Origin: Deltaproteobacteria bacterium RIFCSPLOWO2_12_FULL_60_19
GTDB taxonomy: Bacteria; Desulfobacterota; Binatia; UBA9968
Reading direction: 5' to 3'
DNA: 60,127 nucleotides
Assembly (NCBI GenBank): GCA_001798595.1
Contig: MGSS01000028.1
Span: forward strand, 1 to 60,127
In this document: positions 1 through 60,127 of the stretch, in pieces
Layout of the letters: every line of letters starts with the position of its first letter
Numbering within the stretch: position 1 is the stretch's first letter
Notes under the pieces: model-generated
Databases searched by the model: none
Seen by the model: the letters and a program-made list of their open reading frames with translations, nothing else
What the model was told of the DNA's origin: nothing
Translations under genes and position numbers: made by a program

Positions 1-1
1 T

Positions 2-2176
2 ATCCGCGCCGAGGTCATCGTCGACCAGTCCCGCTTCATCAAGCGATCGATCGAGGAGATTCAGTTCCACCTGCTGCTGGGGGCGATCCTCGTCTCGCTG
101 GTGGTGTTGCTCTTCATGCGCGACTGGCGCAGCACGATCATCGCCTCGATCGCCATTCCCGCTTCGATCGTCGCCACCTTCGCGCTGATGCGGGCGATGG
201 GCTTCACGCTGAACAACATCACCATGCTGGGGCTGGTGCTCTCGGTCGGCATCGTGATCGACGACGCCATCGTCGTGCTGGAAAACATCTTCCGCCACAT
301 CGAGGAAAAAAACGAGCCGCCCCGGAGCGCCGCGTCCAAGGCGACGCGGGAGATCTCGCTGGCGGTGATGGCGACGACGCTGTCGCTGCTGGTGATCTTC
401 GTCCCGCTCGCCTTCATGGCGGGCCGCGTCGGGCGCTGGTTTCAGAGCTTCGGCATCACCGTCGCCTTTGCCGTCGCCGTTTCGCTGTTGATCTCCTTCA
501 CCCTGACGCCGATGCTGAGCTCGCGCTTTCTCAAGGTCAAGCGCGCGGGGCACGCGTCGAAAGAGGGGATTTTCTACCGCTGGATCGACAAGTCCTACGG
601 CTGGATTCTCGCCTGGTCGCTGAGCCATCGCTGGACCGTGGTCGCCGTGGGTCTGGCGACGGTCCTCTGCACGGCGCCGCTGCTCTACCTGAGCGGGAAG
701 ACCTTTATCCCCACCGACGACCAGAGCGAGTTTGAGATGGTGATCCAGACGCCGAGCGGCTACACGCTGGCGGAGACCGACCGCATTTTGACGGAGCTGG
801 AGGCCAAAGTGCGCCGGCTGCGCGGCGTGACTCACACCCTCATCACGATCGGCGACACCACCGGGCGGCTGCGGCCGGGCGAGGGAGACGTGACCGCCGG
901 CTCGATCTACGCGCGGCTGGTCGACCTGTCGGAGCGGCCTTACAGCCAGTTCGACGTGATGACGGACGCGCGCAAAATCTTCACCGGCTATCCCGATCTC
1001 AGGGTCAGCGTTCAGGGCGTCAATCTGTTCGCCGGAGGCGGCGTGCGCGTGACCGACCTGGAGTTCAACCTGCGCGGCCCCAGCCTGGAACGCTTGCAGC
1101 AATACACCGACGCGATCATGGCGCGCATGCGCGAGCGGCCCGGCTTCGTGGACATCGACACGACCCTCTCCGTGCGCAAGCCCGAGCTGCGCACGCTGAT
1201 CGACCGCAAGAAGGCGTCCGACTTCGGCATCCGGGTCGAAGACGTCGCCTCGACGCTCCAAACCTTCGTCGGCGGCGAGCCGGTGTCGAAATATCAGGAG
1301 GAGGGCGAGCAATACGACGTCTGGCTCAGGGCCTTAAAGGAAAAACGGAGCGACCCCCACGCCTTGATGAACCTGACGGTGCCCGGACGGGGCGGCCAGC
1401 TCGTCAAGATCGCTAATTTCGTGAATCTCAGCGAAGAGCTCGGGCCGGCGCAGATCGACCGCTACAACCGCCGGCGCAAAGTGACCATCGTCGCGAACCT
1501 GCTCCCCACGTTGCCGCTGGGCGAGGCCGTGACGAATATCCAGGCGATCCTTCGCGAACTCAATTTCCCGTCAACCTATACCGCGGAGTTTACCGGCCGG
1601 GCGAAGGTCCTGGCCGAGACGATCGTCAACTTCGGCATCGCCTTCGGCCTGAGTTTTATTTTCATGTACATGGTGCTGGCCGCGCAGTTCGAGAGTTTTC
1701 TCCATCCGATCACCATCATGCTCGCGCTGCCGCTCACCCTGCCCTTCGCCATTCTCTCGTTGATCCTGCTCGGCCAGCCGCTGGACATCTACGCGATCTT
1801 CGGCCTCTTCATGCTGTTCGGCATCGTCAAGAAAAACGGCATCCTGCAGATCGACTACACCAACACGCTGCGGGCCCAGGGCTGGGAGCGCGACCCGGCG
1901 ATCGTCGAGGCGAACCACGCGCGGCTCCGGCCGATCCTGATGACGACGCTCATGCTGGTCTTCGGCATGCTTCCCATCGCGCTCGGCCAGGGGCCGGGCG
2001 CGGCCTCGCGGGCGTCGATGGCGAAAGTCATCATCGGCGGCCAGACGCTCTCGCTCCTGATCACGCTGGTGATGACGCCGGTCGCCTATTCGCTGTTCGA
2101 CGACCTGGGAAAGAAAAAAGTGTTCGGATGGATTCGCCTTGCGGGATTACGACGGCCAAGGCCGAGGGCGGGATAA
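2..2176 (+). CDS. RND efflux transporter permease subunit, 3' part
   Basis: This is the C-terminal part of an inner-membrane RND (AcrB/MexB-like) drug-proton antiporter. The frame is open from the window edge, so about the first 300 residues of a usual 1,000-1,050 are missing. Visible landmarks are the TM4 motif IVIDDAIVVLEN (adjacent Asp pair at 260-265), which holds the proton-relay aspartates, and the TM10 motif GIVKKNGILQIDY with the partner Lys. A large periplasmic loop lies between the two membrane blocks. The protein would export hydrophobic compounds with a periplasmic adaptor and an outer-membrane channel; neither partner is in view downstream, so they probably lie upstream. The family call is firm and the substrate unknown. 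Confidence 0.95.
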   Translation: MRAEVIVDQSRFIKRSIEEIQFHLLLGAILVSLVVLLFMRDWRSTIIASIAIPASIVATFALMRAMGFTLNNITMLGLVLSVGIVIDDAIVVLENIFRHIEEKNEPPRSAASKATREISLAVMATTLSLLVIFVPLAFMAGRVGRWFQSFGITVAFAVAVSLLISFTLTPMLSSRFLKVKRAGHASKEGIFYRWIDKSYGWILAWSLSHRWTVVAVGLATVLCTAPLLYLSGKTFIPTDDQSEFEMVIQTPSGYTLAETDRILTELEAKVRRLRGVTHTLITIGDTTGRLRPGEGDVTAGSIYARLVDLSERPYSQFDVMTDARKIFTGYPDLRVSVQGVNLFAGGGVRVTDLEFNLRGPSLERLQQYTDAIMARMRERPGFVDIDTTLSVRKPELRTLIDRKKASDFGIRVEDVASTLQTFVGGEPVSKYQEEGEQYDVWLRALKEKRSDPHALMNLTVPGRGGQLVKIANFVNLSEELGPAQIDRYNRRRKVTIVANLLPTLPLGEAVTNIQAILRELNFPSTYTAEFTGRAKVLAETIVNFGIAFGLSFIFMYMVLAAQFESFLHPITIMLALPLTLPFAILSLILLGQPLDIYAIFGLFMLFGIVKKNGILQIDYTNTLRAQGWERDPAIVEANHARLRPILMTTLMLVFGMLPIALGQGPGAASRASMAKVIIGGQTLSLLITLVMTPVAYSLFDDLGKKKVFGWIRLAGLRRPRPRAG

Positions 2177-2230
2177 ATCCCGCCCCTCGGCCTTGCAGGA
2201 AAAGCCGCCGCCCGGTTTGTTTCCGGCCAA

Positions 2231-2371
2231 TGCAAAATGAAAATTGCAAAATGCAAAAGTTAAATTGTCCGCCCCGCCTTTCTTCATTTTACATTTTTCA
2301 CTTTGCATTTTTCATTTTTCATTTTGCATTTTGTCTTCCTTGAACCTTTTGAACTTTTAAACCACTTTGCA
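2231..2371. repeat. Word-like AT-rich repeat, self-complementary
   Basis: The left part repeats words of the type GCAAAATGAAAA and the right part repeats their complements (CATTTTGCATTTTG), so the region can fold into an AT-rich hairpin between two convergent genes. It continues into a second word family (TTTGAAC-like, from about 2338). The same first word family recurs at 15471-15550. It may act as a bidirectional terminator; no coding sequence is evident. Confidence 0.6.
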
Positions 2372-2821
2372 CTATTTTCCCCGCAGCTTCTCCATCTCCT
2401 GTTTCGCGCCCTGAAACTTCGGATTGATCCTGAGCGCCGCCTCAAATTCCGCTTGCGCCTCCTCTTTCCGCCCCATGCCGGCGAGCACCTTCCCCAGCTC
2501 ATAGCGCGCCACGTCGTCGTCGGGGCAGAGCTTCAGCCCCTCGCGATAAAGCGCCACGGCGTCGCGCGGACTCTTGACCGCCTGCGCCTTCTCGAAATGG
2601 CGGAACGCCTGGTTGCAGGCCGCTTTTTTCTCCTCGGCTTTTTGCTTGGCGGCGACCATCTCCTCGCGCTCTTGCTTGAGGCGCGCGATCTCTTCTTCCT
2701 GCCGGCGAATCGTCTCCGCCTGCTGCCGCATCAACTCGGTCTCGCAACCGGAAAAAAAGAACGTCAGCAACGCCAACACGAGTCCGAACCGCCTTGAACT
2801 ATTTTGAACCATTTGAACCAC
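2372..2821 (-). CDS. Small lipoprotein with coiled coil and TPR
   Basis: This is a 149-residue predicted lipoprotein. A hydrophobic signal segment ends in the lipobox FFSGC, with the lipidated Cys at residue 26. Residues about 30-65 are rich in Glu, Gln, Arg and Lys and look like a coiled coil. Residues about 70-145 contain two TPR-like helix pairs, the second carrying the motif EEAQAEFEAALRINPKF. It is the last gene downstream of the molybdenum hydroxylase operon. The first residues (MVQMVQNSS) are encoded by the TTTGAAC-type intergenic repeat, so the true start could be slightly internal. The function is unknown; an envelope scaffold role is a guess. Confidence 0.7.
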   Translation of the reverse strand: MVQMVQNSSRRFGLVLALLTFFFSGCETELMRQQAETIRRQEEEIARLKQEREEMVAAKQKAEEKKAACNQAFRHFEKAQAVKSPRDAVALYREGLKLCPDDDVARYELGKVLAGMGRKEEAQAEFEAALRINPKFQGAKQEMEKLRGK

Positions 2822-2859
2822 TTTGAACGTCTTGACCGAGTTGAACGCCTTGACCGAGT
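2792..2859. repeat. TTTGAAC word repeat
   Basis: Short words such as TTTTGAACCATTTGAACC repeat between the lipoprotein start and the hydroxylase stop codon. The same words occur at 2338-2371 and 12830-12866. The repeat supplies the first codons of the lipoprotein reading frame. Confidence 0.6.
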
Positions 2860-5195
2860 TATCGCGCTTTGGCCTTCATCTCTTCCAGCGCGAGGAAGAT
2901 CTTCTCCGCCTTGATCGGCAGGTCTTTGATCCGCACGCCGACCGCGTCGAAGACCGCGTTGGCGATCGCCGGCGCGACCGGAATCAGCGCGCTTTCGCCG
3001 ATGCCCTTGGCGCCGAACGGGCCGTTGGGGTCCGGCACTTCGACCGAGATCGGATCGATCGTCTCCGGCATGTCGCCGAGCGACGGCAAAACGTAGTCGA
3101 CGAAGTTAGGGTTGATCGGCTGGCCGTTGTCGTAGGCAATCTCTTCGAACAGCGCCTGGCCGATGCCGGTAATCGCGGCGCCGGCCAACTGCTGGCGGCA
3201 GCCGAGCGGGTTGAGCGCTTTACCGACGTCGACGGCGGTGGCGTACTTGACGAGCTTGAGCCTGCCCGTATCGACGTCGACTTCCACTTCGGCGGCGCCG
3301 GCAGCTAAGAACCAAAACGCCGACGTGCTCTTCTCGCCGAATTCATTTTTGGTGGAGGTCTTGACCTGCCCCTCGCCGACCAGCGTGCCGCCCTGCATGC
3401 CGAAGCGCTTGAACATCGCGTCCGAATAATCGAGCTGCGCCTCCGGCAGGCGTATCTTGCCGCCGGCGAAGGTCACCTGCGCTTCCGGCACGCCGTATTC
3501 CATCGCGGCGATCTGCTTGAGCTGGCGCAGGATGTCCCGGGCCGCGAGCTGTACGGCCTTGCCCATGTGAAAGGTCGAGCGGCTCGACGACGTCGTGAGA
3601 TCGTAGGGCACGACGTCGGTGTCGACGCCGAGAACCTGGATCGTCTCGAGCGGGATGCCGAGCTCCTTGCCGGCGATTTGCGCCAGCACCGTCTCCGAAC
3701 CCTGCCCCATCTCGACCGTGCCGGTATATATGGATAAGCTCGCATCCTCGTTGAGCTTCACCACGGCGGAGGAAATCGACGGCGTGATCGTCGCTTTGAT
3801 CATGCACGCAATCCCCTTCCCCCTCTTAATGTTTTCCCCTCTGCTCCATTGTTCCACTGTTCCATTGTTCCATTGCTCCATTCGCCCCCAGCCGATCGAT
3901 TTCGCGACTTCGTCCAGGCATTCCTTAAGCCCGACGGCGCGGAGCGTCTCTTCCGTGACGAACTTATCGCCTTCGTCGTAACCGTTCTGCTTGCGCAGCT
4001 CGAGCGGATCGATCTTCAGCGCCGCCGCGATAATGTCCATCTGCGACTCGACGGCCCAGGCCGATTGCGACACGCCGAAGCCGCGGAACGCGCCCGCCGG
4101 CGGCTTGTTGGTGTAGACGGAATAGGAATCGATCTTGAGATTGGGAATCCGGTACGGACCGGCGGCGGTGTAGCCCGATTTTTTCGCCACGCGCGGTCCG
4201 ATCTCGGCGTAAGCGCCTGTGTCGAGATGGATTTCACACTCGCGCGCGACCAGCGTGCCGTCGTTTTTGACGCCGGTCTTCATCTTGATGATCGCGGCGT
4301 GCTTGGTGATCGTGTAGAAAACTTCCTCGCGCGACAGCACCAGGCGCACCGGACGCCCGGCCTTCTGCGCCAACGCTACGGTGATCGGCTCGACTTTCGG
4401 ATAGACCTTGCCGCCGTACCCGCCGCCCAGATAGGGCACGATCACGCGGACTTTGGAAACGGGCACTTTGAAAATATTCGCGAGCTGCGTGCGCACGACG
4501 AACGGATTCTGCGTCGTCGCCCAGACGGTGATGCGCCCGCCCGGCTCGACCTGAGCGATGCAGGCGTGGGTCTCGAGAAAACTGTGCTGCGTCGCCGGCA
4601 GCGTGAACGTGTCTTCGAAAATGCGATCCGCCTCGGCGAAGCCTCTTTGAATATCGCCGCGGTTGAGCCTGAAATGGGTGCAGATGTTGGTGCCTTCGAC
4701 AGGCTTCAACTCCGCGAGATCGGCGAAACCGGAAGCCGGCAGCTTGACCGACTCGTGCACCAGCGGCGCGCCGGGCTTCAGCGAATCGTTTACGCTCAGG
4801 ACCGCGGGCAGCTCCTCGTAATCGACCTCGATCATCCGCAGCGCCTCTTCCGCCGCGTCCACTGTGAGCGCCGCCACGGCCGCCACCGGATCGCCGACGT
4901 GGCGGACCTTTTCCACCGCGACGATCGTCTGGTCTTTGAACACGGGTCCATAGAAAGGCTCGATGCCCTGGTCATGCAGGATATCGTCGCGCGTCAGCAC
5001 GGCCACGACGCCGGAGATCTGGCGAGCCTTGGACGCGTCTATTCTTACAATCCGCGCGTGCGGGTACGGGCTCCTGAGAATCTTGCCGTGACACATGCCG
5101 GGCACGCTCATGTCCGCCAGGTACTGCGCCCGGCCGGTCACTTTGGTTTTGTAGTCCAACCGGCGCACTGACTTGCCGATCTCTGTCGTTTCCAT
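2859..5195 (-). CDS. Xanthine dehydrogenase-family molybdopterin-binding subunit
   Basis: This is the large catalytic subunit (about 778 residues) of a molybdenum hydroxylase of the xanthine dehydrogenase/aldehyde oxidase family. It carries the GGGYGGK motif, the PAGAFRGFG cofactor-binding motif and the C-terminal GAKGIGES segment with the catalytic Glu. The AYRCSFR loop of form I CO dehydrogenase is absent, so CO oxidation is unlikely. Such enzymes hydroxylate N-heterocycles, aldehydes or aromatic CoA esters with water as oxygen donor. The FeS and FAD subunits are the two genes upstream. The Met at 5195 is preferred over 5210 because a GGGAGAG ribosome-binding site precedes it. An odd insert (MEQWNNGTVEQW) is encoded by an intergenic-type repeat at 3843-3892. 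The substrate is unknown. Confidence 0.93.
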   Translation of the reverse strand: METTEIGKSVRRLDYKTKVTGRAQYLADMSVPGMCHGKILRSPYPHARIVRIDASKARQISGVVAVLTRDDILHDQGIEPFYGPVFKDQTIVAVEKVRHVGDPVAAVAALTVDAAEEALRMIEVDYEELPAVLSVNDSLKPGAPLVHESVKLPASGFADLAELKPVEGTNICTHFRLNRGDIQRGFAEADRIFEDTFTLPATQHSFLETHACIAQVEPGGRITVWATTQNPFVVRTQLANIFKVPVSKVRVIVPYLGGGYGGKVYPKVEPITVALAQKAGRPVRLVLSREEVFYTITKHAAIIKMKTGVKNDGTLVARECEIHLDTGAYAEIGPRVAKKSGYTAAGPYRIPNLKIDSYSVYTNKPPAGAFRGFGVSQSAWAVESQMDIIAAALKIDPLELRKQNGYDEGDKFVTEETLRAVGLKECLDEVAKSIGWGRMEQWNNGTVEQWSRGENIKRGKGIACMIKATITPSISSAVVKLNEDASLSIYTGTVEMGQGSETVLAQIAGKELGIPLETIQVLGVDTDVVPYDLTTSSSRSTFHMGKAVQLAARDILRQLKQIAAMEYGVPEAQVTFAGGKIRLPEAQLDYSDAMFKRFGMQGGTLVGEGQVKTSTKNEFGEKSTSAFWFLAAGAAEVEVDVDTGRLKLVKYATAVDVGKALNPLGCRQQLAGAAITGIGQALFEEIAYDNGQPINPNFVDYVLPSLGDMPETIDPISVEVPDPNGPFGAKGIGESALIPVAPAIANAVFDAVGVRIKDLPIKAEKIFLALEEMKAKAR
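3843..3892 (-). repeat. TTCCATTG word repeat inside the hydroxylase gene
   Basis: Tandem words of the type TTCCATTG/CTCCATTG lie in frame inside the molybdopterin subunit gene and encode the extra segment MEQWNNGTVEQW. Related words occur in the intergenic region at 36085-36175. The segment falls between the family blocks GW and KRGKGIA, which is probably a variable surface loop. Confidence 0.65.
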
Positions 5196-5228
5196 CGAGC
5201 TCTCCCGCATTCCGTGCGCAGTAGATCG

Positions 5229-5294
5229 TAAGGGGTCAGGCGTAAGGGGTTAGGGGTGGGAGGACGCCTCACGCCTCACCATTCACGCCTTACG
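5229..5294. repeat. AAGGGGT/CACGCCT inverted word repeat
   Basis: The left half repeats GTAAGGGGTTAGGGG-type words and the right half their complements (CGCCTCACGCCTCACC), so the 95-bp gap between the large subunit and the FeS subunit can form a hairpin. Related words recur near 54000-54036, 55257-55300 and 57815-57849. This is an intergenic repeat family, not a gene. Confidence 0.6.
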
Positions 5295-5306
5295 GCTCTT
5301 TATCGA

Positions 5307-5768
5307 TCAGATCCCCGCGACCTTCTTCACCGCCTGTATGATTTCCTGGTAACAGCCGCAACGGCAAAAATTTCCCCCAAGATAGTCCTTGATCTGCTCC
5401 TCGCTCGGCCGCGGCTGCTCGTCGAGCAGCGCCTTGGCCGTGAGAATGAAGCCCGACGTGCAGTAGCCGCACTGGAGCGCGCCGCAATCCATGAACGCCT
5501 CCTGGAGCGGATGGAGGCGGTCGCCGGCGGCCAGCCCTTCGATCGTCGTGAGCTCTGAGCCGTCGGCATCGACGGCGAGGAACGAGCAGGCGCTCACCGG
5601 CTTGCCGTCGAGCAATAACGTGCAGGCGCCGCAGACCTGCATGTCGCAGCCGAGCTTGGCACCGGTCAAACCCAACTGGTCGCGCACGGCTTCGAGCAGG
5701 CTCGTGCGCGGCGCGACCTCGACGGTCCGGTCCATCCCGTTCACTCGTAGGCGAATCTGTTTCTTCAT
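5307..5768 (-). CDS. [2Fe-2S] subunit of molybdenum hydroxylase
   Basis: This is the small iron-sulfur subunit (153 residues, usual length) that passes electrons from the molybdenum site to FAD. The N-terminal plant-ferredoxin-like cluster ligands are Cys41, Cys46, Cys49 and Cys61. The C-terminal helical domain holds the second cluster, with motifs LQCGYCTSGF and FCRCGCYQEI. It lies between the FAD subunit and the catalytic subunit on the same strand, the common medium-small-large order. It acts in the cytoplasm as part of the heterotrimer. Confidence 0.95.
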   Translation of the reverse strand: MKKQIRLRVNGMDRTVEVAPRTSLLEAVRDQLGLTGAKLGCDMQVCGACTLLLDGKPVSACSFLAVDADGSELTTIEGLAAGDRLHPLQEAFMDCGALQCGYCTSGFILTAKALLDEQPRPSEEQIKDYLGGNFCRCGCYQEIIQAVKKVAGI

Positions 5769-5790
5769 CTCTAAGCCTTGTAAACGAACT

Positions 5791-5891
5791 CGCCCTTCGA
5801 CGAGCTCAGGGCGAACGGAACATGATCAAAATCTGCTTGATTTTCCGTTCATGCTGAGCCTGCCTGTCCTGAGCGAAGCCGAAGGGTCGAA
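5791..5891. repeat. Dispersed CTTCGAC..GCTCAGG palindromic repeats
   Basis: Two copies of a short imperfect repeat lie here: CCCTTCGACGAGCTCAGGGCG at 5794-5813, and one running from CCTGTCCTGAGC to GAAGGGTCGAA at 5863-5891. Other copies are near 12786, 17568, 51885, 51982, 52918, 54849 and 58826. The second copy is read through by the FAD-subunit gene, giving the tail STLRLRSGQAGSA. Confidence 0.6.
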
Positions 5892-6763
5892 GCATGCGAC
5901 GCGCGGTCGTACGCCACCGCCATCGCCCGCCGCACCAGCACCCGAACAATGCCCCTCTTGAATCTCTCCGAGCCGCGCAGGTCGCTGATCGGACTACATT
6001 CCTCCGCCGCCGCGGCGGCCGCCTGCTCGACCAGTTGCGGCGATAGCGGATGTCCCGTCAGCAGCGCCTCCGCTCCTTGCGCTCTCATCGGCCGGGGCGC
6101 GACGCAGCCGAGCGCGATCCGGACCGTTCCGCAAGTTTTTCTATCCGCATTCAAGGAAATTCTCACGGCGACGCCGACGCAGGGCTTATCGACCACCGAG
6201 CTGCTGGAGAAACGGATGTATTCGATGCCGGTGGCCGGCGGAGGGGGCGGCACGATGACGCGCGTCAGAATCTCTTCCTCGCCGAGGCTCGTTTGATAGA
6301 GATCGACGAACAGCTCCTCAAGCGGGATCGTCCGGTCGCCCGACGGGCCCGAGATCGCGACGCGCGCGTCGAGGGCGAGAAAAACCTGGGCGAGATCGGT
6401 GAGCGGCTCGCCCGAGGCGAGATTGCCGCCGACCGTGCCGACGTTGCGCACGCGGATGTTGGCCACCTCGCGCTCGACCGCGCAGAGGATCGGCAGCTTC
6501 TCCCGGATCAGTTGGGAAGTCTCCAGCTCGCGGTGCGTGGCGAGCGCGCCGATGACGAACCCTTCGCTCGGATCGAAACGGATTCCTTTGAGTTCCTGGA
6601 TCTTCTTGATGTTGACGAGCGCCTTGGGCCGGATGAGCCCCTGCTTCATCACGATGCTCAGATAGGCGCCGCCGGCGTAGGGCCGCGCCTCGCCGCCGTA
6701 GCGCTTAAGCATCGCGCAGGCCTCGGCGACCGTCGCCGGTTCGAGATATTCGAAGTCATTCAT
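5849..6763 (-). CDS. FAD-binding subunit of molybdenum hydroxylase
   Basis: This is the FAD subunit (304 residues against a usual 280-300). It contains the FAD-binding segments RPYAGGAYLSIVMKQG near residue 30 and TVGGNLASGEP near residue 110, followed by the CO dehydrogenase flavoprotein C-terminal domain. It takes electrons from the FeS subunit and passes them to an acceptor. The last 13 or so residues (STLRLRSGQAGSA) are encoded by a dispersed palindromic repeat, so the original stop codon was probably lost or overwritten by the repeat. It is first of the three hydroxylase genes and downstream of the UbiD-like gene. Confidence 0.93.
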   Translation of the reverse strand: MNDFEYLEPATVAEACAMLKRYGGEARPYAGGAYLSIVMKQGLIRPKALVNIKKIQELKGIRFDPSEGFVIGALATHRELETSQLIREKLPILCAVEREVANIRVRNVGTVGGNLASGEPLTDLAQVFLALDARVAISGPSGDRTIPLEELFVDLYQTSLGEEEILTRVIVPPPPPATGIEYIRFSSSSVVDKPCVGVAVRISLNADRKTCGTVRIALGCVAPRPMRAQGAEALLTGHPLSPQLVEQAAAAAAEECSPISDLRGSERFKRGIVRVLVRRAMAVAYDRASHASTLRLRSGQAGSA

Positions 6764-6805
6764 GATCGAAAGGGTAGCGACGCCTCAGGGCGCAAGTCTT
6801 CGAAG

Positions 6806-6907
6806 TGAAAGTCGCCGGCCGTTCGGAGAGCCCGCGCATCCGTTACTGCCGGTGGGAATAAGTAGCTACCCATTGCGCGGGCTCGGAGAGCGGCTGGCGG
6901 CTTTCAC
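6806..6907. repeat. Long inverted repeat between ubiD-like and FAD-subunit genes
   Basis: About 32 bp from 6806 (TGAAAGTCGCCGGCC through GAGCCCGCGC) is inverted at 6875-6907 (GCGCGGGCTC through GCGGCTTTCA) with few mismatches and a loop of about 37 bp. It fills the gap between two genes on the minus strand and may be an internal terminator or processing site, or a palindromic mobile repeat. Confidence 0.55.
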
Positions 6908-6917
6908 TGCCTCCCCC

Positions 6918-8264
6918 TCACAAATACTTGACCTTATCCACGCCGGGGATTTCCACTTTTTCAAAGCGCCAGCGCTCTTTCATGGGGGCGGTGGCGTCGA
7001 TTCCCAAACCGGCGGTGACGCGGTTCTCCGGACAGGAAGGGTCGAGCGTGGAACAGGCGATCCGCGGAACGATGATGGCGTCCTTGTCCGCCTGAAATCG
7101 CGTGGCCATCGCCCAGTCCACCTGCATCGGATCGAACGGATCGATGTCGTGGTCGACCACGATCACTTGCTTGAGACCGATCCCCATCGCAAGCAGCGCC
7201 AAAATCACGTTGCGCCCTTCGTTCTCCGCGCGCTTTTTGATCGATACCACGACGTGGTGCCGGAACGTGCCGCCGGGAGTCATGTTGACGGCGCGCACTT
7301 CCGGCACGATCTTTTTCACTTCGCGATACACCACGGCGGCATTCCCGTATTCGATCAGCGTGTGGTTCTCCGTGACCGGCATGCCCGTCAGCGCGGTCTG
7401 GTAGATCGGATTTTTTCTCATCGTGATCGCCGTGACCTTGAGCACCGGCGCTTGCTTGGCCTCGCTGTAACAGCCGGGATACTCGCCGTACGGCCCGTCG
7501 GCGACGCGCTCGCCGGGGATAGTCACGCCTTCGATGACGATTTCCGCGAAAGCCGGCACTTCGACATCGATCGTCTCACATCGGATGAGTTTCACCGCGG
7601 CTCCGCGCAGGCCGCCGGCGACGTGGTACTCGTCGATGCCGTACGGAACCTTGGCCTGCGAGCCAATGACGAGCGCCGGCTCGACGCCGATCGCCGTCGC
7701 GACTTCCAATCCGCGGTTTTTCTCCTCGGCCTTTAAAATCATTCGGCCCAGGTGGTGATCCGCCGGCGCCCAGAGCGACAATTTGTCTTTTCCCAGGACG
7801 AGCATGCGGTGGATCGACAGATTGCGAATATGCGTCTCGGGATCTTTGCCGACTTGGACGCCGATCGTGACGTACGGGCCGCAATCTTTGCTCGCGTGAG
7901 TGACGATAGGTAATTTGCTCAGGTCGACCTCGGCGCCGATCCACTTGATTTCTTTGACCGGCCCGCTGGAGACCGTTTCCGGCGGGATGCGCTTGTCTTC
8001 CAAGGTCAAGTAGCGCTCCAGCATTTGGTCTTGCGGAACGCCTAGACCCAACGCCACCAGCTTTCGCGTCGCGAACAGACCGCCCAAGACGCGCCAACCG
8101 GGAAATCCTTTGACGTTTTCGAACAGGAGCGCGGGACCTTCGACGTCCGAAGTCTTGCGGATGCCGGCGGCGATGTCGAATTTTACCTCGACTTCCTCCT
8201 TGACGCGGCGTAACTGTCCCTGGCCTTCCAGATAAGAGAGGTAACTCCGCAGATCGTCAAACAT
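6918..8264 (-). CDS. UbiD family (de)carboxylase
   Basis: This is a 448-residue UbiD-family protein, the prenylated-FMN-dependent reversible decarboxylases of aromatic and alpha,beta-unsaturated acids. The start MFDDLRSYLSYLEGQGQL is typical of the family, as are the downstream blocks DVEGPALLFENVKGFPGWRV and GPYGEYPGCYSEAK. The frame stays open further upstream, but the Met at 8264 is chosen because it aligns with the family start, has a GAGGTG ribosome-binding site and follows the DUF1989 stop by only 17 bp. The flavin prenyltransferase UbiX is not in the window. With a molybdenum hydroxylase in the same operon, a role in aromatic or heterocyclic acid breakdown is plausible; the substrate is unknown. 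Confidence 0.9.
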   Translation of the reverse strand: MFDDLRSYLSYLEGQGQLRRVKEEVEVKFDIAAGIRKTSDVEGPALLFENVKGFPGWRVLGGLFATRKLVALGLGVPQDQMLERYLTLEDKRIPPETVSSGPVKEIKWIGAEVDLSKLPIVTHASKDCGPYVTIGVQVGKDPETHIRNLSIHRMLVLGKDKLSLWAPADHHLGRMILKAEEKNRGLEVATAIGVEPALVIGSQAKVPYGIDEYHVAGGLRGAAVKLIRCETIDVEVPAFAEIVIEGVTIPGERVADGPYGEYPGCYSEAKQAPVLKVTAITMRKNPIYQTALTGMPVTENHTLIEYGNAAVVYREVKKIVPEVRAVNMTPGGTFRHHVVVSIKKRAENEGRNVILALLAMGIGLKQVIVVDHDIDPFDPMQVDWAMATRFQADKDAIIVPRIACSTLDPSCPENRVTAGLGIDATAPMKERWRFEKVEIPGVDKVKYL

Positions 8265-8281
8265 CCCTGCACCTCGCAGCG

Positions 8282-8923
8282 CTATTTCCGATTGGGATCG
8301 TAAATCACCACCCTCAGCTCTTTTCCCCTCCCGCCCTCGGGGCAGGCGCTGATGCCGACGAGACAATCCATCTCGGCGCGGAGATCCATGCGATCGCCGC
8401 CCGGCCTGGGGCGGATCATCGCGTAGCGCATGCTGCCCGTCTTGCCGTTGATCACCATCGTCTGAAAAATATTGAGCGGACTCGGCACATCTTGCTTGGC
8501 GACCTTGTACGGCTTGAGCGCCTTGGCGAGGTTCTCCCAGCAGCCGTGCTTGGGAGCCACGACTTTTTTTCGGCCGAGTTTTTTCCAGGTCGCGCCGTAG
8601 ATGGCGAAGATTTTGTCGCCCCATTTCTTGTAGAAGGACGTGCTGCACATCCCCTTCTCCATGTCGTGGGCGCCCCGGTAGGTGTCTTTCACGATCGTCA
8701 TCATCACGTTGTTGTATTTGGAGATCAGCACGTCGCCGGTGGTGACGTAGATTTTCCCCTGATCGACTTTCGTCCGAGCCTGATCGAATCGCTCCCGCAC
8801 GTCGCGCAGGTTGAAGACCACGAAGTCGGCGGTGGACTCGCCGATGACGCGCAGCACGCGGCCTTTCTTGACGACGAACGCCTTGCCGCTGTTTTTTGGA
8901 ATGACGGTTTCGGTTGCAGCCAT
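8282..8923 (-). CDS. DUF1989 (urea-carboxylase-associated family) protein
   Basis: This 213-residue protein matches the DUF1989 pattern: an N-terminal strand region ending in FVVFNLRDVRERFD, the block IYVTTGDVLISKYNN, the conserved Cys and His positions in GAHDMEKGMCS and KHGCWENLAKAL, and a C-terminal RAEMDCLVGISACP. The family is found next to urea carboxylase and other catabolic genes; its activity is not firmly known to me. The Met at 8923 is used rather than 9007 because AGGAG lies 8 bases before it and the extra upstream residues are not family-like. It is first in the operon, 17 bp before the UbiD-like gene. Confidence 0.85.
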   Translation of the reverse strand: MAATETVIPKNSGKAFVVKKGRVLRVIGESTADFVVFNLRDVRERFDQARTKVDQGKIYVTTGDVLISKYNNVMMTIVKDTYRGAHDMEKGMCSTSFYKKWGDKIFAIYGATWKKLGRKKVVAPKHGCWENLAKALKPYKVAKQDVPSPLNIFQTMVINGKTGSMRYAMIRPRPGGDRMDLRAEMDCLVGISACPEGGRGKELRVVIYDPNRK

Positions 8924-9135
8924 GCTCGACTCCTGTTGCGCGATACGACCCTCATACGTCATCCAATGGCGTCGATCAAGGGCGCGCCGGCGCGCGCTTT
9001 TTTTCACCGGCCCTTGTCATGCGACGCTCGGGTGCGTAAGATTAACGAGAAGTTTCTCAGGAGCGGAGTTGGAAACCAACGATGAGTCCGGCAATGGCGA
9101 TGCCCCGGATGAGGGCGACGTATCGGCTGCGTCGA

Positions 9136-11001
9136 ATGCGCGCCCTGCTCGCGTGCCTGGCCGTGGCGTTTTTCACCTCCAGCGACGCCGCGCTGGCGCA
9201 GTCGGCCTCGGAGGACGCGCAGAAATGCGCTGAGATCGGCGGCAATCCCGACCTCAAGATCCATCACTGCACGCTGGCGATCGACTCGGGCCAGCTCTCC
9301 AAGGAAAACCGCGCCGCCACTTTTTACAATCGCGCCAACGCCTTTTTTGCCAAAGGGGAGTACGACCGCGCGATCTACGACTACGACTACGCCATCCAGG
9401 AAAACCCGAACGACGCGGCCGCTTTAAACAACCGCGGCAATGCCTATTCCAACAAGCGGGACTACGACCGCGCGATCAAGGACTATGACCGGGCCGTTCA
9501 ACTGAACCCCAACTATGCCAACGCATTTTATAACCGCGGCAACGCCTATTTCGCCAAAGGAAGTCCCGACCAGGCGATCCAGGACTACGACCAGGTGATC
9601 CGGGCCAACCCGAACGATGCTTCGGTTTTCAACACCCGCGGTCTCGCCTATCACGACAAGAAAGAGTACGACCGCGCCATCCAGGACTATGACCAGGCCA
9701 TCCGGCTCGCGCCGAATTATGCGCTGGCCTTCAACAACCGCGGCGGCGCCTACCGCGCCAAAAAAGACTATGACCGCGCCATCCAGGACTACGACCGGGC
9801 CATCCAACTGAACCCCAACTATGCCGTCGCGCTCAACAATCGAGGCATCGCCTATTACGACAAGAAGGATTATGACCGTGCGATCCGCGACTACGACCAG
9901 GCGATCCGGCTCAACCCCAACTACGCGGGCGCTTACTACAACCGCGGCAACGTCGCCTACGACAAAAAAGAGTACGACCGCGCCATCCAGAACTACGACC
10001 GCGCCATCGAGCTGAACCCCGCGTATGCCCTGGCGTTTTACTCTCGCGGAATCGCCTATTACGACAAAAAAGAGTACGACCGCGCCATCCAGAACTACGA
10101 CCGGGCCATCCAACTGAACCCAAGCGACGCCGCGGCGTTCAACAACCGCGGGAGCGCCTATTACGACAAGAAAGATTACCTCCGCGCCATCCAGGACTAC
10201 AGTCAGGCGATCCGGCTCGACCCCAACTCCGCCGAGGCGTTCTACAACCGGGGGAGCGCCTACTATGCCGACGACGACTACGACCGCGCGATCCGCGACT
10301 ACGACCAGGCGATCCGCCTGAACCCAAACTATCTCCTCGCTTTTTCCAACCGCGCGCGCGTCTATTACGACAAAAAGGATTACGACCGCGCGCTGGGGGA
10401 CTACGACCGGGCGATCCGGCTCGACCCCAACTCGGCGGAGGCTTTTGCCGCCCGGGGCAACGTTTATCGCGGCAAGAAGGACTATGTCCGCGCGATCCGC
10501 GACTACGACCAGGCGATCCGGCTCGACCCGACCCATGCCACGGTTTTTTTCGACAAGGGGCGGGCGTTATTCTTTTTCGACCGTCTTGAAGAGGCGCGGG
10601 ACAATTTCTCAAGAGCCTTGGAGCTGCAGCCTGGGGACGCGCATCGCACCCTCTGGCTCTATCTGGCCAGAGCCAGAGCCGGCCAGGACGGAAAGGGCGA
10701 GCTGGCGACCAATGCGAAGCGGTTGGACCCGGCGGAGTGGCCGGAACCGATCGTGAAGCTCTATCTCGGCGGCGCGACGGCCCGCAGCGTGCTCGAATCG
10801 GCCCGGAGCGAAGAGGCGGAGCAGGACCTGGAGCGGCATTGCGAGGCCTATTTTTACCTCGGCCAACACGCCCTGATCCAGGGAAATCGGGAGGAGGCGA
10901 TCCAGTTTTTCGAGGCCGCGCTCGAGACGGGGCTGACCGGCCACAGCGAGTACGAGGCCGCCGAGGCGGAGCTGGAACGGTTGGGAAAACGAGCGGGGTA
11001 G
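9136..11001 (+). CDS. Secreted TPR-repeat protein with NlpI-like C-terminus
   Basis: The protein has a signal peptide (MRALLACLAVAFFTSSDAAL, then AQ) followed by 13 almost identical 34-residue tetratricopeptide repeats (about residues 50-490, motif YDRAIQDYDQAIRLNPNYA). The C-terminal 115 residues resemble the end of NlpI-type proteins (CEAYFYLGQHALIQGNREEA). An upstream Met at 9082 is also possible, but the Met at 9136 starts the signal peptide directly. The DNA is a near-perfect 102-bp tandem array, so repeat number may vary between strains. It stands alone between a divergent operon and an ABC transporter. It probably acts in the periplasm as a protein-interaction scaffold; partners are unknown. 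Confidence 0.85.
   Translation: MRALLACLAVAFFTSSDAALAQSASEDAQKCAEIGGNPDLKIHHCTLAIDSGQLSKENRAATFYNRANAFFAKGEYDRAIYDYDYAIQENPNDAAALNNRGNAYSNKRDYDRAIKDYDRAVQLNPNYANAFYNRGNAYFAKGSPDQAIQDYDQVIRANPNDASVFNTRGLAYHDKKEYDRAIQDYDQAIRLAPNYALAFNNRGGAYRAKKDYDRAIQDYDRAIQLNPNYAVALNNRGIAYYDKKDYDRAIRDYDQAIRLNPNYAGAYYNRGNVAYDKKEYDRAIQNYDRAIELNPAYALAFYSRGIAYYDKKEYDRAIQNYDRAIQLNPSDAAAFNNRGSAYYDKKDYLRAIQDYSQAIRLDPNSAEAFYNRGSAYYADDDYDRAIRDYDQAIRLNPNYLLAFSNRARVYYDKKDYDRALGDYDRAIRLDPNSAEAFAARGNVYRGKKDYVRAIRDYDQAIRLDPTHATVFFDKGRALFFFDRLEEARDNFSRALELQPGDAHRTLWLYLARARAGQDGKGELATNAKRLDPAEWPEPIVKLYLGGATARSVLESARSEEAEQDLERHCEAYFYLGQHALIQGNREEAIQFFEAALETGLTGHSEYEAAEAELERLGKRAG
9313..10638 (+). repeat. 102-bp tandem repeat coding for TPR units
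   Basis: Thirteen consecutive 102-bp units encode the TPR array. Units share long runs such as GACTACGACCGGGCCATCCA. The high DNA identity suggests recent unit duplication or gene conversion and makes the region prone to assembly collapse. Confidence 0.85.
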
Positions 11002-11044
11002 TTTGACAGGGCGCTACGTATAGTGGGAGAATCGACGGGAATTT

Positions 11045-11899
11045 ATGGAACAGGACGATCCGCTGTCCGAGTCCGGCATCGTGACTCTCGAGACCGTAGT
11101 GCGAGAGCCGGGGGCCAACGCTCCAGTCATTAAGGTCGAGAACGCCACCAAGGCATTCCTCACGCCCGACCAGGGGGCGATGGTGGCGCTGCAAGACATC
11201 AACCTCGACATCCCCTACGGGGAATTCGTCACCGTCGTCGGCCCCAGCGGCTGCGGGAAATCGACCCTGCTCAAGCTCATTGCCGGCCTCACGCCGCTCT
11301 CCGGCGGGCGCATTCTCTACCAGGGAGCCGAGATCCTGGGGCTGAACACCAAGGTCGGTTACGTGCCCCAGGAAAGCAAACTCTTCCCCTGGCTGAATCT
11401 CGAAGAGAACGTCGCCTTTGGCTTGGACAAGAAGCGTTATCCGCGGCAGCAGCGCGAGCAACAGGCGCGCCACTTCATCAAGCTCGCCGGCTTGACCGGC
11501 TTCGAGAAATATTATCCGGCGCAGCTCTCGGGCGGCATGGGAAAACGGGCCTCGATCGTGCGCGCCCTGGCCTACGAGCCGCCGGTCATTTTGATGGACG
11601 AGCCGTTCGGCCCGCTCGATGCGCAGACGCGGATGATCCTGCAGGACGAGTTGCTCAAGATCTGGGAGCAGAAGCGCCAGACGATCGTCTTCGTGACTCA
11701 CGATCTGGTGGAAGCGGTGGCGCTGGCGGACCGCATTGTCGTGATGACGCACCGGCCGGGGCGCATCAAGGATGTCTTGCGGGTGGGGATGAAGCGCCCG
11801 CGCGATATCTTCGAGATCCACCGCCAGGACGGCTTCGACCGGGCCTACGGGCGGCTGTGGAATATCTTTCGCCACGAGCTTAACATCAAGCGAGCTTAG
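11045..11899 (+). CDS. ABC transporter ATP-binding protein, NitT/TauT type
   Basis: This is the cytoplasmic ATPase of a nitrate/sulfonate/taurine-type importer (284 residues). Walker A is GPSGCGKST (residues 67-75), the signature is LSGGMGKRAS, Walker B is VILMDEPFGPLDA, and the switch His is in FVTHDLVEA. The first 28 residues are an extension before the ABC domain. The permease begins 11 bp downstream and the binding protein follows, giving a complete three-gene system. The ligand cannot be read from sequence; many relatives are called sulfonate, pyrimidine-precursor or nitrate importers without evidence. Confidence 0.92.
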   Translation: MEQDDPLSESGIVTLETVVREPGANAPVIKVENATKAFLTPDQGAMVALQDINLDIPYGEFVTVVGPSGCGKSTLLKLIAGLTPLSGGRILYQGAEILGLNTKVGYVPQESKLFPWLNLEENVAFGLDKKRYPRQQREQQARHFIKLAGLTGFEKYYPAQLSGGMGKRASIVRALAYEPPVILMDEPFGPLDAQTRMILQDELLKIWEQKRQTIVFVTHDLVEAVALADRIVVMTHRPGRIKDVLRVGMKRPRDIFEIHRQDGFDRAYGRLWNIFRHELNIKRA

Positions 11900-11910
11900 G
11901 ACGGACGGCG

Positions 11911-12768
11911 ATGGCTGAAGAGATGACCCAGGAGCAAGCGCGTATTGAACCTTCGAGCGGCGTCAGGGCCGTCGCGCGCGAAGAGTTGTCGAAGCGCAGG
12001 ATCTGGGTGCCGCTCATTCGCGTCGCCGTGATCGGCGGCTTCCTGGGATTGTGGGAGGCGGCGTCCACCTGGTGGATGGAGCCTTTTCTGATCAGCAGCC
12101 CGAGCCGCATCGTCAACTCGATGATCCAGGGCTTTCAGTCGGGCGACCTCATGCACAACACCTGGGTCACGTTTCAGGAGATCGCGATCGGCTTTCCGGT
12201 CGGGGCGATCTGCGGCATCGCCCTGGGCTTCTCGTTCGGCCGCAGCAAAAACCTGGCGGAGATCTTCGAGCCGATCATCATCGCGCTGAACGGCATCCCG
12301 CGCACCGCGCTGGCCCCGTTGTTCATCGTCTGGCTGGGCATCGGCCTTTGGTCCAAGGTGGGCGTGGTTTTCCTGCTCACCTTCTTTCTTAACTTCTTCA
12401 ACACCTACGCCGGCATGCGGCAGATGGACCAGGAGTATGTCGACCTGGCCCGGCTGATGGGGGCGGGCCGATGGAAGCTCACCTTCCGGGTGATCCTGCC
12501 GGCGATCGCGCCCTATATGTTTACCGGCATCCGGACAAGCATCCCCTTTTCCGTCATCGGCGCGATCGTCGGAGAGTTCGTCGCCGCGACCGAAGGGCTG
12601 GGCTTTTTTATTCGCATGTCGGCGGGCCTCTTCCGCACGGCGGACGTGTTCGTCGGGATCATCGTGCTCATGTTCATGGTCATCGCCATGGATAAGATCG
12701 CCGAGATGATCGAGCGCAAAGCCCTTCGGTGGCAAGCGCGCACCGACCACGTAACGATACAAGGCTAA
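11911..12768 (+). CDS. ABC transporter permease, NitT/TauT type
   Basis: This 285-residue inner-membrane permease has about six hydrophobic helices. The EAA loop, which contacts the ATPase, is visible as VDLARLMGAGRWKLTFRVILPA. The N-terminus has a charged cytoplasmic stretch of about 40 residues before the first membrane helix (VAVIGGFLGLWEAAS). The gene follows its ATPase by 11 bp and precedes the periplasmic binding protein, so the three are probably co-transcribed. Confidence 0.92.
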   Translation: MAEEMTQEQARIEPSSGVRAVAREELSKRRIWVPLIRVAVIGGFLGLWEAASTWWMEPFLISSPSRIVNSMIQGFQSGDLMHNTWVTFQEIAIGFPVGAICGIALGFSFGRSKNLAEIFEPIIIALNGIPRTALAPLFIVWLGIGLWSKVGVVFLLTFFLNFFNTYAGMRQMDQEYVDLARLMGAGRWKLTFRVILPAIAPYMFTGIRTSIPFSVIGAIVGEFVAATEGLGFFIRMSAGLFRTADVFVGIIVLMFMVIAMDKIAEMIERKALRWQARTDHVTIQG

Positions 12769-12889
12769 AGAATTTTGGATTTTCGATGTTTCGACGACAC
12801 TCAGCACAGGTTTTGGATTTTCGATTTGAACCCTTTGAACAATTTTGAACTATTTTGAACAATTGCCGATAAGAAGAGGAGGCCGCAAA
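12769..12889. repeat. Intergenic word repeats before the binding-protein gene
   Basis: The gap inside the ABC operon is built from three repeat families: TTTTGGATTTTCGAT words, one copy of the dispersed palindrome (TTTCGACGACACTCAGCACAGG, 12781-12801) and TTTGAAC words (12828-12866). The end carries the ribosome-binding site GAGGAGG of the next gene. No gene is seen. Confidence 0.6.
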
Positions 12890-13933
12890 ATGAAAAATAA
12901 TCGCGCGACGACGACGATCGTTTCTTTGGCGCTCGCTCTCACGCTCGGCGCCGCTTCCGAGACACGGGCGCAAAAGGAGCTGCCGGAAGCGAGCCTCATG
13001 ACGGCCGTGTCCAACTTCGCTTTCGCGGCGATCTGGGTGGCCGAGCAGCTCAAATATTTCGAAGCCGAAGGGGCGCGGGTCAAGGTTACACCGGGGTCAA
13101 GCGGCTCGGTCTGCTTGAACGCGGTGGTCGGCCGTTCGACCAATTTCTGCGCGTCGACCTCGGAAGGGCTCGTCCTGGCGCGGATCGAAGGGGCGCCGGC
13201 GATAGCGATCCAGGCGCACAATCGCGCCATGACCTTGAGCGTGGTGCTGCGCAAGGCGGTCGTGGACAAGCTCGGCCTGACGCGCGACAGCCCGATCGAG
13301 GCGCGGATGAAGGCGTTGACGCGATTGGGCACGCTCGGCGCGACGGGTCCGGGGGCGGCCTCGGAGCAGATCCTTCGATTCCTGGTGGCCAAGGCCGGCG
13401 GCGATCCGACAAAACTTAAGTTCGTTTACATCGGCGCGCCCGAGCTGCCGGCCTCGCTGATGAACAACGTGATCGACGCCTACGCGCTTTCTCCTCCGTC
13501 GGCCGAGATTACCGAGCCGAGCGGCAAGGGCTACGTCCTTATTCCGCTGGGCAAGGGCGAGGTGCCGGAATTGACCGATTATCCCTACGAGGTTTTGATG
13601 GCCCGTCCGGACTACGTCGAAGCTAATCCAAAAATCGCCACGGCCGTCGCCCGCGCCATCTCTCGCGGCGGCGCGCTTTTCCGGACCAACTCTGAAGCTG
13701 CGAAGGCGGCGCTTCGCGCCCATCGATTGTTCACCAAACTCGACAGCGCGGTTTTTGAGTTGTCCTACGCGATGGTCGCCAACGCCATGCCGGCCTGGGG
13801 CGACATGAACTCGAAGGGCTGGCAGAAGGTGATCAACTTCGCCGCCGGCTCGGGGATCATCAAAGACCCTGCGAAGACGCCGTCGGTGGAGGAAGGCGTT
13901 CTTTGGACCAATAAGTACGTGGGAAAACCCTAA
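12890..13933 (+). CDS. ABC transporter substrate-binding protein, NitT/TauT type
   Basis: This periplasmic binding protein (347 residues) has an N-terminal signal peptide (TTIVSLALALTLGAASETRA, then Q). It has the two-lobe pattern of the NMT1/THI5-like family, including FAAIWVAEQLKYFEAEGARV, GSSGSVCLNAVV and LGATGPGAASEQILRF. The Met at 12890 is chosen because GAGGAGG lies 7 bases upstream; the longer frame from 12845 is encoded by intergenic repeat words. It delivers the unknown ligand to the permease and ATPase encoded just upstream. Confidence 0.9.
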   Translation: MKNNRATTTIVSLALALTLGAASETRAQKELPEASLMTAVSNFAFAAIWVAEQLKYFEAEGARVKVTPGSSGSVCLNAVVGRSTNFCASTSEGLVLARIEGAPAIAIQAHNRAMTLSVVLRKAVVDKLGLTRDSPIEARMKALTRLGTLGATGPGAASEQILRFLVAKAGGDPTKLKFVYIGAPELPASLMNNVIDAYALSPPSAEITEPSGKGYVLIPLGKGEVPELTDYPYEVLMARPDYVEANPKIATAVARAISRGGALFRTNSEAAKAALRAHRLFTKLDSAVFELSYAMVANAMPAWGDMNSKGWQKVINFAAGSGIIKDPAKTPSVEEGVLWTNKYVGKP

Positions 13934-14020
13934 GGTTCGGGAATTAGGAATCAGGGGTTAGGGATTGGGCATCCCAATCCCTAATTCCCAATCCCTAATT
14001 CCCAACCCCTAATTCCTGAA
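13934..14020. terminator. Repeat-built bidirectional terminator candidate
   Basis: The words GGGGTTAGGGATTGGG and their complements CCCAATCCCTAATTCCC are arranged head to head between two converging genes, so either strand could form a long hairpin. The composition is that of a word repeat rather than a classic GC stem with a U-tract; termination is inferred from position. Confidence 0.5.
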
Positions 14021-14461
14021 TTACTTTATTTTCGCGGCCAACGACTCGTAGCTCACGCCCTCGCCGTTGTCCTGGCTGACCGGAAATCCGAGACCCGCCC
14101 AGCCCTCCGCGATGACGCGGCCCGAGGGGTCGCGCATCCCGCCGAAGCCCCCTTGCATGCTGGCCACGTCTTGATATCCGGCCTCTTCAAGCAACCGCGC
14201 GGCGGCGTCCGAGCGCGGACCCACCTGGCAACCGACGATGATCTTTTTCTCCTTGGGAAAATGGCCCTCGACAACTTTTACGAAGGCCTCGTTCAGCGTC
14301 ATCCCCCGCGCCGGATCGGGAAAGGCGACCGGGATGTTGACCCCGCCCGCGGGATGGCCGGCCATGAACTCTCTCACCGTGCGGACATCGATGTAACTGC
14401 ACTCGGGAGTCTTTTGCAGAATCTCGTAAGCTTCTTGAACGGAAATCTGTTTGATCGCCAT
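14021..14461 (-). CDS. Rhodanese-like domain protein
   Basis: This is a single rhodanese domain of 146 residues. The fold signatures are SYIDVRTVREFMAGHPAGGVN near the N-terminus and the active-site loop VGCQVGPRSDAAARLL with the catalytic Cys78, followed by GYQDVASMQGGFGGM. Such proteins carry sulfur as a cysteine persulfide in the cytoplasm. There is no signal peptide. It is the last gene on its strand and points toward the ABC transporter. The sulfur donor and acceptor are unknown. Confidence 0.88.
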   Translation of the reverse strand: MAIKQISVQEAYEILQKTPECSYIDVRTVREFMAGHPAGGVNIPVAFPDPARGMTLNEAFVKVVEGHFPKEKKIIVGCQVGPRSDAAARLLEEAGYQDVASMQGGFGGMRDPSGRVIAEGWAGLGFPVSQDNGEGVSYESLAAKIK

Positions 14462-14520
14462 AAAAACTCCTTGTTTCGCGTCAGTTGAAAACGGCGAACG
14501 GCTCCTACCTCTCCCCGCTC

Positions 14521-14673
14521 CGGCCTGCCTGCGGGTGTCTTGAAGGGCCGATATGTCCTCGCTTCGCGAGGAATCTCAAATCTCAGATCTCAAATTGAAT
14601 CTGAAATCTGAGATTTGAAATCTGAGATCCCGCAGGGTTTGCATCGGCCCGAAAAGATACTCCAGGCAGGCCT
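14521..14673. repeat. Nested long inverted repeat
   Basis: The outer arms (CGGCCTGCCTGCGGGTGTCT through GGGCCGAT, 14521-14552, and CATCGGCCCG through CCAGGCAGGCC, 14642-14672) are imperfect reverse complements. Inside lies a palindrome of word repeats (AATCTCAAATCTCAGATCTC against GAGATTTGAAATCTGAGAT, 14571-14628). The element fills most of the 215-bp gap between the rhodanese and fabI genes and contains no gene. It resembles a non-autonomous palindromic element or a long terminator. Confidence 0.55.
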
Positions 14674-14676
14674 TCT

Positions 14677-15450
14677 TCACATTCCCATGATATTGTACCC
14701 CGCATCGACGTGGAGCACTTCGCCGGTCACGGCGCTGCCCAGGTCGCTGACGAGATAGAGCGCGGTCTTGGCGACCTCCTCGGCGTCGATGTTGCGCCTC
14801 AGCGGCGCGCGCTCGGCGGCATAGTGGAGCATGTCCTTGAAACCCGAAATCCCCGCCGCCGCGAGCGTCTTGATCGGACCCGCCGAGATGGCGTTGACGC
14901 GAATGCCCGCCGGACCGAGATCATGCGCGAGATATCGCACGCTCGCCTCCAGCGCGGCTTTGGCCACGCCCATGACATTGTAGTTGGGGATCACTCTTTC
15001 CGAGCCGAGATAGGTCATCGTGAGAACGGAGCCGCCGCGCCCTTCCATCAGCGCCGCGGCATGGCGCGTCAGCGCAACCAGAGAATAGGCGCTCACGTCG
15101 AGCGCCAGCTGGAATCCCCGGCGGCTCGTGAGAACAAAGGCGCGGGATAGATCCTCTTTGGCGGCAAAGGCGATCGCATGGATCAGAATATCGAGACCGC
15201 CCCATTCCTGCTTGAGCGCCTGAAAGACCTTTTCGATCTCGTCGTCCTTGGTCACGTCGCAGGGAAGAACGATCTTCGCGCCGATGCCCTCCGCCAACGG
15301 GCGCACGCGCTTCTCCAGCATTTCGCCCGCGTAGGTGAACGCCAGTTCCGCCCCCTCGGCGTGGAGCGCCTCCGAGATCGCCCAGGCGATGCTCCGCTCG
15401 TTCGCCACGCCGAAAATCACCGCCCTCTTCCCCTTTAACAGCCCCTCCAT
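14677..15450 (-). CDS. fabI: Enoyl-[acyl-carrier-protein] reductase (NADH)
   Basis: This short-chain dehydrogenase of 257 residues catalyses the last reduction step of fatty-acid elongation. FabI-specific features are the split nucleotide motif [13 protein letters not shown], the catalytic Tyr147, Tyr157 and Lys164 in [19 protein letters not shown], and the C-terminal [17 protein letters not shown]. The start at 15450 ([14 protein letters not shown]) fits the family; the open frame upstream is repeat-encoded. FabI is the target of triclosan-type inhibitors. The neighbouring genes are not fatty-acid genes. Confidence 0.95.
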
Positions 15451-15470
15451 AGCCGCCCCCTTTCGCTCAT

Positions 15471-15550
15471 TGCAAAATGAAAAATGCAAAATGTAAAAGT
15501 CAAATTTTCCGATCCTTCATTTTACACTTTCCATTTTGCACTTTGCATTT
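15471..15550. repeat. Word-like AT-rich repeat, second copy
   Basis: The same GCAAAATGAAAAATGCAAAATG and CATTTTGCACTTTGCATTTT words as at 2231-2333 occur here, again in head-to-head orientation. They separate the adenosyltransferase stop codon from the fabI start region. Confidence 0.6.
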
Positions 15551-16159
15551 TTACTTTCTTTTCGTCCGGTTCCCCCGGAGCCCCCTCTGCCACAGCGTCT
15601 CCTTCTCCCCCGTCTGCTTGCCCATCCAGCGCGCGAGCACAAAGAAAAGATCGCTCAAGCGATTGACGTACTTGAGCGGCCACTCTCCGACCGTCTCCTC
15701 GCGCGACAGCCGAAATATCTCCCGCTCGGCCCTGCGGCACACCGTCCGGCACTGGTGAAGCAACGCGCCGATCTTGCCGCCGCCCGGCAACACGAACGAT
15801 TCAAGCGGGCGGAGGTCTTTCTGGCAGCGATCGATAATCTGCTCGATTCGCTTCACCTCCGGCTCGCCGACCCGATACATCCCTTCATAGGCGGCTTCCG
15901 CCGGCGTCGCCAGCTCGCTCCCAAGATCGAACAGCTCGTCCTGTATTTTTCCCAGCACCTCGTCCAAAAGACGGCGCGCCTTGCGCGCCTTTAGTTTTTT
16001 TGTATTGAACGCGCGCGCCAGGCCGATGATCGAGTTTAGCTCGTCGAGCGTGCCGTAGGCCTCGATCCGCTGCGCGTCCTTGGCGACCCGCTTGCCGCCG
16101 ACCAGCGCCGTCTCGCCCGTGTCGCCGGTCCGGGTATAGACGCGTGTGATCCTTACCAT
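15551..16159 (-). CDS. Cob(I)alamin adenosyltransferase, PduO type
   Basis: This 202-residue ATP:corrinoid adenosyltransferase makes adenosylcobalamin from cob(I)alamin and ATP. The PduO-type N-terminal motif TRTGDTGETALVGGKRVAKD binds ATP, and AYGTLDELNSIIGLAR plus the later CRRAEREIFRL and KYVNRLSDLFFVLAR blocks are family hallmarks. The Met at 16159 is used (MVRITRVYTRTGDTG); the upstream open frame is a shadow of the next gene. The charged C-terminal tail is unremarkable. It implies that the organism uses B12 coenzyme enzymes. Confidence 0.95.
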   Translation of the reverse strand: MVRITRVYTRTGDTGETALVGGKRVAKDAQRIEAYGTLDELNSIIGLARAFNTKKLKARKARRLLDEVLGKIQDELFDLGSELATPAEAAYEGMYRVGEPEVKRIEQIIDRCQKDLRPLESFVLPGGGKIGALLHQCRTVCRRAEREIFRLSREETVGEWPLKYVNRLSDLFFVLARWMGKQTGEKETLWQRGLRGNRTKRK

Positions 16160-16191
16160 TTCGCCTTCGGCGCATTGACCCTTTGAACTCT

Positions 16192-17619
16192 TCAACTCTC
16201 GGCGGTTCGCCCTCTCCAGAAGAGGTAAGCGGGAATGCCGAGACCCACGATGACCAGGCCCCACAGGGACTCCACCGGTTTCTGCGCCAGCGAGCCCCAC
16301 ACGATCCACAAGTGGGCGAGAATAAATATGACCGGCACGATCGGATAACCCCACAGCTTGTACGGCCGCTCAAGCTCCGGTCTTTTCCATCGGAGCACGA
16401 TGACCGAGCCGATCGTGAGCGCGGAAAAAAGCGTGATGATGACGCTGACAAAGGTAAACAGCGTGCCGAAAGTGCCGGTGACGATCAGGAAGCAGGCCCA
16501 GATCGCCTGAAGCGCGATCGCGCCGACCGGCGTGCCGAAAGTCGGATGCACGCGCGCGAGGCTCTTGAAGAAAACGCCGTCGCGGGCCATGGCGTAGTAG
16601 ATCCGCGGTCCGAGCATAGTGACGACATTCAAAGCCCCGAGGACGGATACCGTAATGATGGCGGTGATCCAGGCGGAGGTTTGATAGCTGAACAGCGCCG
16701 TCGTCGCTACTTCGGAGACCCGAAGCGCGCCCTTCATCTCGGTCACCGGCACGCCGTAGATATAGACCATGTTGACCGCCAGGTAGAGCCCGATCACGAT
16801 CAAGTTTCCCATGAACAGCGCGCGTGGCAGGTTTCTCTCCGGCTCCCTCACCTCGCCGGCGATGTAAATGACCGCGTTCCACCCGGAATAGGCGAAGATC
16901 GCGGGAATAAAGGCGGCGCCGAACACGTTGGAGTCGGCGATCGTCGCCCAGTCGAAGAGCGGCGTAAAATGGGCCGTGTTTCCTTTGCCGAACAAAACTC
17001 CCAGGACGATGATGCCCGCCAGCGCCCCGATCTTCAAAATCGTCAGCACGTTTTGGGCGATGGTCCCCTGTCTCACGCCGATGCAGTGGAGCGCCGAGAT
17101 CAGCAGCACGATCGCGATGGAAAAAATCGTCCCCACCGTGATGTTGATCGAGACGCCCGGGAAACCGGCGGAGAAGAGCGCTTCCTTCGCTCCCAGCGCG
17201 GGGAAGAAAAAGGCGGCAAAGCCGGTGAAGCTCACGGCGAGGAAAGCGATCGCGCCGGAGAACGTGACGAGGAACGAAGACCACCCGGAGAGAAAGCCCA
17301 TGAGCCTGCCGTAAGCTTCCCGGATGTAGATGTAATCTCCGCCCGCGTAGGGGAGGCTGGCCGACAGCTCGGCGCAGCTGAGCGCGCCCGTGAGCGCCAA
17401 AAGCCCGCCGAAGATCCAGACCAACAGCACGCCTCCGGGCGAGGGAAGAGTCTCGGCGATCGCTCCGGTCGCGAAAAAGATGCCGCTGCCGATCATATCG
17501 CCGCAGATGATCATCACCGCGCTGAACAGTCCCAACCGCCGCGTCAATTCGCCTTGCGGTGACCTTGCCTGTCCTGAGCTTAGTCGAAGGGTCGAACTAT
17601 CCATAAGGGTTTCATTCAT
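16192..17619 (-). CDS. APC-family amino-acid permease
   Basis: This is an integral membrane transporter of about 475 residues with around 12 predicted helices. The first helix carries the substrate-binding motif GDMIGSGIFF and there is a conserved GGDYIYIREAYG loop, as in the amino acid-polyamine-organocation superfamily (LAT/YhdG-like). It would exchange or import amino acids. The N-terminal residues STLRLSSGQARSPQG are encoded by a dispersed palindromic repeat (17568-17596), so the true start is uncertain; it could be at 17619, 17604 or a later TTG. The substrate cannot be stated. Confidence 0.88.
   Translation of the reverse strand: MNETLMDSSTLRLSSGQARSPQGELTRRLGLFSAVMIICGDMIGSGIFFATGAIAETLPSPGGVLLVWIFGGLLALTGALSCAELSASLPYAGGDYIYIREAYGRLMGFLSGWSSFLVTFSGAIAFLAVSFTGFAAFFFPALGAKEALFSAGFPGVSINITVGTIFSIAIVLLISALHCIGVRQGTIAQNVLTILKIGALAGIIVLGVLFGKGNTAHFTPLFDWATIADSNVFGAAFIPAIFAYSGWNAVIYIAGEVREPERNLPRALFMGNLIVIGLYLAVNMVYIYGVPVTEMKGALRVSEVATTALFSYQTSAWITAIITVSVLGALNVVTMLGPRIYYAMARDGVFFKSLARVHPTFGTPVGAIALQAIWACFLIVTGTFGTLFTFVSVIITLFSALTIGSVIVLRWKRPELERPYKLWGYPIVPVIFILAHLWIVWGSLAQKPVESLWGLVIVGLGIPAYLFWRGRTAES
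17568..17596 (-). repeat. Dispersed CCTGTCCTGAGC..GAAGG repeat in permease N-terminus
   Basis: A copy of the dispersed repeat overlaps the first codons of the permease gene and encodes STLRLSSGQA. A nearly identical copy forms the C-terminus of the FAD subunit at 5863-5891. Confidence 0.65.
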
Positions 17620-17996
17620 AACAGGTTCGGCCTCATCGAGGCAAATGCGCCGCGTCTTTTCTCCCGTAGAAAACCATGCTAAACGTGTGGTGTCTCAGAA
17701 CTTCGTCCTCAAATTCCGACCGTCATTCCGGCCGAGTCAGCCTGAGGCTGACGAGAGCCGGAATCCATACCCCCTCTTTGTCTCCCCCTCAGCAAGGGGG
17801 AGATTTAGTGGGGGTGCTGACAGGGGTCGGGAAAGGGCTCGCGCCCTCCCCGCCCTCCGAACCGTGCCTGCGGTTCTCCCGCACACGGCTCTCCAGTCGG
17901 GAATGACGATAAAGGGGGGACCGATTTTATCGGCGCATCTGTAACTCAGGACGCCAGTTTCGCCGGGGCCGTCAAACCTAATCGCAGTCCCTTGGT
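17620..17996. other. 377-bp divergent intergenic region of stacked repeats
   Basis: No gene is supported here. The region separates the divergent permease and ligase genes. It holds a hairpin of CGTCATTCCGGC and GCCGGAATCC type (17721-17766), GGGGGAGATTTAGTGGGGG words, a group II intron domain V-like segment (17859-17891) followed on the minus strand by a domain VI-like hairpin (17829-17851), and a second inverted CGGGAATGACG arm at about 17898-17908. Promoters of both flanking genes should lie here, but no convincing -35/-10 pair was found. Confidence 0.6.
17829..17891 (-). mobile_element. Candidate orphan group II intron 3' end (domains V-VI)
   Basis: On the minus strand, 17891 to 17859 reads as a 33-nt hairpin starting GAGCCGTG and ending CACGGTTC. 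It has an inner stem TGCGG/CCGCA, a purine-rich loop and a two-base bulge (GG) on the 3' side. This matches the architecture of group II intron domain V, including the AGC triad. Seven bases later, GGGGAGGGC and GCCCTTTCCC form a second hairpin like domain VI. No reverse transcriptase or remaining intron domains are present, so this is a relic or a repeat derived from an intron end. Confidence 0.45.
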
Positions 17997-19586
17997 ATGC
18001 CCGAAAACCTAGCGATGGATTTTCTCACGCATCATATGTTCCGCGCGAGCGCGCGGCGCTTTCCCGACAAGGAGGCGCTGGTCCACGGCGAAGAGCGGTT
18101 GACCTACAAAGAGGTCGCGGACCGCACGAGCGGCCTCGCCTGCGGTCTTAAATCCGCCGGTCTCCAAGCGGGCGACCGCGTCGGGATTTATTTCGACGCG
18201 TCGGTAGCCCAGGTTGTCTCGATCTTCGGCGTCTCGCAGGCAGGCGGCGTTTTCGTTCCGATCAACGGCCAGTTGTTCCCGGAGCAGGTAACCCACATCG
18301 CCAAGGACTGCCGGATGAAGGCGCTCATCGCCGGCAAGACCAAACTGGCTTCGTTGACGGAAGTTTTTAAGGAGATCCCATCTTTGGAGTTCCTCGTGGT
18401 CGCGGGAGAGGGCGAGTCCCCTGCCGTCGCTTTGCCCGCCCACGTTTTCGAGGAGTTGTGCGGGTCGTCGACTGAACAGCTGCACGACGTTGGAACCGAA
18501 AAAGATCTGGCGGCTATCCTCTACACCTCGGGCTCCACGGGAAAACCCAAAGGGGTCATGCTCAGCCACGCCAATCTCATGGCGGGCAGCTCGATCGTTT
18601 CGACCTACCTCGGCATCACCGACGCGGAGCGCATCCTGGCCGTGCTGCCGTTCAGCTTCGACGCGGGACTGAACCAGTTGATGACCGCGTTCCAGCAGGG
18701 CGCGACTCTTGTGCTGATGACGTTTGTCTTCGCCATGGAGATTGTTCAGATGATGCTGAAAGAGCGCATCACCGCGCTGGCCGGAGTGCCGACGGTCTGG
18801 AGCATGCTGGCCCACCCCGCCTCGACGCTCCAACGCCACGCTTTTCCGCGCCTGCGTTACATTACGAACACCGGCGGCGCGATGCCGCAAAGCGTCCTGG
18901 CCACGCTCAGGAAGGCGCTGCCGACGACCAAAATTTTTCTCATGTACGGCCTGACGGAAGCTTTTCGCTCGACCTATTTGCCGTCCGAGGAACTCGATCG
19001 CCGCCCGACATCGATGGGCAAGGCGATCCCTAACACGGAAATCCTCGTGATCGACGACCGGGGCCGGCGCTGCCGTCCCGGAGAGGTGGGAGAGCTGGTC
19101 CATCACGGGCCGACCGTCTCGCTGGGCTATTGGGGCCAGCCGGAGCTTACCGGTCGCGTCTTGAAGCCGCATCCCTTTTTGCCGCCCGAGGTGGGCGAAG
19201 GCGAGAAGGTATGTTACTCCGGCGACCTGGTGCGGATGGACGAAGAGGGGTTTCTCTATTTTGTCGGCCGGCGCGACAACATGATCAAGTCGTCGGGATT
19301 TCGCATCAGCCCGACGGAGGTCGAGGAGGTGCTGCTCCAGAGCGGCAAGGTGCGGGAAGCGGCCGTGATCGGCGTCCCGGACGAGGTGCTGGGACAGGCG
19401 ATCAAGGCGTTCGTCGCGCCGCAGAGCGCCGAGCCTCTGGATAGCGCCGCTCTGCTCGACTTCTGCGCCGAAAAAATGCCGCGCTACATGGTGCCGAAAT
19501 CGGTGGCCGTGTTAGATGCGCTGCCGAAAACTCCGACCGGCAAAATCGACTACCCCGAGCTGCGACGTCGCGAAGGACTTGCGTAG
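17997..19586 (+). CDS. Acyl-AMP ligase (AMP-forming), exosortase-associated/DltA-like type
   Basis: This 529-residue member of the ANL superfamily activates a carboxylic acid with ATP and passes it to a thiol carrier. The P-loop is YTSGSTGKPKG (176-186), the A5 motif is YGLTEAFRSTYLP, the hinge region is SGDLVRMDEEGFLYFVGRRD, and the catalytic Lys is Lys516 in TGKIDYPEL. The YGLTEAFRSTYLPSEELDRRP stretch is what I remember from ligases associated with exosortase A loci, but no exosortase is present. The gene is followed by a carrier protein and four MBOAT-like genes, so its natural acceptor is probably that carrier. The start may be 17997 or 18015. The acid substrate is unknown. Confidence 0.85.
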   Translation: MPENLAMDFLTHHMFRASARRFPDKEALVHGEERLTYKEVADRTSGLACGLKSAGLQAGDRVGIYFDASVAQVVSIFGVSQAGGVFVPINGQLFPEQVTHIAKDCRMKALIAGKTKLASLTEVFKEIPSLEFLVVAGEGESPAVALPAHVFEELCGSSTEQLHDVGTEKDLAAILYTSGSTGKPKGVMLSHANLMAGSSIVSTYLGITDAERILAVLPFSFDAGLNQLMTAFQQGATLVLMTFVFAMEIVQMMLKERITALAGVPTVWSMLAHPASTLQRHAFPRLRYITNTGGAMPQSVLATLRKALPTTKIFLMYGLTEAFRSTYLPSEELDRRPTSMGKAIPNTEILVIDDRGRRCRPGEVGELVHHGPTVSLGYWGQPELTGRVLKPHPFLPPEVGEGEKVCYSGDLVRMDEEGFLYFVGRRDNMIKSSGFRISPTEVEEVLLQSGKVREAAVIGVPDEVLGQAIKAFVAPQSAEPLDSAALLDFCAEKMPRYMVPKSVAVLDALPKTPTGKIDYPELRRREGLA

Positions 19587-19591
19587 TTTAG

Positions 19592-19655
19592 GTAGGGGCG
19601 ACCGGCGAAAAGCCGCGTGGCGGCCTCGCCGCTTTACGCGGCCGGTCGCCCCTAC
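19592..19655. repeat. 64-bp palindromic-ended repeat, copy A
   Basis: The ends GTAGGGGCGACCGGC and GCCGGTCGCCCCTAC are perfect inverted repeats around a GC-rich core. By eye, the whole unit is the reverse complement of the copy at 45012-45075. Lying directly after the ligase gene, it could also act as a hairpin that separates ligase from carrier-protein expression. Confidence 0.75.
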
Positions 19656-19712
19656 GAAGACAAATCGTTCAAAACAAATAGAACCGCTACCGATACCGAA
19701 TCATACAACACG

Positions 19713-19741
19713 TTGACAGTCCCGTCGCCATGAGGTAGTTT
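19713..19741 (+). promoter_or_regulatory. Weak promoter candidate upstream of carrier protein
   Basis: A perfect -35 (TTGACA, 19713-19718) is followed after 17 bases by TAGTTT, which matches the -10 consensus at only three positions. It lies about 40 bp before the carrier-protein start. If real, it would drive the carrier, MBOAT and phosphoglycerol-transferase genes separately from the ligase. Confidence 0.3.
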
Positions 19742-19779
19742 TTTCCATCAGTTTCCGCCGCAGTGCAGATTGAGGCACC

Positions 19780-20037
19780 ATGAGTCGGCAACAACACAGA
19801 GAAGAGCTGATCAAGTTCCTCCGCTCCATCCAGAGACGCGACTCTGCGATCAAGGAAGTCGACGACAGTCAAAGCCTGGTCGAATCGGGGCTCATCGACT
19901 CTCTGGCCGCGCTGCAGATCGTCTCTTATCTCGAAGAGGCCTACAAGATCGACTTCGGCGACAACGCCATCGACCCGGGCGACCTGCGCACCGTGGGCAC
20001 AATTCTCGACATCATCGAGCGCGTAACAACATCGTGA
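19780..20037 (+). CDS. Acyl carrier protein (DltC-like)
   Basis: This 85-residue carrier protein has the phosphopantetheine attachment motif GLIDSLAAL with Ser41. It is preceded by a helix-1 region and followed by LQIVSYLEEAYKIDFGDNAI, the recognition helix of ACP-like folds. Length and the D-S-L motif fit DltC and other dedicated carriers; it is not the housekeeping AcpP, which has a much more acidic sequence. The gene overlaps the first MBOAT gene by GTGA, showing translational coupling. Its role would be to carry an activated acyl or aminoacyl group from the ligase to the membrane transferases. Confidence 0.9.
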   Translation: MSRQQHREELIKFLRSIQRRDSAIKEVDDSQSLVESGLIDSLAALQIVSYLEEAYKIDFGDNAIDPGDLRTVGTILDIIERVTTS

Positions 20038-21431
20038 CCATCAAGGCCTGCCAAAGCGCGTTCCGGTCCGTCTCGCAGTTTCACGAAAACGAGCGACTCA
20101 TCGGCTGGCTGAAAAGCCGGCCGCCGGTCCTCTACTTCACGCCAGAGCGCCGCAGGTCGATCCTGTTTTTCGGCGCGTTCGCCGCCGGGATGATCGCCCT
20201 GTTCCACCGAAACGCGCCGTGGAAAGCCTACGTCGATCCCGAGATCTGGCTCGTGCCGCTGATTAATTTTCCGCTCTTCTTAGGACTGATCTATCTCGTC
20301 TACCTCGCCGCGAAGCGGTTCCGCAAACTTCCGGCGGCGATCCGGCGCCGGCCCCACCTCCCCCTGCACCTGTTGTTTTGGGCCGCGATGACCGTGCTCT
20401 GGTTGACGCCGTCCGACGCCGGGCTGTGGCGACAAGCGCTGGTTCTTTTCACGGTCTCGCTTCCCTATCTGCTCTGGCGCTTGGGCTATTTGATCCTCTC
20501 CGGCCAGCGCGGCAAAGCCGCCGCCAGCCGCTTTCGCGATCATCTTATCTATCTCTGGCCTCTCTGGGGCGGAACCAACACGCCTTTCGGCAAGGGGCTG
20601 GACTATCTATCCCGCTGCGAAGCGAAGACGCCCGAAGCCTACGCCCGCTCCGTGCTGGCGGGAACCAAGCTTTTGTTGCTGGTCCTGTTATGGGAAGCGG
20701 CGAAGTTGGTGATGGGGGCGGCGATCTACGGCGATCCTAAAAACCCCCTGCTGAGCCAATGGGGCGGCTACAGCCTGGCGATCCCGCGGCTCAAATACGT
20801 CGCCGCGGATAATTCCCTCGCTTCGTTGCCCGTCACGTGGCTCAGCCTTTACCTGGAACTCATCTGGGAGACCCTCGACGTCGCGGCCAACGGCCACGGC
20901 TTCATCGGAGGCTTGCGGCTGTTCGGCTTCAATGTATTTCGCAACACCTACAAGCCGCTGCTCGCCGAGTCGACCATCGACTACTGGAGCAGGTACTATT
21001 ACTACTTTAAGGAGCTGATGTTCGAGCTGTTCTTTTTCCCGACCTATTTGCGCTACTTCAAAGCCTACCCAAAGTTCAGGATGTTCGCCTCGGTCTTCGC
21101 CGCCGCGTTCGTCGGCAACATGTATTATCACGTGCTGCGGGAGAAGAACGGCCTGGCGGCGGGCCAGTTCAGAAGACTTTGGCGCAGGCTCGGCCCGCGG
21201 ATCTGGTACTGCCTGATTTTTGCCCTCGGGATCTTCATCTCGATGCTGCACCAGCAGAAGCGGGAGGGGAAGACGGAGACGGCGAACACGGCGCGGGAGA
21301 AGCTCAGCAAGCTTGGAAGAATCGCCTGGGTCTGGACCTACTTCGGTCTGCTCAACGTGTGGAGTTCCGCGGTCAGCCTGCCCGTCGCCGGGCGGGTCAG
21401 ATTTTTCTTTTCGCTCTTCGGTCTGCGATGA
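20034..21431 (+). CDS. MBOAT-like membrane acyltransferase, copy 1
   Basis: This 465-residue multi-pass membrane protein is first of four tandem paralogs. The GTG start at 20034 overlaps the carrier-protein stop (GTGA) and aligns with the starts of the other copies (YRSVSQFHENE). The C-terminal half reads as a divergent MBOAT core. GLRLFGFNVFRNTYKPLLAE followed by DYWSRYYYYFKEL parallels the AlgI/DltB block with FWRRWHIS, and VGNMYYH supplies a His where GLWHG carries the catalytic His. A conserved WGGTNTPFGKGLDYLSRCEA loop precedes it. It would transfer the carrier-bound group across the membrane to a polymer. Among the four it is the most divergent. The fold assignment is by eye. Confidence 0.7.
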   Translation: MTIKACQSAFRSVSQFHENERLIGWLKSRPPVLYFTPERRRSILFFGAFAAGMIALFHRNAPWKAYVDPEIWLVPLINFPLFLGLIYLVYLAAKRFRKLPAAIRRRPHLPLHLLFWAAMTVLWLTPSDAGLWRQALVLFTVSLPYLLWRLGYLILSGQRGKAAASRFRDHLIYLWPLWGGTNTPFGKGLDYLSRCEAKTPEAYARSVLAGTKLLLLVLLWEAAKLVMGAAIYGDPKNPLLSQWGGYSLAIPRLKYVAADNSLASLPVTWLSLYLELIWETLDVAANGHGFIGGLRLFGFNVFRNTYKPLLAESTIDYWSRYYYYFKELMFELFFFPTYLRYFKAYPKFRMFASVFAAAFVGNMYYHVLREKNGLAAGQFRRLWRRLGPRIWYCLIFALGIFISMLHQQKREGKTETANTAREKLSKLGRIAWVWTYFGLLNVWSSAVSLPVAGRVRFFFSLFGLR

Positions 21432-22804
21432 GCACATTCAGCGACGCTTACAGATCCGTCTCTCAATTTCACGAGAATGAGAAGCTGGCGGGTTGGCTGG
21501 CAAGGCAGCGGATCGTCGTCTGGCTGACGCCTGCGCGGCGCAGGTCTATCCTGTTTTTCGGCGCGATTGCAGTCGGCGTGGCGGCGCTATTTCAGTTGCG
21601 GAAACATTCCGCGGTGAGCACGTGGCTTGAGCCAAGCCTGGCGATGCTTTCGCTCGTCGGGCTGGCGTATCTTCTCTACCTTGCCGCCGCCAATTTTTCC
21701 CGGCTGCCCGCCGCGGTTCGGCGGCGGCCGCAGATGGCGCTCCACGCGCTGTTTTGGCTGCTCGTTGCGCTCGCATGGATAGCGCCTCCGGAGGCGGGAA
21801 TCTGGAGAACCGTCGTCATTCTGGTCGCGGTTTCCATGCCCTATCTCATCTGGCGCTACGGCTACATGTTGATATCGGGCCAACGGGGCAAGGCGGCCGG
21901 AACTTCGTTTCGCGATCATTTGATCTATATCTGGCCTACCTGGGGAGGAACGAACACCCCGATCGGCAAAGGCGCGGATTACCTGTCTCAGTGCGAAGCC
22001 AAATCCGCCGACGCCTACGCGCGCTCCGTCCTCGCCGGAACCAAGCTCCTGATCTTGTCCGCCATCTGGGAAGGCGCGAAGTTCCTGATCGGAGCGCTGG
22101 TGTTCTCCTATCCAAAGAGCCCGCTGAAACCTCTCCTGGGAGACTACGGTCTGGGAATTCCCCGCATGAGACGCATCCTGATCGGCGAGGTCTCGGCCCC
22201 GTTGCCCATCGTGTGGCTAAGCCTTTATCTGGAGATGATCCTGGAGACGGTCGATATCGCCGCGCGGGGCCACCGCTGGATCGGCATATTGCGGCTTTTC
22301 GGCTTCAACGCCTTCCGCAACACCTACAAGCCCCTGCTGGCGGTATCGGTCGTCGACTTCTGGAATCGGTACTACTATTATTTCAAAGAGCTGCTGGTCG
22401 AGTTTTTTTTCTTTCCAACCTACGTGCGCTATTTCCGGACGCGGCCGAAGCTCAGGATATTTGCCGCAGTCTTCGCCGCGGCCTTCCTGGGCAACATGTA
22501 CCACCACGTGCTGAGAGCGGACAAGATTCTCGTGGCCGGAGAGTGGGCGCAGTTATGGGCGAGGTTGAATCCGCGGCTGGTGTACTGTGTCCTTCTGGCT
22601 CTCGGCATTTATGTCTCGATGCTGCGCCAACAAAAAAAACGGGGCCGGGCCGCGACGGCGGAAACGGAAGCGACGAGGCTGCGCAAGGCTATACGGATCG
22701 CCGGGGTCTGGACCTTCTTCAGCATCATTTACATCTGGGATCTCAAAGGCAATATGACCATCTCCACACGGTTTGGATTTTTTTTGTCGCTCTTCGGCCT
22801 CTAG
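21428..22804 (+). CDS. MBOAT-like membrane acyltransferase, copy 2
   Basis: This 458-residue paralog overlaps copy 1 by ATGA, so the two are translationally coupled. Hydrophobic segments lie at about residues 40-55, 70-90, 105-120, 128-145, 205-225, 258-275, 320-335, 345-360 and 380-400. The MBOAT-like block is FWNRYYYYFK at 311-320 and the putative catalytic His is at 360 in GNMYHH. The WGGTNTPIGKGADYLSQCEA loop is at 172-191. It differs from copies 3 and 4 in the loops after residue 225 and in the C-terminal tail, so the copies may accept different donors or acceptors. Confidence 0.7.
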   Translation: MSTFSDAYRSVSQFHENEKLAGWLARQRIVVWLTPARRRSILFFGAIAVGVAALFQLRKHSAVSTWLEPSLAMLSLVGLAYLLYLAAANFSRLPAAVRRRPQMALHALFWLLVALAWIAPPEAGIWRTVVILVAVSMPYLIWRYGYMLISGQRGKAAGTSFRDHLIYIWPTWGGTNTPIGKGADYLSQCEAKSADAYARSVLAGTKLLILSAIWEGAKFLIGALVFSYPKSPLKPLLGDYGLGIPRMRRILIGEVSAPLPIVWLSLYLEMILETVDIAARGHRWIGILRLFGFNAFRNTYKPLLAVSVVDFWNRYYYYFKELLVEFFFFPTYVRYFRTRPKLRIFAAVFAAAFLGNMYHHVLRADKILVAGEWAQLWARLNPRLVYCVLLALGIYVSMLRQQKKRGRAATAETEATRLRKAIRIAGVWTFFSIIYIWDLKGNMTISTRFGFFLSLFGL

Positions 22805-22861
22805 GCCGTCTTGTGGGATCGGGAGTCCTTTGATAGGCCGCATGTTTGCGAGTGAGTGCCT

Positions 22862-24256
22862 ATGACGCTGACGACACTCCGCGACACCTACCGGGCCATC
22901 TCCCAATTCCACGAGAACGAGAAGCTGGCCGCCTGGTTACAAAGCAAACGGGCCATCGTCTGGCTCACGCCGGGACGGCGCCGGCAGATCCTGTTTTTCG
23001 GCGCCCTGCTAGGGGGCGCGATAGCCCTGTTCCGCCGCCAGTCGCAATGGAGAGATCATTTGTCGGCGACCAGCTGGCTCGCGCCACCCCTCGCGCTGCC
23101 GATTCTCCTGGCCCTGGTCTACCTGCTCTACCTTGCGGCGACGCATTTCAGCCGCCTGCCGGCCGCGGTCAGGCGCCGGCCGCAAATCGCCCTGCACTTA
23201 TTCTTCTGGCTGATCATTGTACTCGCGTGGATCACGCCCAAGGAGGCGGGAGCCTGGAAAACCGCGATCTTCCTGATCGCGGTATCTCTCCCCTATCTCG
23301 TCTGGCGCTGCGGTTACATGTTGCTGTCGGCTCAGCGCGGCAAAGCGGCGGGAACGGCTTTTCGCGACCACCTGTTTTATATCTGGCCGATGTGGGGCGG
23401 AACCAACACCCCTCAAGGCAAGGGCGCGGATTATCTGACGCAGTGCGAAGCGCAATCCCCCGACGCCTACGCGCGCTCCGTCCTGGCCGGGATCAAACTG
23501 TTGATTTTGGCGAGGCTATGGGATCTAGCACAACTTCTCTTCGAGACGCTGGTCTTCGCCAACCCCAAGAGCCCCCTGGCCTCTCTGCTGGGAGAATACG
23601 GCTTGGGCATCCCCCGAGCGCGCAGAATCTTGAGCGGCGACGTCTCCGTCTCCTTGCTCACCACCTGGCTGAGCCTGTACGCCGAACTCATCTGGGAGAC
23701 GCTCGACATCGCGGCGCGCGGCCACGTCTGGATCGGCCTGCTGCGCCTGTTCGGTTTCAACGTGTTCCGCAATACCTACAAGCCGCTGCTGGCGAAGTCG
23801 ATCGTCGATTTCTGGAACCGGTACTACTATTACTTCAAAGAGATGCTGGTCGAGCTTTTTTTCTTTCCGACCTACGTGCGCTATTTCCGCACGCGGCCGA
23901 AGCTCAGGATGTTTACCGCGGTCTTCGCCGCGGCCTTCCTCGGCAACATGTACTATCACTTCCTGCAAGGGAGGACGGTGATCGCCGCCGGCGAATTGGC
24001 GAAGATCTGGGCGAGCTTGAGCCCGCGGCTCGGGTACTGTTTTCTGCTGGCGCTCGGCATCTACGTCTCCATGCTGCGCCAACAACGAAAACGGGGCGAG
24101 GCCGCTCCGCCGAACGCGGGAGCGGCGCTGCCGCGCCGGTTGATCCAGATCGCCGGCGTCTGGACCTTCTTCAGCCTGATTCACATCTGGAATCTCAAAG
24201 GCCCCGCGACGCTCTTCGACCGCGTCGGCTTTTTTTTCTCGCTGTTTGGACTGTAA
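22862..24256 (+). CDS. MBOAT-like membrane acyltransferase, copy 3
   Basis: This 464-residue paralog has the same architecture: N-terminal YRAISQFHENEKL, the WGGTNTPQGKGADYL loop, FWNRYYYYFKEML and the putative catalytic His in GNMYYH. It shares very long identical stretches with copy 4, in the protein and in the 57-bp spacer before the start, which marks these two as a recent tandem duplication. The start at 22862 is chosen over 22856 because it matches the start of copy 4. The largest differences from copy 4 lie in the segment after the WGGTNTP loop (residues about 205-260). Confidence 0.7.
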   Translation: MTLTTLRDTYRAISQFHENEKLAAWLQSKRAIVWLTPGRRRQILFFGALLGGAIALFRRQSQWRDHLSATSWLAPPLALPILLALVYLLYLAATHFSRLPAAVRRRPQIALHLFFWLIIVLAWITPKEAGAWKTAIFLIAVSLPYLVWRCGYMLLSAQRGKAAGTAFRDHLFYIWPMWGGTNTPQGKGADYLTQCEAQSPDAYARSVLAGIKLLILARLWDLAQLLFETLVFANPKSPLASLLGEYGLGIPRARRILSGDVSVSLLTTWLSLYAELIWETLDIAARGHVWIGLLRLFGFNVFRNTYKPLLAKSIVDFWNRYYYYFKEMLVELFFFPTYVRYFRTRPKLRMFTAVFAAAFLGNMYYHFLQGRTVIAAGELAKIWASLSPRLGYCFLLALGIYVSMLRQQRKRGEAAPPNAGAALPRRLIQIAGVWTFFSLIHIWNLKGPATLFDRVGFFFSLFGL

Positions 24257-24313
24257 GCCGTCTTGCGGGATCTGGAGTCTTTTGATAGGCCGCCTGTTTA
24301 TGAGTGAGAGCCT

Positions 24314-25708
24314 ATGACACCGACGACACTCCGCGACGCCTATCGATCCATTTCTCAGTTGCACGAGAACGAGAAGCTGGCCGCCTGGTTACAAAGCAAA
24401 CGGGCCATTGTCTGGCTCACGCCGAGACGGCGCCGGCAGATCCTGTTTTTCGGCGCCCTGCTAGGGGGCACGATAGCCTTGTTCCGCCGCCAGTCGCAAT
24501 GGAGAGATCATTTGTCGGCGACCAGTTGGCTCGCGCCGGCCCTCGCGTTGCCGATTCTCCTGGCCCTGGTCTACCTTCTCTACCTTGCGGCGATCCATTT
24601 CAGCCGGTTGCCCGCCGCGGTCAGGCGACGACCGCAAATCGCCTTGCACCTAGTCTTCTGGCTGATCATTGCGCTTGCCTGGATAACGCCCGAGGAGGCG
24701 GGAGTTTGGAAAACCGCGATCTTCCTGATTGCGGTTTCTATCCCCTATCTCATCTGGCGCTGCGGCTATATGCTGCTCTCGGGCCAGCGCGGCAAAGCGG
24801 CGGGAACGGCTTTTCGCGACCACCTGTTTTATATCTGGCCGATGTGGGGAGGAACCAATACCCCCCAAGGCAAGGGCGCGGATTATCTGACGCAGTGCGA
24901 AGCGCAATCCCCCGCCGCCTACGCGCGCTCCGTCCTCGCCGGGATCAAATTACTAATCCTAGCCCGGATCTGGGACCTGACGAAGCTTCTGATGGGGGTG
25001 CTGGTGTTCTCGAATCCGAAAAGCCCCCTGGCGCCCTCGCTAGGAGGATACAGTTTGGAGATTCCACGCGCGCGGACGCTGCTGACGAACGAGATTCCGG
25101 CATCCTTGCTCATGACGTGGCTCAGTCTCTATCTGGAGTTTATCTGGGAGACGCTCGACATCGCCGAGGACAGCCACTTCTGGATCGGCCTGCTGCGCCT
25201 GTTCGGCTTCAACGTGTTCCGCAATACCTACAAGCCCCTGCTGGCAAAGTCGATCGTCGATTTCTGGAATCGGTATTACTATTATTTCAAAGAGCTACTG
25301 GTCGAGTTTTTCTTTTTCCCGACCTACGTGCGCTATTTCCGCGCGTGGCCGAAGCTCAGGATGTTCGCGGCCGTCTTCGCCGCAGCCTTTCTGGGTAACA
25401 TCTACTATCACTCCCTGCGTGCGAGTGGAATCGCGGCCGGCGAATTGCCGAAGATCTGGGTGAGCTTGGGTCGGCCGCGGGCGGGGTACTGCTTCCTGCT
25501 GGCCGTCGGCATCTATATCTCCATGCTGCGCCAACAGAAGAAACGGGGCACCGGCGCTCAGTCGCAAGCGGGAGCGGCGCTGCCGCGCCGGTTGATCCAG
25601 ATCGCCGGCGTCTGGACCTTCTTCAGTGTGATTCACATCTGGAATCTCAAAAGCCCCGCGACGCTCTTCGACCGCGTCGGCTTTTTTCTCTCGCTGTTCG
25701 GATTCTAG
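24314..25708 (+). CDS. MBOAT-like membrane acyltransferase, copy 4
   Basis: This 464-residue paralog is closest to copy 3. Conserved features are YRSISQLHENEKL at the N-terminus, WGGTNTPQGKGADYL, the GLLRLFGFNVFRNTYKPLLA segment, FWNRYYYYFKELL and a His in GNIYYH. The C-terminus VGFFLSLFGF is common to all four copies. No stop or frameshift is seen, so all four genes appear functional. The phosphoglycerol-transferase-like gene begins 54 bp downstream and is probably in the same transcription unit. Confidence 0.7.
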   Translation: MTPTTLRDAYRSISQLHENEKLAAWLQSKRAIVWLTPRRRRQILFFGALLGGTIALFRRQSQWRDHLSATSWLAPALALPILLALVYLLYLAAIHFSRLPAAVRRRPQIALHLVFWLIIALAWITPEEAGVWKTAIFLIAVSIPYLIWRCGYMLLSGQRGKAAGTAFRDHLFYIWPMWGGTNTPQGKGADYLTQCEAQSPAAYARSVLAGIKLLILARIWDLTKLLMGVLVFSNPKSPLAPSLGGYSLEIPRARTLLTNEIPASLLMTWLSLYLEFIWETLDIAEDSHFWIGLLRLFGFNVFRNTYKPLLAKSIVDFWNRYYYYFKELLVEFFFFPTYVRYFRAWPKLRMFAAVFAAAFLGNIYYHSLRASGIAAGELPKIWVSLGRPRAGYCFLLAVGIYISMLRQQKKRGTGAQSQAGAALPRRLIQIAGVWTFFSVIHIWNLKSPATLFDRVGFFLSLFGF

Positions 25709-25762
25709 GTCAATCGCTTCGCCTCCGACCTTTGACAATACGCCGGCTTTTCAGTAGCGAGG

Positions 25763-27790
25763 ATGATGATGTTCGATTCTCTCATGACCGCAGGCTCGAA
25801 CCTTCCTCGAACCGCGCTCTGTTTTTGGGCCTTGGCGGCGGCGCTGGCGATTTTCACGGCGTTTCGCGCATGGCTTTTTTTTGAGCGCCGCTCCGAGCTT
25901 GCCGATCTTTCGCCGGCCGAATGCCTGAAGCTTTTTTGGATCGGCTTTCGCCTTGACGCTCTGATCGTAAGCCGCGGGCTGTTGATTCTGATTCTCCTGC
26001 TCCTCCTCGCGCCAGAGAGCTGGCTCTCCGCGCTCCGCCCCGTCCTGTTGGCCTACGCCGGGATCTTTTTTCTTTTCGCCTGCTTCGCCGAAACCGCCGG
26101 GGTTTACTATTTCCGCTACTACGATTTTCGCCCGAACTATTTAGTTCTCGAGCACGGCGCGGACCGCGAGGTGATCCGTACTGTGATGAAAGAGTATCCG
26201 GTTGCGCGCATCCTGCTGATCAGCGTAGTCGGCGCCGCCGCCTGCCTGCTGCTTGTCGGCCGGTTCGCGCCGCTCGCCGCGACGTCTGCCGCCGGCCCGT
26301 GGGATCGTGCCGCGGCGGTTCTCATTCTCCTGCTCGCGGGCTTCGCTTCGCGCGGGACGTTGGACCACCGCGCGCTCAATCCCAGCGCCGCCGCGGTGAC
26401 GACCAACCGCGTCGCCAACGAGATCGCCGCGTCGGGAGTCTTCAACGTCCTCTACGAATGGGCGCAGCAGAAAAAAAAACAGTACGGGAACTTGAAGTCG
26501 ATGTTGCCGCTTCCGCCTCTGCCCGAGGCGGCGAGTCGCGCGCGCAGTCATCTTGGATCGCAAGGAAGATTGACGGACGATTCTCCGAATCCGGTGGTGC
26601 GCGTCATCGACGGAAAGCAGCGGGCCGAGTTTCTCAACGTCGTGCTGGTGGTAATGGAGAGCTTCACCAGCCGCCTGGTCGGGACTCTCGGCGGCTCGCC
26701 GGCGCTGACGCCGGAGCTCGACAAATTGGCCGCCGCAGGCGTGCTGTTCGAGAACTGCTACGCGACGGGCGAACGCACGATCCAAGGGCTGGAGGCGGCG
26801 GTCGCCTCCTTCCCGCCGCTCCCCGGCGTCAGCGTGGTGCGCCGCCCGCAGGCGCGCCAGGGCTTTTTCACGCTCGCGACGCTCCTCAAGGAGCGCGATT
26901 ACGAAACGCTCTTTCTCTACGGCGGCCAGGGAATCTTCGACCACATGCGGGCGTTTTTCATCGCCAACGGCTTCGACCGCTTCATCGAAGAGAAAGATTT
27001 CGACAATGTCGATTTCCGCAGCCCGTGGGGCGTGTCAGACGAAGATCTTTTTCGCCGCGCGGACCAAGAGTTCCGAAGTCTTGCGGGCCGCGGAAAACCT
27101 TTCTTCGCGACGATGCTCACGGTCTCGCTCCATTCCCCGTGGGAATATCCGCCGGGGCGCATCGAGCCGCTGCCGGCGACGATCTCCATTCCACTCGGCT
27201 TCAAGTACGAGGAGCTGAACAATTTTCTCTACGCCGACTACGCGCTCGGCAAATTCATGGAGGCCGCGCGCGCCGCGCCCTATTTTGACGACACCTTATT
27301 CGTCTTCGTCGGCGACCACGGCGTGCATCTGCGCGGCAGCAAGCTGATCCCGGTCGATGAGTTCTGCGTCCCCGCGCTTTTTCTCGCGCCCAAGCATTTG
27401 CCGCCGCAGCGCATCGCGCGGGTCACGAGCCAGATCGATATTCCGCCGACGATCATGACCATTCTCGGCGGCGCTTATCGAAGTCCGTTTTTCGGCCTGG
27501 ATGTATTGAACCATCAGAAAGACGACGGCCTGGCGATCATGAGTTACAACAAGAAGCGTTACGGGTTCATCTCGGGGCCACGCCTGACGATCATCAATGA
27601 GAAAGGCGGTGAGGCGGCGTTCGAGCGCGACGGCCAGGGCGCCTGGGCGCCGGCGCCCGTCACCGACTCAGCTCGCGTTTATAGCCAAAACGGCGTCGCC
27701 CTCCTCCAACTCGCCGAACATCTGTTGAAAAACGGCCACTACACCACGGCCCGGCAAGCCACAGCACCTAACGCGAAGCAAAAATCCTAG
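25763..27790 (+). CDS. LtaS/MdoB-like phosphoglycerol transferase (sulfatase fold)
   Basis: This 675-residue protein has about five N-terminal membrane helices (residues 15-40, 66-86, 92-117, 146-167, 181-197) and an extracytoplasmic sulfatase-fold domain from about 290. Active-site candidates are Glu299 in VVMESF, the nucleophile Thr339 in TGERTIQGLEA, and the metal ligands in GVSDEDLF and VFVGDHGVH. This is the layout of lipoteichoic acid synthases and of MdoB/OpgB, which move phosphoglycerol from phosphatidylglycerol onto polymers or periplasmic glucans. GERT..GLEA resembles MdoB more than Firmicute LtaS. Next to a ligase-carrier-MBOAT set, it may build or decorate the polymer those enzymes modify. 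Confidence 0.85.
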   Translation: MMMFDSLMTAGSNLPRTALCFWALAAALAIFTAFRAWLFFERRSELADLSPAECLKLFWIGFRLDALIVSRGLLILILLLLLAPESWLSALRPVLLAYAGIFFLFACFAETAGVYYFRYYDFRPNYLVLEHGADREVIRTVMKEYPVARILLISVVGAAACLLLVGRFAPLAATSAAGPWDRAAAVLILLLAGFASRGTLDHRALNPSAAAVTTNRVANEIAASGVFNVLYEWAQQKKKQYGNLKSMLPLPPLPEAASRARSHLGSQGRLTDDSPNPVVRVIDGKQRAEFLNVVLVVMESFTSRLVGTLGGSPALTPELDKLAAAGVLFENCYATGERTIQGLEAAVASFPPLPGVSVVRRPQARQGFFTLATLLKERDYETLFLYGGQGIFDHMRAFFIANGFDRFIEEKDFDNVDFRSPWGVSDEDLFRRADQEFRSLAGRGKPFFATMLTVSLHSPWEYPPGRIEPLPATISIPLGFKYEELNNFLYADYALGKFMEAARAAPYFDDTLFVFVGDHGVHLRGSKLIPVDEFCVPALFLAPKHLPPQRIARVTSQIDIPPTIMTILGGAYRSPFFGLDVLNHQKDDGLAIMSYNKKRYGFISGPRLTIINEKGGEAAFERDGQGAWAPAPVTDSARVYSQNGVALLQLAEHLLKNGHYTTARQATAPNAKQKS

Positions 27791-27808
27791 CGAGAATAAC
27801 GAAAAAAC

Positions 27809-28828
27809 TTACGCCTTGATGCAGGCGGCCCAGTGGTTGGGCCTGACTTCTCGCAATTGAGGCGCCGCCTCGCGGCACTCGTCAATTGCAATCGCGCAGC
27901 GCGGATGAAAGACGCAGCCCGAGGGCGGACTCAACAGGCTCGGCACCTCGCCGCCGAGGACGATCCGCTCGCGGCCGGCTTCCACTTGCGGGTCCGGGAT
28001 CGGAATCGCCGACAGCAACGCCTTCGTGTAGGGATGGAGGGGGTTATCGTAGAGTTCCTGGCGGTCGGCGATCTCGACGACCTTCCCAAGGTACATGACC
28101 GCGATCCGGTCGCTGATATGGCGCACGACGGAGAGGTCGTGGGCGATGAACAGATAGGTCAGATGGAATCGCTCCTGCAGCTCTTCGAGCAGGTTGATGA
28201 TCTGCGCCTGGATCGAAACGTCCAGCGCCGAGATCGGCTCGTCGCAGACGATGAACTTGGGTTCGAGCGCGAGCGCGCGCGCCACGCCGACCCGCTGGCG
28301 CTGGCCGCCGGAGAGCTCGTGGGGATAGCGGCGGGCCATCGATGGATTTAACCCCACCACCTTGAGCAGCTCCGCCACCCGCTCGCGCGATTCATTCCCG
28401 TTACGCGCCAGCCCGTGGACGTTGATCGGCTCGCCGACGATCTGCCCGATCGTCATCCGCGGGTTGAGCGAGCTGTAGGGGTCTTGAAAGACGATCTGCA
28501 TCCGGCGGCGCACCGGCCGCAACTGTTCGTCGCTCATCCGCGTGAGATCCTGCCCTTCGAAAAAAACGTTCCCGGCGGTCGGGCGGTCGAGCTGGAGAAG
28601 ACAGCGGCCCGTCGTGGTCTTGCCGCAGCCGGATTCCCCGACCAGCCCCAAAGTTTCTCCCTGGTGGATGGTGAAGCTCACGTCATCGACGGCTTTGATC
28701 CAGCCGACGACGCGCTGCGCGACCACGCCGCTGGTCACCGGAAAATATTTCTTCAGGCCGCGGACCTCCACGATCGGAGAACTTTGAATTTTTAATTTTG
28801 AGTTTTGAATTTCAGATCCGGAATTCAT
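27809..28828 (-). CDS. Oligopeptide/dipeptide ABC transporter ATPase (DppF/OppF-like)
   Basis: This 339-residue ATPase has Walker [15 protein letters not shown], the Q-loop [12 protein letters not shown], the signature LSGGQRQRV, Walker [13 protein letters not shown] and the C-terminal oligo_HPY extension with Cys motif [18 protein letters not shown], which can bind an iron-sulfur cluster. It pairs with the DppD-like gene upstream. No permeases or binding protein are in the window, so the ATPases may serve a system encoded elsewhere. The first residues ([13 protein letters not shown]) come from an ATTCAAAA-type word repeat; the true start may be an internal GTG near the [10 protein letters not shown] segment. 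Confidence 0.92.
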
Positions 28829-28854
28829 AATTCAACATTCAAAATTCAACATTA
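28788..28854. repeat. ATTCAAAA word repeat at the DppF-like start
   Basis: Words such as TTTTGAATTTCAG and CATTCAAAATTCAACATT fill the gap between the two ATPase genes and extend into the first codons of the downstream gene. Confidence 0.6.
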
Positions 28855-29832
28855 TTATTTTAAGCTTTCGGCCACCCAGCATGCGGAGCGGTGGCCGTCT
28901 TCGATCTGCCTGAGCGGCGGCGTTTCGTGGGCGCACTTCTCCACGGCGAAGCGGCAGCGCGGCCGGAAGCTGCAACCGGGCGGCAGGTTCCACAAGTCCG
29001 GCGGCTGGCCGTCGATCGGCTCGAGCTTCGCCTTGCGCGGTTGATCCAGGCGCGGCACCGAGCGGAGCAGGCCGATCGTGTAAGGATGGCGGGGGTTGCG
29101 GTAGATCTCCGCCGCGGTGGCGCTCTCGATCACCTTGCCGGCGTACATCACGTTGACCCGGTCGGCATAGCGCGCCACCACTCCGAGGTTATGCGTGATA
29201 ATGACCAGCGCGACGCCGAATTGCCTGCTGAGATTGCGCATCAACTCCAACAACTGCGCTTGAATCGTCACATCGAGCGCCGTCGTCGGCTCGTCGGCGA
29301 GAATGAGCTTGGGCCGGCAGGTGAGCGCGATAGCGATCATCACGCGCTGGCGCATCCCGCCGCTGAACTGATGCGGATATTCGCCGAGCCGGTGCTCGGG
29401 GTCCGCAATCCCCACCAGGCGGAGCAGCTCCAGCGCCCGCGCTCGCGCCTCTTCTTTCGAGACCGAGGCATGGGCCTCCAGCGTCTCGGTCAATTGGCGC
29501 CCGATCGTCAGCACCGGATTGAGCGAGGTCATCGGCTCCTGAAAAACCATTGCGATCTCCGCGCCGCGAATCCGCCGCATCTCCTCGTCGCCGAGCTTGA
29601 GCAGATCGCGTCCCTGGAAGTAAATCTCGCCGCCCTCGATGGACGCTTGCGGCCGGGGGGTAAGGCGCATGATCGACAGCGCGCTCATCGTCTTGCCGCA
29701 GCCGCTCTCGCCCACCAGCGCCACGGTCTCGCCTTCGCGCACGTTGAACGACACGCCGTCCACCGCCTTCACCACGCCCTGCGTGGTGTAGAGATAGGTT
29801 CTCAAGTCCCGCACTTCGAGCAAATCAGCCAT
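28855..29832 (-). CDS. Oligopeptide/dipeptide ABC transporter ATPase (DppD/OppD-like)
   Basis: This 325-residue ATPase starts at [14 protein letters not shown] (29832); the open frame further upstream is a shadow. Walker A is [13 protein letters not shown], the signature [12 protein letters not shown], Walker [13 protein letters not shown], and the C-terminal oligo_HPY domain has [15 protein letters not shown]. It forms a heterodimer with the DppF-like protein to power uptake of peptides, nickel or other small solutes. It starts 13 bp after the GntR regulator gene, so the regulator probably controls it. Confidence 0.92.
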
Positions 29833-29845
29833 CCTTCGATTCCCC

Positions 29846-30535
29846 TCAGGACGGTGAGCGTGTCGAACCGTGTAGCGCCTTCTCGATCGCCGCCATCTGG
29901 TTCTGGAGGTGCTTGATGACAACCGCCTCGGCCAGCTCCGCGTTTTTCTTGAGAAACGCGTCCATGATCTGGTCGTGTTCGCGCATCGAGTAGTCGAGCC
30001 GCTGCGGCAACTGGAGCGCGAGGATCTTGGTCTTGCGGATCTCCTGGCGCATCTGGTCGATCAACCGGTAGAGACGCTGGTTGCCCGCCAGTTCGGCGAT
30101 GTAGCGATGGAAGCGGCTGTTGGCCTCGAAGTAGCGTTCGGTTTCCTTCGCCTTGTAGGCCTCTTTGAGCAGTTGGTGCAGCTCTCTCAGCCGCAGGATC
30201 TCTTCCGGCTGCGCGCGTTCCACCGCCAGTCGCGCCGCCAATCCTTCCAGGACGCTGGCGATCGAGTAGTACTCCTCGACCTCTTCCAGCGTCGGCTTGC
30301 TCACCGCCACGCCTTCGTTCGGCAAAAAAGTCACGTAGCCCTCCGCCTCCAGGCGGCGCAGCGCCTCGCGCAGCGGAACCCGGCTGACCTTGAGCGAAGC
30401 GGTCAGTTGCTCTTCGGAGAGCCTTTCGCCGGGTTTGAGCTTCCCCGTCACGATCGCCTCCTTTAGCTCCTCGGCGATGAGTTTGGTGAGAGAGCGGAAG
30501 CGCTTTTCCACGCGATCTTGCGCGCGCCTGATCAT
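29846..30535 (-). CDS. GntR-family regulator with FCD domain
   Basis: This is a 229-residue transcription factor. Residues about 15-75 form a winged helix-turn-helix (LIAEELKEAIVTGKLKPGER, then EEQLTASLKVSRVPLREALR), and the rest is an all-helical FCD ligand-binding domain (FHRYIAELAGNQRLYRLID, with metal-binding His candidates). FadR/FCD regulators typically bind carboxylic acids. The gene overlaps the thiolase-like gene by 4 bp and precedes the two ABC ATPases, suggesting one operon under its own control. Confidence 0.9.
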   Translation of the reverse strand: MIRRAQDRVEKRFRSLTKLIAEELKEAIVTGKLKPGERLSEEQLTASLKVSRVPLREALRRLEAEGYVTFLPNEGVAVSKPTLEEVEEYYSIASVLEGLAARLAVERAQPEEILRLRELHQLLKEAYKAKETERYFEANSRFHRYIAELAGNQRLYRLIDQMRQEIRKTKILALQLPQRLDYSMREHDQIMDAFLKKNAELAEAVVIKHLQNQMAAIEKALHGSTRSPS

Positions 30536-32058
30536 GGGCTCTCCTTCCGCCCGCGCTTGCTTTCATTTCGATCCGCCGGCGATGGGACCCTCCGCAACAG
30601 CTTCTTCAACGCCTCCCGCACGGTGCGCAACTGGCTCTTGACCGTAAAGACGTAGCCTCCGCCAAGCTGTCTTAGATAAACCTCGCGGCCGATCTTTAGA
30701 TGGCTGACATCTTCGCCTTGCGCCATGATCAACTGCCCGCTTCGGTCGCGGATCAGCGCCAGCGCCAGCGGCGGGAGAAAGCCGTCGGGCGTGACGTACA
30801 GCATGGTGAAGGTTTCGATTTTCCCCTCCTCGCTCGGCGCGCGTTCTGCGGCTTTGGCTTTACGCTTGGGCCGGGGCCGCGGCGGCGCGGGCGTCCAGTG
30901 ATTTTCCACTTGAACGCCGTTGGAGCGCTCTAATATCGTCACCAGATTATTCGCGCCCAAGCCGCCGGTGCTCTGCGCCAGCGCCCGCTTCGGCTCGCGC
31001 TTGAGCTTGACTTGCCCTTCTCCCCGCATTCTCAACGCGACTTCAACGATCTGCGCCACGCCGGTCGCGCCGATCGGATGGCCGCGCGCCTTGAGGCCGC
31101 CGGATGGATTGATCGGCAGCGGGCCGTCCATGGAAGTTTTCCCTTCCTCGACCGCCTGCCAGCCCTTGCCCGCCGGAAAAAATCCCAAATCCTCCGTGCT
31201 GATGATTTCAAACGGCGTGAAGGCGTCGTGGACCTCGGCGAAGTCGATCTCTTTCGGCGAAATGCCGGCCATCTGATAGGCGCGCTCGGCCGCTGCCTGG
31301 GTCGCGCGGAAGCAGGTAAACGACTCCCGCTCGCGCAGACCCACGGGTCCGGTCCCCTGGCCTATGCCGGAGACGAAGAGGTCGGTTTTCTCCGCCGTCA
31401 CGACCACCGCGGCGGCGCCGTCCGTCATCGGCGAGCAATCATAGAGCCTGAGCGGCGTTGAGACAAGCTTGCTCGAGAGGTAGGTCTCCTCGGTAATGGG
31501 TTTTTGAAACTGGGCGAACGGGTTATGCGACCCGTTTAGGTGATTTTTCATCGCGACGAGCGAGAGAATGCGCTCAAGCTCCGAGTGGGAGAGACGGTAG
31601 CGCTTGCGGTAGCGCTCGGTGATCATCGCCGCCAGCGCCGGCATGGTCGCGCCGCACTGGCGCTCCTGCCGCTCGATCACCTCGGCCAGGATGCGCGTCG
31701 CGGCGCTCGTGCTGAGATGGGTCATCTTCTCCCCGCCCAGGACCAGCACGTGGCGATAGTAGCCCGATGCGACCGCCTGACAGGCCGTGTGCAGCGCCGC
31801 CGCGCCGGCCGAAGAAGCCGTCTCGACTCTGAGCGCCGGCAGTCCCGACAGGCCGAGCGCATCGGCCACCTGCGCCGCGATATTGCTCTCGCCGGTGAAT
31901 TCCTCGGGGTTCATCGCGCCGATATACAGCGCGTCCACGTCTTGAACGGGAGAAGCGGACAAGGCGCGCGTGGCGGCCTCGCGCAAAAGCCCGATCAGCG
32001 TCTGGGAGCTTTTCCCAAACTTCGTCATTCCGACCCCAGCCAGGTACACGGCAGCCAT
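30532..32058 (-). CDS. Thiolase-like protein fused to an OB-fold (DUF35-like) domain
   Basis: This 508-residue protein combines an SCP-x/lipid-transfer-type thiolase domain (residues 1-380) with a C-terminal OB-fold region (about 400-485), joined by a Pro/Lys/Arg-rich linker. The conserved His motifs are present: EVHDAFTPFE and GHPIGATG. The nucleophilic Cys is not: the family ENACASG position reads ETASSAG, and the usual second Cys is also lacking (AQSTGGLGANN). It may therefore be a thiolase-like aldolase, as described for Ltp2 with DUF35 partners, rather than a true thiolase. It overlaps the GntR regulator gene by 4 bp. Confidence 0.85.
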   Translation of the reverse strand: MAAVYLAGVGMTKFGKSSQTLIGLLREAATRALSASPVQDVDALYIGAMNPEEFTGESNIAAQVADALGLSGLPALRVETASSAGAAALHTACQAVASGYYRHVLVLGGEKMTHLSTSAATRILAEVIERQERQCGATMPALAAMITERYRKRYRLSHSELERILSLVAMKNHLNGSHNPFAQFQKPITEETYLSSKLVSTPLRLYDCSPMTDGAAAVVVTAEKTDLFVSGIGQGTGPVGLRERESFTCFRATQAAAERAYQMAGISPKEIDFAEVHDAFTPFEIISTEDLGFFPAGKGWQAVEEGKTSMDGPLPINPSGGLKARGHPIGATGVAQIVEVALRMRGEGQVKLKREPKRALAQSTGGLGANNLVTILERSNGVQVENHWTPAPPRPRPKRKAKAAERAPSEEGKIETFTMLYVTPDGFLPPLALALIRDRSGQLIMAQGEDVSHLKIGREVYLRQLGGGYVFTVKSQLRTVREALKKLLRRVPSPADRNESKRGRKESP

Positions 32059-32335
32059 CGCAATTCAATCTTATATACGACTTTCCATTAATTTCCACGC
32101 TGGAATGCGACTATCACCGCCGCCCGCCTGGGAGTCTCTCGGAGGGCCGGCGCGTGGGACGGGAGGGATCAATCGTACCTCGCGGCTACTCTCATCTCAT
32201 GGGAGCAGCGCAACAACGACGTATCGCGTCGGCCCGGAGAGAGATTTCCAGGCGGGCTGTCTTCCAGGAACTTGACAAAGAACCACTCAGACTATAAATC
32301 AGGTAACGCAAACATCGGAAAGAAAGGAGAATCTT
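32059..32335. other. Divergent intergenic region before the peroxiredoxin
   Basis: This 277-bp gap separates the thiolase-like gene (minus) from the peroxiredoxin gene (plus). It contains the promoter candidate at 32272-32298 and the ribosome-binding site AAGGAG. No other gene or repeat is convincing. Confidence 0.5.
32272..32298 (+). promoter_or_regulatory. Sigma70-like promoter of the peroxiredoxin gene
   Basis: A perfect -35 TTGACA (32272-32277) is followed by -10 TATAAA (32293-32298) at a slightly short 15-base spacing. The expected transcript would start near 32305, giving a 5' leader of about 30 bases with AAGGAG before the ATG. Confidence 0.55.
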
Positions 32336-32920
32336 ATGTCTGTTCGTGTCGGCGAAAAGGCGCCTGAGTTTACGCTTGACGGCGTCGTCAAAGGAGATTT
32401 CAAAACCGTCTCCTTGAAAGATTACCGCGGCAAGTGGCTGGTTTTGTTTTTCTACCCGCTCGATTTCACGTTCGTCTGACCCACCGAGATTAATGAATTC
32501 TCCGACAGGTTGTCGGAGTTCGAGCAACGGAATGCAGCAGTCGTGGCAGTCTCGACGGACAGCAAGTTTTCGCACAAGGCGTGGCTTCAGACCCCGCGCA
32601 AGAAAGGCGGCATCGAGGGATGCCAGTACCCGCTGCTCGCGGACTTTACCAAGAAGACGAGCGCGGACTACGGCGTCCTGCAAGAGTCCTCCGGCGTGGC
32701 GGTGCGCGGCCTCTTCTTGATCGAGCCGGAAGGAATCGTGGAGGCGATCCAGATCAACAATCTGCCGATCGGCCGCAACGTCGACGAGGCGGTGCGTCTG
32801 CTCGACGCCTTCCAGGAAAACAAGAAGCACGGCGTGGTCTGCCCGATCGGGTGGGCCAAGGGAAAAGAGGCGATCAACCCCGCCACAGCCGCAGCCTGGT
32901 TCGAGAAGCACGCGAAATAG
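32336..32920 (+). CDS. Selenocysteine-containing 2-Cys peroxiredoxin (probable)
   Basis: This AhpC/Prx1-type peroxiredoxin has 195 codons, reading from ATG 32336 (AAGGAG upstream) through one in-frame TGA (32477-32479) to TAG at 32918. The TGA falls exactly at the peroxidatic cysteine: the family motif FTFVCPTEI reads FTFV-U-PTEI. The rest of the frame is well conserved on both sides, including [15 protein letters not shown] and the resolving Cys in [10 protein letters not shown] frameshift or decayed gene would not put the only lesion at this residue. The enzyme would reduce hydroperoxides with a selenolate nucleophile, recycled by thioredoxin. selABCD genes are not in the window. Confidence 0.88.
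32477..32518 (+). promoter_or_regulatory. Bacterial SECIS-like hairpin at the TGA codon
   Basis: Twenty bases after the TGA, CTCCGACA (32500-32507) and TGTCGGAG (32511-32518) form a perfect 8-bp stem with a GGT loop. The apical loop is 28 bases from the TGA, inside the range usual for bacterial SECIS elements, and begins with G residues as is typical for SelB recognition. It lies inside the coding region, as expected in bacteria. Confidence 0.7.
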
Positions 32921-33037
32921 CCGTTCGCGTACGCAGCATACCTGCGCGGGCGCCCGCGATCCTACTCCGGGTGCCCGTGATCTTTCCCATGCGGCGATGG
33001 GCGGCCGAGCCCGCCGCTGCCGCTCCGGAGGAAAAAG

Positions 33038-33598
33038 ATGGAGACCATCGAGATTCCTCCCCTCTCCCAGAAGCGACTCCTCGGACTGTCGCGACAGACT
33101 CTAGAAAATTTCGTCCTCAAGCAGAACAGGCTGGCGCCGTTGGTGGATGATCCCCATCTGCTGACCTCGCGCTACGGCGCCTTCGTCAGCTTGCACCGGG
33201 GGCGCGAATTGCGCGGCTGCATCGGAACCTGCTTTCCGACCGACCCGCTTTACCAAACCGTCGCTGAGATGACCGAGGCGGCCGCCTCCCGGGACCATCG
33301 AGTTCAGCCGATTACTCCACGGGAGCTTGCCGAGATTGTGATCGATATTTCGGTTCTCAGTCAGTTAGAGCCCGCCGCCGCGCCGCTCTTTCTGGAAGCC
33401 GGCAAGCACGGCCTTCATTTGGAACAAGGACGAAGGCGAGGAGTCCTGTTGCCCCAGGTCGCAACCGAGCACGGCTGGGACATGGAAACTTTTCTCGCCG
33501 AGACTTGCGCCAAAGCGGGGCTGCCGAAAGACGCCTGGAAGTCGCCGGAGACTAAAATTTCCAGCTTCACCGCGTTGATCCTCGAGGAGGAGAGATGA
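33038..33598 (+). CDS. amrA: AMMECR1-domain protein (AmmeMemoRadiSam system protein A)
   Basis: This is a 186-residue AMMECR1-family protein. The signature LRGCIGTCFPTDPLY, with conserved Cys, is at about residues 58-72 and is followed by ASRDHRVQPITPRELAEIVIDISVLS. In many genomes the domain is grouped with a Memo-like protein and a radical SAM enzyme; neither is present here. The biochemical role is not established. The gene overlaps the next one by ATGA, so the two are translationally coupled. Confidence 0.88.
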   Translation: METIEIPPLSQKRLLGLSRQTLENFVLKQNRLAPLVDDPHLLTSRYGAFVSLHRGRELRGCIGTCFPTDPLYQTVAEMTEAAASRDHRVQPITPRELAEIVIDISVLSQLEPAAAPLFLEAGKHGLHLEQGRRRGVLLPQVATEHGWDMETFLAETCAKAGLPKDAWKSPETKISSFTALILEEER

Positions 33599-34410
33599 GA
33601 CGGCGCAACGCCCTCGCCTTTCTCGCCGGGTGGCTCCTCTTGCTGCCCCGCCGCGTGGCGGAGGCCGTCTGCAATCCTTCGATGGTCCGCCTGTTGGAAG
33701 GCGGGCGCGATCTGGTCCAGCTCCGCCCGGGCCGCTCGCCCCGGCTGGCCAACTACTCGATTCAGTGGTTCGGCCATTCGAGCTTTCTCATTCAGTCGGG
33801 AAGCGAAACCAAAGTCGTCACGGACCCGAACTTCAACGTCACGCCCGGCATCGCGGCTGACGCCGTCACCGTGAGCAACGACCACTTCACCCACAATAAC
33901 GTCGGCGCGGTCACGGGCAATCCGGTGATCCTGAGAGGCATCACGCTGCGCCAGACGTGGAATCCGATACGGACGAGCGTGAAGGACATCACGATCGTCA
34001 ACATTCCGAGCCAGCGGGGACCGGCTTGGGGCGAGGTGGCGAACTCGATCTTCATCTACGAGATGGGGAGCCTCTGTCTCGCGCACCTTGGAAATCTGGG
34101 GCATCTCCTGACGCCGGAACAGGAAAAGGTTTTGCAGAAAGTGGACGTGCTGATGACGCCGATCGATGCGATGACCAATCTCGGCTTTGAAGACTTGCTG
34201 AAGGTGATCGGGCAGGTGCGGCCGCCGATCGTGATCCCGATGCACTACGACGCGCCGCGCCAGGTCGAGCTGTTTGCCAATTTTGTCGGCGCGCGCCATC
34301 CCATCCGCCGGATCAAGGATACCCAGCTCGTTCTCAGCCGTCCGATGCTGCCCGCCGCCACCGAAATCTTCATCATGACCCACCCCCGCCCGCTCTTTTC
34401 CTGGGAGTGA
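33595..34410 (+). CDS. Exported metallo-beta-lactamase-fold protein with altered metal motif
   Basis: This 271-residue protein starts with MRRRNALAFLAGWLLLLP, which resembles a Tat or Sec signal. The body follows the UlaG/ElaC-like metallo-beta-lactamase fold: QWFGHSSFLIQSG, TKVVTDPNFN, VDVLMTPIDA and PIVIPMHYDA. The metal-binding loop, normally H-x-H-x-D-H, reads NDHFTH, so the first His and the Asp are replaced. The later ligand region (AHLGNLGH) is retained. The enzyme may bind one metal ion only or be inactive. It is translationally coupled to amrA. Confidence 0.75.
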   Translation: MRRRNALAFLAGWLLLLPRRVAEAVCNPSMVRLLEGGRDLVQLRPGRSPRLANYSIQWFGHSSFLIQSGSETKVVTDPNFNVTPGIAADAVTVSNDHFTHNNVGAVTGNPVILRGITLRQTWNPIRTSVKDITIVNIPSQRGPAWGEVANSIFIYEMGSLCLAHLGNLGHLLTPEQEKVLQKVDVLMTPIDAMTNLGFEDLLKVIGQVRPPIVIPMHYDAPRQVELFANFVGARHPIRRIKDTQLVLSRPMLPAATEIFIMTHPRPLFSWE

Positions 34411-34477
34411 CTCCTCCACGCGTCAGTCGGCCCAGGTTGGATTCTTCATGGCACGGGGAACAACCGCGGCACACTGT

Positions 34478-34577
34478 TGTCCGTGGGGCGAGCCGTGAAA
34501 GGCGACGGCACTGAACGTGAAGTTTCAGTGTTGCAGAGACCTATTGCCGTCGACTGGAAGGGCTTGCCCCACGGACA
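34478..34577. repeat. Triple-nested inverted-repeat element, 100 bp
   Basis: Three sets of arms are nested: TGTCCGTGGGGCGAGCC (34478-34494) with GGCTTGCCCCACGGACA (34561-34577, one mismatch), CGACGGCA (34503-34510) with TGCCGTCG (34545-34552), and CACTGAA (34509-34515) with TTCAGTG (34524-34530). This gives a compact branched or stacked hairpin between the MBL-fold and dksA-like genes. It could be a small structured RNA, a terminator or a REP/MITE-type element; no second copy was seen in the window. Confidence 0.55.
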
Positions 34578-34604
34578 CTGAACGATCGGGGTTAGGTTAC
34601 GTAT

Positions 34605-34633
34605 TTTACTTCACCATTTGTTAGTGTTATAAA
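34605..34633 (+). promoter_or_regulatory. Promoter candidate of the dksA-like gene
   Basis: TTTACT (34605-34610) and TATAAA (34628-34633) are separated by 17 bases. The predicted start near 34640 lies only about 7 bases before the ATG at 34647, so the message would have almost no leader. Confidence 0.45.
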
Positions 34634-34646
34634 AATCGAATTAGGC

Positions 34647-35033
34647 ATGAGCCTGGAAGGACTTTTAGTGAATCAGAGAGAGGTCAAGTTTTTCCGCCGG
34701 CTTCTCAAGCAGCGCGTTCAAGAGCTACTCACGGAAGCGGGTAAGACGGTCGAAGGAATGGATGAGGATGAGAATTTTCCCGACCCGACAGACCGGGCGT
34801 CCTTGGAATCCAACCGCAACTTCATCCTGCGCATCCGCGATCGCGAGCGCAAGCTGATCGTCAAAATCGAAGAGGCGTTGGCGCGATTGGACGACGGAAC
34901 TTACGGCGTCTGCGAGGAATGCGGAGAAAAAATCGGCGCCGAGCGGCTCAAGGCCCGGCCGGTGACGACCCTCTGCATCGACTGCAAATCGGACCAGGAA
35001 GTCGAAGAGAGAAAAAACCGACGGCTCGTCTAG
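34647..35033 (+). CDS. DksA/TraR-type zinc-finger regulator
   Basis: This 128-residue protein has an N-terminal coiled coil carrying the DksA tip motif DPTDRAS (DxxDxA type) and a C-terminal four-Cys zinc finger, CEECG and CIDCK, followed by a short helix. DksA proteins enter the RNA polymerase secondary channel and work with ppGpp. The length is slightly below the E. coli protein. It stands 17 bp upstream of galU and may be co-transcribed with it. Confidence 0.9.
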   Translation: MSLEGLLVNQREVKFFRRLLKQRVQELLTEAGKTVEGMDEDENFPDPTDRASLESNRNFILRIRDRERKLIVKIEEALARLDDGTYGVCEECGEKIGAERLKARPVTTLCIDCKSDQEVEERKNRRLV

Positions 35034-35049
35034 CTCTCCCCCGATCCGC

Positions 35050-35922
35050 ATGAGAATCAAGAAGGCGGTCATTCCGGTTGCCGGCTTGGGCACGCGGCTG
35101 CTCCCGGCAACCAAAACGGTCCCCAAGGAGCTGTTGCCGATCGTCGACGTTCCGGCGATTCAATACGTCGTCCAGGAGGCGGTGGACTCCGGCGTCGACG
35201 AAATCATCTTCGTCACCGGCAGAGGAAAGGACGGCATCGAAGATCATTTTGACGAGTCGCCCGAGCTCGTGCAGGTCCTGGAGCAGCGCGGGCAAAAGGA
35301 GCTGGTAGAACAGCTCAAAGCGATCTCCAAAATGGTCGAGGTCGTCTCGGTCAGGCAAAAGCAACCCCTGGGGCTCGGCCATGCCGTCCTTTGCGCCCGG
35401 GATCTGGTGGGCAGCGAGCCGTTTGTCGTTTTATTGCCGGATGATATTATCGACGCCGAGGTGCCGTGCGTGCGGCAGTTGCTGGAGGTCTTCGAGCAGA
35501 CGAAAGAATCGGTCCTGGCGCTTCGCCGGGTGCCCAAGTCCGAAGCGCACCGCTACGGAATCGTCGGCGGCAAAGCGATGAGCGAGCGGCTCTGCCAGGT
35601 CGATACGGTGGTGGAGAAGCCTCAGCCCGCCGACGCGCCGTCGGAGCTGGCCATTGTCGGACGTTACATCTTCCGGTCCGAGATTTTTTCCATGCTGGAA
35701 AAGGTCGCGCCCGGCAGGGGCGGCGAGATCCAGTTGACGGATGGCATTGCCGGGCTTTTGCGCGAACGAAAAATTTTTGGTTATGAGTTCTCCGGGATCC
35801 ATTACGACGTCGGCGACAAGCTCGGCCTCGTGCGCGCGACCGTAGCCTACGCGCTCAAGCGAGCCGATCTCCGGGAGCCGCTGAAAAAATTTCTGGCACA
35901 GGCTGTCAACGAAAAGCTCTAG
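35050..35922 (+). CDS. galU: UTP-glucose-1-phosphate uridylyltransferase
   Basis: This 290-residue GalU makes UDP-glucose from UTP and glucose-1-phosphate. The N-terminal nucleotide-binding motif KAVIPVAGLGTRLLPATK, followed by TVPKELLPIVD, is diagnostic, as are VRQKQPLGLGHAVLCA, the metal Asp in VLLPDDIID and the C-terminal GIHYDVGDKLGLVRATV. UDP-glucose supplies envelope polysaccharides and osmoregulated glucans. The length matches the family. Confidence 0.96.
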   Translation: MRIKKAVIPVAGLGTRLLPATKTVPKELLPIVDVPAIQYVVQEAVDSGVDEIIFVTGRGKDGIEDHFDESPELVQVLEQRGQKELVEQLKAISKMVEVVSVRQKQPLGLGHAVLCARDLVGSEPFVVLLPDDIIDAEVPCVRQLLEVFEQTKESVLALRRVPKSEAHRYGIVGGKAMSERLCQVDTVVEKPQPADAPSELAIVGRYIFRSEIFSMLEKVAPGRGGEIQLTDGIAGLLRERKIFGYEFSGIHYDVGDKLGLVRATVAYALKRADLREPLKKFLAQAVNEKL

Positions 35923-35983
35923 CTGCTATATTTTCCGGGGCGGGGGGTAACTGAAAACTAAAAACTGATAACTTGATTTTCGT

Positions 35984-36059
35984 GGGGCCGTAGCTCAGCT
36001 GGGAGAGCGTCGCGTTCGCAACGCGAAGGCCGTGGGTTCGACTCCCATCGGCTCCACCA
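35984..36059 (+). tRNA. tRNA-Ala (anticodon CGC)
   Basis: The 76-nt cloverleaf is complete. The acceptor stem GGGGCCG pairs with CGGCTCC, the D arm is GCTCAGCTGGGAGAGC, and the anticodon stem TCGCG/CGCGA encloses loop TTCGCAA with anticodon CGC (36017-36019), reading alanine GCG codons. The T arm is GTGGGTTCGACTCCCAT, and CCA is encoded at 36057-36059. Confidence 0.96.
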
Positions 36060-36081
36060 AATTTTTGCTTCGCAAAAATTT
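36059..36081 (+). terminator. Hairpin after tRNA-Ala
   Basis: AAATTTTTGC and GCAAAAATTT form a perfect 10-bp stem with loop TTC directly after the tRNA CCA end. There is no long T-run afterward, so it may be a processing or weak termination site. The gap up to 36167 also holds TTCCATTG-type words. Confidence 0.55.
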
Positions 36082-36167
36082 GAGAGCATTGGAGCATTCG
36101 ACATTAGAACAATGGAACAAGAGAAGGCCCAAAGAACTGCGAGAATGCGGTCTACTGCTCCATTGCT

Positions 36168-36707
36168 CTAGTGTTTTTTGCCGATATCGACAAGGAAGGA
36201 AACAAAGCGGGCGGCCTTTTTTCCGCTAGAGTGCCGGGTCACCTGGCTCTCCAACTCATCCAACCGCGACCATAGCCCATGCTTGAGGCTTTTGATCTCT
36301 ACTTCCCGGGTCGCCAGGAGCAGGTCTCGCTGTTTTATCTCGGTCAGGAGCTTTTCAATTTCTCCGTGGATCTTCTCTTCCAGCCCCTCGAGGTCCCTTT
36401 CTTTGGCGCAAAGCAGAGAGTATTTTTCCTCGATTTTTTTCTCCCAGTCCTCCAAATTCACGACCGTCGACGCTTCGAGATTGATGAGGCCCCGGGGGCG
36501 GCCGTTGCGCGGCTGTTTTTGCGCCGTGCGCGCCAGCAGCGTCGCCAGTTTTTTCTCCAGACCGCGAACCCGGGCCGCCTCCTGCCTGGCGCTGGACTCA
36601 GCTTGCTTCAGGCGCGCGGCGATTTCATCCACGAGCCGCGCATTTCCTCTGGTCCGGCTCCGCGCACCCTTGGACGATCTCCCTTTCCCTTTGCCGCGCA
36701 CGCTCAC
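36168..36707 (-). CDS. Hypothetical coiled-coil protein
   Basis: This 179-residue protein is not recognised. The first 25 residues are rich in Arg, Lys, Gly and Ser and could bind nucleic acid. Residues about 27-60 and 85-160 have strong heptad character (VDEIAARLKQAESSARQEAA and KERDLEGLEEKIHGEIEKLL), indicating two long helices. There is no signal peptide or membrane segment. It is a single gene between a tRNA and a phosphatase gene. Confidence 0.6.
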   Translation of the reverse strand: MSVRGKGKGRSSKGARSRTRGNARLVDEIAARLKQAESSARQEAARVRGLEKKLATLLARTAQKQPRNGRPRGLINLEASTVVNLEDWEKKIEEKYSLLCAKERDLEGLEEKIHGEIEKLLTEIKQRDLLLATREVEIKSLKHGLWSRLDELESQVTRHSSGKKAARFVSFLVDIGKKH

Positions 36708-36823
36708 AACCTACCCCTCGCTGTCCCGGTTGATTTTACTGGGAATATTCCGCTGGCTAGAAATCGGTCGGAGCATAGTCAAAGAACGGCGGGAATGCAA
36801 GCAAAAAAAGAGTTGGAACCGAT

Positions 36824-37435
36824 CTAGGCGCCGGTCGAAGCAGCGCCGCCTTGGGCTTGAAGCACGGCCCATGCCTCGTCCCGATAGGTGAGGCGGGTCG
36901 CTTCGCACGGCGCCACCCGAAACGAGCGATACCGATTCAGCGACGTTCCGGTAATCCGGCACAGCACCGCGGCGATCGGAAAATGGTGGCTCACGATGAC
37001 GGCTGTTTCATCCGGCCGGTGACGCCGCGCGATGCGGCTCATTCCCTCCCACACCCGCGCATCGACCTCGGTCAGCCGCTCGCCGCCGGGAATCAAAACC
37101 TCCCCCGGCCGCTCCCGCCACTCCCGCAAAAAGTCCGGCATGGCGGAGTGGATCTCGGCGAACGTCAACCCCTCGAGCTCGCCGTGGTCGAGCTCGCGCA
37201 GGCGCTCTTCGACGACGACGGCCAGGTTGTGAGTTTGCCCGATGATGGCCGCGGTTTGAACGGCCCGCTTGAGGTTGCTGGAATAGATCGCGGCGATCGT
37301 CTCGCCGCTTAAGGCGGTGGCTACACCAGCCGCTTGCCGCCGGCCGGTATCATTGAGATCCAGGTCCGTCACTCCCTGGCACCGTCCTTGAAGATTCCAC
37401 TCGGTCACTCCGTGGCGCAGTAAGATGATTTGCAT
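36824..37435 (-). CDS. Histidine phosphatase (phosphoglycerate mutase-like)
   Basis: This 203-residue protein is a branch-1 histidine phosphatase. The phosphohistidine motif is LLRHGVTEWN with His8; the second catalytic His is in VSHHFPIAAVL, and the Glu-containing LRELDHGELEGL segment fits the family. Substrates could be alpha-ribazole phosphate (CobC), 3-phosphoglycerate or other small phosphates; sequence alone does not decide. It is 25 bp downstream of the PpiD-like gene on the same strand. Confidence 0.9.
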   Translation of the reverse strand: MQIILLRHGVTEWNLQGRCQGVTDLDLNDTGRRQAAGVATALSGETIAAIYSSNLKRAVQTAAIIGQTHNLAVVVEERLRELDHGELEGLTFAEIHSAMPDFLREWRERPGEVLIPGGERLTEVDARVWEGMSRIARRHRPDETAVIVSHHFPIAAVLCRITGTSLNRYRSFRVAPCEATRLTYRDEAWAVLQAQGGAASTGA

Positions 37436-37460
37436 AAGTCCGTCGCCGCGCGCCCGTTGC

Positions 37461-39368
37461 TCAGCCTTCTTCGAGAAAGCTCGGCTGTATGTCGATCTTG
37501 GCTTTGGCTTTGAGATTGTCGAGCAATCTCGCCAGCGCCTTTCGCCGCTTATCCGTCAACGCCTGCTCCATGATGCGGCCCTTCTGCTTTGCGAAGAGCT
37601 CCATGTCCGCCCCCTGGCTGCCCTTAAACGCCAGGATATACACAGCCTCTTTCTGGGCGTACAAACGGTCGGCTACCGGCTGGTGCCGGGATAACGCGAT
37701 GTCTTCCGGCTTGGCGTCTTGCAACCGCCCGATTTTCGGCATGTCGGAGTCGCTGCGCAGAAACCATCCGGTCTCGTTCACCTGGACATTTTGCTCTTTG
37801 GCGGCCTTGTGGATGTCGCGGTCCTTCTTCAACTGTTCCAGCACCGCCTGAGCCTTCTGTTTCGCCAATTCCAGCGCCTTGGTCTGTTTGAGCCTCTTCT
37901 CGATCGTCGGGCGCGCCGCTTCGAGCGGGAGAAGCGCGGACTCTTTGCGGTCCTTGACCCTCAAGAGAACATAGCTGACAGCGGCTTCGATGGGGGGACT
38001 CAGCTCTCTGACGGCCAACGAAAAAGGGGCGCGTTCCAGAGCTTCCACTTCGCTCAACCCATGCGGGACATCGTCGGTGCTGAAATACGGCGTCACTTCA
38101 AGGGTGAGTTTTCGCTCCCTTGCAATCGCCGCGAGGTCGGCCCCGGAAGCGACTTTCTGGCGGTCCGTCTCGGCGGCCTGCGCCGCCTTCGCCTTCCCTG
38201 CCTCCGCCCTGAGCGCCCGGAGGAGCTCCGGCGTGGCCTCCTTCAGCCCCGTGGTTTTTTCTTCCCTCATCTCTTCGATCTTGAGAATATGGTAACCTGC
38301 CGGGCTTTCGACCACACCGGTCACCCCGCCCTTTTTCAAACCGGCCAGCGCCTGTTCGATGGCGGGAAACAGTTGGCCCGGTTTCACCCATCCCAGGTCC
38401 CCACCCTGGGACGCGCTTGCGTCTTCGGAATACTTTTTGGCCAACGACGCGAAATCCTTCCCGGCGCGGGCCTCTTGCAGCGCCGCTTCAGCCCGCTGCT
38501 GCGCGCTCTCCTTCTGCTTGAGGTCGCGGCCGGGCGGTGTTCGAACGAGGATGTGGCGCAGCTTGAGCGAGCGGGGCTCAAAAAATTTCGCCCGCCGCAG
38601 GTTGTAGGCCTCTTCAATCTCTTTGTCTGAAACCTTGAGCTGGGAGCCGAACTGGTCGAACGGATAGCTCACGTACTCCACCTGGACCTTGAGCGGCGCC
38701 TTCAACGTGTCCTTGTTGCGTTCGTAATAATTTTTGATCTCCTCCTCGGTGAGCTTGACCTGGCCGACGAAATCGCCGGGCGCGAGGCGGATGAAAGAGA
38801 AGTTGACCCTTTCTTCCCGAACGCGGTATTGGTCGCGCACCTCCTCCTCGGTCACCTCCAGCGCGTCCTGGACTAGGTCGTAGAGTTTTTGGATGGCGAT
38901 CTGTTCGCTGCGCTCCGCCTCGAACTGGCCGGGCGCGATGCGGCTCTGCCGCATAACCTGCAGGTAGCGATTCTTGCTGAACTGACCGTTGACTTGAAAC
39001 TCCGGCATGCGCGCGATCGCTTCCGACAACTCTTCCTCCGTCGCCTCCAACTCGAGCCTGCGAGTCTCTTGCAGAAGCAGGCGGCGCTGGATGAGTTCTT
39101 CCAGGACTCTGTTTTTAAGTTTCAAATCTCGGATCAATTGCTCCGTCAGCGCCCCTTTGAAAAGCTCTCGTTGCTGCTCGATGACTCGCTGGAAATGGAG
39201 CAAAAACTCGCGCCGGCTGATGGTTTCGCCGTTGATCTGCATCGCCTCGTCGGCCGCCTGCTCGTTGAGGCTTCTGCCGCCGTAGAACAGCACGAAGACG
39301 ACGATCACAAGCAGGAGCAGGAAGATAACGACCCACGATCGTTTTCGTTTGCGCAGAAAATCAAGCAT
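37461..39368 (-). CDS. ppiD: PpiD-like periplasmic peptidyl-prolyl isomerase/chaperone
   Basis: This 635-residue protein has a cytoplasmic basic start (MLDFLRKRKRSW), one membrane anchor (VVIFLLLLVIVVFVLFYGG), a SurA/PpiD-like helical chaperone region and a single parvulin domain near residues 265-370, marked by KLRHILVRTPPG and GGDLGWVKPGQLFPAIEQAL. The C-terminal half repeats helical chaperone segments. It would assist folding of outer-membrane and secreted proteins at the SecYEG exit. Length and layout match PpiD. Confidence 0.9.
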   Translation of the reverse strand: MLDFLRKRKRSWVVIFLLLLVIVVFVLFYGGRSLNEQAADEAMQINGETISRREFLLHFQRVIEQQRELFKGALTEQLIRDLKLKNRVLEELIQRRLLLQETRRLELEATEEELSEAIARMPEFQVNGQFSKNRYLQVMRQSRIAPGQFEAERSEQIAIQKLYDLVQDALEVTEEEVRDQYRVREERVNFSFIRLAPGDFVGQVKLTEEEIKNYYERNKDTLKAPLKVQVEYVSYPFDQFGSQLKVSDKEIEEAYNLRRAKFFEPRSLKLRHILVRTPPGRDLKQKESAQQRAEAALQEARAGKDFASLAKKYSEDASASQGGDLGWVKPGQLFPAIEQALAGLKKGGVTGVVESPAGYHILKIEEMREEKTTGLKEATPELLRALRAEAGKAKAAQAAETDRQKVASGADLAAIARERKLTLEVTPYFSTDDVPHGLSEVEALERAPFSLAVRELSPPIEAAVSYVLLRVKDRKESALLPLEAARPTIEKRLKQTKALELAKQKAQAVLEQLKKDRDIHKAAKEQNVQVNETGWFLRSDSDMPKIGRLQDAKPEDIALSRHQPVADRLYAQKEAVYILAFKGSQGADMELFAKQKGRIMEQALTDKRRKALARLLDNLKAKAKIDIQPSFLEEG

Positions 39369-39492
39369 CGTCGTTGAATCCTTTCACGCCGAAGACTGGC
39401 CGGCCGGCAGGTTTTTTATGATAAGGAATGACTCGCGTCATTGCAAACGCGCGCCTCCCGCAAGAACGCCCGTTCTACGTTTCGGCGTCATC

Positions 39493-39521
39493 TTGCTACC
39501 GCGGAACAAATTTGTTATTTT
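39493..39521 (+). promoter_or_regulatory. Promoter candidate of the mreB operon
   Basis: TTGCTA (39493-39498) and TATTTT (39516-39521) are spaced by 17 bases, about 45 bp before the mreB ATG. Both boxes match the sigma70 consensus in four or more positions. It would serve mreBCD-mrdA-rodA. Confidence 0.4.
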
Positions 39522-39534
39522 CTCAATAACTTAG

Positions 39535-40602
<1,068 letters not shown>

Positions 40603-40648
40603 ACCGCGCTTGACCGCAACCCGCCGTTGAGCGCGGGCTGAGAGCTCC

Positions 40649-41482
40649 ATGCTTTCTTTTGTTCGCCGCTATCAAGTCCTGGTAAGTTCGTTCCTCTGCG
40701 TTCTGCTGTCACTTTATCTCGTCGCTCCCGCCGCGAAAGGGGGAAGCCGGGCCGATCCGATCGGTCCGATATTGATCGCCTTGATTCGTCCGCTTCAGAC
40801 CGGCGTGCGCGCCGTCGTCTCAGGAACCAAGGACGTGTACCAAGGCTATCTGGCCCTCATCGGTCTCAGCGCCGAGAACGACCGGCTGCGATCCCGTATC
40901 GTCGAGCTGGAGGCCGAGAGGAATCGTCTCCTCGAAGCGGAAGCAACCAACAAGCGGCTGCGCGAGCTCATGGACTTTCGCTCCGAACTGCCTCCCGGCT
41001 CGATCACCGCCTCCGTGATCGGCAACAGCGCCAGCACCTGGTTTAACAGCGTCCTGCTGGACAAGGGAACAAGCCACGGGGTGAATAAAGGCATGGGCGT
41101 CGTATCTCTCATGGGAGTGGTCGGTCAGGTCGTCTCCGCCACCTCGAAAAACGCCAAGGTCCTGCTGATCACGGACCCTCATAGCGGAGTGGACGTGCTG
41201 ACGCAGCAAAGCCGCGCCCGGGGCATCGTCGCGGGATCGCTGGAAACCGGACCGATCATGAAATATGTTAAGCGCAGCGAAGACCTTCAGGAGGGAGAGC
41301 GGCTGGTCACCTCGGGCCTGGATGGAGTTTTTCCGAAGGGGCTCCTCGTAGGGACGATCTCCAAGGTCCAGAAGAAGAGCTTCGGGCTGTTCCAGCACGT
41401 CGAGGTCAACCTCGCGGTCGATCCGTCCCGCATCGAGGAAATTCTCGTGGTGCGGGGGCAACCGGCGCAGGCGCAGAACTAG
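40649..41482 (+). CDS. mreC: Rod shape-determining protein MreC
   Basis: This 277-residue periplasmic scaffold has an N-terminal membrane anchor (YQVLVSSFLCVLLSLYLVAP), a coiled coil (ENDRLRSRIVELEAERNRLL) and the beta-rich MreC domain (TASVIGNSASTWFNSVLLDK, GVVSLMGVVGQVV, LVTSGLDGVFPKGLLVG). It links MreB to PBP2 in the elongasome. Spacing of 46 bp to mreB and 35 bp to mreD fits one operon. Confidence 0.96.
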   Translation: MLSFVRRYQVLVSSFLCVLLSLYLVAPAAKGGSRADPIGPILIALIRPLQTGVRAVVSGTKDVYQGYLALIGLSAENDRLRSRIVELEAERNRLLEAEATNKRLRELMDFRSELPPGSITASVIGNSASTWFNSVLLDKGTSHGVNKGMGVVSLMGVVGQVVSATSKNAKVLLITDPHSGVDVLTQQSRARGIVAGSLETGPIMKYVKRSEDLQEGERLVTSGLDGVFPKGLLVGTISKVQKKSFGLFQHVEVNLAVDPSRIEEILVVRGQPAQAQN

Positions 41483-41517
41483 AGCCGGGACGAGTTCCAC
41501 GTGAACGTAGGCGTTTA

Positions 41518-42027
41518 ATGAGATTATCTCTGCTCTTCATCGCCGCAGGTTTTCTCGTCGTGCTGTTGCAGACGACCGTGCTCCACCTGCTGCCGCTCGG
41601 CCGGTTTGTTCCGGACCTGGCGCTGGTGCTATGCGTCTATCTGGGGTTAAATCATCCCACGGTCGGCGCCGTGCTGGGGTCTTTCATCCTGGGCTACTCC
41701 GTCGATGTCTTTTCCGCCGGCGGCGTGCTCGGCCTCAACGCCTTCGCCTTCTCGCTGGTCTTTCTCGCCGTCTATGTTAGCTCTCGAGCCATCTGGGTCC
41801 ATAGCCCTCTATCGAGCGCTCCGGTGGTGTTTTTCGCCTCGTGGATCAAAGTCGCCGCGTTGCAGGGGGTATGGACGCTGTTTCTGGCGATGGAAGGGCT
41901 GGGCGCCGGCGCTCTGAAGTACACTCTCGTCGATGCGATCCTGGCGGCCGTCTTAGCCCCCGGAATCTTTTCCCTGCTCAAGCGCGGCCAGAGTTACCTC
42001 GAAGAGGTGCGGATGCCCGTGCTATAG
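41518..42027 (+). CDS. mreD: Rod shape-determining protein MreD
   Basis: This 169-residue polytopic membrane protein has about five hydrophobic segments and the MreD pattern LVLCVYLGLNHPTVGAVLGS, then FILGYSVDVFSAGGVLGLNA. It is part of the elongasome membrane complex. The next gene begins 7 bp downstream. Confidence 0.93.
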   Translation: MRLSLLFIAAGFLVVLLQTTVLHLLPLGRFVPDLALVLCVYLGLNHPTVGAVLGSFILGYSVDVFSAGGVLGLNAFAFSLVFLAVYVSSRAIWVHSPLSSAPVVFFASWIKVAALQGVWTLFLAMEGLGAGALKYTLVDAILAAVLAPGIFSLLKRGQSYLEEVRMPVL

Positions 42028-42034
42028 TGCCGTC

Positions 42035-43915
42035 ATGATTCCTTTGAGCTCTCAAAAAGAAGTTCCGCCGGAGTTTCGCCAGCGCACGCAGGTCCTGTTC
42101 GCCATCGTTGGCGTCGCGCTCGCGTTTCTGGTCTGCCGGTTGTTTTTTCTCCAGGTCGTTGACGGCGAGCGTTACACCTATCTCTCGGAGAACAACCGCA
42201 TCCGGCTCAAACGGATCCCCGGCACGCGGGGGATGATCTTCGATCGCAACGGCCAGCTCCTGGTCGACAGCCGCCCCTCGTTCGATCTCCTGTTCGTCCC
42301 CGAAGACGCGCCGGAGCGGGAGAAGACGCTGGGCGAGTTGGCGCGCTTCCTGGGCCGGGATGTCAACGAGTTCCTGGACCTGCTCGAAGAGAACAAAGGC
42401 CGCCCCCCTTTCGAAGAAATCGTTTTGGGAAGAGACGTGGACTGGCGCACGGTGGTTGCGGTCGAATCGCATCAGCTCGAACTGCCCGGGGTAACGCTTC
42501 GCACCCGGCCGCGGCGCAGCTATCTGATGAATAGCATGGCTGCTCATCTGCTCGGCTACCTCGGCGAGATCGGCCCCCGGCAGTTGAAACTGCAGAAGGT
42601 CAAGGGCTACAGCATGGGGGATGAGATTGGCCAGTTTGGTCTGGAGCGTACCTGGGAAGAATTTCTGCGCGGCCGCAGCGGCGGACAACAAGTGGAAGTG
42701 GACGCGCTGGGCCGGCGCGTTCGGACGTTGCACGAAGTCGCAGACGCGCCGGGGTATAACGTTTCCCTGACTCTCGATTGGGAGCTTCAAGAAATTGCCG
42801 CGCAGGCTTTCCAGGGGAAAGAGGGCGCCGTGGTGGCGCTGGAAGTCGATACCGGCGCCATTCTCGCCATGATCAGCACGCCGGCCTTCGATCCCAACAC
42901 CTTCGCCCGGGGAATTACCGGCGACGAATGGCGCGCGCTCACGCGCGACCGCCTGCACCCGCTGAACAACCGGTCGATCCAGGGACAATATCCGCCCGGG
43001 TCCACGTTTAAGCTGATCCTGGCCATCGCCGCCTTGGAGGAAGGCGCGATCCATCCGGACACGCAGCTATCGTGCAAAGGATCCATGATGTTCGGCAACC
43101 GGGCCTTCCGCGACTGGAAAAAGGAAGGACACGGGGCGGTCAATCTCCGCAAAGGACTGGTACAATCCTGCGACGTCTATTTTTACCAGATCGGCCAACG
43201 GCTCGGCGTGGACCGCATCGCCCACTACTCGCGCGCGCTGGGGCTCGGGGAAAAAACCGGCATTGCGCTCGAGGACGAGAAGGGCGGCCTGGTTCCGGAC
43301 AGCCAGTGGAAACAGCGACGCTACGGGCAGCCCTGGTTTCCCGGAGAGACGCCGTCGTTGGCGATCGGGCAGGGCTATCTCACCGTGACGCCTCTCCAGA
43401 TGGCCAACCTTTACGCCGCTTTCGCCAATGGAGGAACCGTCTATCGGCCGTGGTTTGTGCGCAAGGTGGAATCGCTCGACGGCACGGTGATCCGTGAATA
43501 TGGACCGGAGAAGATCCGCTCCCTGCCGCTCAAGCAATCGACGCTCGACCTGGTGCGCGAGGCGCTGGCGGACGCGGTGAACAGCGGAGAAGGAACGGGC
43601 GGCGCGGCCAAGTCCCAGCTCATCCGGATCGCCGGCAAGACCGGCACGGCTCAGGTCGTCGAGATGAAAGGGCAGATCGTCAAGAGCGAACAGCTCGCCT
43701 ATCTCATCCGAGATCATGCCTGGTTTATCGCCTTTGCGCCGGCGGACAAACCTGAGATCGCCGTCGCGGTGCTGGTGGAGCACGGCGGTCACGGCGGCGC
43801 GGCGGCGGCGCCCATCGCAAAAAAGATCATCGAAAAGTACGCTGCCGGCCGGACCTCGCCCCCGCCGTCGGTCGAGCAGCTCGCCGGCGCGCCGGGAGGG
43901 ACGCGTGCTGATTGA
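42035..43915 (+). CDS. mrdA: Penicillin-binding protein 2 (peptidoglycan transpeptidase)
   Basis: This 626-residue class B PBP cross-links lateral wall peptidoglycan. It has one N-terminal membrane helix (VLFAIVGVALAFLVCRLFFL), a pedestal domain with RIPGTRGMIFDRNGQLLVDS, and a transpeptidase domain with the nucleophile Ser323 in PPGSTFKL, an SxN-type motif in the SCDVYFYQIG region, and the KTG box in IAGKTGTAQVVE. The rodA start overlaps its last codons. Confidence 0.96.
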   Translation: MIPLSSQKEVPPEFRQRTQVLFAIVGVALAFLVCRLFFLQVVDGERYTYLSENNRIRLKRIPGTRGMIFDRNGQLLVDSRPSFDLLFVPEDAPEREKTLGELARFLGRDVNEFLDLLEENKGRPPFEEIVLGRDVDWRTVVAVESHQLELPGVTLRTRPRRSYLMNSMAAHLLGYLGEIGPRQLKLQKVKGYSMGDEIGQFGLERTWEEFLRGRSGGQQVEVDALGRRVRTLHEVADAPGYNVSLTLDWELQEIAAQAFQGKEGAVVALEVDTGAILAMISTPAFDPNTFARGITGDEWRALTRDRLHPLNNRSIQGQYPPGSTFKLILAIAALEEGAIHPDTQLSCKGSMMFGNRAFRDWKKEGHGAVNLRKGLVQSCDVYFYQIGQRLGVDRIAHYSRALGLGEKTGIALEDEKGGLVPDSQWKQRRYGQPWFPGETPSLAIGQGYLTVTPLQMANLYAAFANGGTVYRPWFVRKVESLDGTVIREYGPEKIRSLPLKQSTLDLVREALADAVNSGEGTGGAAKSQLIRIAGKTGTAQVVEMKGQIVKSEQLAYLIRDHAWFIAFAPADKPEIAVAVLVEHGGHGGAAAAPIAKKIIEKYAAGRTSPPPSVEQLAGAPGGTRAD

Positions 43916-45008
43916 TCGCAGGCTGGCGTCGCACTTCGACTGGACGATCCTCGCCGTCAGCGTCGCGGTCGCGGCGCTGGGAATTCTCACCATCTATAGC
44001 GCCAACTACAGCGTCACCGAGCACAGGTCCGGCGCTCTCGCCTGGAAGCAGATCTATTGGTTCCTGCTGGGCATCGTCGTGATGCTGAGCGCGTTGACTT
44101 TCGATTATCATCACATCGACCGCTTCGCCTACCCGGTCTATGGTGCGGTTCTGGCCTCTCTGCTGCTCGTTCTTGTCATCGGATCGGTCGGCGGCGGCTC
44201 GCAGCGCTGGCTCAACCTGGGATTTTTCACTCTCCAACCTTCCGAAGTCGCCAAGCCCGCTCTCGTCGTCGCGCTGGCAAAATTTTTCCAGTACGACGAG
44301 CCGCTTGACGGCTACCGGCTGCGCGACCTCTCGGTGCCCTTCCTGTTGATCGCGCCGCTCGCCCTGCTGACGCTCGTCCAGCCCGACCTGGGCACCGCGG
44401 TCATCCTGGTGTTGGTTTTCATCAGCGTGGTCTTGATGGGGGGGCTGCGCATCCGCTCTTTTCTCTATCTCGTCGCCACCGGGCTGGCGCTGCTGCCCAT
44501 CGCCTGGCATTTTTTAAAGTCTTACCAGCGCGACCGCATTCTGACGTTTCTTAATCCGGACCTCGACCCGCTCGGCGCCGGTTACCACATCATCCAGTCC
44601 AAGATCGCCGTCGGCTCCGGGAGATTTTTGGGAAAAGGCTTTCTCAACGGCACCCAAAACCGGCTTGATTTTCTCCCCGCGCAGCATACCGACTTCGCCT
44701 TCGCGGTTTTCGCCGAGGAATGGGGGTTTCTCGGCTGCGTGATCCTGCTTGGGCTTTACTTCGCGTTGATGGTGGTGGCGCTCAGAGTCGTGGCGCGGGC
44801 CAAAGACCGGCTCGGAGCGATCCTCGCCTTCGGCATGCTGAGCATTTTTTTTTGGCAGGTGGGGATCAATACGGCGATGGTCACCGGCATGATGCCGGTC
44901 GTGGGGATTCCGCTGCCGCTGCTCAGCTACGGCGGCTCTTCGATGGTATCGATGATGGTCGGCGTCGGCCTGCTGATCAACGTCAGCATGCGACGCTTTA
45001 CTTTCTAG
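43905..45008 (+). CDS. rodA: Rod-shape SEDS glycosyltransferase RodA
   Basis: This 367-residue polytopic membrane protein polymerises glycan strands together with PBP2. SEDS signatures are NLGFFTLQPSEVAKPALVVA, QPDLGTAVIL, LPAQHTDFAFAVFAEEWGF with the catalytic Asp, and GIPLPLLSYGGSSM. A GTG start at 43905, overlapping the mrdA stop by 11 bp and preceded by GGAGGG, is chosen because it begins just before the first membrane helix. The longer frame upstream is a shadow of mrdA. Confidence 0.95.
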   Translation: MLIDRRLASHFDWTILAVSVAVAALGILTIYSANYSVTEHRSGALAWKQIYWFLLGIVVMLSALTFDYHHIDRFAYPVYGAVLASLLLVLVIGSVGGGSQRWLNLGFFTLQPSEVAKPALVVALAKFFQYDEPLDGYRLRDLSVPFLLIAPLALLTLVQPDLGTAVILVLVFISVVLMGGLRIRSFLYLVATGLALLPIAWHFLKSYQRDRILTFLNPDLDPLGAGYHIIQSKIAVGSGRFLGKGFLNGTQNRLDFLPAQHTDFAFAVFAEEWGFLGCVILLGLYFALMVVALRVVARAKDRLGAILAFGMLSIFFWQVGINTAMVTGMMPVVGIPLPLLSYGGSSMVSMMVGVGLLINVSMRRFTF

Positions 45009-45011
45009 GCG

Positions 45012-45075
45012 GTAGGGGCGACCGGCCGCGTAAAGCGGCGAGGCCGCCACGCGGCTTTTCGCCGGTCGCCCCTAC
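45012..45075. repeat. 64-bp palindromic-ended repeat, copy B
   Basis: It has the same ends (GTAGGGGCGACCGGC and GCCGGTCGCCCCTAC) and the same core as copy A, in opposite orientation. It begins 3 bp after the rodA stop codon and lies between convergent rodA and trxA, so it may also terminate both. Confidence 0.75.
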
Positions 45076-45087
45076 GTGACGTCTTCT

Positions 45088-45414
45088 TTACCCAATCACA
45101 TTGTCGATCGCCTGGATCAGCTTGGCCTTCGGCGCGGCGCCGACGATCTGCTCCTTCACGACGCCGCCCTTAATGATGATGAGATTGGGGATCCCGCGCA
45201 CGCCGTAGCGCGACGGGGTGAGCGGATTGTCGTCGACGTTCATCTTGGCCACCTTGAGCCGCCCCTGATATTCGCCGGCCAACTCCTCCACCACCGGCGC
45301 GATGACTTTGCATGGCCCGCACCACGGCGCCCAGAAGTCGATCAGCACCGGGAGATTGGAGCGAATCACCTCCGCCTCGAAATCGGCATCGCTTACCTGT
45401 AGAACGTTTGCCAT
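45088..45414 (-). CDS. trxA: Thioredoxin
   Basis: This is a 108-residue thioredoxin with the redox motif WCGPCK (Cys32, Cys35), preceded by VLIDFWAPWCG and followed by the cis-Pro segment YGVRGIPNLIII. No signal peptide is present, so it works in the cytoplasm. It could reduce the selenoperoxiredoxin encoded about 12 kb away. The gene is bracketed by copies B and C of the 64-bp repeat. Confidence 0.95.
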   Translation of the reverse strand: MANVLQVSDADFEAEVIRSNLPVLIDFWAPWCGPCKVIAPVVEELAGEYQGRLKVAKMNVDDNPLTPSRYGVRGIPNLIIIKGGVVKEQIVGAAPKAKLIQAIDNVIG

Positions 45415-45467
45415 TGTTCGTCCCTTTCTTTGAATCCGTGTAAAAAACGTGAGGCGTGAATGTGAAA

Positions 45468-45527
45468 GGGCGACCGGCCGCGTAAAGCGGCGAGGCCGCC
45501 ACGCGGCTTTTCGCCGGTCGCCCCTAC
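45468..45527. repeat. 64-bp palindromic-ended repeat, copy C
   Basis: Copy C is in the same orientation as copy B and identical over the core, but its left end is degraded (AAAGGGCGACC instead of TAGGGGCGACC). It lies between the aminopeptidase stop and the trxA start, so copies B and C flank trxA as direct repeats. Confidence 0.7.
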
Positions 45528-45546
45528 GGTTGCCCGTTGTCTATCG

Positions 45547-47028
45547 CTAAAGCGTCGTTAAAAATTTAACTAGCGTCCGCACGCCGAATCCCGTGCCGCC
45601 TTTGGGGCAGAGAGGGCTATCCTTTTCCGCAAACGCCGGTCCCGCGATATCGAGATGCGCCCAGGGAATGTCGGCGACGAACTCCTGCAGCAGCAGCGCG
45701 GCGGTGATCGCCCCGCCGTAAGAGCCGCCGATATTTTTGATATCCGCGACGCTGCTTTTGATCTCTTCGCGATATTCCTTGACCAGCGGGAGCTGCCAGA
45801 GCTTCTCCCCCGCCTCTCTCCCGCAACCGATCAGCTTCTCGGCCAGCGCCTGCCGATTGCTGAAAATTCCGGCGACTTCGTTGCCCAGGGCGACCATACA
45901 GGCCCCGGTAAGAGTCGCCAGGTTGATCATGTAATCCGGCTTCTCTTTGGCCGCGAGGGCCAGGCCGTCGGCCAAAATCAACCTTCCCTCGGCGTCCGTG
46001 TTCAGGACCTCGACCGTCTTGCCGTTCAAATAGCGGATGACGTCTCCCGGCTTCTGCGCGCTGCCGCTCGGCAGATTGTCCGTGGTCGGGATATAGCCCG
46101 TCACTTCGACTTGCGGCCGGAGCACGGGCAGCCGGCTCATAGCGCCGATGATCGCGGCGCCCCCCGCCATATCGAGTTTCATCGTCTCCATCGACTTGGC
46201 CGGTTTGAGCGAGAGGCCGCCGGAGTCGAAGGTAATCCCCTTGCCGATCAGCGCGACTCTCTTCTTCGCCTTTCCCTGCGGCTTGTAGCGAATGACGATA
46301 AAGCGCGGCTCCTCCACGCTCCCGCGATTGACCGCCAGCAGGCCCGCCAGCTTCATCTGCTGAATCTTTTTCTTGTTCCACACCTCTACGGTCAGTCCCC
46401 GGCCGCGACAGTGGCGCCGCGCCTGCTCTCCCAGGAAGCGCGCGGTGGTGACCGAAGGCGGCTCGTTGACCAGATCGCGGGCGAGGCAGACGCCCGGGGC
46501 GATATCCTGGGCGAGACCCGCCGCCCGCGCCAGCGCATCGCTGCTCTTTAAGCCGGGACGGAAAAACGTCACGCGCTGGATCGCGGTCGCCGGCTTGCGC
46601 TCCGATCGATACTTCTCGAACTGATAAGCGGCGAGCGAGATTCCTTCGACGACCGCCGCCGCGGCGGCGCTCTCGCCATCCTTGTCCGGCGCGAAGAAAA
46701 AGCCGATTTCCCGCGCTCCCTGCGCCGACGCTTCCTTGCGCGCCCGCGCTCCCGCCTTTCTCCAGGAGTCAGCGTCGATCTCCTCTCCTTTTCCCAAGCC
46801 GACGAGCAGGAGATTCGCCGCGGGGAGCATCCCGCTCGTGGTGTAAAGCAGCGCGCTCCCCTCCGACGCGGTGAAGCGGCTCCGGCGGATTCGTTCCGCG
46901 AGCCCGCCCCGTAGCCGTCGGTCCAGGCGGCGCAGCAACGCCCCTTCGATCTCGCTCTCTTTCACGGGGACAGCGAGCAGATCGGTCCTTACGTGCTCGG
47001 CCTGCTGATCTCTGAACTTTACTTCCAT
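45547..47028 (-). CDS. pepA: Leucyl aminopeptidase (M17)
   Basis: This 493-residue cytosolic metallo-aminopeptidase has the M17 signature NTDAEGRLILADGLA, the catalytic Lys segment LIGKGITFDSGGLSLKP, and the metal-ligand region MKLDMAGGAAIIGAM. The N-terminal domain (residues 1-170) is more variable, as usual. It follows folE by 11 bp and shares its operon. PepA can also bind DNA in some bacteria; there is no evidence for that here. Confidence 0.95.
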   Translation of the reverse strand: MEVKFRDQQAEHVRTDLLAVPVKESEIEGALLRRLDRRLRGGLAERIRRSRFTASEGSALLYTTSGMLPAANLLLVGLGKGEEIDADSWRKAGARARKEASAQGAREIGFFFAPDKDGESAAAAAVVEGISLAAYQFEKYRSERKPATAIQRVTFFRPGLKSSDALARAAGLAQDIAPGVCLARDLVNEPPSVTTARFLGEQARRHCRGRGLTVEVWNKKKIQQMKLAGLLAVNRGSVEEPRFIVIRYKPQGKAKKRVALIGKGITFDSGGLSLKPAKSMETMKLDMAGGAAIIGAMSRLPVLRPQVEVTGYIPTTDNLPSGSAQKPGDVIRYLNGKTVEVLNTDAEGRLILADGLALAAKEKPDYMINLATLTGACMVALGNEVAGIFSNRQALAEKLIGCGREAGEKLWQLPLVKEYREEIKSSVADIKNIGGSYGGAITAALLLQEFVADIPWAHLDIAGPAFAEKDSPLCPKGGTGFGVRTLVKFLTTL

Positions 47029-47039
47029 CCAAACCCCTC

Positions 47040-47603
47040 TTAGCTCTTTTGCCGAATCAGGTTCATGAACTCGTTGCGCGTCTCTTGCCGGGTCCTGAAA
47101 GCGCCCAGCAGTGTGCTGGTGATGATCAGCGAATTTTGCTTCTCCACGCCGCGCATCCGCATGCAGAGGTGTTCCGCTTCGATGACGACCGCGGCGCCCA
47201 AAGGATTGAGCTTCTCCATGATCGTCGTCGCGATCTGGCTCGTCAGCCGCTCCTGGACCTGAAGCCGGCGGGCAAAGACGTCGACCAGCCGGGCCAGCTT
47301 GGAGACGCCGATGATCTTGTGGCGCGGCAGGTAGGCTACGTGCGCTTTGCCGAAGAACGGGAGCAGGTGGTGTTCGCAGAGAGAGAAGAAATCGATGTCC
47401 TTCTGGACGATCATCTCTTCGTAGTCTTCGGTGAACACTGCGTTGTTGATCACCTGGTCCGGGTCCATGTGGTAGCCGCGGGTAAGAAACGCCAGCGCTT
47501 CGGTGACGCGGTGCGGGGTCTTTTTAAGCCCTTCCCGCTCGGGATTTTCTCCTATGGATTGGAGGATCGCGCGGATATGCTCTTCCATTTGATCGTTTTT
47601 CAC
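47040..47603 (-). CDS. folE: GTP cyclohydrolase I
   Basis: This 187-residue FolE (type IA) converts GTP to dihydroneopterin triphosphate, the first step of folate synthesis. The zinc ligands lie in [21 protein letters not shown] and [12 protein letters not shown], and the GTP-binding segment is [21 protein letters not shown]. Lengths and motifs are standard. It is the first gene of a folE-pepA pair. Confidence 0.96.
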
Positions 47604-47726
47604 AAACCTTGCCTTACGGAATTGAAGCGAGATTGCCGGAGATTCGGCGGTCGAACGTTAAAAAAAATAGCACTTACCTACGGGGAGGTCAAACCTGAGC
47701 GTCAGAGCGTCCGCGCGAGCCGCGGC

Positions 47727-48464
47727 TTACAGCCTCTCCAACAGCCACTGCGGAGTGAGCCGGATCGCGTAGATATTCAGCAGCGTGAAGTAGTCCGTGA
47801 CCAGCAGCAGACCCACCAGGACCAGCAGAACGCCGGCGACGACGTGAACGTAGCGGAGGTAACGGCGGAACGCGCGGGAGAATTCAAAAAAAGAGTCGAT
47901 GGCGACGGCGCTCAAAAAAAACGGGAGCGCAAGACCCGCCGCATAAGCGGTGAGAAGAAAGACGCCCTCGCTCAGCCGGCTCGAGGTCGCCGCCCAGGTA
48001 AGGATCGCGCCGAGGATCGGCCCGACGCACGGAATCCAGGCCACGGCGAAAGTGACGCCGACCAACGCGGAGCCGACGTAGCCCGCCGGTTTGTCCTTGA
48101 GATTGACCTGAAAGTAGCGTTCGAGAACCGAGATTTTCAAAAACCCAAGGAGGTAAAGGCCCACCAGCACAATCAACGCCCCGCCCAACACCCGAATTGC
48201 GCTCCGATAACCTGCAAACAGGCCGCCCAAAAAACTGGCCGAGACTCCCAGGGAGACGAAGACGATGGAGAATCCGAAGATGAACGCCAGCGAGTTGATC
48301 ACGACTCTGCGGCGGACCACGCCCCGGCCTTGCGCGCCCTGCATCTCTTCCAGCGACACGCCGGAGATAAAAGAGAGATACGACGGAATCACCGGCAGCA
48401 CGCAGGGAGAGAGAAAGGAGAGGAGACCGGAGGTGAAAGCGACAAAGAGGCTGATTTCCGTCAT
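47727..48464 (-). CDS. ccdA: Cytochrome c biogenesis protein CcdA
   Basis: This 245-residue inner-membrane protein has six hydrophobic helices and the two redox Cys segments FLSPCVLPVIPSYLSF and VAWIPCVGPILGAIL. It moves electrons from cytoplasmic thioredoxin to periplasmic thiol proteins. Its ATG overlaps the stop of the TlpA-like gene by 4 bp, so the two form a transport-acceptor pair. Confidence 0.95.
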   Translation of the reverse strand: MTEISLFVAFTSGLLSFLSPCVLPVIPSYLSFISGVSLEEMQGAQGRGVVRRRVVINSLAFIFGFSIVFVSLGVSASFLGGLFAGYRSAIRVLGGALIVLVGLYLLGFLKISVLERYFQVNLKDKPAGYVGSALVGVTFAVAWIPCVGPILGAILTWAATSSRLSEGVFLLTAYAAGLALPFFLSAVAIDSFFEFSRAFRRYLRYVHVVAGVLLVLVGLLLVTDYFTLLNIYAIRLTPQWLLERL

Positions 48465-49105
48465 CGCTTGCCGTCCAGCAAATCTTTAATGAGTTGCTTG
48501 GCCCCCGCGCCGTCCCACTTGGCCGGGCCCCACATCCTGGCGAGCCCCTCGCCTTTAGGGCCGATCAGATAAGTCGTCGGCAAACCCCATGCCCCGTAGA
48601 GCAGGCCGATTTCACCCTCGGGATCGAAGAGCGCGGGATAGGTAAACTTAAGCTCCCGAACGAAGGCCAGCGCGTCGTCCCGGCTGTCCTTCACGTTGAC
48701 CGCGACAATCACAAAGCCCCTGGCTTTGTACTCCTGGTAAAGCCGCTCCATCTGCGGCATCTCTTCCCGGCACGGCACGCACCAACTGGCCCAGAAATTC
48801 AACATCACAAGCTTGCCGCGGAAGTCGGTTAACGCTACCTTCTTCTCCGCGCCGTCGACCGACGCCGGCTTCCACCACCGGCGCACTCTCTGCCAGAGCG
48901 AAGACTTGGGCGCGGCCCGGCCCTCCGAAAGCAGCGGCAGCGCAAATTCCGGCGTTGGAGAGGAATCTTTCATCGCCTCCAGGTTGGGCACCAGCTTGTA
49001 GTTCACCGCTCCGCTTGCGCCAGGTTGCGGCGCGATCGCGCCGCCCCACAGCCAGAGGCCGGCGAAGACGAGCAGAAAGCTCCGAGTGAGGATATTGCCA
49101 TTCAT
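48461..49105 (-). CDS. TlpA/ResA-like periplasmic thiol-disulfide protein
   Basis: This 214-residue exported protein has a signal segment (FLLVFAGLWLWGGAIAPQPG) and a thioredoxin domain with the redox motif ASWCVPCREEMP. The extra insert after the first strand (ALTDFRGKLVMLNFWASWC) and the GLPTTYLIGPKG cis-Pro loop fit TlpA/ResA proteins. It would be reduced by CcdA and act on cytochrome c or other periplasmic disulfides. The region between residues 35 and 80 is a low-conservation linker. Confidence 0.92.
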   Translation of the reverse strand: MNGNILTRSFLLVFAGLWLWGGAIAPQPGASGAVNYKLVPNLEAMKDSSPTPEFALPLLSEGRAAPKSSLWQRVRRWWKPASVDGAEKKVALTDFRGKLVMLNFWASWCVPCREEMPQMERLYQEYKARGFVIVAVNVKDSRDDALAFVRELKFTYPALFDPEGEIGLLYGAWGLPTTYLIGPKGEGLARMWGPAKWDGAGAKQLIKDLLDGKR

Positions 49106-49208
49106 TGCGGTAGTCGTCTTGTATGAATCTAGCCAATGGCTCTGCGAGAAGCAATCCTCGCTCTAAGAACCCCGCGCCACGTGTAAAAGTTCCCGCGCCG
49201 GAGCGGCG

Positions 49209-50039
49209 CTAATCTTCCGTCGTCGGTTCCGGCAAGAGAATCTCTTCGCCTAACTTCGTCACGATCCAGCGATGGATGTCTCTGACAATTGCCTCGCCGC
49301 CGGCCTCGCCCATCATCCAGTGGCCGCGGTCCGGGTACTCTTTCATCTCACCCCCCAACCGCTCGGCCAACTCGCGTTGCGACGCGACGGGCACGACTCG
49401 ATCCTCGCCGCCCGCGACCACCAGGACCGGACAGCGGATTGGATTCGGCTGCGCCGGGATGTCGCGGTCGAAAAAATCTCCGATCAGATGAGGTGACTCC
49501 GGGACCAGCGACTTGAGCAACTCCGACTGCCGGTCTTCGCGGACCGTATTCAGCCAGCTCCGCCGGAAGTCTTTTTCTTCGATGCGAAATGGGCGGCGGA
49601 GAAATAACAGCGGCGCATATTTGAGGCGCAGAAGCCGCATCGCCGGCGGCAGCGCCGGTTGGATCGCCCTTGGCGCGAGGCCGGCAACTTGAATCAAGGC
49701 GGACACATTTTCTTCTTCAGCCGCTTGCCGCGCGATCCAGCCCCCAAGACTATGACCCAGGAGGATCGGCGGACAGGGCGACTCGCCGATGACCCGCTTG
49801 ATATCGCTTACGCAATCCTGGAACGTGAGCTGCCGCAAAACTTCGAGCGGACTCTCCTCAAACCGCCCTCTAAAGTTCATCGCCCAACACTCCCAGCCGA
49901 GATTGCAAAAATGGGTATCCCACGGCTTCCAGCAGAGACTCGATGTCCAGGGGCCGTGAACCAAGATCAGCGGCGATTTAAATTTTAGCTGCTCGGGCGG
50001 AGAGACGTCCACCGGCAGGTTGCCGATCCACTTTTCCAT
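49209..50039 (-). CDS. Alpha/beta hydrolase
   Basis: This is a 276-residue alpha/beta-hydrolase-fold protein. The oxyanion segment is LILVHGPWTSSLCW, the nucleophile elbow GHSLGG, the acid near VVAGGEDRVVP, and the His in DRGHWMMGE. The Met at 50039 (MEKWIGNLPVDVS) is used; the frame can also start at 50057. There is no signal peptide. The substrate is unknown. It lies downstream of the lysine-rich peptide unit and its terminator. Confidence 0.88.
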   Translation of the reverse strand: MEKWIGNLPVDVSPPEQLKFKSPLILVHGPWTSSLCWKPWDTHFCNLGWECWAMNFRGRFEESPLEVLRQLTFQDCVSDIKRVIGESPCPPILLGHSLGGWIARQAAEEENVSALIQVAGLAPRAIQPALPPAMRLLRLKYAPLLFLRRPFRIEEKDFRRSWLNTVREDRQSELLKSLVPESPHLIGDFFDRDIPAQPNPIRCPVLVVAGGEDRVVPVASQRELAERLGGEMKEYPDRGHWMMGEAGGEAIVRDIHRWIVTKLGEEILLPEPTTED

Positions 50040-50077
50040 TGCGTGGAACCTTACCAACTCATCCTACAAACGACAAA

Positions 50078-50102
50078 GCCCTTCGGGATTTAGCCGAAGG
50101 GC
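50078..50102 (-). terminator. Terminator hairpin of the lysine-rich peptide transcript
   Basis: On the minus strand GCCCTTCGG and CCGAAGGGC form a perfect 9-bp stem with loop CTAAATC, followed by TTTGTCGTTTG. It lies about 90 bp after the stop codon of the 12-residue reading frame and before the hydrolase gene. Confidence 0.65.
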
Positions 50103-50103
50103 C

Positions 50104-50336
50104 TTGCTTTCCAGGTAGCCAGGACAGCTACCCTGTCGCCTGAGAGATATGGAGGGTTTAACTCACCGCCACCACACATCCTAACCGTTTACCTTTTCTT
50201 TTTCTTCTTGGCCTTTTTCTTTGCCATAGGCACCTCCTTTTAGGATTCCCGTCGGTGGGCATTGGCATAAGAGGTGGGAAGTTGTGGCTCAGGCGAGAAG
50301 ATTTCTACCTCAGAAACCCTCCTCCATTTCGTCGTT
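50104..50336 (-). ncRNA. Structured leader and trailer around the lysine-rich peptide
   Basis: The predicted transcript from about 50336 has two segments in the leader that exactly complement two in the trailer: GGAGGGTTT (50322-50314) with AAACCCTCC (50159-50151), and TCGCCTGAG (50296-50288) with CTCAGGCGA (50144-50136). Their order makes the pairings cross, so they form a pseudoknot or mutually exclusive folds. The trailer also holds the hairpin GGTAGC/GCTACC (about 50114-50132). The layout suggests regulation or a structured RNA, but no known RNA class was recognised. Confidence 0.5.
50189..50227 (-). CDS. 12-residue lysine-rich peptide
   Basis: The reading frame encodes MAKKKAKKKKKR and ends in TAA. 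Eight of its twelve residues are Lys. The start is strongly supported: AAAGGAGG, a complete Shine-Dalgarno sequence, lies 5 bases before the ATG, and a near-consensus promoter is about 115 bp upstream. The unit is closed by a terminator. Candidate roles are a ribosome- or RNA-binding mini-protein, a translational leader that senses lysyl-tRNA or ribosome stalling on consecutive Lys codons, or only the coding part of a structured RNA. I know of no family name for it. Confidence 0.65.
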   Translation of the reverse strand: MAKKKAKKKKKR

Positions 50337-50342
50337 GATCGG

Positions 50343-50372
50343 ATTATAGGGACACAGGCCCTTGTATGTCAA
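50343..50372 (-). promoter_or_regulatory. Near-consensus sigma70 promoter
   Basis: Reading the minus strand, TTGACA (50372-50367) and TATAAT (50348-50343) are both perfect and are separated by 18 bases. Transcription should begin near 50336 and run through the lysine-rich peptide. It is the strongest promoter match seen in the window. Confidence 0.8.
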
Positions 50373-50428
50373 GAAAAAAACGGGATTTTACTCGATTCGG
50401 GGCATCGCCCATCCCGAATTCGCGCCCG

Positions 50429-51520
50429 CTATTCTCTAAGCCTGATGATATTGAAGGCGGAAATCGGGCGGAAAAAACCTTTGAGGTTAAGCTCGCCGAG
50501 AGATTCCGCTTCGACAAGCTGCTCAACCTTGCTTAGCGTCTTCTGATTGGTCACGATCTGCCCGCCCTTGGCGTCGTCGCAAAGGCGCGAGGCGAGATTG
50601 GTCACGTTGCCGACCGCGCCGTAGTCCATCCGCCCTTCGAAGCCGATGTTGCCGAGCGTGGCATAACTTGCAGCCAGGCCGATGCCTAAGTCCAGGTCGA
50701 ATCCGCGCTTGAGCCAGCCCGCGCGCAGCTCCTGCGCCTTGGCCCGCATCTCGACGGCCATCCGCACCGCGCGCTCCGTGTGGTCGTCGCAGGCGATCGG
50801 ATCGTTGAAAAAAATCATAATGCCGTCTCCGGCAAAGCGCTCCAGCGTCCCCTCGAACTTGAATACCAGTTTCCCCATCTCCGCGTGATAGCCGCGCAGC
50901 AGCTCCATGACCTCCTCGGGCTCCGCGCTGTCGGAAAAGGCGGTAAAGCCGCGCAGGTCGAGAAAGACCACCGTGATCTCGCGCCGGTGGTTTTTGAAGA
51001 GCGCGCTCTCTTCGCTCTGCAGCAACGTCTCGGCCACCTGCGGAGAGAGATAACGCTTGAGGCGCGAGATGCGCTCGATCTCCGCCACCTGCTTGATGAC
51101 CTTCCCTTCGAGATTGCGATTCCATTCGTCCAGCGCGTCGTGCAGTTGCTTGATCCGCAGCATCGAGCGCACGCGCGCCAACAGCTCGAAGGAATCGAAC
51201 GGTTTCACCACATAGTCGTCCGCCCCCGCGTCGAGCCCCCTTATCTTATCCTCCTGCGAGCCCTTCGCGGTGACAAGAATGACCGGCAGCGATTTGTGCC
51301 TTTCGTCCTGTCGCAGGCGCGTGACCACTTCGATGCCGTTCATCCTGGGCATCATGTAGTCGAGCAGGATCACGTCCGGCAGAAACGATTCGACCTTCTT
51401 GAGCGCCTCCTCGCCATCAACCGCCCGCTCGATGCTGTAACCCTGATCGGCCAGCTCCTGCTCCAGCAAATCCAGGTTAAACGGCTCGTCATCGACGATC
51501 AGAACTTTGTTGGCCATCAT
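50429..51520 (-). CDS. Response regulator with class III adenylate/guanylate cyclase domain
   Basis: This 363-residue protein has a receiver domain (residues 5-120, phospho-acceptor Asp54 in VILLDYMMPRMNG), a helical linker (KQLHDALDEWNRNLEGKVIK) and a class III nucleotidyl cyclase domain (about 185-345). The metal Asp positions are visible in VVFLDLRGFTAFS and FAGDGIMIFFNDP, and GNVTNLASRLCDDAKGGQIV follows. It probably makes cAMP in response to a histidine kinase; a kinase is present at 55.3-57.8 kb, but the link is not shown. It starts 9 bp downstream of the PII-like gene stop. Confidence 0.93.
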   Translation of the reverse strand: MMANKVLIVDDEPFNLDLLEQELADQGYSIERAVDGEEALKKVESFLPDVILLDYMMPRMNGIEVVTRLRQDERHKSLPVILVTAKGSQEDKIRGLDAGADDYVVKPFDSFELLARVRSMLRIKQLHDALDEWNRNLEGKVIKQVAEIERISRLKRYLSPQVAETLLQSEESALFKNHRREITVVFLDLRGFTAFSDSAEPEEVMELLRGYHAEMGKLVFKFEGTLERFAGDGIMIFFNDPIACDDHTERAVRMAVEMRAKAQELRAGWLKRGFDLDLGIGLAASYATLGNIGFEGRMDYGAVGNVTNLASRLCDDAKGGQIVTNQKTLSKVEQLVEAESLGELNLKGFFRPISAFNIIRLRE

Positions 51521-51529
51521 TCCACCTCA

Positions 51530-51850
51530 TCATTTGAGGTCGCGGATGCGCACTAACTTTTCTACATTCTCCACCGTGACGATGCCGTCGCCGGCGTAGC
51601 CGGTCTTGGCCGCGTGCGCGATCGTTTCCATGACCATCTCCACACGATCCTCCTTGCAGATAACCTCGACCTTCGCGGTCTCAGGCAGGTTCGAGGGGTC
51701 GAACGGATGAAGCCCGTGGTAACTCGGCGGCAGCTCGGCGCTCGTGCCGTGGACCACGTAGACCGTAAGCCCCGGCACGCCGGCCTTGTGCAAGGCCTGC
51801 ACCACCTGCGCCGCGCGGCTCACCCTCACATACGCTTTGACGATCTTCAT
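51530..51850 (-). CDS. PII-like nitrogen regulatory protein
   Basis: This 106-residue protein has the GlnB/PII ferredoxin-like fold: MKIVKAYVRVSRAAQVVQAL at the start and the C-terminal GDGIVTVENVEKLVRIRD. The T-loop region (GTSAELPPSYHGLHPFDPSN) lacks the usual YRGAEY uridylylation sequence, so it is not a canonical GlnB or GlnK. It may sense other metabolites or bind another partner, perhaps the cyclase encoded just downstream. Confidence 0.88.
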   Translation of the reverse strand: MKIVKAYVRVSRAAQVVQALHKAGVPGLTVYVVHGTSAELPPSYHGLHPFDPSNLPETAKVEVICKEDRVEMVMETIAHAAKTGYAGDGIVTVENVEKLVRIRDLK

Positions 51851-51869
51851 GTTGCTCCGCCTCTCGCAA

Positions 51870-52026
51870 TTTTGGATTTTAGATACTTCGACTTACCTCA
51901 GTACGGGTTTTGGATTTTCGATTGAAGACCAATAAAGAGTCGCCTTCTAAGTTTTGACATCTGTTTTTCCCTAATCGAAAACCTGTCCTGAGCAATGCCG
52001 AAGGATCGTCAATCGAAAATCTAAAA
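51870..52026. repeat. Mixed word repeats and two dispersed palindromes
   Basis: TTTTGGATTTTAGAT and AATCGAAAATCTAAAATC words surround two copies of the dispersed repeat (51885-51908 and 51982-52008). The region separates the PII-like and nucleotidyltransferase genes and shows no coding sequence. Confidence 0.6.
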
Positions 52027-52569
52027 TCATTTAATCACTTTGTCCGCCCGATGTAGAACGGCCTTCTCCACTGCCTGGCGGAACGCCCGCGGGTCGATCG
52101 CGGGGTAACGATACAGTTGCGGCGAAATAGCTTCAAAAAGCTTCACCAGCTGCGTGCGTTCGATAAGGCCGTGGCGGAACATCGCTTCAACGTCGGCAAC
52201 ATCCAGCGCGTGGCGCCGCTCGATCTTGGCCAGCGCCTGGGCATAAAAATCATAATGGAAGAAACTTAGCTGTCCCTCGTCAGCGATGAACAGGCTTCGC
52301 TCCCGCCATGCCGGCAGCTCGGGAATGAAGTGGGCCGGCGAAGCGAGTTCTACATTGATTTCAAGATACTCTTTCAGTTCGGGGAGCGCGCGCAGAAGAG
52401 GGTCGTCGTCGGGGACGAGAAGGATGTCAACGTCAATCGTTGAAGCGCGCCACCCTACGAGGACGGCCGTAGCTCCGCCGGTGAAGTAAACGGAAACTTG
52501 ACGCGCAGCCCTCTCCGCGAGGGCCTTCATAAAGCGATGAATCCGATCCTGATCGGCTAGGCGACGCAT
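52027..52569 (-). CDS. Nucleotidyltransferase-fold protein with substrate-binding-protein-like tail
   Basis: This 180-residue protein has the minimal nucleotidyltransferase motif FTGGATAVLVGW followed by TIDVDILLVPDDD (GG...DxD), as in AbiEii/DUF6036-like proteins of toxin-antitoxin or phage-defence type. Its last residues (LHRADKVIK) match the C-terminal end of the COG2984 binding proteins in this window ([18 protein letters not shown]), so the 3' end may have been replaced by recombination. The stop of the partner gene overlaps its start by 13 bp. Confidence 0.7.
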   Translation of the reverse strand: MRRLADQDRIHRFMKALAERAARQVSVYFTGGATAVLVGWRASTIDVDILLVPDDDPLLRALPELKEYLEINVELASPAHFIPELPAWRERSLFIADEGQLSFFHYDFYAQALAKIERRHALDVADVEAMFRHGLIERTQLVKLFEAISPQLYRYPAIDPRAFRQAVEKAVLHRADKVIK

Positions 52570-52841
52570 TCGAGGGCTCGCTCGAAGCGCACCAAGCGCC
52601 GGACCAGCGCGTTGTAGCGCGAGTGCGCCGAATCGGGGTCCGTGCAGGCAAGGCGCTCATAGAGCCGATGCTCCGACGGGCTTGAGTTGATTTCGGGCAC
52701 GGCAAGGCCAAGCGTCCGCAGGCGAGGGGCGCCGATCAGAACAAGCAGCGCCGCTTCAGAATCTCGCCCCGCAGCGAGATCCTCAAGACCCTGGCGAATC
52801 AACTCGCCGCCAGGAAGGGCGCTGAAATCGATCGGCTTCAT
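52557..52841 (-). CDS. Small partner protein of the nucleotidyltransferase
   Basis: This 94-residue protein has no name I recognise. It is mostly helical in appearance (LIRQGLEDLAAGRDSEAALL, then YNALVRRLVRFERALECV). The overlap with the nucleotidyltransferase gene and the small size suggest a two-gene toxin-antitoxin-like module, with this as the antitoxin-side or helper protein. The role is inferred from gene order only. Confidence 0.65.
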   Translation of the reverse strand: MKPIDFSALPGGELIRQGLEDLAAGRDSEAALLVLIGAPRLRTLGLAVPEINSSPSEHRLYERLACTDPDSAHSRYNALVRRLVRFERALECVA

Positions 52842-52982
52842 TACCTAGACCTGCTACCACCGCAGAACTGAGCTTGCAACACAATCACCGCCGCCTCCCG
52901 CCGTCCGCGCTTTGTGGTTCGACTTCGCTCACCACCCTGAGCTTATCGAAGGGCACTTTGGGCTTTGCTCCTTGCGTTTTTG
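52842..52982. repeat. Intergenic gap with dispersed repeat pair
   Basis: The 141-bp gap contains GTTCGACTTCGCTCACCACC and CTGAGCTTATCGAAGGGCAC (52918-52954), two half-copies of the dispersed palindrome in opposite orientation. Nothing else is seen. Confidence 0.55.
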
Positions 52983-53960
52983 TCACTTGATCACCTTATT
53001 CGCCCGGTACAGAACGGACTGCGGAATCGTCAGTCCGATTTGCTTAGCTGCTTTCAGATTGATGATGAATTCAAAATTCTTCGGCTGCTCGACGGGCAGA
53101 TCAGCCGGCTTGGCGCCCTTCAGTATCTTGTCCACGTAGGTGGCTGCTCGCCGGTAAAAGTCGGCCTGGTTGGGTCCGTAAGCCATCAGGCCTCCGGCCT
53201 CCGCATGCTCGGGTATGGCGTACACGGCCGGCAGCCGATTTTTTGTCGCAAGATCCGCGACCCGTTCCCGGTTCGCAGTTAACAACGGGCTTGCCGTTAC
53301 GGAGAGAGCGCCGCTACGTGCCTTAGTTGCTTCTTTGAACGCATTCTCTAAGTCGTCGGCGTTACGGACCTCCATCGAATGAAGCTGCAGACTCACTTCT
53401 CGTGCCGCAGTTTGGCTTGCTTTCCACTGCGTAGCCGCCCCGGACTCCCAGAGCACGGCCACGCGGGAGAGCTTGGGAACGGCTTCCTTAAGTAGCTCCA
53501 GCCGCTTTCCACTTAAGTCGTCCCAAAGGGAGGTCAGACCTGTGACATTCCCTCCTGGTCGCGCGAGGCTTGAAACTAGTCCCCCGGCAACAGCATCGCT
53601 ACCCGACGTCATCACTATTGGAATCGTCTTGGTTTCCTGCTTCAGAGCGCGCGTTACGTTGTTACCGCCCCCTGCGATCAAGACATTGACTTTGACACCG
53701 ATCAGCTCGGCGGCAAGCTCGGGGAGCCGGTCGACCTTCCCGTCCGCATATCGGTACTCAATGGCGATGTTCTGTCCCTCAACGTAGCCCAGCTCGCGCA
53801 ACCCTTGGCGGAAAGTATCCGTAATCGTCGCGGTGGAAGAACGAGAGCCAGAAAGCAGGACGCCTATCCGCGAGACTTTGCCCGGCTGCTGCGCCTCCAC
53901 GAACGGAGCAATGGATAGTAGAGCAGTGGTCATTAGACAGACAATACTTTTCCTGTTCAT
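52983..53960 (-). CDS. ABC transporter substrate-binding protein, COG2984 type, paralog 1
   Basis: This 325-residue exported binding protein has a signal peptide (CLMTTALLSIAPFVEA, then QQPGKVSRIGVLLSG). Family blocks are FRQGLRELGYVEGQNIAIEY, PIVMTSGSDAVAGGLVSSLA, RPGGNVTGLTSL and the C-terminal LTIPQSVLYRANKVIK. It is one of three such genes within 7 kb. No permease or ATPase is adjacent, which is common for this family. The ligand is unknown. Confidence 0.9.
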   Translation of the reverse strand: MNRKSIVCLMTTALLSIAPFVEAQQPGKVSRIGVLLSGSRSSTATITDTFRQGLRELGYVEGQNIAIEYRYADGKVDRLPELAAELIGVKVNVLIAGGGNNVTRALKQETKTIPIVMTSGSDAVAGGLVSSLARPGGNVTGLTSLWDDLSGKRLELLKEAVPKLSRVAVLWESGAATQWKASQTAAREVSLQLHSMEVRNADDLENAFKEATKARSGALSVTASPLLTANRERVADLATKNRLPAVYAIPEHAEAGGLMAYGPNQADFYRRAATYVDKILKGAKPADLPVEQPKNFEFIINLKAAKQIGLTIPQSVLYRANKVIK

Positions 53961-54053
53961 GGTTTCCCTTGGTTGCTGTTTTCTGTTGCCGATTGCTTCT
54001 CGCCTAACCCCTCACCCGTCACGCCTCACGTTATTTGACGACTCTGTCCGCCC
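53961..54053. other. Gap with CACGCCT words and an orphan binding-protein tail
   Basis: Words of the CCCCTCACCCGTCACGCCTCACG type fill 54002-54030. Next to them, 54031-54053 on the minus strand reads ADRVVK then a stop, the end of a COG2984 binding protein without the rest of the gene. It looks like a deletion remnant or recombination scar. Confidence 0.5.
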
Positions 54054-54083
54054 TTGACACAGGTAGCTACCGGGAGCTACATT
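54054..54083 (+). promoter_or_regulatory. Promoter and operator of the phd-vapC operon
   Basis: TTGACA (54054-54059) and TACATT (54078-54083) are spaced by 18 bases. The predicted transcript start coincides with the ATG at 54090, so the message would be leaderless. Between the boxes lies the perfect palindrome GGTAGCTACC (54062-54071) with a further GAGCTAC half-site, a likely operator for autoregulation by the antitoxin. Confidence 0.55.
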
Positions 54084-54089
54084 GCCTCC

Positions 54090-54380
54090 ATGAGATCCGT
54101 CGGCTTAAAAGTTCTGAAGAACAAACTGAGCGAGTATGTCCGTCTTGCCGCGCACGGAGAAACGGTTTTGGTGACCGACCGGGACCGCGTCGTTGCCGAG
54201 ATCGTCCCTCCGGAAAAGAACCGCACTCCCGTTTTAGCGGACGCTTTACTAGCCGAGGCCGTGCGCCAAGGCTGGATAACGCCGCCCGCTCTCCCTCCGT
54301 CGGGGCCTCCGCCACGCAAACCCGTCATGTCCTTCCGCGAGTTACGGCGTGAACTGGAGCGCGACCGGAGCGACCGGTGA
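54090..54380 (+). CDS. Phd/YefM-type antitoxin
   Basis: This 96-residue protein has the Phd/YefM N-terminal fold (VGLKVLKNKLSEYVRLAAHG, then ETVLVTDRDRVVAEIVPP) for DNA binding, and a Pro-rich, basic C-terminal tail that would wrap the toxin. It overlaps the PIN-domain toxin by GTGA. The Met at 54090 fits the family; the longer upstream frame would start inside the promoter. Confidence 0.88.
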   Translation: MRSVGLKVLKNKLSEYVRLAAHGETVLVTDRDRVVAEIVPPEKNRTPVLADALLAEAVRQGWITPPALPPSGPPPRKPVMSFRELRRELERDRSDR

Positions 54381-54763
54381 TCTATCTCGATACTTCGGTT
54401 GCCCTCGCTCAGCTGCTTGCCGAAGACCGGGCGCCACCCGACCGGCTTTGGCAGGAGAATTTGATTTCCAGCCGCCTCCTTGAGTATGAAATCTGGACCC
54501 GGATTCACGCGCGTAAACTGACCGCATCGCATGCGGATGAGGTTCGTTCCCTGTTGAGCCGCGTTGCGCTCATCGAGCTTTCCCCCTCGGTCCTCGCGCG
54601 GGCGCTGGAGCCTTTCCCAAAGCCAGTGCGGACGCTCGATGCTCTCCATTTGGCCTCTATGGAATTCCTGCGAAAGCAAGGACAAGCGGTAACGCTCGCC
54701 AGCTATGATGACGCGCTGAGGAATGGCGCCCGCGCCCTCCGGTTTCCGCTCTACAAGCTCTAA
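54377..54763 (+). CDS. vapC: PIN-domain toxin (VapC-type ribonuclease)
   Basis: This 128-residue PIN-domain protein has the acidic metal-binding residues of VapC toxins: Asp in MIYLDTSVALA, Glu in SRLLEYEIWTR, and Asp in RTLDALHLASM and LASYDDAL. It would cleave RNA when released from the antitoxin encoded just upstream. It starts with GTG overlapping the antitoxin stop. Whether the module stabilises this region or is a recent acquisition cannot be told. Confidence 0.9.
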   Translation: MIYLDTSVALAQLLAEDRAPPDRLWQENLISSRLLEYEIWTRIHARKLTASHADEVRSLLSRVALIELSPSVLARALEPFPKPVRTLDALHLASMEFLRKQGQAVTLASYDDALRNGARALRFPLYKL

Positions 54764-54877
54764 CCATTTTAGATTAAAAACCATTAAGAGATCCGTTCTT
54801 CGACTCGCGGTTTTGTTCTTTCCAATCTAAAATCGAAAATCGGCGATCGTTCGACTCAGCTCACGACAGGTCGAAAA
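54764..54877. repeat. AATCTAAAATCG word repeat and dispersed palindrome
   Basis: CCAATCTAAAATCGAAAATC words and one copy of the dispersed palindrome (GTTCGACTCAGCTCACGACAGG, 54849-54870) lie between the vapC gene and the response regulator. No gene is seen. Confidence 0.55.
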
Positions 54878-55243
54878 TTACGCCAGGAGCTTTTTGATTT
54901 TCCTCATTAACTCGTTCTCGTCGATCGGCTTCGGCAGGTAGTCGTCGCAGCCGGCCTCGCGGGCGGTGATTTCGTCGCCGACCATGGCGTGCGACGTGAC
55001 GGCGATGATCGGGATGTGCTTGAGCGCGCCGTTCGCCTTGATCGTGCGGGTCGCGTCCCAGCCGTCCATCACGGGCATGCCGAGGTCCATGAGGATGAGG
55101 TCGGGCCTCTCCCTCTCGGCCGCTTTCACTCCCTGCTCTCCGTCCACGGCCTGCGCCAGGTCGTAGTCGTCTTCCAGAAGCTGCACGAGCAAATCCCGGT
55201 TCCACTCTGTGTCATCTACAATCAAAATCTTCTTCTTTGCCAT
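54878..55243 (-). CDS. Single-domain response regulator
   Basis: This 121-residue receiver-only protein has the acidic pocket in LIVDDTEWNRDLL, the phospho-acceptor Asp53 in LILMDLGMPVMDG, the Thr in IAVTSHAM and the Lys in DDYLPKPIDENELM. There is no output domain, so it may relay phosphate as DivK or CheY do, or act by protein contact. It follows the histidine kinase gene by 51 bp and is probably its partner. Confidence 0.93.
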   Translation of the reverse strand: MAKKKILIVDDTEWNRDLLVQLLEDDYDLAQAVDGEQGVKAAERERPDLILMDLGMPVMDGWDATRTIKANGALKHIPIIAVTSHAMVGDEITAREAGCDDYLPKPIDENELMRKIKKLLA

Positions 55244-55294
55244 TTCGTTTCCTTTCGTTTCACCCCTTACCCCTCACGCCTTACGCTTAACGCC

Positions 55295-57784
55295 TTACGG
55301 TTGCTTGTAAGTCATGGGCAAGGTGATGGTAAATTTCGATCCCTTCCCCGCTTCGCTTTCCGCCGCGATCTCGCCGCCCATGAGATTGATGAATTTCTTG
55401 ACGATCGCCAGACCCAGGCCCGTGCCGCCGTATCTCCGCGTGCTCGACATGTCCGCCTGCCGGAACTCATCGAAGATGTAATCGAGCGCCTCTTTTTTCA
55501 TGCCGATGCCGGTGTCGGAGACGGTGAGCTTCAAGGTCCCATCCTCGTGCCATGCCGAAACTTTTATCTCGCCCTTCTCGGTGAATTTCACGGCATTGCT
55601 GAGAAGGTTAAGAACGACCTGCTTCAGCTTGTCCCGGTCGGTCTTCAACGGAGGCATGTCCGGGGCGAGTTCGCTGACCAAACGGACTCGACCGTCCTTC
55701 AGCATCGGCTCCACCGTGGATGTCGCCATGCGCACTATGTCGTCCAATTTGAAAGTCTCGGCATATACTTCCATCCGACCCGACTCGACCTTGGCCAGGT
55801 CGAGCAGCCCGTTAATAAGGTTGAGCAGATGCTCCGAGCTGATAAGGACTTTCTGAAGATTCTCTTTTTGCAGGTCCGCGATTTGTCCTTCGGTTTTGCG
55901 CAGGACCAGGCGGCTAAAGCCAATGATCGAGTTCAGCGGCGTCCGCAGCTCGTGGCTCACGTTGGCGAGGAATTGCGACTTGTGCCGGTTGGCGGCTTCG
56001 AGCTGCTGATTCTTCTCCTGAATTTCCTGGAATAGCCGGACGTTCTCAATGGCGATCACGGCCTGGTCGGCGAAGGTTTTCAGCAGGGCGATTTGTTTAT
56101 CTGTGAAGGGACGAACCTCCGTGCGGCGGATATGAATCGCGCCGATGGCAACCCCCTCGCGTAGTAGGGGTGCGGCAAGCGTGGTACGAATACCCCTGGG
56201 CGCGGCTCGAGCAGCGGACTCCGGAAAGTCACTTTCCGCTGCGGTGATATCGCGGATATGGATCGTCTCTCGATCGAGCACCGCGCGGCCGGGGACCCAG
56301 CCGCGACTCAGAGACGGCGCTTCCCCGATCGGTCCTGTGGAAAGCGTCCCGTAATGCGCCACTCGCCGAAGGTTGCTACCCTCCACACGCCAAATAAGCG
56401 CGTCGGTCGCATCGCACAGCCGCGCGGCACTCTCTGCCACCGCATCCAGCACCGGCTGGACGTCAGTCGGCGAGCCGGCGATTACTCCCAAGATTTTGCT
56501 GGTGGCCGTCTGCTGCTCCAAGGATTCCGTCAGTTCTCGCGTTCGCTCCTCGACCTTCTGCTCCAAGCCCGCGTAAGACTCCTGGAGCTGCGCGGTCATC
56601 TTGTTGAATTCATCAGCGAGCAATTCGATCTCATCGCCGGTCTTAAGCTCCAGGCGGTAACCAAGATTGCCGGCGGCGATCCGCTCCACGCCCTCCCCCA
56701 GCAGTTGCAGCGGGCGAACGACGCGGCGGGCGACGAAGATGCTCGCCATCAGCGCCATGCCCAGGCCGATGAGCAGCACCGCGGAGGTGCGCAGCGCCGA
56801 GGCGTACATCGACTCGTAGGCCTCCTCCAGCGGTCGCTCGATGACGACCGCCCAGTCGAGGCTCGGCATAAACGCGAACGAGGTTAAAACACTCTTGCCG
56901 TGGACGTTCTCGGCCACCAAAGGCTTGGGCTTGTCGTCTCGCTGCTTCGGCTGAAACGCCTCTTTGACCTGGGTCAGCTGGGCGAGATTGCGCCGTTGGA
57001 GAACGAGGCTGATATCGGGATGGGAGATGAGATCGCCGGAGCGCGTGACCGTATAGGCATAGCCTGCTTTTCCGACCTTTATCGCGGAGACCACGTCACC
57101 GATATATTTGAGGTTCACCTCGGCCTGGAGGACCCCGATCACGTCGCCGGCAAATCGCTCGATGGAGACGGCGATGGTCATGTAAGGCTCCGAGCCGCGG
57201 ACAAAATAGACGGGGCTAAAATAGGATTTCCCTCGACCGGCGCGGTCGATCGCTTCCGAGATGGAGAGCCGGCCTTGCGCTTCCGGAACGACCGTGCGCA
57301 GGCGCGAGACCTGGACGCGCACGGTGCCCTCGGCATCGAGCGCCACGACTTCGGTGACGGCGGGCACGATCAGAAGGAGCTTCTCCAGCTCGAACTTGTA
57401 TTCTTGAACGAGACCTTTGGGACCGATGTCGCGGCTCCTCGTAGCGCCCTTCATCGTCCGCTCGATCTCCTGGACGAATTGCTCGATCTTAACGGCCGCC
57501 CCTTTGGCGACCTCCGTCTGAAATTGAGCAAGATGGTCGCGGCTTTCCAAATAGCCGAAATAGATCTCCAGCAGGCCGCCGGTGATCAACCCGCCGGAGA
57601 TCAGCACGACGGAAATGAAAAAGTAGTGGCGCACCAGCCGCCCGCGCCGCTGCCGACGGAACATCCCCAAGAGACGCCGCCCACTGAAATTCCGGACTCC
57701 CGTCGCGAGCCTGCGAATCAGCTCAGGCAAACGCCAAAGTCCAGCGAGCTTAGATTTTAGAGTTTCGATCGCTTTAGAAATCAT
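55295..57784 (-). CDS. Sensor histidine kinase (dCACHE-HAMP-GAF-HisKA-HATPase)
   Basis: This 829-residue membrane kinase has two membrane helices (HYFFISVVLISGGLITGGLL near residue 55 and SAVLLIGLGMALMASIFVAR near 335) bounding a periplasmic double-CACHE sensor. A HAMP linker, a coiled coil and a GAF domain (about 430-590) come next. The kinase core has the phospho-His motif NVSHELRTPLNSIIGFSR, the N box LKQVVLNLLSNAVKFTE and the ATP lid DTGIGMKKEALDYIFDEF. The GAF motif GVAIGAIHIRRTEVRPFTD is typical. The ligand is unknown; the receiver protein is encoded just downstream. Confidence 0.95.
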   Translation of the reverse strand: MISKAIETLKSKLAGLWRLPELIRRLATGVRNFSGRRLLGMFRRQRRGRLVRHYFFISVVLISGGLITGGLLEIYFGYLESRDHLAQFQTEVAKGAAVKIEQFVQEIERTMKGATRSRDIGPKGLVQEYKFELEKLLLIVPAVTEVVALDAEGTVRVQVSRLRTVVPEAQGRLSISEAIDRAGRGKSYFSPVYFVRGSEPYMTIAVSIERFAGDVIGVLQAEVNLKYIGDVVSAIKVGKAGYAYTVTRSGDLISHPDISLVLQRRNLAQLTQVKEAFQPKQRDDKPKPLVAENVHGKSVLTSFAFMPSLDWAVVIERPLEEAYESMYASALRTSAVLLIGLGMALMASIFVARRVVRPLQLLGEGVERIAAGNLGYRLELKTGDEIELLADEFNKMTAQLQESYAGLEQKVEERTRELTESLEQQTATSKILGVIAGSPTDVQPVLDAVAESAARLCDATDALIWRVEGSNLRRVAHYGTLSTGPIGEAPSLSRGWVPGRAVLDRETIHIRDITAAESDFPESAARAAPRGIRTTLAAPLLREGVAIGAIHIRRTEVRPFTDKQIALLKTFADQAVIAIENVRLFQEIQEKNQQLEAANRHKSQFLANVSHELRTPLNSIIGFSRLVLRKTEGQIADLQKENLQKVLISSEHLLNLINGLLDLAKVESGRMEVYAETFKLDDIVRMATSTVEPMLKDGRVRLVSELAPDMPPLKTDRDKLKQVVLNLLSNAVKFTEKGEIKVSAWHEDGTLKLTVSDTGIGMKKEALDYIFDEFRQADMSSTRRYGGTGLGLAIVKKFINLMGGEIAAESEAGKGSKFTITLPMTYKQP

Positions 57785-57844
57785 CAGCAGCTTCTCTCTT
57801 CCTGTTCCCTCCGGTCTCGCGCCTCACGCCTTACCCCTAACGCC

Positions 57845-58909
57845 TCACCGAATCACCTTATTCGCTCTCGCCAGCACGTTCGACGGAATCGTGAGACCAA
57901 GCTGCTTAGCGGTCTGGAGGTTGATCGCTAATTCTACATGATCGATCGTCTCGATTCTCAGGTCGCGCGGGTGGGCGCCGCCGAGAACCCGCTGGACGTA
58001 CTTTGCCGACAGGCGGCCAACTTCGTAATAGTTATTGCCGTAGCTGGCGAGCGCCCCCTTGGCAACGAGACTCTGCTCTTGAAACATAGTCGCCAATTTT
58101 TTGGCCTTCGCCGCGTCGATGATCAGTTGAGCCTGGCCGACCACCATCGTGTCCGGCGTAAAGAAATAAGCGTCCGCCTCTCCGGCTTTGAGCGCCTGCA
58201 ATGCTTGTTTGACTTCGTCGGAGGAAGTAACGTGCCGTTCGACGAGCTTCAGACCCAAGCGCTTGGCTTCCTCCCGCGCCAACCCGGCTCCCTCCGCTGC
58301 AACACGGTCGGCAGGGTTATAGAACGTGATCACGCGGCCGAGCTTCGGCAGAATCTCTTTCAGAATTTCGAGACGTTTCGCCGTAAGATCTCTCACCAGG
58401 AAATGGACTCCCGTGAGTCTTCCCCCCGGTTTCGCAAAGCTGTCCACCAAGCCGCCGGTGACCGGATCGCTGCCGATGCAGAAAACGATCGGGACATTCT
58501 GAGTCGCCGCTTTCGCCGCTGTGATGACAGGAGTGGAGAGCGCATAGAGCAGGTTCACTTTCTCACGCTCAAAACTCCTCGCCGCCTCCTCCGCAATCTT
58601 TGTATCACCTTTCGTGTCCCGGATCGTCAGACTAAATTGTTTCCCCTCTTCCAGCCCCAACTCTTTAAGTCCGGCTTTGAGCCCTTCAATGGACTCGTAC
58701 AACGGCCCCCCGGGGAGAATAACGCCGATGCGGTGGACTTTAGGCTGCTGCGCCTCGGCCCAAGCCCCACACATTGCGAATATAACACCGATGGCGACAA
58801 TCCTGCCCGATTTTAGATTTTGGATCCTTCGACTTAGCTCAGGACAGGTTTTAGATTTTAGATTGCCGGAGCAGGAACGCGAGAATCGAATCCGAAATAT
58901 CTTGTTCAT
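57845..58909 (-). CDS. ABC transporter substrate-binding protein, COG2984 type, paralog 2
   Basis: This 354-residue relative of the binding protein at 52983 has the blocks KVHRIGVILPGGPLYESIEG, VPIVFCIGSDPVTGGLVDSFA and the tail LTIPSNVLARANKVIR. The N-terminal leader is unusual: before the hydrophobic signal (IVAIGVIFAMCGAWAEAQQ) it has about 35 residues including NLKSKTCPELSRRIQNLKSG, which is the translation of AAAATCTAAAA words and a dispersed palindrome. The leader opening MNKIFRIRF resembles that of the gene just upstream. A shorter start inside is possible. Confidence 0.88.
   Translation of the reverse strand: MNKIFRIRFSRSCSGNLKSKTCPELSRRIQNLKSGRIVAIGVIFAMCGAWAEAQQPKVHRIGVILPGGPLYESIEGLKAGLKELGLEEGKQFSLTIRDTKGDTKIAEEAARSFEREKVNLLYALSTPVITAAKAATQNVPIVFCIGSDPVTGGLVDSFAKPGGRLTGVHFLVRDLTAKRLEILKEILPKLGRVITFYNPADRVAAEGAGLAREEAKRLGLKLVERHVTSSDEVKQALQALKAGEADAYFFTPDTMVVGQAQLIIDAAKAKKLATMFQEQSLVAKGALASYGNNYYEVGRLSAKYVQRVLGGAHPRDLRIETIDHVELAINLQTAKQLGLTIPSNVLARANKVIR
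58803..58862 (-). repeat. Word repeat and dispersed palindrome inside binding-protein leader
   Basis: TTTTAGATTTTGGATCC, the dispersed palindrome (CCTTCGACTTAGCTCAGGACAGG, 58827-58849) and TTTTAGATTTTAGATT together encode NLKSKTCPELSRRIQNLKSG in the leader of paralog 2. Confidence 0.65.
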
Positions 58910-58963
58910 GTGTTTGACTCCCTTAATCGAAAAACAAAAATCAAAAATTGATTCGCCTTCCCT

Positions 58964-59875
58964 TCATCGCCCAACCCTTGCCACCGGGCCATGTTCAAAC
59001 TCGTCCAGCGCGAAGAAATCTTCCGTCAGCATAACAGTTTGAATCTGCCGATGGAGATCGGCCAGATTTCTAACGCTCACGTCCTTGATGCCGGTGACGG
59101 TCCTTTTCAACGTCTCCTTGGCGCCGGGAGGCAGCGTCTCGGGGACCTCGGGAATCTGGCCGGGGAGTCCGGAATCCAAAAGGAAGATAACGTCGCTCAG
59201 CCTTTCGAGATATGAAATCAAGGGCTGGTGGTCGGCAAAAGGTCCTTTATAAACGAGCCGATGTGAGGCTTCGGCCCATAGCGTGCCTCGATAGGTGTGA
59301 ACTTGAACCTCTACCGGCCGATCCTCCACCAACACCAGATAGTGAATCGCGCGATAGCGGGTCGGGCGCGCCTCTTTGATGAGGTCTTCCTTTTCGCGAA
59401 CGACAAATTGAGTTTCGATGTGCTGCGTGACCAGCGGCAAGGCGGCGTAGTTGGGGATGATGAGACGCGTCCCGGCGATATCGGTCAGTTGCGAGAAGCA
59501 GCGATATTTCTTGCGCGAAATCTTTTCCTGAATGCTGACCGCGGTTTTCAACCGCCCGATCACCTGAAACGGCGGATCGCCGTGGGCGGCCCTGAGCGCC
59601 TCCAGAGCCAGCTTCCAGGCCGCGGCGTGCCGCTGTCGATAAGCCTCAACAAACGCAACTTGCCGGTCCGGGCTCTGCCGCTCGTATTCGGCGACTGAAA
59701 CATCGCCGACTTTGCAGTCTCGCTGATTCAGGCTCGGCGTTACGGATTGCGCGCCGGCGGCGGAGCAAAGCGCAAAGAGCATAGCGCATAGCGCCAGCCA
59801 TTTTAGATTTTGGATTTTAGATTTTCGATTATCAGAGCGAGAGACCTCAAACCGAATTTGAAATGTTTTGTCCAT
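58964..59875 (-). CDS. Exported RelA/SpoT synthetase-domain protein
   Basis: This 303-residue protein has a signal peptide (LKWLALCAMLFALCSAAGAQ, residues 24-43) followed by a RelA/SpoT-like nucleotidyltransferase domain. The family motifs are in order: VIGRLKTAVSIQEKISRKKY (105-124), TDIAGTRLIIP (131-141), YRAIHYLVLVEDRPVEVQVH (174-193) and LWAEASHR (199-206). There is no HD hydrolase, TGS or ACT domain. In the cytoplasm such domains make (p)ppGpp; an exported one should not meet ATP and GTP there, so it may be an effector, a secreted toxin or a repurposed fold. Its leader shares the opening MDKTFQIRF and word repeats with paralog 2. Confidence 0.75.
   Translation of the reverse strand: MDKTFQIRFEVSRSDNRKSKIQNLKWLALCAMLFALCSAAGAQSVTPSLNQRDCKVGDVSVAEYERQSPDRQVAFVEAYRQRHAAAWKLALEALRAAHGDPPFQVIGRLKTAVSIQEKISRKKYRCFSQLTDIAGTRLIIPNYAALPLVTQHIETQFVVREKEDLIKEARPTRYRAIHYLVLVEDRPVEVQVHTYRGTLWAEASHRLVYKGPFADHQPLISYLERLSDVIFLLDSGLPGQIPEVPETLPPGAKETLKRTVTGIKDVSVRNLADLHRQIQTVMLTEDFFALDEFEHGPVARVGR
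59795..59835 (-). repeat. Word repeat in the leader of the RelA/SpoT-domain gene
   Basis: TTTTAGATTTTGGATTTTAG and TTTTCGATT words encode DNRKSKIQNLK upstream of the hydrophobic signal core, matching the situation in the neighbouring binding-protein gene. Confidence 0.6.
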
Positions 59876-59924
59876 GTGTTTTTCCTCAATCTAAAATCGA
59901 AAATCGGCAATCGAAAATCTAAAA

Positions 59925-60127
59925 TCACTTGATGACTCGATCCGCCCTCGCCAGCACGTTCGGCGGAATCGTGAGCCCGATCTGCTTCGCGCTCTTGAGA
60001 TTAATGACGAACTCGAACTTCGCCGGCTGCTCCACCGGGAGATCTGCGGGCTTGGTTCCTTTAAGAATTCTGTCTATGAAAGTGGCGGCACGCCGCCAGT
60101 TTTCAAGGTTGCTATGCGCATAAGACA
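59925..60127 (-). CDS. ABC transporter substrate-binding protein, COG2984 type, paralog 3 (3' end)
   Basis: Only the last 67 codons lie in the window. The translation reads [20 protein letters not shown], then [17 protein letters not shown] and the tail [16 protein letters not shown] before the stop TGA at 59925-59927. It is very close to the C-terminus of the paralog at 52983. The gene continues past the window edge. Confidence 0.88.

Follow-up and report, generated by a model that had tools for sequence, protein, structure and literature searches.

When a single TGA interrupts a peroxiredoxin gene exactly at its catalytic codon, is the gene broken, or does it encode a selenoprotein? A 60,127-nucleotide stretch of bacterial DNA (hereafter the window) raises this question with a forward-strand frame at 32336..32920. 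We confirm that the TGA-containing peroxiredoxin gene is real, with its UGA apparently read as selenocysteine (Sec). From the genomic comparisons below, we consider it very probable that the gene encodes a Sec-containing typical 2-Cys peroxiredoxin in which UGA 48 would be read by SelB and Sec-tRNA-Sec with the help of a hairpin.

A typical 2-Cys peroxiredoxin with one in-frame TGA

Read through its TGA, the frame encodes 194 residues and ends in TAG, with no stop before that end other than codon 48 (32477..32479, + strand). The read-through protein matches the AhpC-TSA (140.6 bits) and 1-cysPrx_C (30.6 bits) domain profiles, and solved typical 2-Cys peroxiredoxins align to it almost end to end (4fh8, E 3.2e-69; human Prx2 1qmv, E 2.1e-66). 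Judged by sequence, the window protein is itself a typical 2-Cys (Prx1/AhpC-type) peroxiredoxin: the PxxxTxxC/U motif, the conserved Arg and the C-terminal resolving Cys are all present.

We surveyed codon 48 among relatives of the gene, scoring the best match per locus and keeping 80 of the 144 relatives found. TGC or TGT occupies this position in 63 of the 80 loci and TGA in the other 17, which, with the reading of the frame, bears out the original prediction of a single in-frame TGA at the peroxidatic Cys codon. A plasmid collection held 509 records with matches, every one below 60% identity. An Acetoanaerobium match, chosen since it is unannotated there, proved to carry Cys.

The predicted ribosome-binding site is present as AAAGGAG (32323..32329, + strand), six bases 5' of the ATG, seen both in the sequence and in the upstream alignment. 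A good promoter had also been predicted, and this claim stands in part: a TTGACA box (32272-32277) and a TATAAA box (32293-32298) form a promoter-like pair (32272..32298, + strand) that is kept in four of five orthologues (L022-L025, not L026), but a consensus promoter scan reported no promoter upstream of the gene, because the boxes lie 15 bases apart and the scan demands 16-18.

The TGA is retained across assemblies

Codon 48 is also TGA in five orthologues from other assemblies (L022-L026). Four of them, L022-L025, share 90-91% protein identity with the window, come from assemblies titled Deltaproteobacteria bacterium, and correspond by contig coordinates to genes of four members of the window's family (G004, which is the genome of L022, G012, G018 and G022). 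The fifth, L026, is 64% identical and belongs to an assembly titled Planctomycetota (genome G193). With the window included, the TGA thus occurs in six assemblies. The orthologue is present in 5 of the 25 genomes of the family, and matches at E 1e-62 or better occur in 7 of the 148 genomes of the class, these five with TGA and two as Cys forms.

The substitutions among these genes fall mostly at third codon positions. Between the window and L022, differences at positions 1/2/3 number 3/1/18 over the 47 codons upstream of the TGA and 15/3/63 over 145 codons downstream; for L026 the corresponding counts are 13/10/25 before and 32/21/64 after. The four genes downstream of the peroxiredoxin are shared between the window (33038-35922) and L022 (3786-6528) and presumably encode AMMECR1-like, metallo-hydrolase-like, DksA-like and GalU-like proteins. 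The neighbours of L026 look unlike those of the window and L022.

These comparisons bear directly on whether the TGA is a nonsense mutation or a sequencing error, so that the gene would be a pseudogene or codon 48 would really be TGC or TGT. Such an explanation draws on the predominance of Cys in the 80 loci surveyed, and single-base changes are the commonest assembly errors. Its probability is nevertheless very small, since the TGA recurs in assemblies whose proteins range from 64 to 91% identity to the window's, codon positions 1 and 2 are little changed on either side of it in L022-L025, and the window's own genome carries Sec machinery (below). Retention in five orthologues, one at 64% identity, makes sequencing error in particular very unlikely; the miscalled TGC or TGT that the original prediction named as its possible undoing did not turn up.

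An equally slim chance attaches to the locus making two products: a brief peptide from the N-terminal part, and a C-terminal protein whose translation starts internally at TTG (32510). A plain listing of open reading frames does give 32510-32920 (136 aa), but codons 1-47 are constrained as strongly as the remainder, the start codon and ribosome-binding site lie 5' of the TGA, and neither product would contain the complete active site.

The host genome encodes the selenocysteine machinery

Reading UGA 48 as Sec presupposes a selenocysteine system, which the original prediction had inferred and proposed to verify by a genome search for selA, selB, selD and tRNA-Sec, naming a lack of selB and tRNA-Sec as evidence against it. 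The assembly that contains the window (G000; 97.11% complete, 162 contigs) has all four genes, each scoring above its cut-off. Profile searches detected SelB at 379.5 bits (cut-off 242.25), SelA at 603.7 (cut-off 267.9) and SelD at 383 (cut-off 125), and a tRNA-Sec with anticodon TCA at 76.6 bits (gathering score 47). The three sel genes adjoin one another on contig C142 and the tRNA gene is on C153. SelD itself contains one in-frame TGA, within AAGUAAK, at what we take to be the place of the catalytic Cys of E. coli SelD.

SelB is detected at E 1e-60 or better in 20 of the 25 genomes of the window's family. Across the five other genomes with an orthologue (G004, G012, G018, G022, G193), SelA and SelB each exceed their cut-offs in four and tRNA-Sec in three; in G193, the source of the distant L026, all three are above cut-off. 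Two genomes show gaps. G018 (78% complete) has selA and selB, with no tRNA-Sec above the gathering score, and G004, rated 100% complete, has no selA, selB or tRNA-Sec above cut-offs. In its sister G012 these three genes lie together on one contig (C185), so a single absent contig could account for the gap in G004; true loss of the machinery there is also possible.

A candidate SECIS hairpin with conserved silent sites

Downstream of the TGA lies a putative SECIS hairpin (32500..32518, + strand), present as originally described, with an 8-bp stem (CTCCGACA/TGTCGGAG) that starts 20 nt after the TGA and a G-first loop, GGT. A 2026 review (PMC13188914) sets these limits for bacterial SECIS elements: a 3-9 nt loop with G in its first two positions, a 4-16 bp stem, a spacing of 16-37 nt and a free energy no higher than -7.5 kcal/mol. 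The candidate falls within every one of these, with its 8-bp stem, a 3-nt loop starting GG, 28 nt from TGA to loop, and -14.6 kcal/mol for the 64 nt from the TGA.

The hairpin by itself is within chance expectation. Folding energy proved uninformative as evidence for a SECIS (z = -0.77; 47 of 200 shuffles fold equally well), and 3010 of 20000 synonymous recodings produce a stem of equal or greater length. Four of the 45 Cys homologues, two of these four being identical in the tree, also have stems at least this long. An Rfam search of 32100-33100 (E up to 5) returned no SECIS, its sole match being tfoR, far under its gathering score.

Conservation at silent sites is a stronger SECIS sign than the fold itself. 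When the window and its five TGA orthologues are aligned, the longest stretch of codons with invariant third bases is codons 55-63, which contain the hairpin (9 codons; P 0.00055 in 20000 permutations); with L026 removed, it spans codons 53-63 (P 0.0039). Covariation over the six sequences gave the hairpin no support, the pairs being invariant except for one broken in two rows: in L023 and L026 a Ser-to-Pro codon change places an A-C mismatch in the stem.

Catalytic TGA codons recur in other redoxin genes

The window's genome contains 15 AhpC-TSA matches, seven of which have one TGA each. By eye, all seven TGAs fall at the catalytic position, in the motif TFVU for the window gene and GRWUPYC, TGGU, SPTU, ASWUPEC, GRWUPWC and GYWUPKC for the other six. 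These six lie on contigs C143 (15863-16255, L104), C71 (4282-4653, L105), C130 (906-1280, L107), C144 (65664-66005, L109), C13 (13459-13881, L111) and C3 (28205-28570, L112). The window holds a second AhpC-TSA match on the - strand (48551-48856), which lacks a TGA. G004 likewise has a TGA inside 7 of its 15 AhpC-TSA matches, despite the gap in its machinery. A scan of the window for further TGA-interrupted frames gave 10 candidates, none convincing by eye, under an overlap filter that would miss even the present gene.

Elsewhere in the window TGA is an ordinary stop: it terminates 21 of 46 long ORFs (a mechanically derived set that includes some chance ORFs), so there is no wholesale change of the genetic code. 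Decoding of the UGA as some amino acid other than Sec, through an altered code or a suppressor tRNA, is the least probable alternative. The frame is open whatever residue TGA encodes, but TGA ends 21 of the window's 46 long ORFs, sits at the catalytic Cys position in 7 of 7 TGA-bearing AhpC-TSA genes, and is matched by a tRNA-Sec with anticodon TCA.

We therefore favour reading UGA 48 as Sec because the genome has the machinery, because the TGA is kept in five orthologues through mostly third-position change, and because G193, home of L026, has SelA, SelB and tRNA-Sec of its own. The conserved silent sites of the hairpin and its fit to published SECIS limits argue the same way, as do the six other AhpC-TSA genes with a catalytic TGA in a genome where TGA otherwise acts as a stop. 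Against this reading stand the chance-level hairpin, the stem mismatch in L023 and L026, and the machinery gaps in G004 and G018.

A predicted active site with a resolving cysteine

Pro41, Thr45 (32468..32470, + strand; the Thr of PxxxTxxU), Arg124 and Arg147 are identical in all 60 aligned rows. Cys169 (32840..32842, + strand) falls opposite the C-terminal VCP when the protein is aligned to solved 2-Cys peroxiredoxins, which marks it as the probable resolving Cys. All six rows of the window clade retain it, as do 40 of the 45 Cys rows and two of the nine Sec rows outside that clade. Cys96 (32621..32623, + strand), an extra Cys in GGIEGC, occurs in all six rows of the window clade and none of the 54 others; that it has a role is a guess.

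The following sequence of events may be proposed. Judged by the sequence, SelB carrying Sec-tRNA-Sec would decode UGA 48, aided by the hairpin that starts 20 nt downstream. By analogy with known peroxiredoxins, Thr45 and Arg124 would position the selenol of Sec48 for attack on the peroxide. Cys169, which in the typical 2-Cys family lies on the partner subunit, would then react with the selenenic acid so formed to give a selenenylsulfide. A thioredoxin-like donor could then reduce the Sec48-Cys169 bond.

A separate origin of Sec is favoured

Is the window gene a member of the known PrxU family? Its protein scores 182.9 bits against the NCBIfam PrxU model NF040737, under the cut-off of 270, while two proteins of another Sec clade score 367 and 353.6. 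We built a tree of 60 rows from 33 of the 80 surveyed loci, 25 further loci (L119-L143), L144 and the window; L114-L118 repeat the window and L022-L025, so only L119-L143 were taken from that set. The tree omits 10 of the 17 TGA loci, the more distant ones.

Within these rows, the window clade (6 rows, support 100/99) is separate from a second group of nine Sec and two Cys rows (100/99). The nine PrxU-like Sec rows are L130, L131, L134, L135, L137, L139, L140, L047 and L060. Seven of them lack the C-terminal resolving Cys (T in six, I in one) and may thus need a different resolving partner. Strict monophyly of all 15 Sec rows was rejected (p-AU 1.3e-82); a wider clade that also takes in the two Cys rows, equivalent to one gain and two reversions, was not (p-AU 0.083). 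From this topology, a separate Cys-to-Sec conversion in the window clade is favoured, though not proven. One survey (PMC1794560) tabulates 12 peroxiredoxins with Sec, along with five conversions of Cys to Sec for Prx, so repeated gain would suit the known pattern. A fuller scenario, in which the conversion took place in a lineage rich in Sec redoxins, the gene came to be shared with a planctomycete by transfer, and Cys96 serves as a further partner of selenium, is speculative and in our estimate improbable as a whole.

Relation to known selenoproteins

Sec peroxiredoxins are already known, and the evidence supports well that the window gene is a further example and not a new kind. By 2005, 43 'Prx' (COG1225) and 22 'Prx-like' (COG0450) Sec peroxiredoxins had been listed (PMC1088965). 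Our literature search, which covered sources in part, found no paper on this peroxiredoxin clade, and one may still exist. Such genes may already be present in material described in PMC13188914: metagenome-assembled genomes surveyed from groundwater, and a genome of Methylomirabilota for which 63 selenoproteins are predicted.

The gene adds a lineage of Sec peroxiredoxins, and annotation that takes its TGA as a stop would split it in two. It also points to a bacterial group with a Sec codon in nearly half of its AhpC-TSA matches (7 of 15). The same class also contains Cys homologues that reach 59% identity, which offer a test of the advantage of Sec over Cys in a 2-Cys peroxiredoxin.

Three comparisons place the protein among known systems. 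PrxU, reportedly described from Eubacterium acidaminophilum by Sohling and colleagues in 2001, is likewise an AhpC-type peroxiredoxin with Sec in PxxxTxxU. The window clade differs in falling under the PrxU model cut-off, in forming its own clade, and in having the resolving Cys throughout together with the clade-only Cys96, in contrast to a resolving Cys in two of nine PrxU-side Sec rows. With the 'Peroxiredoxin (Prx)' selenoprotein family, as described in PMC13188914 and PMC9312934, the protein shares PF00578 and the TxxU / PxxxTxxU motif; PMC9312934 puts that family in COG1225 (Bcp), whereas the window protein resembles the AhpC/Prx1 type, listed as 'Prx-like', COG0450, in PMC1088965. Finally, the typical 2-Cys peroxiredoxins AcePrx-1 (4fh8) and human Prx2 (1qmv) match the window protein over nearly the full length, including the Thr, the Arg and the resolving Cys, but the window protein would have Sec in place of their peroxidatic Cys and has the extra Cys96 in GGIEGC.
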